From the NCBI GenBank assembly GCA_035505375.1, contig DATJQV010000006.1, positions 1-45,569 of the forward strand: a DNA stretch of 45,569 nucleotides, given 5' to 3'. A program made the position numbers and the translations under genes. This DNA comes from a bacterium (GTDB lineage: Bacteria; Hydrothermota; Tepidihabitantia; Tepidihabitantales; Tepidihabitantaceae). The notes under the pieces were generated by a model that was given only the letters and a program-made list of their open reading frames with translations, made no database searches and was not told the origin of the DNA. Each line of letters starts with the position of its first letter. Within the stretch, counting starts at the first letter, position 1. Shown here in pieces: positions 1-45,569 of this stretch.

Positions 1-225
1 GAGCGATGAGCATGCTGTTTTCCACCCGTAGCTGAAGGACTCGCGGCGAACTCAGACTTCCCCGCATCCGAGCCCGGCTGACGCAAGGCGCGTGCTGGCC
101 CGCAAGTTCGCCGACTTGGCCCTCTACGGCCCCGACCGCCAATCCCTGTCCTAACTTCCCTATTCCCAATCCCCTAACCCCTATTCCCTTCCCAACCCCT
201 CCTATGCTCCCCCCGTAGCTCCGCA
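1..225. other. Gene-poor left edge with a possible coding remnant
   Basis: No intact gene is visible. One frame on the + strand stays open from about 32 to a stop at 152-154 and would end in ...FADLALYGPDRQSLS, which has a protein-like composition but no recognisable family and no start. It could be the decayed 3' end of a gene. The rest (155-225) is a C/T-rich word repeat built on variants of CTATTCCC and CCCAACCCC, one of many such dispersed words in this window. Confidence 0.2.
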
Positions 226-537
226 CATGGCTTCCGAGGTAACGACCGGAGCAACTTCCCGAGGAACGACGAGGGTTACTTCTACGGTTACTTCCACCGC
301 TACTTCTTCCGCTACTTCGCGAGCAACGACCAGAGTTCCTTGTCCGGTTCCTTGCCGGGTAACAGGTCGGGTTCAATCCCGGGTTCCTTGCCGAGTTACA
401 GTCGGCTTTCCCGTCAGAGTTCCTTCCCGGATTACTCTGCACGTAACCTCGAGACCAACCTGCAGGGCTTCTTGGAGAGCTACGAGGAGAGCTGCGACAC
501 GCGTCGCGGTCCAAGCTGCAACCAGTCCGGCTTCGCG
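226..537. repeat. 12-bp-period degenerate tandem array A
   Basis: The stretch divides without gaps into 26 consecutive 12-mers, for example GGTTACTTCTAC (274), GGTTACTTCCAC (286), CGCTACTTCTTC (298), GGTTCCTTGCCG (346 and again 382) and AGTTCCTTCCCG (418). The approximate consensus is RGTTACTTSCCG. Units differ strongly but the register never slips, and the last few units fade. Two overlapping + frames are open across it, giving V-T-S-T / V-P-C-R four-residue repeats. That is the expected result of a stop-free 12-bp unit, so I do not call a protein. It is the first of seven such arrays. Confidence 0.85.
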
Positions 538-687
538 CGTCCCGGGACTGGTGACTCAAGAACCTGCACCGGGCTTCACCAGAAAGGCGCAAGGACACTA
601 GGAAGGTTAGGATCGCGGGTGGCCATGTCCGCCCGGTGTCTTGGTGCCCTGGTGGCGCGACTTCGAGTCTGGTGAGTTAGATGCGAT

Positions 688-715
688 TTGACAACGGTCT
701 TGCGGATATTAGAAT
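688..715 (+). promoter_or_regulatory. Sigma70-like promoter upstream of the GT-C gene
   Basis: TTGACA at 688-693, a 16-nt spacer and TAGAAT at 710-715. Transcription would begin near 722. An ATG at 725 opens a 21-codon frame ending at 790. The next large gene starts at 894, so this would be its promoter with a leader of about 170 nt. Confidence 0.6.
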
Positions 716-893
716 TCCCGCCACATGGAATCGGGATCCCTTCCGCTGGTCGTAAAGGCGCGAGACGCCGGCGTGCCTTCTCCGCCTTGACACACATGGC
801 TTCAAGTGCTGTCGCCCCGAACTACCCGGACATTGTCCCCGGAGCTGCACAATCCCGGCTCCAATGCCCTGAGGGTTCCCTGAGCCGGGGCCG

Positions 894-2711
894 ATGAAAC
901 CAAAGTCGGCGAAGGGCTCCGGGCGTTTCGCAGTCGCCGCCGGGCTGTTCCTGGTGGTCGTCGTATCGGCGCTGGCGTTCAGCGGCCTTCTGGACAAACT
1001 GCTCCTCGCCGCGGTCTCGCTGATGAAGGGCAGCGCCCCGGCCCCGCACACGCTCAACCGAGTCCGTCTCAGCTTCGCGTTCGTCCTGCTCTGCGGCGGC
1101 CTGCCGCTCACCCTTGGTTCCCTGACGCCCGCGAGCTGGTTCGCGTCCGCGGGGCGAATCCTGAAGGAGCGCTACGTGCTCGTGGCGGCGATGGCCGTCC
1201 TGATCCTGTTGTGGCTGCCGCCATTGCTGCTCGGGCGCAGCGCAATCATGGCCGGACACCGGTACTGGTGGCTCGACGACGACGCAATGATCTCGATGCG
1301 GTATGCCCGGAATCTGGCGGCCGGCGCAGGGCTGGTCTGGAATCCCGGCATGCGGGTCGAAGGCTACAGCAACTTACTGTGGACCCTGTTCATGGCCCTG
1401 GTCCACTTCCTCCGTGTCCCGGCCGCGATGACCTCTCTGGTCGTGCTGTTGGCCAACCTGGTCCTGGCCGCGGCCACGGTACCGGTAATTATCCGGCTGG
1501 TGCGCTTGCTGGGCGGCGGCGCGCTTGCGACCGCCGCGTCGCTGGCCGGCTATGTGCTTTGCCAGGACACGATGTACTGGGCCACGTCGGGCGGCGAGAG
1601 CATCCTGCTCATGCTGCTGTTCCTGTGGGCTGCGTGTCGCATCCTGCATGAATCGAAACTCGACCGTCCCCGTCCGGCCACGTACCTGCTCATCGCGGTC
1701 ATGTCCCTGGTCCGGGCCGATGCCGTCGTGCTCGGCTGTCTGTTGGGCGCGCTCGCTCTCGTTCTCACCCGGAATCGGCGGTCTGTGCTCCTCTATTTCG
1801 GCCTGTCGCTCCTGCTGCCCGCGCTCCACGAGCTGTTCCGGCTCTACTACTATCATGCGCTCCTGCCCAATACTGCCTACCTGAAGACCGAGCACTGGCC
1901 CGGTCGGACCAGGGCCGGCCTGCTCTACACCCGACAATTCATCACCCACTACCCGCTCGTGATAGCGCTGGCCGTGGCCGGCGCGCTCGGGCGGTCACGG
2001 CAGGCGCTGCGCGCATGCGTGGCCGTGTTTCTCATCTACGTGGCCTATATCACATACCTTGGCGGCGATACCCTGTACCATTTCCGGTTCCTGGTGCCGG
2101 TCCTGCCCCTGGTCACGGTGCTGGCGTTCGTGGGCATCCAGCGCCTGCGCCCGCCGTTGAGGCTGACGCTCGTCATCCTCGGCCTCGTGACCACGCCGCT
2201 CATCGCCTTCAACTACGCCGACTATCTGAGGCACGACAAGGACGAAGCCGACTATGTCCGCATCGGCCTCCTGCTGAAGCAGAACACACAGCCCACGGCC
2301 CGGGTCGCTGATTTCCAGGCAGGCACGACTATCTACTTCTCCGAGCGTTACGGCATCGATCTGCTGGGCAAATCGGATTCCCACATTGCGCACATGCCGG
2401 TCGCGTCCAACGGCCGGAAGCCCGGTCTCAACAAGTTCGATTTCGACTATTCGCTGGGCGTGCTCAAGCCGGATCTGGTGGTCACCAATTTCAAACTTCC
2501 GGTCACTGAGGACTCGATGCGCAGGGCGTCGGTCGGTGACTGGGCCTATCACGGGCAGCTCTATTTCAACCCCGTGTTCCGCGAGCACTACCTGCCCAAC
2601 CCGGTCGCCGTTGAAACCCGGCGCACGATTTTCGCCGCTGACTGGTCGCCGGAACGTGATCGCATCAACGACTGGAAAGACTTGTCGGCCGAAGCCCCAC
2701 GTCGTCCCTAA
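894..2711 (+). CDS. Polytopic GT-C-type membrane glycosyltransferase (GT39/arabinofuranosyltransferase-like)
   Basis: A 605-aa integral membrane protein, probably a polyprenyl-phosphate-sugar-dependent glycosyltransferase acting on the periplasmic side. The first half is a series of hydrophobic helices. After the first long ones comes a loop with WWLDDDAMISMRYARNLA followed by GLVWNPG and VEGYSNLLW. Acidic residues in the first periplasmic loop are the catalytic signature of the GT-C fold, and this DDA...RVEGYxNxLW form is typical of GT39-like proteins and actinobacterial arabinofuranosyltransferases. The last 150 residues are soluble (GTTIYFSERYGIDLLGKSD) and presumably periplasmic. Acceptor and sugar cannot be inferred. 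The gene stands alone; the nearest promoter is at 688-715. The ATG at 894 follows a weak purine-rich stretch, so the exact start is moderately secure. Confidence 0.8.
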   Translation: MKPKSAKGSGRFAVAAGLFLVVVVSALAFSGLLDKLLLAAVSLMKGSAPAPHTLNRVRLSFAFVLLCGGLPLTLGSLTPASWFASAGRILKERYVLVAAMAVLILLWLPPLLLGRSAIMAGHRYWWLDDDAMISMRYARNLAAGAGLVWNPGMRVEGYSNLLWTLFMALVHFLRVPAAMTSLVVLLANLVLAAATVPVIIRLVRLLGGGALATAASLAGYVLCQDTMYWATSGGESILLMLLFLWAACRILHESKLDRPRPATYLLIAVMSLVRADAVVLGCLLGALALVLTRNRRSVLLYFGLSLLLPALHELFRLYYYHALLPNTAYLKTEHWPGRTRAGLLYTRQFITHYPLVIALAVAGALGRSRQALRACVAVFLIYVAYITYLGGDTLYHFRFLVPVLPLVTVLAFVGIQRLRPPLRLTLVILGLVTTPLIAFNYADYLRHDKDEADYVRIGLLLKQNTQPTARVADFQAGTTIYFSERYGIDLLGKSDSHIAHMPVASNGRKPGLNKFDFDYSLGVLKPDLVVTNFKLPVTEDSMRRASVGDWAYHGQLYFNPVFREHYLPNPVAVETRRTIFAADWSPERDRINDWKDLSAEAPRRP

Positions 2712-2793
2712 TCGCCCGGCCGCTGCCCCGCGCGACAAGGCCCGAAGCGAGCCGTCCGGTTGCGGCCGTGGGCGCTTCCCGCCCCGATTTATC

Positions 2794-2821
2794 TTGACAC
2801 AGTAGGGCCGTAAGTTACTAT
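2794..2821 (+). promoter_or_regulatory. Promoter of the RRM protein gene
   Basis: TTGACA at 2794-2799, a 16-nt spacer and TACTAT at 2816-2821. The transcript would carry an untranslated leader of about 155 nt before the ATG at 2986. Long leaders are common in cold-shock-type RNA-binding protein genes, but I see no specific thermosensor fold. Confidence 0.6.
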
Positions 2822-2985
2822 GACACGCTGGATGCCGCGAGGCCTGGCATCCGGCATGAAGCATGAGGTCTCGAGAATGCTTGTGGTCGGTCAGGAAGTC
2901 TATGAGTCAGGTCTGTATGTCCTACGTGCCCGCACCCGTAGTTCCGTAACGAGCCCCAAGCGCAAACCTGTCCGGAGGCAGACAT

Positions 2986-3297
2986 ATGGGAAAGCGCGTG
3001 TTTGTGGGGAACCTTCCCTTCAGCGCGACCGAGGACCAGCTGCGCGAGCTGTTTGCCCAGCACGGCGACGTGGTCTCGGCGGAGATAGTCAAGGACAAGT
3101 TCACCGAGCGTTCCCGCGGATTCGCATTCGTGGAAATGGCGACGGATGAGGCGGCGGCAGCGGCCGTTTCCGCCCTCAATCAATACCAGATGGACGGCCG
3201 TCCGCTGACCGTGAACGAGGCCCGCGCCCGCACCGAGAGTCGCGGCCCGCGCGGCGGTGGACGCCGTGGCGGTGATGAAGGCGGCAATCGCTGGTAG
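2986..3297 (+). CDS. Single-RRM RNA-binding protein
   Basis: A 103-aa protein consisting of one RNA recognition motif and a short Gly/Arg-rich tail. RNP-2 is visible as VFVGNLPF near residue 5 and RNP-1 as RGFAFVEM near residue 45, with the expected spacing. The tail (GPRGGGRRGGDEGG) resembles the glycine-rich tails of cyanobacterial Rbp proteins, which bind single-stranded RNA and are often cold- or stress-induced. A clear GGAGG lies 8 nt upstream of the ATG. The gene is monocistronic: its own promoter lies at 2794-2821 and a strong hairpin terminator follows at 3317. Confidence 0.92.
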   Translation: MGKRVFVGNLPFSATEDQLRELFAQHGDVVSAEIVKDKFTERSRGFAFVEMATDEAAAAAVSALNQYQMDGRPLTVNEARARTESRGPRGGGRRGGDEGGNRW

Positions 3298-3316
3298 CGC
3301 TGTTCTTGCAGACTTC

Positions 3317-3346
3317 GGGCGGGCGTCAAGCCCGCCCGTCGCTTTT
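3317..3346 (+). terminator. Intrinsic terminator after the RRM gene
   Basis: A perfect 8-bp GC stem (GGGCGGGC at 3317-3324, GCCCGCCC at 3330-3337) with a 5-nt loop, followed by GTCGCTTTT. It lies between two convergent genes and may serve the + strand gene only, since the T tract is on that side. Confidence 0.75.
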
Positions 3347-3347
3347 G

Positions 3348-3845
3348 TCAGGTGCCGATACGGGAGAGAATGACCGCGAAAACCATCGCCGCGCCGATAG
3401 CGGCGGTCCAGCCGATGAAGGTCCCCATGACGCAGCCCGCATCGTGGTTGTAGGTCCTCAGGACAACGGCGTGCGAGAGCTTGACCCGGACCGTGTCGTC
3501 CGGCATGACGTAGACCCAGTTCGTCCCAGCCCGGACCGGGCCGGCCTCATAGCTTGAGAGCAGGCCGGGCTCGTCGGGGATTGCCCCGAGCCTCCGCAGC
3601 CCGTCCCAGAACTGGTCCGGGGCCTGGTCGCACGCGGCCTCGTAGACTTTCCTGGGCGGAAACAAGCTGACGAAGTGCTTGCCCGGTGCAGCCTCGACCA
3701 CGGTCGGCGCAACGGTCATCTCCACCGAGACGGCGTCGAGATAGACGTGGTCGGGCAGGGAATCGGTCTCAATCGACACGTAGCCGACCGAGGCCGCGCG
3801 CGCCGTGGCCACGGCGAAAAGAAGGAGAGCAGCAAATAGCTTCAT
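3348..3845 (-). CDS. Secreted or membrane-anchored PEGA-like protein of unknown function
   Basis: I place the start at the ATG on 3845 (MKLFAALLLFAVATARA...), which gives a normal signal peptide; a longer in-frame start at 3893 would put 16 odd residues in front of it. The mature part (VSIETDSLPDHVYLDAVSV, APGKHFVSLFPP) looks like a PEGA-type beta-sandwich: extracytoplasmic modules with a GxHxV motif often found in envelope proteins. The C-terminus holds one hydrophobic helix (WTAAIGAAMVFAVILSRIG) that would anchor it. It is convergent with the RRM gene. No catalytic motif is visible. Confidence 0.65.
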   Translation of the reverse strand: MKLFAALLLFAVATARAASVGYVSIETDSLPDHVYLDAVSVEMTVAPTVVEAAPGKHFVSLFPPRKVYEAACDQAPDQFWDGLRRLGAIPDEPGLLSSYEAGPVRAGTNWVYVMPDDTVRVKLSHAVVLRTYNHDAGCVMGTFIGWTAAIGAAMVFAVILSRIGT

Positions 3846-3896
3846 CAGCGGGTGGCCGGAAGCATACTTGGCGACACTCCGCGGGTCAAACAATCC

Positions 3897-4024
3897 GCTC
3901 AGGAAAGGACAAAGTCATAAGCACAAAGGACTAAACAACGAGGAAAGGACGAAGTGCGAAGGACGAGACTGGCTTGTTACTTTCCTCATTGCTTTGTCCT
4001 TACGACTTTGTCCTTTGTCCTTTG
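3897..4024. repeat. Inverted word repeat (AAAGGACAAAG / CTTTGTCCTTT)
   Basis: The left half is built from variants of AAAGGACAAAG (3903-3960), the right half from CTTTGTCCTTTG (3991-4023). The halves are imperfect reverse complements and could fold into a long hairpin. A second copy of the same element lies at 6752-6874, where it forms the start of a protein, and a half copy lies near 28480-28520. Here it sits in the gap between the PEGA-like gene and fabD. Confidence 0.8.
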
Positions 4025-4046
4025 GCACGACGGCACTGACATGACG

Positions 4047-4074
4047 TTGACAGCGCTGGCCTGAACCGTATGAT
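4047..4074 (+). promoter_or_regulatory. fabD promoter
   Basis: TTGACA at 4047-4052, a 16-nt spacer and TATGAT at 4069-4074. The predicted transcript starts near 4081, about 65 nt before the fabD ATG. Confidence 0.7.
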
Positions 4075-4146
4075 GGACGGTGAATCGCAGGAAGCGTGCC
4101 GCTGCCGCGCCTCTGGCGCCAGCCGGCCCAACCGAAAGGCATTACT

Positions 4147-5070
4147 ATGAGTGATTCAATTGGTTTCCTCTTCCCCGGCCAAGGCTCTCAGTTCGTGGGC
4201 ATGGGTGCCGACCTCTACTCGAAGTTCGGGCCGGCCCGCGACGTGTATGACCGCGCCGAGCAGGCGCTCGAAATGCCCATCAAGAAGCTGTCGTTTGAGG
4301 GTCCTGAAGACGAACTGCGCCAGACCCGCTACACCCAGCCCGCGATTCTGACCCATTCGCTCGCGGCGCTGGCCGTCCTGCCGAAGACCAGCCCGGCCAT
4401 GGCTGCCGGCCACAGCCTCGGCGAGTATCCGGCGCTCTACGCTGCAGGAGTGCTCGACTTTGACTCGGTAATGAAGCTCGTGAAGCGCCGCGGCGCGCTC
4501 ATGTATGCCGAAGGAGAGAAGAACCCCGGGACTATGGCCGCCATCATCGGCATGGAGGCAGCCGCGGTCGAGCAACTCTGCAAAGACGCAGGCGGAATAG
4601 TCGTGCCTGCGAACTACAACGAGCCCAGGCAGACGGTCATCTCCGGCGAGGTTCCGGCGGTCAAAGCTGCGGCCGAGCTGGCCAAGACCCGCGGCGCGCT
4701 CAAGGCCGTGCTCCTGCCGGTATCCGGGGCATTCCATTCGCCCCTGCTCAAGGAGTCGGCGGCAGAGTTCGCCGAATTTCTGGGAGGCTTCGAAATCCGC
4801 ACGCCGTCTTTCCCGGTCATCGCCAATGTAACCGGTCAGCCGGTCACGACCGCTGAGCAGGTACGCGACTGCCTGACAAAGCAGCTCATATCGCCGGTCC
4901 GTTGGGTCGCGACTATCAATAGCGCGAAGGCCCTCGGCTGCAAACGATTCCTCGAAGTCGGCCCGGGCAACGTGCTCGCCGGCCTTGCCCGCAGGATTGA
5001 CCGCGAACTTGTGGTCTCACCGGCAGGCAAAGTGGCGGACGTGGAAGCACTGACCGCCGCCGCAGGATAG
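4147..5070 (+). CDS. fabD: Malonyl-CoA:acyl carrier protein transacylase
   Basis: Transfers malonyl from CoA to acyl carrier protein, supplying fatty acid synthesis in the cytoplasm. At 307 aa it has the usual length. The N-terminal FPGQGSQFVGMG motif, the nucleophile elbow GHSLGE (Ser near residue 90) and GAFHSP with the partner histidine near residue 198 are all present, as is the C-terminal EVGPGNVLAGL. I chose ATG 4147, preceded by GAAAGG, because the family begins right at this point; the frame stays open upstream to 4096 but that adds unrelated residues. The UPF0016 gene starts 9 nt after the stop, so the two are probably co-transcribed. No other fab genes are adjacent. Confidence 0.96.
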   Translation: MSDSIGFLFPGQGSQFVGMGADLYSKFGPARDVYDRAEQALEMPIKKLSFEGPEDELRQTRYTQPAILTHSLAALAVLPKTSPAMAAGHSLGEYPALYAAGVLDFDSVMKLVKRRGALMYAEGEKNPGTMAAIIGMEAAAVEQLCKDAGGIVVPANYNEPRQTVISGEVPAVKAAAELAKTRGALKAVLLPVSGAFHSPLLKESAAEFAEFLGGFEIRTPSFPVIANVTGQPVTTAEQVRDCLTKQLISPVRWVATINSAKALGCKRFLEVGPGNVLAGLARRIDRELVVSPAGKVADVEALTAAAG

Positions 5071-5079
5071 GAGTAGACA

Positions 5080-5361
5080 GTGGACTGGAGACTCCTTGCC
5101 ACAACCTTCGGTTCGGTCTTTCTGGCCGAACTTGGCGACAAGACCCAACTCGCCACGCTCTGCTTTGCCACGGGTAAGAATACGTTCAGCCCCGTCTTCA
5201 TTGGCAGTTCGGCTGCACTGGTCACCAGTTCTCTCATCGCCTGCCTGGTAGGTAGCGAACTGACAAAGGTGCTGCCGGTTCGCTGGGTTCATCTTGGAGC
5301 CGGAATCCTGTTCATCGTTATCGGAGCGCTGCTAGTGGCAAGGAGCGTTCGCTCTGCCTGA
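5080..5361 (+). CDS. GDT1/TMEM165 (UPF0016) cation transporter, half-length form
   Basis: A 93-aa, largely hydrophobic protein. The signature ELGDKTQLATL (E-x-G-D-K-T) lies at about residue 17, in the first of roughly three membrane segments. Full-length GDT1 proteins carry this motif twice and transport Mn2+ or Ca2+; bacterial half-size forms have one copy and are thought to dimerise. The start is GTG with GGAG overlapping the end of fabD. The link to fabD is only positional. Confidence 0.85.
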   Translation: MDWRLLATTFGSVFLAELGDKTQLATLCFATGKNTFSPVFIGSSAALVTSSLIACLVGSELTKVLPVRWVHLGAGILFIVIGALLVARSVRSA

Positions 5362-5379
5362 ATCGGAGGAACCGGAATT

Positions 5380-5535
5380 GAACCGCCAAGACGCCAAGAA
5401 CGCCAAGTGGTCAGAAAAGGAACCCTACCACAAAGACACCAAGACACGAAGGTCCGGACGTACAGGAACAGACCAAGACTCTGCTGCTGCTACTCGGATG
5501 CTCTTTGTGCCTTTGTGCCCTAGTGGTGAAATCCG
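5380..5535. repeat. Dispersed word repeats before truD
   Basis: Two elements are visible. One is CCGCCAAGACGCCAAG (5382-5397) with a follow-on CCAAG copy. The other is an inverted pair, ACCACAAAGACACCAAG (5427-5443) against CTTTGTGCCTTTGTGCCC (5502-5519), ending in TAGTGGTG. Words of these types recur in many uncultured bacterial genomes. They fill the 189-nt gap between gdt1 and truD. Confidence 0.65.
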
Positions 5536-5550
5536 CGTCCGGTTCCCCGG

Positions 5551-6705
5551 ATGAAGCTGAAGGCCAGACCCGAGGACTTCCAGGTCGAGGAACGCCTCAG
5601 GCTGAGGCTCAAGCGCGCCGGCGCGTACTCAATCTACCGCCTTGAGAAGCGCTTCTGGAACACGCTCGATGTCATCACCCATCTTGAGCAACGCCACGGG
5701 CTGAGGAAGCTGAGCCGCGCCGGTCTGAAGGACCGCTACGCGCAGTCAGTCCAGTTTCTCTCCATTCCGGGCCGCGGGCCGAAGCAGGTAATCGAAAAGA
5801 ACTACACGCTCAGGCTGGCGGGGATGGCCGACGAGCCGGTCAGTCGTGACGTTCTGCTCGGGAACACGTTTCGGGTGACGCTGCGTGCCCTGACCGACGA
5901 CGAGGCATCGGCAATCCTCACCGCGCTGCCCAAGGTCAACCGATTCGGGTTTCCCAACTACTATGACGAGCAGCGTCTTGGCTCGGCCCGCCACGGCCAG
6001 GGCTTCATCGCCCGTCGCCTGATCGCCGGGCACTTCAACGGCGCTCTGCGGCTCTGGCTGGGCACGCCGTCGGGAGCTGACGATGCGCAGACGCGACGCC
6101 GCAAAGCCGGAATTGAGGAACACTGGGGCGACTGGCCGCGGATTCTACAACTCGCCCCGCCAGAAGGGCAACCGGCCATCAAGCATCTGAGCATCAGCCC
6201 CAAGGACTTCAAAGGAACGGTCTACCTCATCCCTCGCAACCTGCTCGAGCTCTTCGTGAACGCGTATCAGGGATGGCTCTGGAACGAAATCATGGCCGCG
6301 CTGCTGGCGGAAATGAAGGCTGCACCCCGACAGCTCGAATACTCGCTCGGAACTCTTGCCTTCTACGACGAGCTGAGTCCGACCGACGCGAAGTTTCTCT
6401 CGAAGCTGGTTATCCCGGCGCCGGGTCCGGATGCGGAGTTTGCCAGCGAACGGGCAGCGCGGGCTACGAACCAGGTCCTTGCCCGTGAAGGTCTGTCCCT
6501 CGACCAACTGGAACTGAAGCTGCGCATCCGCGGTGTGTTCTTCAAGGCATACCCACGCAAGGCCGTGGTCACTCCCGAGCACCTGAAAGCGTCGTCGCCC
6601 GAACCCGACGACCTCTACCCCGGCCGCAAGAAGCTCTTGCTCTCGTTTTTCCTGCCACCCGGCTCGTACGCGACGATGCTGATCAAGCGCCTGTCGCTGC
6701 TGTAG
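5551..6705 (+). CDS. truD: tRNA pseudouridine(13) synthase
   Basis: Converts U13 of tRNA to pseudouridine. The 384-aa protein starts MKLKARPEDFQVEE, the standard TruD opening (PxDFxVxE). The catalytic Asp sits in SRAGLKDRYA near residue 60. NYYDEQRLGSARHGQGFIARRLIAGHFNGAL is replaced here only by description: the conserved N-x-[FY]-x-x-Q-R-[FL]-G segment lies near residue 135 and the TRUD insertion domain follows. The C-terminal third (PGRKKLLLSFFLPPGSYATMLIKR, residues about 350-380) is also family-typical. The start is adjacent to a repeat-filled gap and has no strong Shine-Dalgarno sequence. Confidence 0.93.
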   Translation: MKLKARPEDFQVEERLRLRLKRAGAYSIYRLEKRFWNTLDVITHLEQRHGLRKLSRAGLKDRYAQSVQFLSIPGRGPKQVIEKNYTLRLAGMADEPVSRDVLLGNTFRVTLRALTDDEASAILTALPKVNRFGFPNYYDEQRLGSARHGQGFIARRLIAGHFNGALRLWLGTPSGADDAQTRRRKAGIEEHWGDWPRILQLAPPEGQPAIKHLSISPKDFKGTVYLIPRNLLELFVNAYQGWLWNEIMAALLAEMKAAPRQLEYSLGTLAFYDELSPTDAKFLSKLVIPAPGPDAEFASERAARATNQVLAREGLSLDQLELKLRIRGVFFKAYPRKAVVTPEHLKASSPEPDDLYPGRKKLLLSFFLPPGSYATMLIKRLSLL

Positions 6706-6751
6706 ACAAGGGATCAAGGGATCGAGGGATAGAGCGATCGGATTTCACGGG

Positions 6752-6874
6752 CCAAAGGACAAAGTGGCAAGGACAAAGGACCAAGCAAGCACGAAAGGAA
6801 CAAGTCCCAAATCCGCGTTAGGACTTTGTGCTTTCCTCCTTGCTTTGTCCTTTGTGCTTTGTCCTTTGTACTTG
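6752..6874. repeat. Inverted word repeat that supplies a signal peptide
   Basis: The same element as 3897-4024: AAAGGACAAAG words at 6754-6790, and CTTTGTCC / CTTTCC words at 6829-6872 in reverse-complement sense. The overlapping gene starts at GTG 6764, with AAAGGA from the repeat as a plausible ribosome binding site. The right arm is read as LCAFLLALSFVLCPLYL, a good signal-peptide core. Confidence 0.8.
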
Positions 6875-9800
6875 AACGCCGCGTCCGTGCCCGGCAGCAT
6901 CAACATCGACCCGCGCCTCAACTGGTACACGCTGGAGTCCGACCACTTCGACGTTCACTTCTCCTGCCGCGGCCGACCGGATAGCTCATCGCTCCAACTG
7001 GCACGAGAGGTCTCAAGCATCGCTGAAGAGGTCCACGCCACCATTACGCCTGTCGTTGGCTGGGTACCGCGGGCAAGGACCCAGATCGTCATCGCCGACT
7101 TCTACGACTACTCAAACGGCTGGGCCGCGCCATTCCCGAACAACACCATCACCATCATCCCGACGCCGCCCGGCGGCAGCAAGACGAACGAGGGCGACTG
7201 GCTGCGCATACTCATCCTGCACGAATACTCGCACATCCTGCAGATAGACCGCGTCGCCGGCGTGATGGCCGGACTACGAAAGGTGTTCGGCCGCATCAGC
7301 ATGCCGAACGCGCTTGCGCCCGCCTGGCTGAATGAAGGCTACGCGGTCTACAACGAGACGAGGTTCACGGACTTCGGCCGCCTGCGCGGCACCGAGTACG
7401 ACATGATGGCGCGTGCGGCTGCGGATTCCAACCGATGGTTGCCCGTTGACCGTTGTGGCAACTACGATCTTCAGCGCTACCCCGACGGTGACGCTCCATA
7501 TCTCTACGGCTCCCTGCTCCACGGGTACGTCGTCAAAGCCGCGAAAACGGGGACTGTACCGCGCGTCCTCGCGCTCCGAGGGACTGTCCCCGCTTTCGCC
7601 GACTCATCCATCTGGGACCGGTACAACCGCGAGCGTTCCGCTGGTCTCCCCTACCTCGAGAACTTCTACGCGCAACAGACATTGGGCCAGAGCATCTACC
7701 ATGCGTGGAGCGAAACCCAGGCGGAAAAGATGAAGCCCGAAGCCCCATCTTCATCCTTCATCCTTCATCCCTCATCCTCTCTTCGGCGCCTCACGCACGA
7801 GGGCTATTCGACCAGCTCTCCCCTCTGGTCGCGCTCCGGGGCGGCGCTCTTCTACGTATCGAAGACCGACGAGGAATACCCGTCAATCAGGATGCTCGAC
7901 ACCGCAACCGGACAGGTGACCGTGCTGCATCGAGGCCTTGTGACCGGAAACCTGTCGCTCTCTCCTGACGGCCGCCAACTGGCATTCGCCGAGCTGAACC
8001 TTGAGGGCAACTACTACGAGTATGAGGACATCTTCACCCTCGACCTCCAGTTTGGCGTCGTCCATCAGCTTACGCACGGCCAGCGTGCCCGCGACCCCGA
8101 CTTCGCCCCGGACACATCCCTGCTGGTCTTTGTCTCCAATGACCGAGGCCAGAACGACCTGAAGCTGCTCGACCTCGCCACGGGCAAGGTGTCCCGGCTT
8201 ACGGAAACTGATGACCACACGGCCTATAGCAGCCCGCGCTTCTCACCGGGCGGCAAGTGGATCGCGGTCGCAGCCCTTCGCCCCGGCGGCTACACGGACA
8301 TCGAGCTGATTGACCGCCGCACCGGCTGGACGATTTCCGTTACCCACGACCGCGCCAATAACATGTCTCCCGCGTGGTCGAGAACCGGCAGGCTCCTGTT
8401 CTTTGTCTCGGACCGCTCGGGTGTGTTCAACCTGTACGCCTACCACCTTGCGACCGGCCGGACCTTCGCGGTCACCAATGTCCAGTATGGTGTATTCGAG
8501 CCGGCGATTTCCCCTGATAACCGCTGGATTGCGGTCACGAGCTATTCAGCCTCGGGCTATGACATCAGCACCACCGACTTTCGCTCCGCAGAGTGGCAGC
8601 TCGCCCCGGAATTCAAGGATACTCTGCCAAGGGACATGACCGAATTGTCCGACAATTCGGATCGTGTCCCGACCCGAGCCGAGGGCATGTCCCCAGCTAC
8701 CACCCACGCGCCCCAGCTCTACTACTACAACCCGTTTCCGGGCCTCCTTCCCGCCTTCTGGCTGCCCTGGCTGACGCTCGCCAATCGCCAATCGCCATTC
8801 GCCATTCGCCAATCGCTGGAAGTCGGCGCGTTCACGCTCGGCTGGGACGCCCTCCAATTCCACCAGTACCAACTGACGGCCGGGTATAGGTTCAGTCATT
8901 CTTCACCCTTCCTTTCCGCTGCCTACACTTTGAGCCGCTATCGCCCGTTCATCAGCGCCGCCGCCGACATCGACCAACACCAGCAGCAGGGCAACCTCGG
9001 CCTCGAACTCGCGTACATGGCCACCAGGCACTCCAACTGGTTGGACTTAGGCCTGACGGCGCTAAGGGACATGACCGCACTGTCGGACAGGGGCTCCTGC
9101 CAATCGTCTGACGATTCGGATCGTGTCCCGAGCGGACTATCAACGCATGCTGACCTTGACTGGACCTACTCCGACGCCCATCAGTACCGGTTCGACGTCG
9201 CGCCGGTCGAGGGCCGTGTCATCGGCCTGCACGCGGACGCACAGCAGAAGGCGTTACTGTCCGACAAGGACCTTGTCCGGGTGCTCGGCTATTGGTATCA
9301 GTACTTCGGGAATGCGCCGCAGACGTGGAGCCTGCGTTCCAAGCTGGTCGTTGGTACTGCTTTTGAAAGAGCTGCACCTGACGCCTTCGAACTCGACAAC
9401 GAACCGGGGCTGCTCGGCGTGCGGGGCTACGCATCAGAATCAGAGCCGGCGTCCACGGTACTCACGGCTGGACTCCAATTCCGTGCTCCGCTCTGGTGGG
9501 TCGAACGCGGCATCGGCACGGGCCCGCTGTTCCTTCAGAACATCAACGCCGCCGCCTTCGCCGACTTCGGCCTCACCTCAGCCCGGCCCGCCCCTGCAAA
9601 CTGCAACCTGCAAACTGCAGACTCGGGCCCGTCACGCGCCCGCATCGGCGTCGGCGCCGAACTCCGCGCCGATGTCATCCTCTCCCACCTTCTGCCCGTG
9701 AGCTTCACTGCCGGCTGCGGCTTTGGCCTCCACTGTCCGACAGGGGCCGCTGTGGCCAACCCGCTCTGGTCCTATCGTCTGTACTTCGGTGTATCAAGCT

Positions 9801-9889
9801 CGATGCTGGCAGGAATTCTCGAATCGCCACTAGCCACTCGTCAATCGCAAATCCCTTCCGGCCTCCGCCACCTCCCCGAAGCTCTCTAA
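6764..9889 (+). CDS. Secreted gluzincin peptidase / WD40-like propeller / C-terminal barrel protein
   Basis: A 1041-aa exported protein. Residues 17-41 form a signal peptide that is encoded by a dispersed repeat. A peptidase_MA-like region follows, with HEYSH (H153, E154, H157) and a downstream LNEGYAVYNE (about 188), matching the HExxH...E zinc site of gluzincins. Residues about 340-620 are PD40/TolB-type propeller blades (LSLSPDGRQLAFAELN, FSPGGKWIAVAA, ISPDNRWIAVTS). From about 690 the sequence is rich in alternating aromatic strands and GxGxELRAD-type strands, as in outer-membrane barrels. Substrate is unknown. At least six short repeat-derived segments interrupt it in frame (about residues 260-279, 321-341, 623-636, 668-686, 768-789 and 943-955), mostly in linkers. 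Start codon GTG. Confidence 0.82.
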   Translation: MARTKDQASTKGTSPKSALGLCAFLLALSFVLCPLYLNAASVPGSINIDPRLNWYTLESDHFDVHFSCRGRPDSSSLQLAREVSSIAEEVHATITPVVGWVPRARTQIVIADFYDYSNGWAAPFPNNTITIIPTPPGGSKTNEGDWLRILILHEYSHILQIDRVAGVMAGLRKVFGRISMPNALAPAWLNEGYAVYNETRFTDFGRLRGTEYDMMARAAADSNRWLPVDRCGNYDLQRYPDGDAPYLYGSLLHGYVVKAAKTGTVPRVLALRGTVPAFADSSIWDRYNRERSAGLPYLENFYAQQTLGQSIYHAWSETQAEKMKPEAPSSSFILHPSSSLRRLTHEGYSTSSPLWSRSGAALFYVSKTDEEYPSIRMLDTATGQVTVLHRGLVTGNLSLSPDGRQLAFAELNLEGNYYEYEDIFTLDLQFGVVHQLTHGQRARDPDFAPDTSLLVFVSNDRGQNDLKLLDLATGKVSRLTETDDHTAYSSPRFSPGGKWIAVAALRPGGYTDIELIDRRTGWTISVTHDRANNMSPAWSRTGRLLFFVSDRSGVFNLYAYHLATGRTFAVTNVQYGVFEPAISPDNRWIAVTSYSASGYDISTTDFRSAEWQLAPEFKDTLPRDMTELSDNSDRVPTRAEGMSPATTHAPQLYYYNPFPGLLPAFWLPWLTLANRQSPFAIRQSLEVGAFTLGWDALQFHQYQLTAGYRFSHSSPFLSAAYTLSRYRPFISAAADIDQHQQQGNLGLELAYMATRHSNWLDLGLTALRDMTALSDRGSCQSSDDSDRVPSGLSTHADLDWTYSDAHQYRFDVAPVEGRVIGLHADAQQKALLSDKDLVRVLGYWYQYFGNAPQTWSLRSKLVVGTAFERAAPDAFELDNEPGLLGVRGYASESEPASTVLTAGLQFRAPLWWVERGIGTGPLFLQNINAAAFADFGLTSARPAPANCNLQTADSGPSRARIGVGAELRADVILSHLLPVSFTAGCGFGLHCPTGAAVANPLWSYRLYFGVSSSMLAGILESPLATRQSQIPSGLRHLPEAL
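7541..7599. repeat. Palindromic element H1, copy 1, in frame in a coding gene
   Basis: Left arm GCGAAAACGGGGACTGT, centre CCGCGCGTCC...GCGCTCC, right arm GGACTGTCCCCGCTTTCGC; the arms pair over about 16 bp. It is read in the peptidase gene as KTGTVPRVLALRGTVPAF. Other copies lie at 17510-17550, 27994-28050 and 42191-42247. Confidence 0.88.
8631..8671. repeat. Palindromic element H2, copy 1, in frame
   Basis: GGGACATGACCGAATTGTCC followed by the inverse GGACAATTCGG-ATCGTGTCCCG type arm (8648-8671). Read as RDMTELSDNSDRVP. The ends GGGACA...TGTCCC define the family; other copies are at 9066-9130 and 26081-26123, with partial copies near 17974-17990 and 37952-37966. Confidence 0.82.
9066..9130. 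repeat. Palindromic element H2, copy 2, in frame
   Basis: Starts GGGACATGACCG and ends CGGATCGTGTCCCG with an enlarged centre (GTCGGACAGG...CGTCTGACG). Read in the peptidase gene as RDMTALSDRGS...DSDRVPSG. The termini match copy 1 while the centre differs. Confidence 0.78.
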
Positions 9890-9921
9890 CCGCACCTAGC
9901 TCGCGCCAATCTCCACTGCGA

Positions 9922-9949
9922 TTGACAGCCGGATTCAGAGGCCCAGAAT
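9922..9949 (+). promoter_or_regulatory. Promoter of the lipoprotein/LVIVD gene pair
   Basis: TTGACA at 9922-9927, a 16-nt spacer and CAGAAT at 9944-9949. The small lipoprotein ATG follows 9 nt after the -10 box, with no Shine-Dalgarno sequence, so its mRNA is probably leaderless or nearly so. Confidence 0.5.
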
Positions 9950-9958
9950 CATCGCGCC

Positions 9959-10126
9959 ATGAGGATGTGGCGGTGGAGTGCTGCCCTTCTGCTGGGCGCG
10001 GCGGCGGTGGCCTGTGCTGGCAGGCCGTCGTTCCAAGAGCAGGCGACGGTCCAGAAGTCGCTCGCGCGGGCGCACGATGCAGAGCTTGACTCACGGAATT
10101 CCAGACTGACAATGTGGCAGAGGTAG
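9959..10126 (+). CDS. Small lipoprotein (55 aa)
   Basis: A short gene: MRMWRWSAALLLGAAAVAC, then AGRPSFQEQATVQ and a polar tail ending TMWQR. Basic start, hydrophobic core and AVAC lipobox make a clean lipoprotein signal; the mature peptide has only about 37 residues and no known family. The stop lies 3 nt before the LVIVD-protein ATG, and its last codons (CAGAGGTAG) give that gene an AGAGG ribosome site, so the two are translationally linked. It could act as an entry-exclusion-like or chaperoning lipoprotein for its secreted neighbour, but nothing in the sequence tests this. Confidence 0.65.
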   Translation: MRMWRWSAALLLGAAAVACAGRPSFQEQATVQKSLARAHDAELDSRNSRLTMWQR

Positions 10127-10129
10127 CGG

Positions 10130-12406
10130 ATGAAATTCCTTGCCGCCGTGCTCTTGGGCCTCGTACTGGCATCCTTGGTGTTTGCACGCCAGCCAGTATT
10201 GGGCCAGTACCGCGCCGTGCAAGAGTCGCTGCGGACGGTGCCGCCCAAGATGAGGATGGAGTGGCTGCACGAGCACGCCGAAGGACGGAGGACGGAAGAC
10301 GGAAGACCGAGGACGATGTCTGACTCGGGCTCGGGTTTGAGGCTTGTCGGCAAATGGGGCAGGGGGCCGGCGGCTGAGGTCACTGGCAAAGATACCTTGG
10401 TCGTGCTGACGCTTGGCAGCGAAGTAGCGCTGCTCAACTTCGCCCAGCCGGACAGTCCGCGAGTACTATCGGAGATTCAGTTCCCATCGCTTACGGCGCA
10501 GTCTTACCTTGAGGATTCGCTGCTTTACACCAGTAGCAATGCTGACCTTGAGATTTGGAGCATCGCCAACCCGACGCAGCCGGTCAAACGCGGCCAGCTT
10601 CTCGGAGCGGTTGGAGACTTCTGGATACGGGATACCTTCCTGTTCTACATCCGCAGCGATACGTTCCACGTCCTCAGCATTGCCAATCCAGCCAATCTGC
10701 ACGAGCTAGGTTTCTGCATTGAGGCGGGCTCAGTCACGACCGGCTCGGGTAACACGGTGGTTGTCTGCCAGAGCGGAGGCTTCGCATTCGTGGATGTATC
10801 GAATCCAGCCAGTCCACATCAAGTTGGCACGTATGCCTGCGGCCGCACGCTCACGGCCACCGCTAGAGGAAGTCTGGTCTGTGCCAGCTACGCGGAGACC
10901 GGCGAACCTTATACGCCTCACTTCATCACGCTGGACATCTCGACGCCGAGCGCGCCGCAGCTTCTTGCCAACCGGAGCAACCTCGGCGGCTACGATATCT
11001 TCCTTGATGGTCCGCTCGCCTTCGTTTCGGGTGATGGCGACGTTGGACTACCATTCCAGATATTCAGCATTGCCGACTCAGCGCACCCGGCTTTCATTGA
11101 CTCTTGCCGGACCACGAACAGGTATCCTTATGGCGTCTGGGAGAGCGCCAGTCTGAACCGGGCGCTGGTGGCTGACGAGTGCGACGGCTTGGCCATTGTT
11201 GACGTTTCCAACCTAAACAACCCGGTGCTGGACACATGGGCGCTCTCAGCGGGGTGGGCTATGGACGTGCATGTTGACGGGCAGCACTGCTATGTCGCTG
11301 ATTTCTTGTCAGGCTTGCGACTGCTCGACTTGTCCGACCCGACCCGACCGATTTGCATCTCGGGGCTCGACACAGTCATGGTGGATGAGGTGTGCAATAC
11401 TGCCACAGCACGCGACAGCTTCGTGTTCATGGGCTGGTGGCCTAGCCCCTACCTCCGAGTGGTTTCCGTCGCCGACCCTCGTCACCCAGAAATCGTCGCC
11501 GGGTGCTCCGTGGAAGGTTTCCCCCAGCATGTTATCCTTCGTGACAGCTTCATCTACGTGGCGATGGACTACGGGTTCCAGGTGGTCAATGTCGCCCGTC
11601 CACGCGCTCCGGTAGTCGTAGGAGAATGCGGACTACCGGACATGACCGAAGGCTATGGGATGGTCATTTTGGACACGCTGGCATTCGTGTCCACCGGTGT
11701 CTCCGGCCTGCAGGTCGTCAACATCGCGCGGGCGGACAGCCCGGCAATAATCGGCACGCTGACCCCGCCCAGCGGGGCCTGCGGCGTCGCGGTGATAGAC
11801 ACGTTCGCGTACATCGTTTCCGGCAATCTCTGCGTCGCCAGTGTTGCTAACCCAGGTTCACCATACTTGATTGACAGTGTGGTGCTACCAACGTTCGGAT
11901 GGTCGGTGACGGCTACCGATTCGTTGCTCTTCGTCGGCAGCAACGGGCATATCTATGGCCACCCTGGCAATGATATCCGTCTTCTCGACATCAGAAATCC
12001 GGTCAGGCCAGTGCTAATCGGTTCACTGGAAGCACCCGATGCGGTTACCCGGCTGGATTGGGTTGAATCTCACCTGTATGCAGCGTGCTACGACGCAGGA
12101 GTGCTGGTAGCGGAAACGGCTGCGGTCGGCATCCAGGAGGTAAAGAGTGCGGCGACACTGCGGCGTGAACTCCGCGTAATGCCAAATCCTGCTGTCGGCC
12201 TTGCACGCATCTGGTTCGGCGAAGCACTGAACGGAGAGAGCGTACTAAGGATCTATGATGTCTCGGGCAGACGAATGTTGGAGAAATCAATCAGTAAGGA
12301 GACCGTATCTACCGAGCTAAACTTGGGTCGACTGAGTTCAGGGTTGTACTTCATGCGAGTAGAGACCAAGAATGGAGTTCTGGAAAGCAAGCTACTCAAA
12401 CAATAA
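10130..12406 (+). CDS. Secreted LVIVD-repeat beta-propeller protein with Por-type C-terminal sorting domain
   Basis: 758 aa. A signal peptide (MKFLAAVLLGLVLASLVFA) is followed by a low-complexity patch (GRRTEDGRPRT, residues about 48-60) derived from a dispersed repeat. Then come about a dozen LVIVD-type blades, seen as repeated L-x-I-V-D-V-S-N-P-x-x-P phrases (GLAIVDVSNLNNPVL, FQVVNVARPRAPVVVG, LQVVNIARADSPAIIG). The last 80 residues form a sorting tail: VMPNPAVG, then LRIYDVSGR and LSSGLYFMRVETKNG...SKLLKQ, matching the secretion-tail family of FCB-group bacteria, which directs export across the outer membrane by type IX secretion or a related route. Function of the propeller is unknown. 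It forms an operon with the lipoprotein upstream. Confidence 0.85.
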   Translation: MKFLAAVLLGLVLASLVFARQPVLGQYRAVQESLRTVPPKMRMEWLHEHAEGRRTEDGRPRTMSDSGSGLRLVGKWGRGPAAEVTGKDTLVVLTLGSEVALLNFAQPDSPRVLSEIQFPSLTAQSYLEDSLLYTSSNADLEIWSIANPTQPVKRGQLLGAVGDFWIRDTFLFYIRSDTFHVLSIANPANLHELGFCIEAGSVTTGSGNTVVVCQSGGFAFVDVSNPASPHQVGTYACGRTLTATARGSLVCASYAETGEPYTPHFITLDISTPSAPQLLANRSNLGGYDIFLDGPLAFVSGDGDVGLPFQIFSIADSAHPAFIDSCRTTNRYPYGVWESASLNRALVADECDGLAIVDVSNLNNPVLDTWALSAGWAMDVHVDGQHCYVADFLSGLRLLDLSDPTRPICISGLDTVMVDEVCNTATARDSFVFMGWWPSPYLRVVSVADPRHPEIVAGCSVEGFPQHVILRDSFIYVAMDYGFQVVNVARPRAPVVVGECGLPDMTEGYGMVILDTLAFVSTGVSGLQVVNIARADSPAIIGTLTPPSGACGVAVIDTFAYIVSGNLCVASVANPGSPYLIDSVVLPTFGWSVTATDSLLFVGSNGHIYGHPGNDIRLLDIRNPVRPVLIGSLEAPDAVTRLDWVESHLYAACYDAGVLVAETAAVGIQEVKSAATLRRELRVMPNPAVGLARIWFGEALNGESVLRIYDVSGRRMLEKSISKETVSTELNLGRLSSGLYFMRVETKNGVLESKLLKQ

Positions 12407-12421
12407 AAGAAGGAGTCGGGT

Positions 12422-12571
12422 ATGAAACGCATGATAGCTCTACTGCTTGTCATCGGGCTGTCGACGGCGGCGTTAGGAGCGGCCAAAGCGTACGACGTGA
12501 CACCATTCGGAAATAGTGTTGGGGGATTTCGGGGACACAATACTTGGGGATTTCGGGGACACAATACTTAA
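12422..12571 (+). pseudogene. 5' fragment of a secreted-protein gene cut by a RAYT element
   Basis: MKRMIALLLVIGLSTAALGA is a typical signal peptide preceded by AAGGAG. About 35 codons in, the frame runs into the repeat GGATTTCGGGGACACAATAC, present twice in tandem, and stops at 12569-12571. The original gene probably encoded a longer secreted protein. A short frame at 13377-13400 reading SKKVVLT-stop, followed by a terminator at 13430, may be what is left of its sorting tail. Confidence 0.6.
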
Positions 12572-13301
12572 TTACCTTTGACTTTCGGACGGCGTCGCGT
12601 ATGCTCGGGCATGGCGAGAATAGCGCGAGTGGTTGCGGCGCAGGTGCCCCACCATGTCGTCCAGCGTGGGAACCGGCGCCAGCCGGTCTTCTTCAGCACA
12701 GCCGACTACAAGGCGTATCTGCGAATGATGGCCGCATGGTGCGGGCAGGAGAAAGTCGAGATCTGGGCGTACTGCCTGATGCCCAACCATGTGCACCTCG
12801 TAGCAGTACCTGATACCGAACAAGGTCTTGCCCGAGCGATCGGCGAGGCCCACCGTCGGTACACAGTCCGAGTGAATTAGCGTGAGAACTGGCGCGGTTA
12901 CCTCTGGCAGGGACGTTTCTCATCATACCCGCTCGATGAGCAGTACCTGCTGGCAGCGGTCCGCTACGTAGAACTGAATCCGGTGCGGGCCGGTCTGGTC
13001 GAGCGGCCATGGCAGTATCCCTGGTCCAGCGCGGCGGCTCATGTACGGGGTCGCGACGATACACTGGTGAAGGTGAAGCCGATGCTGAACCGGGTAGAGG
13101 ACTGGCGCGAGTATCTCAGTGGCGAGTAGGACAGCACCGACCTGGAACTTATCCGACGTCACGCGCGCAACGGCCGTCCCTTGGGGAACAGCGACTTTGT
13201 AGAATCGCTCGAGGTCAGGACTGGCCGAACCCTGGTTCCACTCAAGCGCGGACCCAAGCCGCGGCAACGGACTTGAGATAAGTACTGTGTCCCCGAAATA
13301 G
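12531..13301. mobile_element. Decayed REP-associated transposase (RAYT) element with terminal inverted repeats
   Basis: The left end carries two copies of GGGGATTTCGGGGACACAAT (from about 12530 and 12547); the right end (13276-13301) carries the inverse, AAGTACTGTGTCCCCGAAAT. Between them lies a transposase pseudogene. Such GGGGACA inverted ends flanking a single RAYT gene are the standard arrangement. It appears to have landed near the 5' end of the secreted-protein gene beginning at 12422. Confidence 0.75.
12611..13276 (+). pseudogene. REP-associated tyrosine transposase (TnpA_REP/Y1 family) with two stops
   Basis: The frame begins MARIARVVAAQVPHHVVQRG and contains the HUH-type motif MPNHVHLVAVP (about residue 60), then HRRYTVRVN, a TAG at 12878-12880, and continues in the same frame with WRGYLWQGRFSSYPLD, YVELNPVRAGLV and WPWSSA-like WQYPWSSAAAH. 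A second TAG follows YLSGE at about 13127, and the frame finishes KRGPKPRQRT at 13276. All conserved blocks of a Y1 transposase are present in one frame, so the gene was lost by point mutation rather than by frameshift or deletion. Stop readthrough is an alternative but the two stops are not in a special context. Confidence 0.85.
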
Positions 13302-13429
13302 AGACGGTAAGCGAAGAGGCGCAGTTATGCCTGCGTGGTCCACTTCTGTGCCATGACGGCTGAGAACTAGTGCCTCAGTAAGAAGGTGGTCCTGACCTAA
13401 TAGGTCTGCTCCGAGTCCGTCGAGAGAAC

Positions 13430-13460
13430 GCTGCCCGCGGAAACGCGGGCAGCCTCTCTT
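13430..13460 (+). terminator. Strong hairpin terminator
   Basis: A perfect 10-bp stem, GCTGCCCGCG (13430-13439) with CGCGGGCAGC (13444-13453), closed by a GAAA tetraloop and followed by CTCTCTT. It lies 30 nt after the SKKVVLT-stop frame and fits the end of the transcription unit interrupted at 12531. Confidence 0.7.
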
Positions 13461-13526
13461 GATTCCACACCGGCCGGGACAAGAGCCGGGCGGAGGCTTG
13501 CGTCAGCGGAACTTGCATCTTGGCAA

Positions 13527-13862
13527 AGGCAGTGCCAGAGGCTGGGCCAAAGGCATCTCCAGAGTCATTACCAGAGGCCCTGCTGGAGACACTGGGAGAG
13601 GCATTGCCAGAGATTCTGCCGAAGCCATTGGGAGAGACTTTGCTAGAGGTTCTGCCAAAGGAATTACCATAGGCATTGCCAGAGGCAATACCAGAGACCG
13701 TGGGAAAGCCATTACCAGAGACACTGCCAAAGCTATTGGGGAAGGCTCGACCAAAGGCTCTGCCAGAGGCAATAGCAGAGGCTGTGCCGGAGGCATTGCC
13801 CGAGGCTCTGCCAAAGGCTTTGGGAAAGGTACTGCCAAAGGTATGGGCAGAGCATCCCCCAG
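13527..13862. repeat. 12-bp-period degenerate tandem array B
   Basis: 28 successive 12-mers with no slip: AGGCAGTGCCAG (13527), AGTCATTACCAG (13563), AGGCATTGCCAG (13599 and 13671), AGGCAATACCAG (13683), AGGCTCTGCCAA (13803) and so on. Consensus AGGCATTGCCAG. The inner nine bases GGCA-W-TGCC form a dyad, so most units are small palindromes. AG at positions 1-2 is nearly invariant, while positions 4-6 vary. Three frames are open across it, which argues against coding. Confidence 0.9.
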
Positions 13863-14038
13863 ACCGGCCCTCGGGTGGTCAATCTGCTATTCTACCAAAG
13901 TCACCTGCACGTTCTGGCTCTTTCAAACGTATCTATGTATGGGGACACGTCTTGATTGGGGCGCCACGCCTCTCTGCGCGCCTAAATTGCTGAGATAGAA
14001 CGCGTTAGGTCGCGAGGCTGACCGTAGAACACGCTTTC

Positions 14039-14314
14039 GGAATCGCTCTGGGAACCGTTCCGGGAACGGTTCGGGAGGCGGTTCGGAAGGCCTCTTGGGA
14101 CGGGACTTGCATGGCGATTCTGGCCCTGATTTGCGGCACGAGACGGGCGGCGACTTCCGAGTTGATTCGCGCTTGCGTGGGCAGGGCTACTCTCCTGCCG
14201 ATTCGGACGGAGGTTTGCTGGCCGAATCCGGAAGGCACCCTCGGCGTGACTGCCGACGTGAATCGCGATGTGGTTCTCGCGGCGACTTCGAGAGCGAATT
14301 CACCCGCGATTCGC
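14039..14314. repeat. 12-bp-period degenerate tandem array C
   Basis: 23 consecutive 12-mers, for example GGAACCGTTCCG (14051), GAGGCGGTTCGG (14075), ATGGCGATTCTG (14111), CTGCCGATTCGG (14195), GCGGCGACTTCG (14279) and CCCGCGATTCGC (14303). The loose consensus is GNGGCGATTCGC. The core GCGA-T-TCGC is again a dyad. It lies 180 nt beyond array B with an unrelated spacer between them, and both sit between the RAYT relic and the 3' end of herA. Confidence 0.75.
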
Positions 14315-14515
14315 ACGTTCCCGCTGCCCGCTGCAAGGCAGAGCACGGGCTACAGGTCCAACCTGTGCTCGGGAGAGAGCAATTGGTACACTAGTAGAGC
14401 AGCGCCCAGGATGGCGGATTCGGACTTGCTTGCAGGAAAACTGAGCGGAGAGCTCCAGCAGTCGCGACGTCGGCTACGTTTGTCGCCGGCCTTCAATCAC
14501 CGACAGGTACTGCGG

Positions 14516-16162
14516 CTAGAGGTCTTTTCTTCTCGCGCGCCAGCGCCGGACGATACGGTCCACGTCCATATCCTTGATACCGTTCGACCACCACTTGGCG
14601 AACTCGACGTCCGAGCTCATCGGCTTCGGGGCCGGGCAGTCGATCATTACCCGCGTCGGCAGAGCCACGCAGTCACCGAGAATCAACGCCTCACCGGTCC
14701 GTAGCGACGGCAGCATGTCCATGAGTCCGGAAAGCGCATCCGGCACCAGCTTGCGGACATAAGCCTGATCGTCCGGGTTGGTGAGCCGCATGGCAATGAA
14801 GCTGTTGCACTGGGAGAGCACGGTTTCGGACAGCTCCTTTGGGCGCTGGCTGACGATGATGGTGCCGACACCGTACTTGCGGCCTTCCTTGGTTATCCGC
14901 TCGATAGCCGCCTTGGCCGCCTGCAGACGGAAGTCGTTGCGGTTGGGCACATAGTTGTGCGCCTCTTCCAGGACAAGCAGTATCGGGAAGCGCTCGCGCT
15001 CGGGATTCCACAGGTTGAATTCGAACACGATGCGCGAAACCACCGCCGCCACCACCCCGACCGCGTCGGAGGGAACGCCGCTCAGGTCGATACATGCCAT
15101 CCTGCTGCCGGTGTCGATAGACAGGAAATCACGGAGCAGTTGCACGAAGCTGTCGTTGGTGGTGTATTGAGTCGGCGTGAACATGAACTTGAACCGCGGG
15201 TCGCTCACCTTGCTGTCGAGGCGGATGAGGAATTTGTCGAACTCGCCGTACAGCGGCCCCGGCACCATCGTGCCGTCGGCATCCGGAACCATCTGGATGT
15301 TCCAGTTCCTGATGGTGTCCAGCAGGTCATCGAGGTCGAAAAAGATGGGTGAGTCCGCGGTAACACGCTCGCCCTTACGCAGCCGGTCACTTCCGACTGT
15401 GCCTTCACGCGCCCGCACCAGCGCGTCGCGCAGCACCGTCATCTGGTTCTTGGCCGAGAACTCGGCCTGGTCAACGGTCAGGTCCTGAAACTCCTCAAAG
15501 CTGAGCAGCCAGTACGGCAGTTCGACCTTGTCCGGGTCTATCCGCGTGACGTTATCCGGGAACGCCGAGGCGTATTCACCGTGGAGGTCGAGAACAACGA
15601 TGTGCGTGTCCGGGTATCGGCGTATCGCCTGTTGCAGAATCGAGACGACAGTGCAGGACTTGCCGCAACCGGTGCTGCCGACCACGGCGACATGTTGTCC
15701 GAAGAAGTGGTCGACATTTATGTAGGCACGCTGGTCCTCGGCCTGTGTCGGATGGCCGAACGAGAACTGGTATTCACTGTACTCGGAGAAGATGCCCTTC
15801 AGCTCGTCATGGGTCACCATGCTGACCGGTTGGCCCACCGTCGGATAAATGGCGACGCCACGAATGAAGCTACGGTCCGAACCCATGGACCCAATGAGTA
15901 TGCAGTCCGCGAATCTCCGTCCGACCGGCACGCAACCATCTGCCTGCGGAGTCTGCGGCACGTGGACACGGTCCATGCTGATTGACGAGACCAGACCAAT
16001 GACGTTTCGGTCGCGGACCGCGATCTTGATATGCGACCCCGGCTGCCCGGGGTAGTAGTCCCCGACCAGTGGAACGGTCGTATCAACGTGCAACTCAACG
16101 AGCACCCGTTCGCCGTTCACTTCGACGACATGCCCAATGTCGATATCACCAGTTGCTGTCAT
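14516..16162 (-). CDS. HerA-like DNA-translocating ATPase (DUF87)
   Basis: 548 aa. The N-terminal beta-barrel-like HAS domain (about residues 1-110) precedes the ATPase core: Walker A GSTGCGKS (162-169), HIVVLDLHGEYASAF, Walker B LLVLEEAHNYVP (about 395-406), and SQRPKELSETVLSQC with the sensor and arginine-finger region. HerA forms hexameric rings that translocate DNA. In archaea it works with the nuclease NurA in end resection; in bacteria it is also found with nucleases or Sir2 proteins in phage defence. No nurA, Sir2 or nuclease gene is adjacent; the 3' side holds only 12-bp arrays. The ATG at 16162 follows AAAGGAG. This is an orphan HerA; its role cannot be fixed from context. Confidence 0.88.
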   Translation of the reverse strand: MTATGDIDIGHVVEVNGERVLVELHVDTTVPLVGDYYPGQPGSHIKIAVRDRNVIGLVSSISMDRVHVPQTPQADGCVPVGRRFADCILIGSMGSDRSFIRGVAIYPTVGQPVSMVTHDELKGIFSEYSEYQFSFGHPTQAEDQRAYINVDHFFGQHVAVVGSTGCGKSCTVVSILQQAIRRYPDTHIVVLDLHGEYASAFPDNVTRIDPDKVELPYWLLSFEEFQDLTVDQAEFSAKNQMTVLRDALVRAREGTVGSDRLRKGERVTADSPIFFDLDDLLDTIRNWNIQMVPDADGTMVPGPLYGEFDKFLIRLDSKVSDPRFKFMFTPTQYTTNDSFVQLLRDFLSIDTGSRMACIDLSGVPSDAVGVVAAVVSRIVFEFNLWNPERERFPILLVLEEAHNYVPNRNDFRLQAAKAAIERITKEGRKYGVGTIIVSQRPKELSETVLSQCNSFIAMRLTNPDDQAYVRKLVPDALSGLMDMLPSLRTGEALILGDCVALPTRVMIDCPAPKPMSSDVEFAKWWSNGIKDMDVDRIVRRWRARRKDL

Positions 16163-16229
16163 GCTTCATCACTCCTTTGCAGCAGACGAGCCGACGCGTC
16201 TGCGCCGGCCCGGGAAACACTCCTGACGT

Positions 16230-16560
16230 ACGCACGGCCCCCGAACCGGCTTTGCGCCGGCCAGGAGGGCGAGGACGTAACCAGTCACGCGTGTAACAAT
16301 AGCGGGTCCGACAGAAGAAGGCAAGGTTGAGGTTGAGGTTGAGATCAAGGTTGAGGCTGAGGTTGAGGTTAAGGTCAAGGCGAGGAACGTGCGCTCCTCC
16401 GGGTCTCGACCTCAACCTTGACCTCAGCCTGTCTCCGCTGGTTGACTGAACCGCGATTTGCCCTAACATCAACCGTGAGCGCATACCGTGAACCGTACCC
16501 CGTGCACCGTAAGCAGTGCGCGGAAGAACGGCGTACGGTATACGGAAAACGGTAAACGGA
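16230..16560. repeat. Gene-free stretch with two inverted word repeats
   Basis: The 399-nt gap between herA and the radical-SAM gene has no gene. At 16317-16437 AAGGTTGAGG words are answered by CCTCAACCTTGACCTC in reverse-complement sense (hairpin-forming). At 16488-16560 CCGTGAACCGTACC words are answered by ACGGTATACGG and ACGGTAAACGG. The related CCTTGACCTCAACCTG recurs at 23917-23932, inside the glyS promoter region. A short hairpin (CCGGCTTTGCGCCGG) lies at 16247-16261. Confidence 0.75.
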
Positions 16561-16561
16561 A

Positions 16562-17266
16562 ATGCGCATCGTCGGCTTCACTGAGACGTCGCTGCTTGAC
16601 TGGCACGGCCGGATCGCCGCCGTCCTCTGGATCGGCGGCTGCGATTACTCATGCCCGTTCTGCCACAACGCACGGATCGCCAACGACGAGCCGGCGCTGG
16701 CCGAGGTGCCTTGGGACGAAATCGCCCGGACCCTCCGCCGCAAACGCGACTGGTATGACGGGGTTGTCCTCACGGGCGGCGAACCGCTCATGCATCCGGA
16801 AGTCTTCGAACTATGTCGGCTTCTGAACGACCTCGGACAACAGGTAAAAATCGACACCAACGGCTCGTTTCCCTATGCGCTCAAGACCTTGGTCGATTCG
16901 AAGCTCGTACACTCAGTCGCGATGGATGTGAAAGCGCCACTCGATTCCCGCTATTCAAAGGCGGCCGGACGGCACGTGGACGTCGCCCCGCTGCTCCGGA
17001 CCATTCGGCTGGTTCTGGAATCCGGCATCGAGCACGAGTTCCGCTGCACGCTCGTGCCCGGCCTCATCGACCCAGAGGATATCACGACCATCGCCGGGGC
17101 GGTCAAGGGAGCGCAGGCCGTCGCCCTGCAGGAATACCTGCCCAAGCAAGCACGGGTCACCGGTTTTGGCGGGACGAAGTCCTACACGCGGGCCGAGGTC
17201 GAAGCGATGGCCGAGGTCTTGAAGTCCTGCGTCAAACAGGTCAGGATCCGCGGCAGTTTCTCCTGA
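16562..17266 (+). CDS. Radical SAM activating enzyme of the anaerobic ribonucleotide reductase type (NrdG2-like)
   Basis: 234 aa. C27, C31 and C34 in GGCDYSCPFCHN form the CX3CX2C site for the 4Fe-4S cluster; TGGEPLMHPE binds S-adenosylmethionine, and IDTNGSFP and AMDVKAPL follow as in this family. The family generates the glycyl radical of class III ribonucleotide reductase and marks an anaerobic lifestyle. Neither nrdD nor another glycyl-radical enzyme gene is in the window, so the partner is not known; queE-type enzymes are a more distant alternative. The 3' end overlaps lipB convergently by 85 nt. Confidence 0.85.
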   Translation: MRIVGFTETSLLDWHGRIAAVLWIGGCDYSCPFCHNARIANDEPALAEVPWDEIARTLRRKRDWYDGVVLTGGEPLMHPEVFELCRLLNDLGQQVKIDTNGSFPYALKTLVDSKLVHSVAMDVKAPLDSRYSKAAGRHVDVAPLLRTIRLVLESGIEHEFRCTLVPGLIDPEDITTIAGAVKGAQAVALQEYLPKQARVTGFGGTKSYTRAEVEAMAEVLKSCVKQVRIRGSFS

Positions 17267-18051
17267 AACTCGACTCCGAACGCGCGTTCAAACCCGGCAA
17301 CGACCGCTGACCGTACGCGCGCGTCGTCAGTGACCCCACCCTCGGAACTCACTGAAGTCATGACTACGCCGGGCATGCCACACGGATTCATCAGCCGGAA
17401 GAAGTCCAGGTCCACCGTCACGTTCAAGGCAAACCCGTGAAAGGTGACCCGGCGCTTAACCGCAATGCCGATAGATGCAATCTTCCGTTCCCTGCCAGTC
17501 GACAGTGTTGAAAATGGGGACAGTCCCATGGAGGTACAGTCCCCATTTTCAGGCTTCCGCTCTTCGCACCAGACACCGATGTAGCCCGGTCTGAGTCCTG
17601 ACTTGACTCCGAGCTCGGCCAGTGCCGAGACCAGCGCGGCCTCGACCCGCTCGACGAAACGGCGCACGCCGGCCAGTCCTGCCTCCAGCTTGAACACGGG
17701 ATAGCCGATGAGCTGGCCCGGGCCGTGAAACGTTACGTCCCCCCCGCGTTCGATACGGTACAGACTGACGCCACGTCGCGCGAGCTCGGCCTCACTCACG
17801 AGCAGGTTTGAGGCCTTCGCCGACCGGCCGAGCGTGATGACCGGCGGGTGCTCAAGCAGCAGGAGGATATCGGGTATCTTGTCCTCGGCGCGAAGCCGAC
17901 ACAGCTCGCGTTGCAGTTCTAACGCCCGGCCGTATTCCACGCGACCCAGACTTAGCACAGCGGCGGGGGCCTTCGGGACACGATCCCGAACCAGCGAAAC
18001 CACAGATGGACACTGATTAACACAGATTAGTTTCGGAACATCAGTGTTCAT
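17182..18051 (-). CDS. lipB: Octanoyl-[acyl carrier protein]:protein octanoyltransferase
   Basis: Attaches octanoate to lipoyl domains, the first step of lipoate synthesis. ERGGDVTFHGPGQLIGYP, RKIASIGIAVKRRVTFHG (catalytic Lys) and NPCGMPGVVMTS (catalytic Cys) are all present. Two oddities come from repeats. The first 31 residues are encoded by an ACAGATGGACACTGATTAAC word repeat plus part of an H2-like hairpin, so a GTG at 17958 (VLSLGRVEYGRAL) is the more natural start. About 25 residues (KPENGDCTSMGLSPFSTLST region, about 165-187) are inserted directly before RKIASIG by the palindrome at 17510-17550. The last 20 or so residues overlap the opposing gene. It follows lpdA in a minus-strand operon, consistent with lipoyl metabolism. 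Confidence 0.9.
   Translation of the reverse strand: MNTDVPKLICVNQCPSVVSLVRDRVPKAPAAVLSLGRVEYGRALELQRELCRLRAEDKIPDILLLLEHPPVITLGRSAKASNLLVSEAELARRGVSLYRIERGGDVTFHGPGQLIGYPVFKLEAGLAGVRRFVERVEAALVSALAELGVKSGLRPGYIGVWCEERKPENGDCTSMGLSPFSTLSTGRERKIASIGIAVKRRVTFHGFALNVTVDLDFFRLMNPCGMPGVVMTSVSSEGGVTDDARVRSAVVAGFERAFGVEFQEKLPRILTCLTQDFKTSAIASTSARV
17510..17550. repeat. Palindromic element H1, copy 4 (short form), inside lipB
   Basis: GAAAATGGGGACAGTCCC...GTACAGTCCCCATTTTC: perfect terminal arms of 12 bp or more around a short centre. Its ends match the longer H1 copies; the centre is different. It is read in frame in lipB. Confidence 0.85.
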
Positions 18052-18070
18052 CCGTGTTTATCCGTGGTTG
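18001..18070. repeat. Inverted word repeat at the lipB 5' end
   Basis: CCACAGATGGACACTGATT (18000-18018) is answered by ATCAGTGTTCATCCGTG...ATCCGTGGTT (18040-18067). Relatives occur at 41398-41428 (CCACGGATGAACACGGATG). It spans the gap between lpdA and lipB and extends into the annotated lipB start. Confidence 0.75.
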
Positions 18071-18100
18071 ACGGATTCCGATTCCGAGCCCCTGCGGCTC

Positions 18101-19504
18101 CTACCGATTGACAATGTGAATTGCTTTGGAGTGAATGGCCTCGGCGGCCTCGAACAGCAGCTCGCTCATCGTCGGATGGGCGTGAACGACCCGCCCTATT
18201 TCGGCCGCGGTCAGGCCCAGTTCGACCGCGACCGTGGCCTCCGCAATCATGACGTCCGCGCCCGGTGCGGCAAGCTGCACGCCCAGCACCTTGTCGGTCT
18301 CCGCATCCACTACCATCTTGCACAACCCGTCGCTCCGGCCAAGGGTCAAAGGCCGTCCTATCGCGGAAATCGGCAGTCGGCTGACCTTCACCTTCAGTCC
18401 CTGGCTGACAGCGTCGGCCTGGCTGAGCCCGACTGAGGCAACCTCGGGGTCGGTGTAGACGCAGGACGGAACGGCCTTGAAACGCCATTGCCGGTTGCCG
18501 GCAATCGACTCAGCCAGGGCGATGCCGTCGGCCATGGCCCGGTGCGCGAGCAGCAGGCCGGGCTTCACATCACCGATGGCATAGACGTGGGCGGCGCCGG
18601 CTCGGTACTTCTGGTCGACTACCACAAAACCTCGCTCATCAACCTTCACCCCGGCCCGGTCCAGCTCAAGACCTGCCGTGAATGGCTTGCGCCCGGTTGC
18701 AACCAAGACCGCGTCCGCCTCAACCGTGGACTCAGTCTCCCCGGTGAGGTAGTGGACGACCGCCGCCGGCTCGCGTTCCAGGCTCGATACTCTGACCCCA
18801 AGATGGAACTCGATGCCCTCGCCCTCCATCGCCTTCTTCAATGATAAACTCACATCCGTGTCGAATCCCGGCAGCAACTGCGGCATCAACTCCAGCACTG
18901 CTACGTTGGCACCGAGGCGACGGAATATCGTGGCAAACTCGAGGCCGATAGCGCCGGCACCGATGACGACGACACGGCCGGGAAGCTGAGTGATATTCAG
19001 AGCGCCATTGGAATCGAGCACGCGTATGCCATCCGGCTCGAACCCCGGCAGCACCGAAGGGACCGATCCGGTTGCGACTACTATGTGCTTCGCGCCGAAC
19101 TCGAGCTCGGTACCGTCCGGCTGGACCACCGCCACGTGCTGCCCGTCGATGAACCGGGCAGTACCCTTGATCGTCTCAACGCCGTTCGAACGGAGCAGGA
19201 ACTCGACCCCGCGCACGAGACGGTCGGCCACCCGGCCCTTCCAGCTATACAGCGACTGGAAATCGATTTGGGGCTGACCGAAGACGATGCCCATGCGCCG
19301 GGCTTCGGCCGCGCCGCGCACCGTGTGGGCCGCGTGCAGTAGAGCCTTTACCGGTATGCAGCCCCAGTTCAGGCAGATCCCGCCGACGCGCTCGCGCTCA
19401 ATCAGAACGACGCTGCGGCCCAGTTGCGCCAGCCGGATCGCGCAGACGTAGCCGGCCGGCCCGGCACCGATTACGAGGACGTCGACCTCGCGGACAGCAC
19501 TCAT
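18101..19504 (-). CDS. lpdA: Dihydrolipoyl dehydrogenase
   Basis: FAD-dependent enzyme that reoxidises the dihydrolipoyl arm of 2-oxoacid dehydrogenase or glycine-cleavage complexes. 467 aa from the second Met (MSAVREVDVLVIGAGPAG); a Met two codons earlier (19510) is possible. GAGPAGYVCAIR binds FAD, GGICLNWGCIPVKALLH holds the redox disulfide (CX4C), GAGAIGLEFATIF binds NAD, YAIGDVKPG is the second FAD motif and HAHPTMSELLFEAA carries the catalytic His-Glu pair. It lies between an acyl-CoA dehydrogenase gene and lipB; no E1, E2 or Gcv genes are in the window. Confidence 0.95.
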   Translation of the reverse strand: MSAVREVDVLVIGAGPAGYVCAIRLAQLGRSVVLIERERVGGICLNWGCIPVKALLHAAHTVRGAAEARRMGIVFGQPQIDFQSLYSWKGRVADRLVRGVEFLLRSNGVETIKGTARFIDGQHVAVVQPDGTELEFGAKHIVVATGSVPSVLPGFEPDGIRVLDSNGALNITQLPGRVVVIGAGAIGLEFATIFRRLGANVAVLELMPQLLPGFDTDVSLSLKKAMEGEGIEFHLGVRVSSLEREPAAVVHYLTGETESTVEADAVLVATGRKPFTAGLELDRAGVKVDERGFVVVDQKYRAGAAHVYAIGDVKPGLLLAHRAMADGIALAESIAGNRQWRFKAVPSCVYTDPEVASVGLSQADAVSQGLKVKVSRLPISAIGRPLTLGRSDGLCKMVVDAETDKVLGVQLAAPGADVMIAEATVAVELGLTAAEIGRVVHAHPTMSELLFEAAEAIHSKAIHIVNR

Positions 19505-19507
19505 GGG

Positions 19508-19630
19508 CAATTCTCAATCCTCAATAACCAATGCCCAACGAATGACCAAACCCGGAAATGCCGGAGGCGCGACTGGACACTTGTCATTCGGGCTCCGTTG
19601 GGAATTGGCAATTGGGAATTGGTCATTTCC
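19508..19630. repeat. Inverted word repeat between lpdA and the acyl-CoA dehydrogenase
   Basis: AACCAATGCCCAACGAATGACC (split here as AACCAATGCCC and AACGAATGACC, 19525-19545) is answered by GGAATTGGCAATTGGGAATT and GGTCATT (19600-19627). Similar words recur at 38792-38910 beside uppP. It makes up essentially the whole 120-nt spacer. Confidence 0.72.
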
Positions 19631-20782
19631 TCACCAGGCCGTTCCTTTGATCATCTCGGACGCGATGACCAACCGCTGTATCTGATTCGTGCCCTCGTAG
19701 ATCTGCGTTATCTTCGCGTCCCGCATCATCTTCTCGACCGGGTAGTCCTTCATGTAGCCGTACCCGCCGAAGATCTGGACGGCGTCGGTCGCCACCTTCA
19801 TCGCCGTGTCCGATGCCAGCACCTTTGCCATGGAGGCGATAGCCGAGACGTTGCGGATGCCTGCATCCGCGGCGCGTGCTGCCTCGTAGATGAGCGCACG
19901 CGACGCCTCGACCTGGATAGCCATGTCCGCGAGCATCATCTGCACCGCCTGGAAACTGGCGATGGGAGCATCAAACTGGATTCGCGTCCGGGCGTACTCA
20001 ATCGCCTCGTCCAAGGCTCCGGCCGCGATGCCGAGAGCCTGGGCGCCCACGCCCGGCCGGGTGCGGTCGAACGTCTTCATCGTGTGGATGAACCCGTAAC
20101 CTTCCTTGCCGCCGATCAGGTTCGCGGCCGGCACGCGGCAGTCCTGGAACACAAGCTCCGCGGTCTTGGAGCAGCGGATGCCCATCTTGTCCTCGATCTT
20201 GCCGTAGGTGAAGCCGGGCGTGCCGTCCTCGATGATGAACGCCGAAAGCCCGCGCGCGCCACGCGCCGGGTTGGTGCTGGCGATGACCGAGTAGATCTTC
20301 GCCACGCTGCCGTTGGTGATGAATTGCTTGGTGCCGTTCAGCACGTAGCTGTCGCCGTCGCGTCGCGCCCGGGTCTTGACATTGCTCGAATCCGAGCCGG
20401 CGCTCGCCTCGGTGATGCCGAACGCGGCGATCTCGCCCGCCGCCAGCCGGGGCAGGTACTTCTTCTTCTGCTCTTCGGTCCCGCCGACCAGTATCGGGAA
20501 CGCGCCGAGCCCGCAGGCCGCGTAGCAGAGCCCGGCCGCACCGTCGACCCGGCAGAGCTCCTCGACGACGATGCACATCTCCATTATGCCGCCGCCCAGG
20601 CCGCCGTACTCCTCGGGAAAGTAGACGCCCATCAACCCGAGTTCGCCCATCCCCTTCAACAGCTCGTAGGGGAACTCGCCGGTCTTATCCAGTTCAGCCC
20701 GGACCGGCTTCATCTTCTCCTGGGCAAACCGGCGCGCCAGGTCGCGGATTTCCTTCTGAGTATCGGTAAAAAAGTACTCCAA
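19631..20782 (-). CDS. Acyl-CoA dehydrogenase (short-chain/butyryl-type)
   Basis: 383 aa, standard length. Oxidises acyl-CoA to enoyl-CoA with electrons passed to ETF. Visible signatures: MGVYFPEEYGGLGG, GITEASAGSDSSNVKT (acyl-CoA dehydrogenase signature 1), QIFGGYGYMKDYPVEKMMRD (signature 2) and IYEGTNQIQRLVIA, where the Glu is the catalytic base in short-chain members. AAAGGAG lies upstream of the ATG. No etfAB or other beta-oxidation genes are near, so substrate length is not determined. Confidence 0.95.
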   Translation of the reverse strand: MEYFFTDTQKEIRDLARRFAQEKMKPVRAELDKTGEFPYELLKGMGELGLMGVYFPEEYGGLGGGIMEMCIVVEELCRVDGAAGLCYAACGLGAFPILVGGTEEQKKKYLPRLAAGEIAAFGITEASAGSDSSNVKTRARRDGDSYVLNGTKQFITNGSVAKIYSVIASTNPARGARGLSAFIIEDGTPGFTYGKIEDKMGIRCSKTAELVFQDCRVPAANLIGGKEGYGFIHTMKTFDRTRPGVGAQALGIAAGALDEAIEYARTRIQFDAPIASFQAVQMMLADMAIQVEASRALIYEAARAADAGIRNVSAIASMAKVLASDTAMKVATDAVQIFGGYGYMKDYPVEKMMRDAKITQIYEGTNQIQRLVIASEMIKGTAW

Positions 20783-20799
20783 GATGCGCTCCTTTGGAA

Positions 20800-20880
20800 T
20801 TAGCTGTTAGCAGTTAACAGATCTGTGATCCCGGCTGCGAACTCCGGCCCTAACTCCTCACTTCTAACTCTTGACTTCAT
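20800..20880. repeat. Word repeat (TTAGCAGTTAACAG / CTAACTC)
   Basis: TAGCTGTTAGCAGTTAACAG (20801-20820) with CTAACTCCTCACTTCTAACTC (split CTAACTCCTCAC and TTCTAACTC, 20851-20871). The same words flank purD (21896-21990) and lie at 43241-43268. It supplies the last codons and stop of the gene at 20864. Confidence 0.7.
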
Positions 20881-21889
20881 TGACTCCTGCCCTTTGTCGA
20901 ACCTCAGCCGCGACTCGCTCCAGGGCTGGCCTCATCACTTCCCGCGTCATGCGGTAGGACTCGATCGAGAAACCGATCGGGTCTCCGACCGCTTCGTCGC
21001 TGCCGACGAAGGTCAGCAACGACCGCGTCCTCCCGGCAGCATCCGGCGCCATTTTCACGACCCGTTCCCAATGGTAATGCTCCATGACCAGTATCAGGTC
21101 GGCGGCCTCGATCATGGTCGGCACCAACTGGCTCGCCCGGTGCCGAGTCAAATCCAGGCCTTCCTCGCCCATCACCGTTACCGCGTGCTCGGCAGCGGGA
21201 TTGCCCACCGGCGCATCGGTTCCGGCCGAAAAGACAAAGGTCGCTGTTCCCTCGAGCATGTTAGCGAGCATTATGTGAGCCATCGGGCTTCGGCACGAAT
21301 TGCCCGTGCACACAACGAGCACCGAGAAATACAGTCCGGTGCCGATCCTGACCAATTCACCGAGCTGCTGCTCAACGTCAAGTATTGCCAACTTTCCCCG
21401 CCTGTCAACCACGACCGGACGCGAGCCGAAATCGAGGCCGGTCGGGCCCGGCCCACCCACGCCACCGGTGACGACGACCGAAGTCCGTTTCCCGAGCTCA
21501 TCCGCCAGTTCGCCCGGCTCGGACCTCTCGGCCGGCACTCCGACCCAGACATCGCCATGGAGATGCGCGACTATTTCCCGGCCTATCGGCTCGGAAGCGA
21601 GCACCAGACCGGGCTGACCGGAGGCGAACGTCGCCACCAGTGGGCCGGCCATGATCTTCAGTACTCTCTCTCGGAAAGCCGGCTCCACTCCGGCAACGGC
21701 AGCTTCAAGCAGCTCCGCGGTCACAAGTCGGTAGGGTCCGCCAAACCCGTCGAGCGCCTCGGGGTCGCGGGCAAGAACACAATACCCGCCGAGCATGGGC
21801 ACGACCGCGACGCCGCTCTTGAGCGCACGTACAACCTGCCCGGCCGCGTCAGCCGGGTTCTTCTGCTGAATCCTGACAAACTTCGGCAC
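20864..21889 (-). CDS. Fusion of a degenerate YrdC/Sua5 domain with a low-molecular-weight protein tyrosine phosphatase
   Basis: 341 aa. Residues about 1-185 have the outline of a YrdC/Sua5 domain, the fold that makes threonylcarbamoyl-AMP for tRNA t6A, with a MAGPLVATF segment where the family has PGPxT. The usual VxPTDTVYGLG opening is replaced by VVPMLGGYCVLARD and the PTSANxSG nucleotide site by RTSVVVTGG, so activity is doubtful. Residues about 187-341 are a good LMW-PTP/arsenate-reductase domain: CTGNSCRSP (P-loop CX5R with Ser) and VGDPIGFS with the general-acid Asp. Sua5-PTP fusions are known; what is odd here is the eroded first half. Stop and last codons come from a repeat. Confidence 0.82.
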   Translation of the reverse strand: MPKFVRIQQKNPADAAGQVVRALKSGVAVVPMLGGYCVLARDPEALDGFGGPYRLVTAELLEAAVAGVEPAFRERVLKIMAGPLVATFASGQPGLVLASEPIGREIVAHLHGDVWVGVPAERSEPGELADELGKRTSVVVTGGVGGPGPTGLDFGSRPVVVDRRGKLAILDVEQQLGELVRIGTGLYFSVLVVCTGNSCRSPMAHIMLANMLEGTATFVFSAGTDAPVGNPAAEHAVTVMGEEGLDLTRHRASQLVPTMIEAADLILVMEHYHWERVVKMAPDAAGRTRSLLTFVGSDEAVGDPIGFSIESYRMTREVMRPALERVAAEVRQRAGVNEVKS

Positions 21890-21895
21890 TTGTGT

Positions 21896-21990
21896 AAAGT
21901 TAGCAGTTAGGAGTTAACGGCTACCAGTCGGAGACTGCCGTGCAACTCGGCTGCTTCCTCCTAACTCCTACCGGCTAACTCCTAACTCTG
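21896..21990. repeat. Word repeat at the purD 3' end
   Basis: AGTTAGCAGTTAGGAGTTAAC (split AGTTAGCAG and TTAGGAGTTAAC) at 21897-21917 and the inverse CTAACTCCTACCGGCTAACTCC (split CTAACTCCTACC and GGCTAACTCC) at 21960-21981. The last codons of purD (AELGVSR-stop) are read from it. Confidence 0.72.
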
Positions 21991-23245
21991 CGAAGCCTCT
22001 TGCGCCGATGTCCCGACGGTAGACCATTCCCTGAAAGTGAACCTGCTCGATAGCCTGGTATGCCCTGCCCTTTGCTTCCGCGAGTGTGCTTCCCATCCCG
22101 GTGACACCAAGCACCCGCCCGCCATCCGTCACTGTCTCGCCGCCGGCGGACTTCGTCCCGGCATGGAACACAACAACGTCGCCGGAGCCGACCAGGTCGC
22201 CGCTAATCGGCAGACCCTTGGGATACGACCCCGGATACCCGCCGGACGCAGCGACGACGCAGAGCGCGGCGCGGCTGGAAGCAGCGGTAAGGCTCTGCTG
22301 GTGCAGTCTTCCCTCGATACAGGCCATCGCCAGCTCGGCCAGGTCGCCATCGAGCAACGGCAGGATGACCTGCGCCTCCGGGTCGCCGAAGCGGCAGTTG
22401 AATTCAAGCACGCGCGGCCCCTCAGCGGTCAGAATCATGCCCGCGTAGAGCGCGCCGCGGTAGTCTATCCCCCGCCTTGCGAATTCGGCGAGCAACGGCG
22501 TGAACACGTCATGCTGGACCTGCTGCTGCAGGGCCGGGGTCATCATCGGGGCCGGCGCGTAGGCGCCCATCCCGCCGGTGTTCGGACCCTGGTCGCCGTC
22601 GAGCAGCCGCTTGTGGTCCTGCGACGGCGCCAGCAGCCGCACGCTTCGGCCGTCGCAAAGCCCGATCATCGACACCTCTTCGCCTTGCAGGAACTCCTCG
22701 ACGACCGCGACCCTGCCGGCTTCACCGTACCGGCCCTCAACCAGCATGTCCGACAGCGCCGTTTCCGCCTCCTGCCTCGTTCCTGCAATGATCACACCCT
22801 TGCCGGCGGCCAGACCCGACGCCTTCACTACGACCGGGAAATGCTGGCCGGCCAGGCTGCTTCGCGCAGCATCAAAGTCAGTGAATGTCTGGAAACGCGC
22901 GGTCGGGATTCCGGCCGCGACCATCAGCTCCTTGGCGAAAGCCTTGTCGCTCTCGATCCGCGCTCCGCTACTGCCGGGACCGAGCACTTTCAGGCCCTGC
23001 CGCTCGAAGTCGTCGGCCAGGCCTTCGGCAAGCGGGGCCTCCGGTCCAACGATCGTCAGGTCGATCTTCTGCGCGCCGGCGAACCGAATAAGACCACTCT
23101 TATCCGCAGCAGCCACCGGCTCGCATCGAGCGCTGCGAGCTATGCCCGCGTTGCCCGGTGCGCAGAAGACCTCATGACCGGAACGAGCGAGGTGCCAGAC
23201 GAGCGCGTGCTCGCGCCCGCCCCCGCCGACGACCAGCACTCTCAA
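21968..23245 (-). CDS. purD: Phosphoribosylamine-glycine ligase
   Basis: Second step of de novo purine synthesis: ATP-dependent joining of glycine to phosphoribosylamine. 425 aa, normal length. VLVVGGGGREHALVWHLA, the ATP-grasp segment PVVVKASGLAAGKGVIIA, GPNTGGMGAYAPAP and LEFNCRFGDPEAQVILP are all intact. The start is TTG at 23245, sharing TTGA with the stop of the upstream gene, so translation is probably coupled. The C-terminal residues come from a dispersed repeat. No other pur genes are in view. Confidence 0.95.
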   Translation of the reverse strand: MRVLVVGGGGREHALVWHLARSGHEVFCAPGNAGIARSARCEPVAAADKSGLIRFAGAQKIDLTIVGPEAPLAEGLADDFERQGLKVLGPGSSGARIESDKAFAKELMVAAGIPTARFQTFTDFDAARSSLAGQHFPVVVKASGLAAGKGVIIAGTRQEAETALSDMLVEGRYGEAGRVAVVEEFLQGEEVSMIGLCDGRSVRLLAPSQDHKRLLDGDQGPNTGGMGAYAPAPMMTPALQQQVQHDVFTPLLAEFARRGIDYRGALYAGMILTAEGPRVLEFNCRFGDPEAQVILPLLDGDLAELAMACIEGRLHQQSLTAASSRAALCVVAASGGYPGSYPKGLPISGDLVGSGDVVVFHAGTKSAGGETVTDGGRVLGVTGMGSTLAEAKGRAYQAIEQVHFQGMVYRRDIGARGFAELGVSR

Positions 23246-23814
23246 TGCTTGAGCAGCCTCTCCAGCTTCGCGGCCTTCATCGCGGCGGCCCAGCTGCCGA
23301 AATACCGCACCGCGGCCGCGTGGAGCGTCCGGTAGCGCTTGCGGATCGGGATTGTCGTGCCAAGATTCACGCCTTGACTCCGCATGCGCTTGATCTCCGA
23401 CACTATCTCAGCCTTCGACCACTCCTTTTGACGTTTGATCTTCGCGTAATCGAGCCCGGCGGCCTTTATCGCCTGACGCCAGGAGCCGAAATAGACAGCC
23501 GCGGCCCCGACCAGGCCGCCGTGGGTTCTCTCTGCGGCGCTGACGTTGAGCGCCTCACCCGCGGCCTTCAGGGTCCGGATCTGGCTGACGATCTCGTCCT
23601 TGCTCCAGAAAGACTTACGCCGGATCGTCTCGTAATCGAGTCCTGCGGCCTTGATGGTGTTCTCCCATGTGCCGTAGAACTTGCGCCCGGCATAGGCAAG
23701 TGCCGGGTGGTTGCGAGCGATGTAGCCGGAATTGAGCGGTTTGCCTCCCCGGCTCAACTCGCCTATCATCCTCAGTACCTCTGCCTCGGACCAACGCTTG
23801 TATGAACGCTTCAT
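23242..23814 (-). CDS. Protein of three tandem HNH/homing-endonuclease-associated repeats, coupled to purD
   Basis: 190 aa from the ATG at 23814, preceded by GGAGGT. It consists almost wholly of three repeats of about 60 residues: W-S-x-x-E-[IV]-x-x-x-I-x-x-L-x-x-x-G-x-x-L-N, then A-A-x-x-Y-F-G-S-W-x-x-A-I-K-A-A-G-L-D-Y. This matches the DNA-binding repeat described beside HNH homing endonucleases. No HNH nuclease motif is present, so this is a repeat-only protein that probably binds DNA or RNA. It is the first gene after a strong promoter and overlaps purD by 4 nt, which is a strange place for such a protein; a regulatory role for the operon is possible. Confidence 0.8.
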   Translation of the reverse strand: MKRSYKRWSEAEVLRMIGELSRGGKPLNSGYIARNHPALAYAGRKFYGTWENTIKAAGLDYETIRRKSFWSKDEIVSQIRTLKAAGEALNVSAAERTHGGLVGAAAVYFGSWRQAIKAAGLDYAKIKRQKEWSKAEIVSEIKRMRSQGVNLGTTIPIRKRYRTLHAAAVRYFGSWAAAMKAAKLERLLKH

Positions 23815-23830
23815 GCACACCTCCGCAGAG

Positions 23831-23859
23831 AATTTACCCTAGTGCAGTGACCATGTCAA
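23831..23859 (-). promoter_or_regulatory. Promoter of the HNH-repeat/purD operon
   Basis: On the minus strand TTGACA (23859-23854), a 17-nt spacer and TAAATT (23836-23831). The transcript would start near 23824 with a short leader containing GGAGGT before the ATG at 23814. Divergent from the glyS promoter. Confidence 0.78.
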
Positions 23860-23912
23860 GCAGGACAAGACAGAGGCAAAGGTCGAGCGTCGGAGGGACC
23901 ATCATCTTTAGC

Positions 23913-23941
23913 TTTACCTTGACCTCAACCTGTCCTAGAAT
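23913..23941 (+). promoter_or_regulatory. glyS promoter, leaderless start
   Basis: TTTACC at 23913-23918, a 17-nt spacer and TAGAAT at 23936-23941. The glyS ATG is 7 nt after the -10 box, where transcription should begin. No Shine-Dalgarno sequence is present. The -35 and spacer lie inside a TACCTTGACCTCAACCTG word repeat. Confidence 0.6.
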
Positions 23942-23948
23942 GCTCGCG

Positions 23949-26045
23949 ATGAAGCAACTGCTCCTGGAAATCGGCACTGAAGAAATCCCCGCCTCGTTCC
24001 TCGGGCCGGCTCTATCCGACCTCGAGCGCCGGGTCCGCGCCGCCCTGTCGGAGCACGAGATCCCGGCCGGCAAGGCTGAACTCTTCTCGACCCCGCGCCG
24101 CCTCGCCCTCCGGCTGAACGATGTGGCCGACGGCAAACCCGCGCAGATCGTAGAACTGCAGGGCCCGCCCAAGAAGGCGGCGTTCGACGCCCAAGGCAAT
24201 CCCACCAAGACCGCGGTCGGGTTCAGCGCCGCCCACGGCAAGACCCCTGCCGACCTCTACGTGAAGCAGACGCCGCGCGGCGAATACGTGTTCATCAAGA
24301 AACAGGCTGACCCGGTGCCAACCACAAAGGTGCTTCGTGAGGGGCTTCCCGGAATCATCAGCGCGCTGCCGTTCCCGAAGAACATGCGCTGGGATGCAAG
24401 CGGTGTAAGATTCGCCCGTCCGATACGCTGGCTGGTCTGCCTGTTCGGCTCAGAGGTCGTCGAGTTCCAGTTCGGCGAACTCAAGTCCGGGGCCGAGTCG
24501 CAGGGCCTCCGCAACTCGCTCCCGCGGGCCTTCCCAATTCCGAGCCCGGCCGAGTATGAAGCCACGATCAGGACTCACGGCGTAATCGTCCCGCGTGAAG
24601 CACGACGCAAGGCTATCGCGGAGGAACTCGCACGACTTGCCGCGAGCGTCGGCGGTCAGCCGGTCGAAGATGACGAGCTCGTCGAAGAGACCACGGACAT
24701 AACTGAGTCCCCCGAACTACTCCTCTGCTCATTCCACTCCGACTACCTGGAACTGCCCGCCGAGATACTCACGACCGCGCTCAAGAAGCACCAGCGCTGC
24801 TTCTCAGTTCAGGGGCCAGCCCCCGACCCCCAGTCCCCGGTCCCTCTGTCAGCGCTCCTCCCCCACTTCGTCGCCGTCACCAACACGCCCGGCTGCGACC
24901 ACGCGATGGTCACAAGCTGGTACGACAAGGCCGCTGAGTCCCGTCTCCGCGACGCCCGCTTCTTCGTCGACGCCGACCTCAAGCATGGCCTCGAAGCCCT
25001 GGTTGAGGAAGAGAAACAGGTAACATGGATTGAAGGCATGGGCACCTATCACGACAAGACCCAGCGCCTGCGCGAACTCTGCCGTCATATCTCCAGCCAG
25101 GTCGCTTGCACGGACACGGAAGTGCTCGACCGCGCCGCGCTGCTCTGCAAGGCCGACCTGCTCACGAACATGGTGCGCGAGAAAGAGTTCACGTCGCTGC
25201 AGGGCCGCATCGGCGGCATTTACGCCCGCAGGCTGGGCGAGCCGCCGGCAGTGGCCGACGCCATCGCCGAACACTACCTGCCCCGCTTCATCGGCGACAA
25301 GCTGCCTGCTACCTTGAACGGTGCGCTGCTGTCCATTGCCGACAAGCTCGACAACATCGTCGCAACATTCCTGACCGGCGAGATTCCGACGGGCTCCGAA
25401 GACCCGTTTGCCCTACGCCGTCAGGCAACCGGACTTCTCACCATCGTGCTCGAACAGAACCTGTCGATTGACATCGGCGAACTCGTGGCGACCGCGGTCC
25501 GTCTGTTCCCGTCCGCCAAGGCGGAATACTCCGCTCAGATACCCGGTCTGCTCCGTGAACGGCTCAATGCCCTGCTCGCCGAGAAAGGCATCCGCTACGA
25601 CATCGCGGCAGCCGTCATGGAGACAAGCTGGCAGCAACCCGCCCAGGCCCTGATTCGGGCCAACGCGCTATCCGCGTTCCGTGACGAACCCGAGTTCCTG
25701 AAACTCGTCGTCGGCCAGAAGCGCGTGGCCAACATCCTCAAAGGCCTGACCGTCGAAGGCCTGCCCGCCGAGCCACTCTTCGCTGAGCCCACCGAGAAGC
25801 TGCTCTGGCAGGAGTCACGCGAGGTCGAACCCGACCTCGACCGCTGCCTTGCGTCGCACGACTACCGGCACGCCTTCGAGCTGCTGCTAAACCTGCGTCC
25901 GACGATCGACAAGTTCTTCGACGACGTCCTTGTCATGGCGAAGGAAGAAGACGTCCGTTTGAACCGCCTGCGCCTGCTCTCATATGTCCGCTCCCTGTTC
26001 GGCAGGGTTGCGGACCTATCCAAGATAGTCATCGAAGGACAGTAG
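23949..26045 (+). CDS. glyS: Glycyl-tRNA synthetase beta subunit
   Basis: 698 aa, normal for the beta chain of the heterotetrameric alpha2beta2 enzyme that charges tRNA-Gly. The protein opens MKQLLLEIGTEEIPASFLGPAL, the family start, which fixes ATG 23949 over the longer frame from 23802. KNMRWDASGVRFARPIRW, HKRF-like KKHQRCFSV, DARFFVDADLKHGLE and ALRRQATGLLTIVLE are all characteristic; an HD-like region and a C-terminal anticodon-binding domain follow. glyQ (alpha) is not adjacent here and must lie elsewhere. The mRNA is probably leaderless. Confidence 0.96.
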   Translation: MKQLLLEIGTEEIPASFLGPALSDLERRVRAALSEHEIPAGKAELFSTPRRLALRLNDVADGKPAQIVELQGPPKKAAFDAQGNPTKTAVGFSAAHGKTPADLYVKQTPRGEYVFIKKQADPVPTTKVLREGLPGIISALPFPKNMRWDASGVRFARPIRWLVCLFGSEVVEFQFGELKSGAESQGLRNSLPRAFPIPSPAEYEATIRTHGVIVPREARRKAIAEELARLAASVGGQPVEDDELVEETTDITESPELLLCSFHSDYLELPAEILTTALKKHQRCFSVQGPAPDPQSPVPLSALLPHFVAVTNTPGCDHAMVTSWYDKAAESRLRDARFFVDADLKHGLEALVEEEKQVTWIEGMGTYHDKTQRLRELCRHISSQVACTDTEVLDRAALLCKADLLTNMVREKEFTSLQGRIGGIYARRLGEPPAVADAIAEHYLPRFIGDKLPATLNGALLSIADKLDNIVATFLTGEIPTGSEDPFALRRQATGLLTIVLEQNLSIDIGELVATAVRLFPSAKAEYSAQIPGLLRERLNALLAEKGIRYDIAAAVMETSWQQPAQALIRANALSAFRDEPEFLKLVVGQKRVANILKGLTVEGLPAEPLFAEPTEKLLWQESREVEPDLDRCLASHDYRHAFELLLNLRPTIDKFFDDVLVMAKEEDVRLNRLRLLSYVRSLFGRVADLSKIVIEGQ

Positions 26046-26080
26046 TGCCCTAGTGGTCATGTGGTCCAGTGGTCAAGCGA

Positions 26081-26123
26081 GGGACATGACCGAAACCCGC
26101 CGAGGGTTTCGGATTGTGTCCCG
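26081..26123. repeat. Palindromic element H2, copy 3
   Basis: GGGACATGACCGAAACCC, then the inverse GGGTTTCGGATTGTGTCCC: an almost perfect hairpin of about 18 bp. It contains the ATG proposed as start of the DUF192 gene and is read as MTETRRGFRIVSRA. Confidence 0.85.
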
Positions 26124-26616
26124 AGCCGCGCGCAGCCTGCATCTTGCATCCTGCATCTTGCCACTTGCACTTTGCCTCCTGTCCTGCGGTCGTTCCTCAA
26201 TCGCCAATCGAGAATCTAAGATCGAAAATCCCGCATCCCCTCGCCCCGGTCTTCCCACCACCGAACTGCGCATCAAGAGCGCCCATGCCCTGGCCGAGGT
26301 AGCCACGCAGTCGCTCGACCAGGCTGTCGGGCTCATGTACCGGCGCAGCATGGCTCAGGACTCCGGCATGCTCTTCGCCTTCGACGATGACGAAGTCCAG
26401 CACTTCTGGATGAAGAACACGCTCATTCCGCTGAGCATCGCCTTCATCACCCGCGACTCACTCATCTCGAACATACTCGAGATGGCACCCCTGGACACGA
26501 CGACGCCCTACGTCTCGTCGAAGCCCGTCCGCTACGCGCTGGAGATGAACGCAGGCTGGTTTGAAACCCACGGCATCAAACCCGGCGACACGGTCCGGGG
26601 CCTGCCGCGCGAATAG
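26086..26616 (+). CDS. DUF192 lipoprotein
   Basis: A DUF192 domain (about 120 residues; LRIKSAHALAEVA, QAVGLMYRRSM, GMLFAFDDDEVQHFWMKN, NAGWFETHGIKPGD) preceded by a lipoprotein signal LHLASCILPLALCLLSC. DUF192 proteins are small extracytoplasmic proteins of unknown activity, often near polysaccharide or stress genes. The whole 5' part of the gene is made of four different dispersed repeats (H2 palindrome, TGCATCTTGCATCC words giving the hydrophobic core and the Cys, and CCAATCGAGAATC words giving the linker). The frame is open from 26053, so the start could be upstream; I prefer ATG 26086. Confidence 0.82.
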   Translation: MTETRRGFRIVSRAARSLHLASCILPLALCLLSCGRSSIANRESKIENPASPRPGLPTTELRIKSAHALAEVATQSLDQAVGLMYRRSMAQDSGMLFAFDDDEVQHFWMKNTLIPLSIAFITRDSLISNILEMAPLDTTTPYVSSKPVRYALEMNAGWFETHGIKPGDTVRGLPRE

Positions 26617-26630
26617 CCGCATTGAGAGAC

Positions 26631-27194
26631 ATGGCCTCTGGACGGGAACCTGAAACCCATCTCATTCCGCCGCACGGTGGGTATCAGAAGCTCAAGTCGT
26701 TCCAGATGGCCGAGATCGTCTACGACGCGACCATCGCTTTCTGCGACCGGTTCATCGAGAAGCGTTCAAGAACTCATGACCAGATGGTGCAGGCGGCGCG
26801 TTCAGGACGCCAGAACATCGCCGAGGCAAGCCAGGCATCCGGCACCTCGCGCAAGACCGAACTCAAACTTGTGGGAGTCGCCCGCGCCAGCCTTGAGGAA
26901 CTGCTGCTCGACTACCAAGATTTCCTCAGACACAAGGAGCTCGTGCTTTGGGGCAGAGACGATGCGCGGACTCGCGGAGTGCGCGCGCTCGTCTATGGGC
27001 CCAATAGGTCCTACAGGACCTATTCCGACTCGGTTGAGCGCGGCGACCCCGAGACCGCGGCCAACACACTCATCTGCCTTATCCACCAGACGAGCTTCCT
27101 CCTGGACCGACAACTCAGGCAACTCGAAGGCCGGTTCCTAGACGAAGGCGGCTTCACCGAGCGCCTCTACAGGCTTCGCAAGGCCCGCCAGTAG
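26631..27194 (+). CDS. Four-helix-bundle protein (23S rRNA intervening-sequence family)
   Basis: About 187 aa from ATG 26631 (a TTG three codons earlier is possible). LKSFQMAEIVYDATIAFCDRF, DQMVQAARSGRQNIAEAS, KTELKLVGVARASLEELLLDY and NTLICLIHQTSFLLDRQL are the four amphipathic helices of the S23/IVS-encoded family, common as a stand-alone chromosomal gene of unknown function; members form pentamers. The loop before helix 4 holds YGPNRSYRTYSDS, encoded by a palindrome at 27003-27024 that is inserted in frame. Confidence 0.85.
   Translation: MASGREPETHLIPPHGGYQKLKSFQMAEIVYDATIAFCDRFIEKRSRTHDQMVQAARSGRQNIAEASQASGTSRKTELKLVGVARASLEELLLDYQDFLRHKELVLWGRDDARTRGVRALVYGPNRSYRTYSDSVERGDPETAANTLICLIHQTSFLLDRQLRQLEGRFLDEGGFTERLYRLRKARQ
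27003..27024. repeat. Palindrome AATAGGTCC-TACA-GGACCTATT in a coding gene
   Basis: A perfect 9-bp inverted repeat with a 4-nt loop. Similar GGTCCTATAGGACC-type units are widespread in uncultured bacterial genomes; here it lies in frame in a loop of the four-helix-bundle protein. Confidence 0.75.
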
Positions 27195-27209
27195 CCGGGC
27201 CGCTGCCCC

Positions 27210-28364
27210 TCACACCGGCCGCGGCCCGGGAGCGGGCGGCATCGTCGCTCGGCTTGAATCCCAGACCTCAAGCGCCGCGGCGAGCATGCGTGCCACCACT
27301 TCCCGGTCTACCTCCGGCGGCCACTGTTTGGCATTGAACTCCGCAATGCTCCGGCTGCGGCGAGTAGTGCCCGGTGCGGTGTTGGCGCCGATGTTCGACA
27401 CATTCATCGCGGCCAGCTTGTATCGGAAAACCGTGCGTGCGTCGCATTGCAGCTCTGCGGTCAAGCACAGCGCCGCATCGTGCGCGCGGGCGTAGAGTTC
27501 CTGGAACGCACGCGCATACCTCGCATTTGCATCACTCCACTCCGCCAGACACATCTCGATGTCGGTCACGAGCCGGTGCTTCGGCTTCAGGGCCATGACC
27601 GCTCGCGCCTCGGCTTCGGGCGGCATCCAGTCGATCTCGTCGTGCTCGCACATCTCCTCGTACGCGAGTTCGGCAAGGTCCTCCGCGTACTCGGCGAACG
27701 CACGGTCAAGGGCGTGTTTCTCGGCGGCTGCCCGCAGCCGTACCAAGCGCTGAGCGCGCGCGGCCTTCGTGGCCCGGTGGGTCCGGTACAGCGCATTGAA
27801 CACCCTCCGCGCGTAGCCGGCCGTGGTGCGCCGGTACACGACGTGCGGCGGTATCGAGGCCTGGTTCAGCCCGCTGTGCAGATAGAACTCGAACAACCGG
27901 CGCAGCGCCCAGTACCCCGCCCGTCGTCGCAATCGCAGCACCGCGAGGTCCTCCTCCGGCTCTGGAGTGCGGGAGCGTAGCTCCCGCTTTCCCGGAAAAC
28001 GGGGACTGTACCGCGCGTCCGAGCGCTCCGAGGGACTGTCCCCGTTTTCCCGATTCTGCACCCGCGGCAGCGGCGCGGCCTCTGCGAGTTTCCGTGCCGG
28101 CTCCGGAATCGGCAGCGACGTGTACGGGTCGAGCACGTCCTTCAAGTCAGCGAACCCTGCCCGCACCGCCCTCAGATACTCAACGACAGTGAGCAGACTG
28201 GTATTCGCCACTGCTCCTCTTTCCAGCTTCCCCACTCCCCTCCTCCCGTTCCCCGACTTCCCCATCCCATTCGCCACCCCCTGCTGCGTCAGCCCTGCCC
28301 GCCGCCGCAGCGCGACCAGACGCGTTGAGATCTCCTTCACAAGAGCATCTCTGTCATTACTCAC
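27210..28364 (-). CDS. XRE-type HTH regulator with a large unknown C-terminal domain (1)
   Basis: 384 aa. Residues about 8-75 are an XRE helix-turn-helix domain: LVALRRRAGLTQQGVANGMG, then GKLERGAVANTSLLTVVEYL. A linker, then about 230 residues of Arg/Ala-rich helical sequence with no known family. The linker carries an in-frame palindromic insertion (RENGDSPSERSDARYSPRFP, residues about 103-122) and the related hairpin CGGGAGCGTAGCTCCCG. It shares its architecture (HTH, then LRAVxAGxxxLxDVLDxYTS) with the gene at 28555-29295, so the two are paralogues. Start at ATG 28364; the 190-nt gap upstream holds only repeats. Confidence 0.75.
   Translation of the reverse strand: MSNDRDALVKEISTRLVALRRRAGLTQQGVANGMGKSGNGRRGVGKLERGAVANTSLLTVVEYLRAVRAGFADLKDVLDPYTSLPIPEPARKLAEAAPLPRVQNRENGDSPSERSDARYSPRFPGKRELRSRTPEPEEDLAVLRLRRRAGYWALRRLFEFYLHSGLNQASIPPHVVYRRTTAGYARRVFNALYRTHRATKAARAQRLVRLRAAAEKHALDRAFAEYAEDLAELAYEEMCEHDEIDWMPPEAEARAVMALKPKHRLVTDIEMCLAEWSDANARYARAFQELYARAHDAALCLTAELQCDARTVFRYKLAAMNVSNIGANTAPGTTRRSRSIAEFNAKQWPPEVDREVVARMLAAALEVWDSSRATMPPAPGPRPV
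27964..28050. repeat. Composite hairpin plus H1 element (copy 2) in frame in a regulator gene
   Basis: First hairpin: GAGTGCGGGAGCGTAGCTCC (27965-27984) closing with CGCTTTCCCGG. Immediately after, H1: GGAAAACGGGGACTGTACC...GGGACTGTCCCCGTTTTCC (27994-28050). The same pair, with a compensating C/G swap in the first stem, occurs at 42139-42247. Confidence 0.85.
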
Positions 28365-28554
28365 GTCAGCGACGCTCCCTTACTCGCTCTCGGAGTCTGG
28401 TGGCAATGACTAGGTCCCAGGTACCAATGATCATTCAAGAAGGAAATGCACGAATGCCCGATTACTGCGCCCCTCCGCCTTGCTTTGTCCTTTGTCCTTA
28501 CCACTTCGTCCTTTGCCCGCGCGACTGGTCACTGGAACCCGGCAACTGGAACCT
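28365..28554. repeat. Repeat-filled gap between the two regulator genes
   Basis: TGCTTTGTCCTTTGTCCTTA (28483-28502) and CTTCGTCCTTTG are half copies of the AAAGGACAAAG element; GACTGGTCACTGGAACC and CAACTGGAACC words follow. No promoter or gene is evident. Confidence 0.6.
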
Positions 28555-29295
28555 TCAAATCTGCCCTGCTCGTTCCATCTTCTCAAACAGCTTCATCACC
28601 GCTTCCTTCATCTGCCGGAACGGCGCAGGGTCCAGCCCATATTTCGCAGGCCATTCGTCCAGCCGCTCATGCGCCCGCTCGCGCCAGCCCGGCCTGGCCT
28701 TGCGCAGCCGCCGCATGGTCGCGAACACGAGCCGTCCATACGAACGCAGGTGAATCGCCACCGTGTGGTCCCAACCGATGTGCAACCGGCTAAGCACGTT
28801 GTTCAACTCGTGCTGCAATTGCATCCGCTGCCACTCAGAATTGCCCCGGGCAATCGCCCGCCTGACCCGCTCGGCGGCAGCGGGCGAGCGCCGCACGCGT
28901 CGCCTGCCTCCGTAAGACAACCCAACGTGATAGTACAGGGCCCGGCGCGCGAATTGCGGCGGCATGGTCCTGATGGCTTCAAGCACGCCTTTGTGTGCCT
29001 GCTCGTCGGTAACGCGCTCGCGCGAAGTGTACCGGTCAAGCACATCCAACAGCGCATCAACCCCGCACCCGCATGCCCTGAGATAGTCCAGCACCCGCAC
29101 GAACCCCGGTCCGGACCGATAGTGGCCGGTTTCCATCTTCGAGATTTGCGCCTTGCCCGTGGTCCGCTCAAGTCCCAACAACAAGGCCACGGCCTCCTGC
29201 GATAACCCGGCCTGCTCCCGAAGCAGGCGCAGTCGTTGCCCTACTTCCTTCGGAAGTAGGGTAGAATCGGAGGGCTCATTTGGGGCTGGCGTCAC
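28555..29295 (-). CDS. XRE-type HTH regulator with an unknown C-terminal domain (2)
   Basis: 246 aa. XRE domain at about residues 15-75: LRLLREQAGLSQEAVALLLG, KAQISKMETGHYRSGPG, then FVRVLDYLRACGCGVDALLD and VLDRYTSRERV, closely parallel to the neighbour downstream. The C-terminal 150 residues (LYYHVGLSYGGRRRVRR, LHIGWDHTVAIHLRSYGR) are helical and basic, with no family I recognise. It starts about 110 nt from 12-bp array D, so it could regulate its own region, but no operator is apparent. Confidence 0.75.
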   Translation of the reverse strand: MTPAPNEPSDSTLLPKEVGQRLRLLREQAGLSQEAVALLLGLERTTGKAQISKMETGHYRSGPGFVRVLDYLRACGCGVDALLDVLDRYTSRERVTDEQAHKGVLEAIRTMPPQFARRALYYHVGLSYGGRRRVRRSPAAAERVRRAIARGNSEWQRMQLQHELNNVLSRLHIGWDHTVAIHLRSYGRLVFATMRRLRKARPGWRERAHERLDEWPAKYGLDPAPFRQMKEAVMKLFEKMERAGQI

Positions 29296-29404
29296 AACTC
29301 TAGTTTCCTATAAGTCCCCAAGAAATCAAGCTCTGAAATCTCCTAGCTTCACTCTTTTCAATTCACTATTCACTCTTTCCGTATCTCCCCTATCCCATTC
29401 CCCC

Positions 29405-29716
29405 AGCTATTCTGTAGGTCATTCTGAGAGCTACCCGGAGAGGAATCCCGAGGATTGCTCGGCAGGCTATCCGGAGAGTTATCCGGACAGCTATCCAGAG
29501 AGCTACCCGGCGAGCTATCCGGAGAATTGCGGGGAGAGCTACTCCCCAGGGAATCCGGAGAGCTCCGGGGAGAGTTACCCGAAGAGCTACTCGGCGAGTT
29601 GCTCCCCGACTTGCCGGGAAGATAGCTCGGAAGATAGCCGGGAGAGCAACCTGCCGGGTAATTCCGAGAGCAATTCCCCGAGCTATCCGGAAAGCAATGG
29701 GGAGAGCTTCGGGGAC
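29405..29716. repeat. 12-bp-period degenerate tandem array D
   Basis: 26 consecutive 12-mers without slip: AGCTACCCGGAG (29429), AGGAATCCCGAG (29441), GGCTATCCGGAG (29465), AGCTATCCGGAG (29513), AGCTCCGGGGAG (29561), AGTTGCTCCCCG (29597), AGCAATTCCCCG (29669), AGCTTCGGGGAC (29705). Consensus AGCTAYCCGGAG, with ATTGC/GTTGC variants that match the cores of other arrays. One + frame reads YPES/YPDS/NPES tetrapeptides. It has a signal-less, repeat-filled N-terminus and I treat it as non-coding. Confidence 0.9.
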
Positions 29717-29837
29717 GGCATCAAGTCAAATCCGACCCGCCGCAGGAAGGCATACCCGACTAGCCCCGATGACCTGCAAACTGGCCGGGAGCACCCGCTC
29801 GGCATCATCCTGCCCTCAGCCACCACTATCGCACCGC

Positions 29838-29865
29838 TTGACTCTGATTGGGCGGCGGTTATAAC
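29838..29865 (+). promoter_or_regulatory. Promoter of the DUF433 gene, leaderless
   Basis: TTGACT at 29838-29843, a 16-nt spacer and TATAAC at 29860-29865. The GTG start is at 29872, 6 nt after the -10 box, so the mRNA should start at or beside the start codon. Confidence 0.75.
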
Positions 29866-29868
29866 TAA

Positions 29869-31441
<1,573 letters not shown>

Positions 31442-31468
31442 CTTACTGCCTCCTGTCTGCGTAACCCA

Positions 31469-32854
31469 TCACCTCAGCTTGACGACCTTGGCGCGGAGGC
31501 CTTTGCCGGCTTCGATGACATAGACGCCGGGCGGGAGCGGCTTGCCGGATTCGTCCCGTCCGTCCCAGACCCAACGATTCTGGCCGGCCAGAATCTGAGC
31601 TTGCCTGACCAGCCTTCCGTCCTGCGCATACACGCGCGCAAGGTCGCCGCCTTTCAAAGGAGTACTCCTTGCGACCGTCACGCTCCGACTGAACGGATTC
31701 GGCGTGACGCTCAGCGCCTCGTTGAATCCGGGACGCGGCGACTGCGGCTCAGCTATCCCAGCCGATGTGTCTCTAATGACATATACGTAACGCGTATTCC
31801 AATGACCCAGATACAACCTGTTGTGACGCGGAACAAGGGCGAACACGAGTGGGTAGTCTCCCACCTGCAGAGTCGCAAGTCTCCGAGTGCCGTCGCCGGT
31901 GACAACAAATACCTCATCGGTCAGGTCTGACGCGCAGTATAGCAATCCACTTCCACTGGAATAGTCGAGATCCCGAGCTCTCTGTCCTGTAGTGACAGTA
32001 GCCACCACAGAGTCCCGCCGCGCTGACACGGTCGCCACGTAATCACCACTGCTCGTAAACGCGCTCAGGTAGACCAAGCCGTCTTCCTCGTTGCCCCTTG
32101 CACATCTCACCTCTGCGTTGCCCGTTAAGGGAATGTGCGCGACGATCGTGTCAGAAAACCCGTCAATCGCTATGCACTGTCCGTATGTCCCGGCGCTATA
32201 GAGCTTGTCCGCGCTCTTGCAGTAGTACCCGGCGTTCGGAGTACCGCCGACGTGCACCGTCCCGATGACCTGGTTGGTCGTCATGTTGACTATGGACACG
32301 GTCCCGTCCTCGGTGTTCAATACGTACAACTTCCGCCGCACAGTGCTGGCATACATGCTCACGGGGCAGGCGCCAACTGCAATGTACATCAACAATGAAT
32401 CGGTCGCGCAGTCAACCACAGCGACGCTATCTGTCGTCTGGCAGCTAACGTACATGCGATCGGTGATCGGGTCCCAGACCGGCAAAGTCGCACCGGGCAT
32501 GGGGATGCTCTTGATCCGAGTGTGGGTAACGCCGTCAACAACCAGAAGCGAATCATCCGCCTGCGGAGAACAGATAAATGAGCAGTATGCCTTGTCGTCC
32601 GATGAGTCATATCCGACCACGAATGCGTATTCTAGCCGGAAGCTGCCGACTACCTTGTCGCTGTCGCAGGAAATCGCGAAGAACAGCCCATCATCGCTGG
32701 CACCGTAGAGTACATCCTCGCGCGAGTTGTAGACCAAGCTGCCTACAAACCTACCGCCAACGTCAATCGAATCCTCAACGTACTGCGCCTGCCCTGCCGC
32801 TGCAGCGATGCCGAGTGCAGCAGCGGTAGCCAGCAAACCGTGTCTGAGTTTCAC
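31469..32854 (-). CDS. Secreted YncE-like beta-propeller protein with sorting tail (paralogue 1)
   Basis: 461 aa, the same length and layout as the next gene: signal peptide MKLRHGLLATAAALGIAAAA, YVEDSIDVGG, blades with PVWDPITDRMYVSCQTTDS and VAVVDCATDSLLMYIAVG, and the tail SVTPNPFSRSVTVARSTPLK...RAKVVKLR. The two genes are most alike in the sorting tail, even at DNA level, and less so in the blades, which suggests tandem duplication followed by divergence of the exposed part or homogenisation of the tail. GTG start; promoter at 32906-32878. Confidence 0.88.
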   Translation of the reverse strand: MKLRHGLLATAAALGIAAAAGQAQYVEDSIDVGGRFVGSLVYNSREDVLYGASDDGLFFAISCDSDKVVGSFRLEYAFVVGYDSSDDKAYCSFICSPQADDSLLVVDGVTHTRIKSIPMPGATLPVWDPITDRMYVSCQTTDSVAVVDCATDSLLMYIAVGACPVSMYASTVRRKLYVLNTEDGTVSIVNMTTNQVIGTVHVGGTPNAGYYCKSADKLYSAGTYGQCIAIDGFSDTIVAHIPLTGNAEVRCARGNEEDGLVYLSAFTSSGDYVATVSARRDSVVATVTTGQRARDLDYSSGSGLLYCASDLTDEVFVVTGDGTRRLATLQVGDYPLVFALVPRHNRLYLGHWNTRYVYVIRDTSAGIAEPQSPRPGFNEALSVTPNPFSRSVTVARSTPLKGGDLARVYAQDGRLVRQAQILAGQNRWVWDGRDESGKPLPPGVYVIEAGKGLRAKVVKLR

Positions 32855-32877
32855 CTTAGCGTCTTTTGGCTGCCGCC

Positions 32878-32906
32878 AGTGTAGCTCTGTTCCGGCCTCC
32901 GGTCAA
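32878..32906 (-). promoter_or_regulatory. Promoter of the paired beta-propeller genes
   Basis: Minus strand TTGACC (32906-32901), a 17-nt spacer and TACACT (32883-32878). The predicted leader is about 17 nt. Confidence 0.65.
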
Positions 32907-32976
32907 GCCTGAATCGCACATCATAGCCGGCCGCCGTACCCAGACACGCCGCGCGGCCACTTGGCGTAAAGCCGCC

Positions 32977-33005
32977 TTGACATCTCGGCAAGGCCAATGT
33001 AGCAT
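32977..33005 (+). promoter_or_regulatory. Promoter of the DUF2442 gene
   Basis: TTGACA at 32977-32982, a 17-nt spacer and TAGCAT at 33000-33005. The GTG start follows at 33027. Confidence 0.68.
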
Positions 33006-33026
33006 CCGTCGCAGACCATACACTTC

Positions 33027-33284
33027 GTGAGAAGAGCAACATACGCTGGCGAGTATCGGCTGCTCGTGGTGTTCGAGGACGGCGACGAGCGGCTGGTTGA
33101 CTTGAAGCCGCATCTCGACGGCCCGATATTCGAGCTACTCATGGACCCCGGCTACTTCCGGAGCTTCCGGATGAACGAGGACATCGACACCGTAGTCTGG
33201 GAGAACGGCGCCGACTTCTCACCAGACTTCCTGTACGAAATCGGGCAGCCGGTTTCTGAAGCGTCCCGGGCGGCCGACCGGTAG
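33027..33284 (+). CDS. DUF2442 protein
   Basis: 85 aa, full family length: YRLLVVFEDGDERLVDLKPH, GPIFELLMDPGYFRSFRMNE, TVVWENGADFSPDFLYE. DUF2442 proteins are small, often encoded next to DUF4160 in what looks like a toxin-antitoxin pair; biochemical function is unknown. No DUF4160 gene is adjacent. A hairpin (AGCGGCC at 33283-33289, GGCCGCT at 33294-33300) directly follows the stop and may terminate transcription. Confidence 0.85.
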   Translation: MRRATYAGEYRLLVVFEDGDERLVDLKPHLDGPIFELLMDPGYFRSFRMNEDIDTVVWENGADFSPDFLYEIGQPVSEASRAADR

Positions 33285-33304
33285 CGGCCCGCTGGCCGCT
33301 TCCG
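33283..33304 (+). terminator. Possible terminator after DUF2442
   Basis: A 7-bp stem, AGCGGCC/GGCCGCT, with a 4-nt loop. The following TCCGT is only weakly T-rich, so termination is uncertain. Confidence 0.35.
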
Positions 33305-33477
33305 TATCGGCACTATCCGGACCAGCACTTGGGTCTCCACACAGCTTCACGCAGCTTTCACCGATTCGACCTGGCCGGGCTGCTGCGATAGCCGCTCCCC
33401 ACACATAAACCAAGCTCTGTCAATAGATTAGACAATCATGGGAGAATCGGGCGGGTCGCCGCACCCGGCAGCGTTTG

Positions 33478-33505
33478 TTGACTCAGTGGCATGTCGGGAT
33501 ATAAT
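33478..33505 (+). promoter_or_regulatory. Promoter of the rimP-nusA-infB operon, leaderless
   Basis: TTGACT at 33478-33483, a 16-nt spacer and a perfect TATAAT at 33500-33505. The ATG at 33513 begins 7 nt after it. The promoter lies inside a longer open frame beginning at 33438, which argues for the downstream start. Confidence 0.82.
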
Positions 33506-33512
33506 CGCGGGA

Positions 33513-34181
33513 ATGGTTAGTCAAGTGCCCCACGATGAGTGTCGAGTGACGAGTGACGAATGCCGAGTATCGGATGCGGACCCGAGCCCGGACTCCGGGA
33601 TTCGTGCCTCGATCCACGGACTTCCACCTGAGGTGGCGGAGCCGATTGCGGCTGCTGCCGTCGAAGCGGGCGTGGAAGTCTATCACGCCGAGATGAGCGG
33701 CCGGATGCTGCGCGTGCAGGTGGAGTGCGCAGCCGGCGCGACGGTCGATACCTGCTCCGGCTACTCGCGCGCGCTGACGACCCGCCTCGACGCGGCCGAC
33801 TTCATGCGCCGGCAGTACACGCTGGAAGTCTCTACACCGGGCATCGAACGCAGGCTCTACCAGCCGCAGGACTACACCAAAGCCTTGGACAAGCACGTGA
33901 AAGTGCTGGTGCACGGCGGCTGGGTTGAAGGAGTGCTGGAGGCGGCGGGTCCGAACGGAATCACCATCAAAGTCCAAGCGCCGAACGCCGAACGCCGAAC
34001 TTCGGATAGCGAACTCACGCGAGAAATCGCGTACGCGGAGATACGTGAGGCACAGATAAGAGTCCCGGACTGCGAGCTGTTCGCGTCAGGAAGGAATCGA
34101 GGAGTCAAGGAATCGAGGAACCAAGCGAGGCACACGAATCCTCGAATCCTGGAACCCTCGAATCCCGCCGAGAGGAATTGA
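33513..34181 (+). CDS. rimP: Ribosome maturation factor RimP
   Basis: Needed for 30S subunit maturation. The family core begins around IHGLPPEVAEPIAAAAVEAG, with YTLEVSTPGIERRLYQP (the YxLEVSSPGIDRPL motif) and the C-terminal SH3-like part KHVKVLVHGGWVEGVLEAAG. I chose ATG 33513 because a perfect promoter ends 8 bases before it. Both ends are extended by repeats: DECRVTSDECRVSDAD near the N-terminus comes from GAGTGTCGAGTGACGAGTG words, and the C-terminal SGRNRGVKESRNQARHTNPR from GGAATCGAGG words. The TGA stop overlaps the nusA ATG (TGATG). This is the conserved rimP-nusA-infB order. Confidence 0.92.
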   Translation: MVSQVPHDECRVTSDECRVSDADPSPDSGIRASIHGLPPEVAEPIAAAAVEAGVEVYHAEMSGRMLRVQVECAAGATVDTCSGYSRALTTRLDAADFMRRQYTLEVSTPGIERRLYQPQDYTKALDKHVKVLVHGGWVEGVLEAAGPNGITIKVQAPNAERRTSDSELTREIAYAEIREAQIRVPDCELFASGRNRGVKESRNQARHTNPRILEPSNPAERN

Positions 34182-35527
34182 TGAACAAGGAAATCGCCAA
34201 TCTTATCGTCCAGATCGCCCGAATACGAAACGTCGACGTGACCTACGTCTGCGAGACCCTGCGCTCAAGCATCGTCGCCGGGCTTCGCCGCCGCTACGGT
34301 CCCGACACCGAGGCCGACGCCGAGATAACGCCCGAGACCGGGGACATCCGCGTCTTCCTCGCCAAGAACGTAGTCGAGCGCGTGGCCACGTCTGCCCGCG
34401 AGATATCGCTTGCCGACGCCCAGGCAGTCAGCCCGTCGGCTCAGCCCGGTGACCTGATTCGGGTCGAGGTGCCGCTGGACGAACTCGGACGTATCGCCAT
34501 CCGGAAGGCTTCGGATGAGCTCGTGCTGAAACTGCGCGAGGCCGAACGCACCAAGCTCTACGACGAGTTCTGCAAGAAGAAGGGCGAAATCGTCACCGGC
34601 ACCATCCAGAAAATCGGCCGCGACGAGATAATCGTCAATCTCGGCCTGATTGAGGCGGCTCTCCCCAATCATGAGCAGCTCCGGGCCGACCATTACCGCC
34701 AGGGCCTGCCGATAAAAGCCTACGTGCACCGCGTCGAGAAGACGCCAATCGGGCCCCGCGTCTATCTGTCGCGCACCCATCCGGAATTCCTCCGCAAGCT
34801 CATGTCCCGCGAGATTCCGGAAATCCGCGAGGCCGTGGTCGAAATCAAGGGCATCGCCCGGTCGCCGGGCTTCCGCTCCAAGGTCGCGGTAACATCGCTC
34901 GACGAGAAGGTAGACCCGGTCGGCGCCTGCGTCGGGTACCGCAAGTCGCGCATCGAGAACATCATCAAGGAGCTTTCCGGCGAGAAAGTGGACATTGTCC
35001 AGTGGAGCAAGGACACGCAGGTCTTTATCTCACGTGCCCTGGGTCCGGCCAAGGTCAGCGAGGTCATCAAGGAAGGCGACACCCACATCGTCGTGGTGCC
35101 GGATGCCGAGTTCTCGATTGCCATCGGCAAGAAGGGCCAGAACGTCTGGCTCGCGAGCCTGCTCTGCGGCGCCAAGATCGAGGTCCTGAAAGAGACCGAT
35201 TACCGCAACCGTGTCATCATGAACAAGGCCGGCGCGATTCTTCTGAGCAAGCTCGGGCTGGATGAGGCCATCGTGACGAAGCTGACCACTGCCGGGCTGA
35301 ACAGCGCATTCGACCTGCTCAATGCCACGCCCGAGGACCTTGTCCGTATCACCGAATGCGCACCCGAGGTTATCGAGCCCTTCAAGCAGCAGGCGCGTGA
35401 CGCGGTCTGGCGCATAAGCGAAGGCAAGCCGGTTCTCAGCCAGCCCGCACCGGTCGCACCACCGGCGCCCGAGCCGGCTCCGGCACCGGAACCCGCGGTA
35501 GCGCCGGCCCCGGCCGAGCAGTCCTGA
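34181..35527 (+). CDS. nusA: Transcription termination/antitermination factor NusA
   Basis: 448 aa. N-terminal RNA polymerase-binding domain (MNKEIANLIVQIARIRNVD), S1 domain (EIVTGTIQKIGRDEIIVNLG, about residue 135), two KH domains (DPVGACVGYRKSRIENIIKE and FSIAIGKKGQNVWLASLL, the GxKGxN loop) and one helix-hairpin-helix-like unit (LGLDEAIVTKLTTAGLNSAF). The tail is Pro/Ala-rich (PAPEPAPAPEPAVAPAPA). ATG at 34181 overlaps the rimP stop; a TTG one codon earlier is possible. AGAGGA lies just upstream. Confidence 0.96.
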   Translation: MNKEIANLIVQIARIRNVDVTYVCETLRSSIVAGLRRRYGPDTEADAEITPETGDIRVFLAKNVVERVATSAREISLADAQAVSPSAQPGDLIRVEVPLDELGRIAIRKASDELVLKLREAERTKLYDEFCKKKGEIVTGTIQKIGRDEIIVNLGLIEAALPNHEQLRADHYRQGLPIKAYVHRVEKTPIGPRVYLSRTHPEFLRKLMSREIPEIREAVVEIKGIARSPGFRSKVAVTSLDEKVDPVGACVGYRKSRIENIIKELSGEKVDIVQWSKDTQVFISRALGPAKVSEVIKEGDTHIVVVPDAEFSIAIGKKGQNVWLASLLCGAKIEVLKETDYRNRVIMNKAGAILLSKLGLDEAIVTKLTTAGLNSAFDLLNATPEDLVRITECAPEVIEPFKQQARDAVWRISEGKPVLSQPAPVAPPAPEPAPAPEPAVAPAPAEQS

Positions 35528-35534
35528 CAAGCCG

Positions 35535-37613
35535 ATGGCGAAGATCAAGGTCTTCGACGCGGCCAGGCAGCTTGGACTTTCAAGCGAGGGCCTCATCCGT
35601 GTTCTGAAGGACCTGAACTTCCCGGCGCGCGGCTACACTTCATACGTCACTGAGGCCGAGTTCGATGCCGCCAAGCTGCGGCTGAAGAACGAGAAGCACC
35701 AGTTCAAGGACCAGATCCGCCGGACCCGCACCACGCCTCCGCCCATCCAGCCGCGGCCGCCTTCGGAATCAGCGCAGGTTGCCCAGAACGTGAAACACAC
35801 GCTGGCCAAGATCGACGGCAGGGAAATCAAGCACCGCAGGCCGACACGCGAGGCGCCGACCGCGACCCCGACTTCAACCCGGCCGGCGGTGAAGATCAGC
35901 GCCTACATGACGGTCGCCGAACTGGCGCATGCCATCGGCGCGACCGCGGGCGACGTCATCAAGCGGTGCATGGGCCTGGGCATGCTCGCCACCCTGAACC
36001 AGCGCCTTGACCTTGAAACGATAATGCTGCTTGCCGACGAGTTCGGAGTGCCGGTCGAGCAGGAGACCGAGGTCGAGACCAAGGTCGAACGCGGCGAGAA
36101 GAAGTCCCGGCCGCCGATCGTCGTAGTGATGGGCCACGTCGACCACGGCAAGACCGCGCTGCTCGACTACATCCGTAAGACCAAGGTCGTGGAAAGTGAA
36201 GTCGGCCGCATTACCCAGCACACCGGCGCCTACGTGGCCAGCTACCAGGACAAGCCGATTGTGTTCCTCGATACGCCGGGCCACGAGGCCTTCACGGCGA
36301 TGCGCGCCCGCGGCGCCCAGGTCACCGACATCGCGGTACTGGTGGTTTCGGCCGCCGAAGGCATCATGCCGCAGACGCTTGAGGCCCTGGACCACGCCCG
36401 CGCCGCCGGCGTGCCGATTATCGTTGCCATTACCAAATCCGACCTGCCCGACGCGAATGCCGAGCGGGTGAAAGCCCAGCTTTCCCAGCGCGGAGTGAAA
36501 GTCGAAGGCTACGGCGGCGACACATTCTGTATCGAGACGTCGGCCATTACCGGTCAGGGCGTCGAGGCGCTGCTCGACGCCATCTCGGTGCTGGCGCTGG
36601 AGCTCGACCTGAACGCATCCTACGAAGGCCCGGCGCGCGGCGTCGTCATCGAGGCGCGCGTCGACCGCGGCCGCGGCAGCATCGCGACCGTGCTCATCGA
36701 GGAAGGGACGTTGCACAAGGGTGACCCCTTTGTCTCAGCCGAGTTCTACGGACGGGTGCGTGACCTGCTGGACGAGAACTTCGAGCCGATGACCGAGGCC
36801 ACCCCGTCGCTGCCGGTGCAGGTACTCGGATTCTCGGGCCTGCCCCAGGCGGGCGACCGGTTCGACGTCGTCGAGGACGAACGGACGGCTCGCGACACGG
36901 CCCAACGCCGCTACCTGGCCAAGCGCGACCGGATTCTCTCGGCGACCAGACCCAAGGTTTCGCTCGAGGCGATCCAGGAGCGGATTGCCGAGGGCCAGAT
37001 GAAGGAGCTGAAGATCGTCATCAAGGCCGACGTCTCCGGTTCGGCCGAAGCGCTGCGCGACTCGCTCGAAGGCCAATCAATCGAGGAAGTCCGCGTCAAG
37101 GTGATTGGCTCCGGGGTCGGCCCCATCAATCAGAGCGACGTGCTCCTGGCGAAAGCCTCCGAGGCTATCATCGTCGGGTTCCACGTCAAGCCGCTGACCG
37201 ATGCCCGGCAGATGGCGGACAAAGAAGGCATTGAAATCCGCACCTACCGGATAATCTATGCGGCCATCGAGGACATCCGAGCCGCCATGCTCGGCATGCT
37301 CGAACCGGAAAAGAAGGAAGTCGAGCTCGGGATCGCGGAAGTCCGGCAGATATTCCGCGTACCGAAATTGGGCACGATCGCCGGGTCGTACTGCACCAGA
37401 GGCACGATCGCTCGTGACGCCATGGTGCGGGTGATGCGCGGCGGCAAGGAAGTCTACAACGGCAAGGTCACCTCGCTCCGGCGTTTCAAGGATGACGTCA
37501 AAGAAGTCGAGACCGGCTATGAATGCGGCATCGGCATTGAAGGCGCGGACGAGCTCGCCGAAGGCGACAGCCTTGAGTTCTACAAGGTCGAGGAAGTCAA
37601 AAGGACCAGCTAA
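35535..37613 (+). CDS. infB: Translation initiation factor IF-2
   Basis: 692 aa GTPase that positions initiator tRNA on the 30S subunit. An IF2_N domain ([20 protein letters not shown]) opens it; a second IF2_N-like segment with [16 protein letters not shown] follows at about 115. GTPase motifs: GHVDHGKT (about 200-207), DTPGHEAF, and TKSDLPDAN as the N/TKxD motif. The C-terminal domains II, III and IV follow ([33 protein letters not shown]). Starts 8 nt after nusA; ylxP follows 24 nt downstream. Confidence 0.97.
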
Positions 37614-37637
37614 CCGCCGACGCCTGGCCCTGATCCC

Positions 37638-37922
37638 TTGACTGTCGGTCTTCTGCTGCTCGATTGCTTCATGCCGGAGAGCCAGTCACTCAAGGACAAG
37701 CGCCGCATCCTGACCAGCCTCACCGAGCGGCTCCGCCGTCAGTTCAACATCGCGGTTGCCGAGGTCGAGTACCAGGACCAGTGGCAGCGGGCGCAGCTCG
37801 CGGTGGTGCTGGTCAACACCAACTGGCGCATGCTCCAAAGCAGCATGTCTAAGCTCACCGAATACATTGACCGCGACCGCCGTGTAGAGATCACCAACAC
37901 CGAGACACGCCAGCTCTGCTAG
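37638..37922 (+). CDS. ylxP: DUF503 (YlxP-like) protein
   Basis: 94 aa; MTVGLLLLDCFMPESQSLKDKRRIL is the standard opening (split: MTVGLLLLDC and FMPESQSLKDKRR), with FNIAVAEVEYQDQWQRAQLA next. DUF503 proteins are small and of unknown function, often found after infB and before rbfA, as here. TTG start 24 nt after infB. rbfA and ylxR, usual members of this cluster, are absent; the next gene is on the other strand. Downstream spacer carries a partial H2 palindrome. Confidence 0.88.
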   Translation: MTVGLLLLDCFMPESQSLKDKRRILTSLTERLRRQFNIAVAEVEYQDQWQRAQLAVVLVNTNWRMLQSSMSKLTEYIDRDRRVEITNTETRQLC

Positions 37923-37978
37923 CCGAGGAACGTAACCAGAACGGCAGTTCTGGATCGTGTCCCGAGGTCCCGCGCCGG

Positions 37979-38764
37979 CTAGCGCAGGAAGAGAATCACC
38001 GCCAGACCGGCTGCCCAGCAGTAATACGCGAACCAGTGCAGCCTGCGGCTGAGCACCGCTCTCCGCAGCACGTATAGCGCGGCGAGACCGGAAACGAATG
38101 CCACCAGCATGCCGGCCGCCAGATACGCGCCGCGAACAAGCACCAACTCGCTCGCATGCTTATGGAGTTCCAGCACAAAGGCTCCCAGTATGGCGGGAAT
38201 CGCCAGCAGGAACGAGAACTCAAATGCCGCCCCGCGGTCCATCCCTGTGTACATACCCATGGCGATGGTCGCGCCGGACCGTGAAATCGACGGTACGATA
38301 CCGACCGCCTGCGCCACGCCGATCAGAAGCGCGCGCCACCAGTTGAGCGTGCCGCCGCCCCGCGCATAGCGGGTCCCGAACACAATTGCACCCGTGACAA
38401 TGAACATCAACCCAAGGAGCAACGGTGTCGAGAGGGCAGATTCCATCCAGTCACCCAGTTTGTATCCGACCAGCGCGGCCGGAATCGAGGCCAGGAGTAT
38501 GAACAGAACCATCTGCCAACTCTGCTTCCTCCGCGCCGGGTCTGCCGCCCAGAGACCGCCGATGAGACGGACCATGACCGGCATGAAGAACACGATCATC
38601 GCCAGCGCGGTCGCAACATGCAGCATCACCGTGAACGGCACGCGCGCACTTTCGTTCATTCCGTACAAACGCGCCAATACCGCGAGGTGACCGTCGCTTG
38701 ACACCGGAAGGAACTCAGTCACGCCCTGAATCAGACCCAGCAGAATCGCCTCAAGAAAGCTCAA
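37979..38764 (-). CDS. uppP: Undecaprenyl-diphosphatase UppP (BacA)
   Basis: 261 aa, about eight membrane segments. Dephosphorylates undecaprenyl diphosphate, recycling the lipid carrier for peptidoglycan and O-antigen. Motif 1 LIQGVTEFLPVSSDGHLAV has Glu and Ser at the active site (SSDGH where SSSGH is commoner), and motif 2 IVPSISRSGATIAMGMYTG carries the catalytic Arg. Loss or excess affects bacitracin sensitivity. Single gene between a repeat (38790-38910) and convergent ylxP. Confidence 0.95.
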   Translation of the reverse strand: MSFLEAILLGLIQGVTEFLPVSSDGHLAVLARLYGMNESARVPFTVMLHVATALAMIVFFMPVMVRLIGGLWAADPARRKQSWQMVLFILLASIPAALVGYKLGDWMESALSTPLLLGLMFIVTGAIVFGTRYARGGGTLNWWRALLIGVAQAVGIVPSISRSGATIAMGMYTGMDRGAAFEFSFLLAIPAILGAFVLELHKHASELVLVRGAYLAAGMLVAFVSGLAALYVLRRAVLSRRLHWFAYYCWAAGLAVILFLR

Positions 38765-38784
38765 CGTTGACCTCCGTCATCATG

Positions 38785-38914
38785 TTTAGAATGCCCAATG
38801 ACCATGTCCCAATGACCATTCAAGCCCCAATTCCCGAAGCCGGGATACTGATTCTGCGTCATTCTGCTCCACCGGTCATTGATTGGGAATTGACGCTTGA
38901 TCATTGGTCATTTC
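38785..38914. repeat. Word repeat between the Omp85-like gene and uppP
   Basis: AATGCCCAATGACCATGTCC (38792-38811) and CCAATGACCATTCAAGCCCC (38810-38829) face GATTGGGAATTGACGC and TGATCATTGGTCATTTCC in inverse sense near 38880-38916. Same family as 19508-19630. Confidence 0.7.
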
Positions 38915-40558
38915 CTAGAATGTCACATCGTAGCTCAGATGCACCTTGCCGTGCAGCGGGCTGTCGCGGAACGCTACTCCATAGCTCAGCCCGAAAACGC
39001 CGGCCTGAGTCGCAACCCGCGTGCCCGCTCCATAGCCGGGTTCCACGTGCCAGCCGAGCGAGTCCTGGTACGAGCCGACATCGAAGAACGGAAACACGCT
39101 CGACATCCGGTCCAGATTGTATCGAAATTCAGAACTGAACCAACCCAGGCGTGTTGATGTATACTCATCTTCACTGTAGCCGCGCACCGTACCCGGCCCG
39201 CCTATTGTGTAAAGTTCGGAGGCCGTAAGGGTCGCTGCTGAGTAGACTGTCCGCAAACCGAGTGAATTCGACCAGGCGAAACTCCGGCCGACCGGCAGAA
39301 CCCCATTCAGACCAAGCTCGACGTGCGTGACCACGGCCGTGCCGGCCGAGTCAGTAGTCCGGTTGCCGACCTTGGTCAGCGCGCTGGCCCGGATCCCGCT
39401 GCGCGGGTTAGGCGGGAAATCGCGGGAATCCAGGACAACACCGGTGCCGGCCCAGACCACGTCGGCGCTGGCCCGGCTCGGGACGTCGGTGAACCGGTCG
39501 AAGCCGGTCTGGAAGCTGACCGTCGTCCACGTTGCCGCGCGTGCATCGGCTGACAGCGCCAAGTTCGTTCGCGACGAGGTCGTGTCAATCGTTTGCTGCT
39601 GTGCGCTTGCGGTCATGTCAATCGCCGTGCCCAGCACCCACGGCTCGGTATAGCTCAGGCTGTAGCTCGTCCTCGCATATGCCGACTGCCAGCTCGCCTC
39701 CAGCTTCCGGCCGGAGTCGAAGAGGTTGTGGAACGACAGCTGCGCGAGGCCGGTCAGTCTTCGGTCGGCCGGCGAATAGCCGGCGACGCCACTCGCGGCA
39801 TTGACGCGCCGACTCGTCACCCAGAACCTCACTCCGTATCCGTCCTCCGTCTTCCGTCCTCCGTCCTCAGTCCCAGTACTAACAATCGCCTCAGAATCGA
39901 CCTCAACCAGCCCGCTCTGCTCCAGGCGCTGCCGCCACTCGGCCGTTGCGGCGCTCGAATACGGGCCGCGGGAGAAACCGGCGACGGTCTGCAACAATCC
40001 GGTCTTGGTGCCGGGCTTGCCCGCGAACTCGATGAAATCGACTTCGACCCTCGGTCCTGCCGCGACCTCAAGCGCAGGAAAGACGAATCCGCTCTCCGGA
40101 GATAGCGCGAGCGGGGTCACGGCTGCAAACGGATATCCGCTGTTCTCGCAGACCGACAACATGGAACTTGCAGCGCGGTCAACAGCCGCCCGGCTGAACC
40201 TGGCACCCCTTCCCGGCAATAGACGTGACAGCTTGTCGGCCGGGACGCCGGAATCCTGCAGAATGTGCCAGCCGCCGATGTAAGCGGGCTTTCCGGTCTC
40301 AATCTGAAATCGCACGTCGACCGAGTCGCCCCGGACGGTGGTATCGGCCTCAACGACCGGCGAGAAGTAACCCTCATCCGCGAGTTCACCCGTAACCCGC
40401 TCCCGAGCGCGGCTCAACGGCACCGAATCCAGCGTATCGCCGGGTTTCAGACCCGTTACCAGCTTGAGTTCGGGTTTCGACGGTTTGACGACCGTCTCAA
40501 CGCGAGAAACCCTCAGTGAGACGGCGCCCGCGCCTGCGGCCCAGCCGGCCAGCATCAC
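38915..40558 (-). CDS. Omp85/BamA-TamA-like outer-membrane protein
   Basis: 547 aa. POTRA-like modules occupy about residues 20-220 (KPGDTLDSVPLSRARERVTGELADEGYFSP is the first in outline), followed by a 16-strand-type barrel with TEPWVLGTAIDMTASAQQQ, VLDSRDFPPNPRSGIRAS, GGPGTVRGYSEDEYTS (L6-like VRGY motif) and the terminal HLSYDVTF, which ends in Phe as outer-membrane barrels do. It may insert or secrete outer-membrane proteins. GTEDGGRKTEDGYG (about 228-240) is a repeat-derived in-frame insertion. The start is odd: the GTG at 40558 gives a signal peptide without basic residues, and upstream the frame has no ATG/GTG/TTG before a stop; ATT at 40579 (IRSSTILVMLAGWAAGA) would give a normal one. 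Confidence 0.85.
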   Translation of the reverse strand: MMLAGWAAGAGAVSLRVSRVETVVKPSKPELKLVTGLKPGDTLDSVPLSRARERVTGELADEGYFSPVVEADTTVRGDSVDVRFQIETGKPAYIGGWHILQDSGVPADKLSRLLPGRGARFSRAAVDRAASSMLSVCENSGYPFAAVTPLALSPESGFVFPALEVAAGPRVEVDFIEFAGKPGTKTGLLQTVAGFSRGPYSSAATAEWRQRLEQSGLVEVDSEAIVSTGTEDGGRKTEDGYGVRFWVTSRRVNAASGVAGYSPADRRLTGLAQLSFHNLFDSGRKLEASWQSAYARTSYSLSYTEPWVLGTAIDMTASAQQQTIDTTSSRTNLALSADARAATWTTVSFQTGFDRFTDVPSRASADVVWAGTGVVLDSRDFPPNPRSGIRASALTKVGNRTTDSAGTAVVTHVELGLNGVLPVGRSFAWSNSLGLRTVYSAATLTASELYTIGGPGTVRGYSEDEYTSTRLGWFSSEFRYNLDRMSSVFPFFDVGSYQDSLGWHVEPGYGAGTRVATQAGVFGLSYGVAFRDSPLHGKVHLSYDVTF

Positions 40559-40619
40559 CAGGATTGTGGAACTGCGAATACCGAAAGCCTGTCCTCTCGC
40601 CGTCCGTTTCTGTCTTGGT

Positions 40620-40668
40620 TGGGAGCCGGACCACTAGACCACTTGATCACACGACACTCGCGGGCCGT
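40620..40668. repeat. AGTGGTC word repeat upstream of the Omp85-like gene
   Basis: GGACCACTAGACCACTTGATC (split GGACCACTAG, ACCACTTGATC). The same word, inverted, occurs at 26050-26076. It carries the in-frame stop just upstream of the Omp85-like gene, so its insertion may have removed the original start. Confidence 0.5.
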
Positions 40669-41172
40669 TCAGCTCATGAACAGGTACTGCCGCCAGACGT
40701 CCGGCACTTCGCCCAGACTGGCGATAGCGAATGTGAAGTAGTGCGGCTTCTTGGGCTTCCGGCGCAAAGGCATCATCGCCTGGGTTGGCGTCATGCTTCC
40801 TTTGCGCGAATTGCACTCGCTGCAGGCGCAAACCAGGTTCTCCCAGGTATCAGTGCCGTCCGACGACTTCGGAATGACGTGATCGGTGGTCATCTCCAAG
40901 CCCCGCCGTCCGCAGTACTGGCAGATCCCGCCATCCCGACGCATGACGTTCCGCTTCGTCAGCGGCACCTCCCGTCGCTTCACACGGACAAAGTAGTTCA
41001 GCCTGAGAACGCTGGGCAGCCGATAGGCCATCCGAACGGTGTGGGCGGCCGTGCTGGATGGTTCAAGCATCTCGGCCTTGCGCGAAAGCACCAGGACCAG
41101 TGCCCGCCGGGCCTTGCAGACCGTGAGCGGCTCGTAGTTCTGATTGAGCAGCAAGACGTGCCTATTGAGCAT
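40669..41172 (-). CDS. HNH endonuclease family protein
   Basis: 167 aa. The HNH motif is complete: CQYCGRR, TTDHVIPKSSDGTDTWENL, CSECNSRKG (two zinc-binding CxxC pairs around the His). The N-terminal MLNRHVLLLNQNYEPLTVC and the C-terminal QAMMPLRRKPKKPHYF belong to a widespread chromosomal HNH family of unknown role, not part of a recognisable restriction system here. It starts 68 nt downstream of tRNA-Ala on the same strand, and the only visible promoter is that of the tRNA, so the two may share a transcript. Confidence 0.9.
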   Translation of the reverse strand: MLNRHVLLLNQNYEPLTVCKARRALVLVLSRKAEMLEPSSTAAHTVRMAYRLPSVLRLNYFVRVKRREVPLTKRNVMRRDGGICQYCGRRGLEMTTDHVIPKSSDGTDTWENLVCACSECNSRKGSMTPTQAMMPLRRKPKKPHYFTFAIASLGEVPDVWRQYLFMS

Positions 41173-41240
41173 CGCTCAGGGATCCTTTTGCGGAGAGATA
41201 CTTCTCGTCAATCGCCGGTCTGAAATCGTCAGATCTGAAA

Positions 41241-41313
41241 TGGAGCCGACGGGAGTCGAACCCGTGACCTCTTGACTGCCAGTCAAGCGCGCTCCCAGCT
41301 GCGCCACGGCCCC
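41241..41313 (-). tRNA. tRNA-Ala (anticodon GGC)
   Basis: Minus strand, 73 nt, 5' GGGGCCG... to ...CGGCTCCA. Acceptor arms pair with one G-U; D arm GCGCAGCTGGGAGCGC; anticodon stem CTTGA/TCAAG with loop CTGGCAG, reading GGC at the anticodon; T arm ACGGGTTCGACTCCCGT. Discriminator A; CCA is not encoded. Confidence 0.96.
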
Positions 41314-41327
41314 GGCGAACAAAGTAA

Positions 41328-41355
41328 GTTTTACCCGATTTCGTCTGACTGTCAA
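41328..41355 (-). promoter_or_regulatory. tRNA-Ala promoter
   Basis: Minus strand TTGACA (41355-41350), a 16-nt spacer and TAAAAC (41333-41328), about 15 nt before the mature 5' end. Confidence 0.75.
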
Positions 41356-41395
41356 GGATACGCGGGACTAGCGAAAAGACCACAGCCATGGACCA

Positions 41396-41735
41396 TGAAC
41401 CACGGATGAACACGGATGGACACAGATTGAGGACTCGGACATAGCAGAGTTCAGAAACCAGAAACCAGAATTCAGAACTGAGGATGAACCGCAGATTACG
41501 CAGATGACGCAGATATCCGGCCCGAACGACAGACCGTCAGAACCCAGACTATGACAACCGCCAAGGACGCCAAGTTCGGCAAGAAGGTCTCATTCCGACA
41601 GGAGCCAAGCGGAGCGAGAGAGTCCCTCAGACGCAACCGCAGATTACGCCGATTCAAGAGATTGTCCGGCCTCGAATCGAGCGTACGCAATTCGGTGTTC
41701 TGTCTTCTGGATTCTGACTTCTGAGTTTCTTTATA
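41396..41735. repeat. Cluster of dispersed word repeats
   Basis: No gene here. In order: CCACGGATGAACACGGATGG (41400-41419), CAGAAACCAGAAACCAG (41452-41468), ACCGCAGATTACGCAGATG (41487-41505), ACCGCCAAGGACGCCAAG (41550-41567), AACCGCAGATTACGCCG (41636-41652), and TCTGTCTTCTGGATTCTGAC (41699-41718). Several pairs are inverse to each other. Confidence 0.72.
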
Positions 41736-41761
41736 CATGCGAATGCGCCTCACGTCAGACG

Positions 41762-42049
41762 TGCGATTGGGCCTCGCAAAGCACCCATCAAAGCTCGTCG
41801 GAAAGTTCCGGCCAAGGTGTCGTTCACCGCGTAGTGAACTGCGTCGGCCAGCGCGTCGTCAACTGCGTAGCGCACTGCGTCATGAACTGCGTGAGCAACT
41901 GCACACGGAATTGCTCGGCGAACTGCACGCGACATTGCTCGGGACATTGCTCAAGACAAAGCTCGTGTCATCGCTCCGCTCATTGCTCTACTCAAAGCTC
42001 GGGTCATTGCAAGCTACAAAGTGCCGCGCGCTGCATCGGCAAGGGCTGC
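41762..42049. repeat. 12-bp-period degenerate tandem array E
   Basis: 24 consecutive 12-mers, sharpest from 41834 to 42013: GTGAACTGCGTC, GTCAACTGCGTA (41858), ATGAACTGCGTG (41882), CGGAATTGCTCG (41906), CGACATTGCTCG (41930), GGACATTGCTCA (41942), GCTCATTGCTCT (41978), GGTCATTGCAAG (42002). Consensus NNNMAYTGCTCN; the left part favours CTGCG and the right part ATTGCTC, as if two sub-families were joined. Confidence 0.85.
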
Positions 42050-42138
42050 GGGGTGGGCAGTCTCCGGACTGAGGGGTGGACGGCAGAATTGTGGCCTCCA
42101 ACCGGCGCACCGCTACATATGGGTGACAGTCAGGCCTT

Positions 42139-42247
42139 TGGAGTGCGGCAGCGGAGTTGCCGCTTTCCCGGAACGGCACGCGGCTCTCTGCGAAAATGGG
42201 GACTGTACCGCGCGTCCGCGCGCTCCTTGGGACTGTCCCCATTTTCG
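42139..42247. repeat. Composite hairpin plus H1 element (copy 3), intergenic
   Basis: GAGTGCGGCAGCGGAGTTGC (42140-42159) closing with CGCTTTCCCGG, and, after 20 nt, H1: CGAAAATGGGGACTGTACC...GGGACTGTCCCCATTTTCG (42191-42247). It lies between arrays E and F. Confidence 0.88.
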
Positions 42248-42300
42248 ATCATGCATCCCGTCAAAGCTCTCGCATCGGGATTCCGCGGTTCGATGCCGTT

Positions 42301-42636
42301 CTGAACTTGGCAGTGGCATAGGCACTGACGGCGTGACTGGCTGTCGCGGTCGCCTCGCGGCTGAACGCGCAGGTCAGGCCGGAACTCGCTGCTGGGCTCG
42401 CCGCGCTGTTGACGGCCCGCTTGAGGTTGGCGTTGAGTTCCCGACTCAGAGACACGCTGAATTCCCCAGTCTGGTCGCGGTTGGCCGCGGCCTTGAACTC
42501 TGAACTCATCGCGCTACTGACAGCCGCCCTAAGTCCTTGATTGACGGCCACATTGAGAACCGCGTTGTGTGCGGCTCTGAATGCCGAAGTCACTCCCGGA
42601 TTGACCCCCCTGTTGGCTGTTTCCGTGCCGGGTCTG
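42301..42636. repeat. 12-bp-period degenerate tandem array F
   Basis: 28 consecutive 12-mers, most beginning (C/T)TGA: CTGAACTTGGCA (42301), CTGACGGCGTGA (42325), TTGACGGCCCGC (42409), TTGAGTTCCCGA (42433), CTGAATTCCCCA (42457), TTGAACTCTGAA (42493), TTGAGAACCGCG (42553), CTGAATGCCGAA (42577). The 3' half of the unit is very loose. A minus frame reads a four-residue periodicity. Confidence 0.78.
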
Positions 42637-42660
42637 GAGACTCACCCACGGCTTTTCGGG

Positions 42661-42912
42661 ATAGCAGCAGATGGAGCAACTCAGGAAGCACTTCTCCGGG
42701 CAAAGCGGAGAGCAACGGTCGGGGCTTACTCGGGAGCAACCCGGACAGGAACCCGCGGACTTACTCGGGCCGTAACGCTCCGACCACCCCGGAGAGGAAC
42801 CGGTGGAGCAACGGGTAGACTAACCGGGAAAGTAAGTCGGAGGGGAACCGGTAGATCAACCCGGCGAATTCCGGTGGAGGTTCATCCGGGAATTGCGGTC
42901 GAGATAACCCCC
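42661..42912. repeat. 12-bp-period degenerate tandem array G
   Basis: 21 consecutive 12-mers: GGAGCAACTCAG (42673), AGAGCAACGGTC (42709), GGAGCAACCCGG (42733), AGAGGAACCGGT (42793), GGAGCAACGGGT (42805), AGACTAACCGGG (42817), AGATCAACCCGG (42853). Consensus RGAGCAACCCGG; its complement (CCGGGTTGCTCY) carries the same TTGCTC core as array E. It follows array F after a 24-nt break in register. Confidence 0.85.
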
Positions 42913-42984
42913 CTGCCTACTGTCTACTGAATCCTGTCTACTATCTGCGGGGTAATCCCATGGGCGGGGGCGTCATTCTCCAGC

Positions 42985-43110
42985 CTCAAGCCTAAAGCCA
43001 CAAGCCACAAGCAGATACACCGAAAAGCCGACTTGGACGAATGAGACAAACTCGTCTCATTCCCGCCGTGACTACCTCCCGCCCGCCGATGGCTGTCTGC
43101 CGCGAGCCAC
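42985..43110. repeat. CCACAAGCC word repeat
   Basis: CAAGCCTAAAGCCACAAGCC (42987-43006) and GAGCCACAAGCCGCAGGC (43103-43120). The inverse word lies inside the 3' coding end of the next gene (43300-43332), where it encodes KPQAANHKPQP. Confidence 0.65.
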
Positions 43111-43203
43111 AAGCCGCAGGCACATAGCCCGGAGACCCGCTTCCTGCGCTACCCCTCAGAGTTATGGGATTCGCCTCATCCTTCCCCGACCCTCCCCTCC
43201 GCA

Positions 43204-43230
43204 GAAACAAGGGCAGGCTTTCGCCCGCCC
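43204..43230 (-). terminator. Terminator of the minus-strand propeller gene
   Basis: On the minus strand GGGCGGGC-GAAA-GCCTGCCC (43230-43211, one G-T pair) followed by TTGTTTC. It is placed 42 nt after the stop at 43272. Confidence 0.7.
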
Positions 43231-43271
43231 CTCCTGCTCCTAACTGCTCTCTGCTAACAGCTAACTTCTCC

Positions 43272-45569
43272 TCAGTTCGTCACCACGACCTTGCGGACCG
43301 GCTGTGGCTTGTGGTTTGCGGCTTGTGGCTTCTCGCACAGGAAGTACACGCCTGCCGCCAGCCGGCTGACGTCGTTCGGCCCCTGGCGGAGCACAACGAC
43401 TCTGCGTCCGGACTTGTCATAGAGACTCGCGGCAAAAGGTAAGCGCAATGGCGCGGTACGTCTAACTAGCGTCTGCAGCCGAGCGGGCATCTTTGCCCCG
43501 CGACCTGATTCAGCGATGCCAACGACGACGCTGTCCCGAATCACCGTAAGCCACCCGTCGGGCCCGGGTGACGCATAGAGCAGCCCGGTTCTCCGGTTGG
43601 CCAGCAGCCATTGACCGGCGGCCAACCCTCCACGTATTGTCGGTATGTTGATGTAGGATACTATACTGTCGCCGTATGCGTCTATCACGATCAGCGGCTC
43701 GTCAGAGAAATCACTAGCATTGAAAGAGGTGCAGTAGACATACCGCCCGGTCGCATCCACGCACATCGCCTGGATTATGTGCCCGGTGCTGAACCTGGAT
43801 ACGAGGCTATCGGTTTTCGTGTCCAGCAGGTAGATGCTGTCAACCCACCCGCCGCCCGCAATCCGATTTCCAAGCAGCTTCCCGGCTGCCGGGACGTTGA
43901 CCAGCACTCCCGTCGCTCCCCCTGACAGCTTTGGCACGCTCTCGACCGGCCACGGCGACTCCATCCTGAAGACCTTGAGGTCATGAGACTGGACGCAATC
44001 GGCATAGACTCTCCGCTCCGCTGACGAATAAGCGATTCCCATAGGCGTATTGTGCCCGTCGACGGTATCCATCACTATGCTGTCTTCCAGGCAGTTCACT
44101 ACCGTGTATCCGTGGTCAGATAAACCCCAGAACTGGTTCAGCTCCGGGGACAGCAGCGTGTGATGAAAACCATCCGACGCAGCACTCCTGCGCAGAGCCC
44201 GGACTATGCTGTCGGTCGCGCAGTCGATTACGAAGACGTAGTCCTGTCCGAGCGAGTCGTTTGCGCCGACGTAGACCTTGTTCGATGCCGGGTCCCACTG
44301 CATCTCACCCCTCACATAGCCGACGGGAATGAGCTTGAGCAGCGTGTCGGACCGACAATCATAAACAGACACGCCGATGTACTTCCCACTCCAAGAGTTA
44401 CGGTAATCCCAAGTCGCCACGTAGAGCTTGTCGTCCCGCGCGTCGTGCACCATTTCCATCGGGAAGCTGCACAACTGCACCGACTGCACACGTCGCGTCG
44501 CGCAATCCACGGCACCCAGATACCCGTAGGCCTCCTTGTATGCGAAGTAGAGCTTGTTGTCAACGGTATCCAGGCATGCGAGATCCGCGCGCGCCTCCAG
44601 CAGCAACACACCATCGACGCTATCCTCGCCGCATCTGATAGTGGCGACCCTCCCGTCGGACGTCAGGCCGTAGAGGCGGCGCACAGGCTCCAGATAGAAC
44701 GGACCAGCGATATCGTTATCCACCGCCAATGAGCTATCCTCATGTCCGGTTGCCCCCACCCACGGCGTCACCTCCGACCATGTGGCTGCGTAGACCTTGT
44801 CCAGCAGAGGCGCATACGCAATTCCCCTGCCCTTTTCGTAGTTCGGCCCCAACAACATCAGGGTGTCCGCCGCGCAATCAAGGCAAGCCACGTACGATGA
44901 GCAATCCGAGTAGACACGATTGTGGTAGGGGTCTGCGCAGAGTGAAAAGGTCGGGTAGAACTCAGGGGCAGGCCTGGGCATGCGCAACTGAGAGACAATG
45001 CTGTCGGTATTGGTGTCGATCACGTACAATGTTTCAACTGGCACCTGGGGCAGGAAATTGGCAGCAGCGTACACTCGTTGCGTCGTCGCGTTGTAGCAGA
45101 TGGCGGTAGCTCCGCGGACTTTCGGGACGCTATCCACCACACTGTTCAAGCTACAGTCAACGACTCTGAGAGAGGCAGTCCCGCCCACGTAGAGCCTGCC
45201 GTGAAATGAATCCAACGCGACGCAGGAGCCCTGCCCGGCGACCGGTATCGTGCCGACAATAGTGTCGCTCGTGCAGTCTATCACTTTCACGCTCGGAGTA
45301 CCGCAGTAGACACGATTTACTTGTGGGTTGTAGAAAACCCAGGCAGCGCTGTCGCCTATCGATAGTTGCCCCAGGACTTGGTAGGAACTGCAGTCGACGA
45401 CGATGACTGAACACGGGTAAGGCGTCACGGCGTACAGCTTGTTATCATCTGTGCAGTAACAGAGCGACGTGACCGGGCCGGTTGGGATCCGGGCCAGCTT
45501 CCGGAGGTTGACTGCATCGACTACGATTACGTCCCCGCTGTCGCTGCCGATGAACATTCTTTGGGCCCT
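43272..45569 (-). CDS. Secreted beta-propeller protein, N-terminus beyond the window
   Basis: At least 761 aa, and the frame is still open at the window edge, so the signal peptide and first blades are missing. Repeated phrases such as VIDCTSDTIVGTIPVAGQ, LYVIDTNTDSIVSQLRMP and MQWDPASNKVYVGANDS are YVTN/YncE-type blades with the family's D-C-x-T-D-S motif, arranged as two or more propellers. It resembles the pair at 30056-32854 but is longer and its end differs: SLYDKSGRRVVVLRQG, LAAGVYFLCEKPQAANHKPQ, VRKVVVTN, a short sorting tail with the last part written over by a CCACAAGCC repeat. Presumably exported and surface-linked; ligand unknown. Confidence 0.85.
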   Translation of the reverse strand, partial: RAQRMFIGSDSGDVIVVDAVNLRKLARIPTGPVTSLCYCTDDNKLYAVTPYPCSVIVVDCSSYQVLGQLSIGDSAAWVFYNPQVNRVYCGTPSVKVIDCTSDTIVGTIPVAGQGSCVALDSFHGRLYVGGTASLRVVDCSLNSVVDSVPKVRGATAICYNATTQRVYAAANFLPQVPVETLYVIDTNTDSIVSQLRMPRPAPEFYPTFSLCADPYHNRVYSDCSSYVACLDCAADTLMLLGPNYEKGRGIAYAPLLDKVYAATWSEVTPWVGATGHEDSSLAVDNDIAGPFYLEPVRRLYGLTSDGRVATIRCGEDSVDGVLLLEARADLACLDTVDNKLYFAYKEAYGYLGAVDCATRRVQSVQLCSFPMEMVHDARDDKLYVATWDYRNSWSGKYIGVSVYDCRSDTLLKLIPVGYVRGEMQWDPASNKVYVGANDSLGQDYVFVIDCATDSIVRALRRSAASDGFHHTLLSPELNQFWGLSDHGYTVVNCLEDSIVMDTVDGHNTPMGIAYSSAERRVYADCVQSHDLKVFRMESPWPVESVPKLSGGATGVLVNVPAAGKLLGNRIAGGGWVDSIYLLDTKTDSLVSRFSTGHIIQAMCVDATGRYVYCTSFNASDFSDEPLIVIDAYGDSIVSYINIPTIRGGLAAGQWLLANRRTGLLYASPGPDGWLTVIRDSVVVGIAESGRGAKMPARLQTLVRRTAPLRLPFAASLYDKSGRRVVVLRQGPNDVSRLAAGVYFLCEKPQAANHKPQPVRKVVVTN

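Follow-up and report, generated by a model that had tools for sequence, protein, structure and literature searches.

A dispersed inverted repeat supplies both the start region and the hydrophobic core of what is very probably the signal peptide of a large exported protein in an uncultured candidate division WOR-3 bacterium (genome G000). The window, by which we mean the whole stretch of 45,569 nucleotides that was analysed (contig C6), belongs to a metagenome-assembled genome that was sampled as 800 kb of stretches plus the window (845 kb). We consider it likely that a copy of the repeat entered an already occupied gap between truD and the gene for the exported protein and, by virtue of its composition, replaced the start region and the core of an earlier signal peptide.

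The inverted repeat and its dispersed family

An inverted-repeat scan of 445 kb of G000 returned 62 inverted repeats with a score of at least 15, compared with none in shuffled sequence. The highest score, 30, was obtained for the repeat at 6755-6873 of the window, whose 56-nt arms (purine-rich 5' arm, 6755-6810; pyrimidine-rich 3' arm, 6818-6873; plus strand) pair at 43 of 56 positions. The original prediction had described the element at 6752-6874 as a sibling of an intergenic copy at 3897-4024, and this relationship holds: with limits refined to 6755-6873 and 3904-4023 (plus strand), both belong to the same dispersed family, referred to here as the AAAGGAC family. A profile search located 27 copies of its unit of ~125 bp in the 845 kb of G000, none of them classed inside a called gene. 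The family word CTTTGTCCTTTG occurs 46 times in the G000 genome, against a single occurrence of a reversed control; exact copies number 6 to 71 per genome in the genus, 10 in G007 and 0 to 3 in other relatives. In its length (within about 100-200 bp), inverted-repeat structure, dispersal and strong stem-loop, the family resembles the MITE-like elements of the RPE, RU and NEMIS class. A literature search on WOR-3 repeats found nothing relevant.

Start codon and predicted signal peptide

As originally predicted, an AAAGGA sequence (6754-6759, plus strand) in the 5' arm precedes a GTG codon (6764-6766), and it would serve as a Shine-Dalgarno (SD)-like site. This GTG opens a frame of 1041 amino acids that runs to 9889, and is the only ATG, GTG or TTG in frame upstream of the hydrophobic core. 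Judged by reading and hydropathy, the 41 codons from it (6764-6886, plus strand) encode a predicted signal peptide, VARTKDQASTKGTSPKSALG-LCAFLLALSFVLCPLYL-NAAS, with the layout of a Sec signal peptide: a charged n-region with R3, K5, K11 and K16, encoded by the 5' arm, the hydrophobic core LCAFLLALSFVLCPLYL, and NAAS. The core had been expected to be a translated repeat arm, and its codons (6824-6874) indeed coincide almost exactly with the 3' arm. All codons from 6764 to 6873 fall within the repeat copy. The further expectation that the mature protein begins right after the repeat is correct as to the close adjacency of the two, but NAAS (6875-6886) lies outside the repeat and intervenes; it is probably a remnant of the old signal peptide. 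Among 12 aligned rows of the family, GTG at the position of 6764 is unique to the window copy. An in-frame TAA at 6782, where the window copy has CAA, is present in five of the other 11 rows, which represent four distinct copies because L050 and L156 are the same copy. The dN/dS value at this signal-peptide site is 0.63, on few changes, and values at one further locus (case B) range from 0.18 to 0.97, neither being informative.

The predicted mature protein begins with VPGS (6887-9889, plus strand) and contains a TolB/PD40 propeller, a HEYSH motif (7220-7234, plus strand) and a conserved C-terminal part. Given this propeller, the HEYSH motif and the N-terminal signal peptides of the orthologues, export is expected. 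The mature part also holds in-frame inserts of other repeats: a palindrome of the GGGGACTGTACC type (7541-7609, plus strand), absent from five aligned orthologues, and a word repeat of the CAATCGCCATTCGCC type (8780-8816, plus strand), specific to G000 in the alignment. A further in-frame repeat insert at 8643-8677 is likewise specific to G000 when compared with five orthologues.

Elsewhere in the window, a lipB-like gene (17182-18003, minus strand) contains an in-frame GGGGACTGTACC...GGGACTGTCCCC palindrome at 17508-17551 (minus strand), which adds roughly 20 residues (KPENGDCTSMGLSPFSTL). A AACCACAGATGGACAC / GTGTTTATCCGTGGTT inverted repeat (17998-18069, minus strand) overlaps the 5' end of the same open reading frame. 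The start annotated for this frame, ATG 18051, therefore falls within the repeat, and translation probably begins further downstream. At 30056-32854 (minus strand), two similar tandem open reading frames of 461 amino acids, with segments 76-87% identical, represent a recent gene duplication.

Orthologues and the direction of change

The upstream neighbour of the gene at every orthologous locus of the genus is truD, encoding tRNA pseudouridine synthase D (5551-6705, plus strand in the window; Pfam TruD, E = 1.2e-59, and orthologue neighbourhoods). Comparison of the regions upstream of the orthologues shows that the start of the gene coincides with or adjoins the truD stop in the congener G004 and in representatives of other genera (such as G015, G010, G012, G006, G007, G016 and G025), where the signal peptide is short and repeat-free. 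Judged from these states, the ancestral gene began at the truD stop. The original prediction had offered two histories, de novo origin of an export signal from repeat DNA or replacement of the original one. The first is not supported because orthologues carry older, repeat-free signal peptides, while the second agrees with the orthologue states. None of these repeat-free orthologues shares the signal peptide of the window gene, which the original prediction had named as a refuting observation; theirs is a different one.

Replacement nevertheless appears more layered than the single event that had been envisaged. In G003 and G005, an inverted repeat of a different, GGGATC type, with nearly the same loop, lies between truD and the gene, and a GTG after GAGGGATCGA in this repeat yields signal peptides of 28 residues each that align without gaps. 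In these two genomes the start and the leading part of the signal peptide come from the repeat, which is followed by the old leucine-rich core. The spacers of G003 and G005 are 89% identical, compared with 76% for truD and 80% for the mature region. In G001, the GGGATC repeat has another repeat-like sequence nested inside it. Of the GGGATC repeat, which G003 and G005 have in full, G000 retains the 5' arm alone (AAGGGATCAAGGGATCGAGGGATAGAG, 6709-6735, plus strand); behind this arm stands the AAAGGAC repeat, encoding the whole core. The gene would accordingly have passed from a plain peptide, through one repeat, to a relic plus a second repeat. The mature-protein tree, (G004,G005),(G000,(G001,G003)), implies either that G004 lost its repeat cleanly or that the others gained theirs more than once. 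As a separate observation, GGGATC-type elements (L064-L093) often end their 5' arm in GAGGGATCGAGTG, and so carry a built-in SD-like GAGG and a well-spaced GTG.

The signal peptide of the G017 orthologue of the window gene is made by another repeat, of TTTTGCC words, and TTTTGCCTTTTG has eight exact copies in G017 but none in two congeners with plain signal peptides. In G023, another repeat probably makes the signal peptide of the orthologue. The G017 repeat, and probably that of G023, would have been recruited independently of the window copy.

Repeat-derived signal peptides at other genes

The same pattern recurs at a second gene of G000, L103:5915 (no known family), whose signal peptide, MTKGENWVFLLRTCFVLCTLSFGLSPAAQ, consists of an entire AAAGGAC repeat, whereas five congeners have plain signal peptides such as MKRAVAALLLVACALAAAQ; by this comparison it is a clean replacement. 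These two genes also bear on the best surviving alternative, in which repeats in 5' gaps merely lengthen or abut signal peptides that continue to work through their old core, with no recruitment. Such passengers account well for G003 and G005, where the leucine-rich core still stands behind the repeat, and for the 19 of 27 family copies that lie between genes, or 5' of one, and overlap no hydrophobic stretch. In the window gene and in L103:5915, however, the whole core lies inside the repeat and the old core is gone, and we regard this alternative as improbable.

Another conserved case is L103:4505, a SurA-like chaperone (peptidyl-prolyl isomerase); the SurA family acts outside the cytoplasm. 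A signal peptide derived from the AAAGGAC family is common to G000, G004 and G005, and in G000 its palindrome has decayed while the amino acids are retained. Two informative pairs gave dN/dS values of 0.14 and 0.19 over 25 codons, and the close pair G004-G005 gave 2.47 on seven changes.

Decay of a palindrome with retention of its amino-acid pattern argues against a second alternative, in which the repeat serves mainly as an RNA or DNA element, such as a translation-control hairpin or an mRNA stabiliser, with incidental coding capacity. The strong stem predicted for the repeat at 6755-6873 (−67.8 kcal/mol, z = −3.6) covers both the SD-like site and the start codon, which are separated by a short spacing of 4 nt, and comparable stems are predicted at the starts of the window-gene orthologues in G001, G003 and G005 and of L103:5915. 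As the SD-like site and the GTG sit in this stem, expression of the window gene may be low or controlled. The orthologues differ in their repeat types and stems, however, and we find a chiefly structural role even harder to credit than the passenger reading, although the RNA-element and coding roles could coexist.

Recruitment as a signal peptide is also read in further genes. In L148 (DUF3857/transglutaminase), whose signal peptide is likewise formed by the AAAGGAC family, a core of the CTTTGTCC type is common to five species, while the n-region words are CAGAATTC and TGCAAAA in G000, TGCAAAA in G004, GGATTC in G003 and G002, and GGGTTC in G005. In the PorV/PorQ-like L111, the repeat is of the GGATTC type in G000; G003 and G004 have GCTTGTGGCTTG words, G002 shows traces, and the signal peptide is plain in G001 and G005. 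The TPR protein L143 carries a repeat-derived signal peptide, MKKQHRLRFLVLCTLSFVLAAHA. In G018, a distant WOR-3 relative from another family, TTTGGAATTTGGGGTTTGGGG words in L176 translate as WNLGLVILILFGFWNLGFGAF, apparently another repeat-derived signal peptide. Two candidates, L105:2052 (permease-like) and L107:13939 (ATPase-like), were set aside since their natural N-terminus seems to begin after the repeat.

Repeat words occupy 1.5% of called coding bases and 5.6% of non-coding bases. Repeats overlap 4 of 238 N-terminal hydrophobic segments and none of 317 internal ones, an enrichment against internal hydrophobic segments only; relative to coding DNA in general, no genome-wide enrichment of repeats in signal-peptide coding was observed.

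The possibility that the structure is an artefact, through mis-assembly or a start further downstream that leaves the repeat untranslated, can be given very little weight. In its favour, the assembly is metagenomic, with an estimated contamination of 4.7%, and 6866 is the start chosen by a simple coding-score caller. Against it, four assemblies of the genus have repeats in the gap behind truD, the reading frame that follows continues unbroken over 1000 codons and aligns with five relatives, and a protein initiated at 6866 would lack the signal peptide that its orthologues have.

A latent signal-peptide property

All six reading frames of 13 other family members were translated; we defined a hydrophobic window as 12 residues with a mean hydropathy of at least 1.8, and a signal-peptide-like translation as a net-positive stretch followed by such a window. 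Hydrophobic windows were present in 63% of strand-frames, compared with 4% for dinucleotide shuffles and 5% for random genome segments, and signal-peptide-like translations in 49%, compared with 2% for each control. The property does not extend to all such inverted repeats: 24 other repeats gave 5%, against the 49% of the AAAGGAC family.

The composition of the arms offers an explanation. The purine-rich 5' arm would be read as Lys, Arg, Asp, Ser and Gln codons, purine codons in general specifying K, R, D, E, S and G, and would provide the n-region together with the SD-like AAAGGA; the pyrimidine-rich 3' arm would be read as L, F, V, S, C and P in every frame, and would provide the h-region. 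Because the arms are reverse complements, the order of purines then pyrimidines is the same on either strand, and because this composition gives charged and then hydrophobic residues, the repeat is usable as a signal peptide. At the window gene, a copy of ~125 bp would have come into the short gap behind truD, where the genus already had another repeat, and displaced the start region and the core of the earlier signal peptide, whose c-region (NAAS) was kept. We infer insertion rather than gene conversion, initiation at the GTG, cleavage after NAAS and export by the ordinary Sec route. A purine/pyrimidine repeat upstream of an exported gene is then likely to become a signal peptide; at other sites, like most copies, it remains a mere intergenic palindrome.

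More tentatively, and with slightly less than even confidence, we propose that the purine/pyrimidine repeats of the WOR-3 lineage are portable, orientation-independent cassettes of start and signal peptide, whose turnover regularly rewrites the signal peptides of conserved exported proteins, with n-region words swapped and the core kept.

Comparison with known systems

A precedent for a repeat-derived bacterial signal peptide exists in Yersinia: in YPO1552, the small palindromic RU-2/YPAL repeat contributes codons 1-30 to the predicted signal peptide, and the signal peptides of YPO1552 homologues from other genera are unrelated (Delihas 2007, PMC2759123). The window gene is similar in that its signal-peptide codons lie in a dispersed repeat and its orthologues in G004 and other genera have unrelated, repeat-free ones, as is also the case for L103:5915. 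YPO1552, however, represents one locus, a small protein of 144 amino acids and one repeat family, whereas WOR-3 presents several unrelated repeat families, several conserved exported proteins, before-and-after pairs within one genus, convergence at a single gene and a general explanation from composition. It is this multi-family, multi-protein, convergent form, with its compositional reason, that is new here.

The Rickettsia palindromic elements (RPE) are dispersed palindromes of 105-146 bp that occur in frame within protein-coding genes (Ogata 2000; review, PMC2229807). Dispersed palindromes in frame, including the internal inserts of other repeats in the window open reading frame, are a shared feature, but RPE are tolerated inserts inside proteins, while the WOR-3 repeats are N-terminal and read as a targeting signal; the likeness drawn here is one of organization.

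Short dispersed palindromes and the presence of Y1 transposases in the genus (diverse, with 4 to 7 matches per genome) recall REP/RAYT systems. A RAYT/Y1 enzyme was rejected as the mover of the AAAGGAC family, as the flanks do not match: when the element was sought in the flanks of four Y1 loci and of the window copy, a different word of the GGGGACAC/GTCCCC type was found. The Y1 (RAYT-like) transposase of the window (12647-12973) has an in-frame TAG and GGGGACACAATACTTAATT and GTCCCCGAAAT words on its flanks, and is probably decayed.

Implications

Signal peptides depend on composition more than on sequence, so that unrelated DNA can serve. Kaiser, Preuss, Grisafi and Botstein reportedly found in 1987 that random sequences serve as export signals; the WOR-3 sequences differ in being natural repeats whose arm order favours an n-then-h layout. 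The signal peptides of relatives barely align, and to our knowledge their turnover has seldom been seen. Here, one gene in a genus displays a series (plain; one repeat; relic plus second repeat), accompanied by clear replacements elsewhere, and there is a simple chemical reason why AAAGGAC-family repeat DNA would be pre-adapted as an export signal. With these natural before-and-after pairs, the long-standing idea that export signals evolve easily can be put to the test. They are also a caution for annotation, since an N-terminus that looks like a repeat can be truly coding. The reuse of repeats would be one way in which export tags can be rebuilt in evolution.
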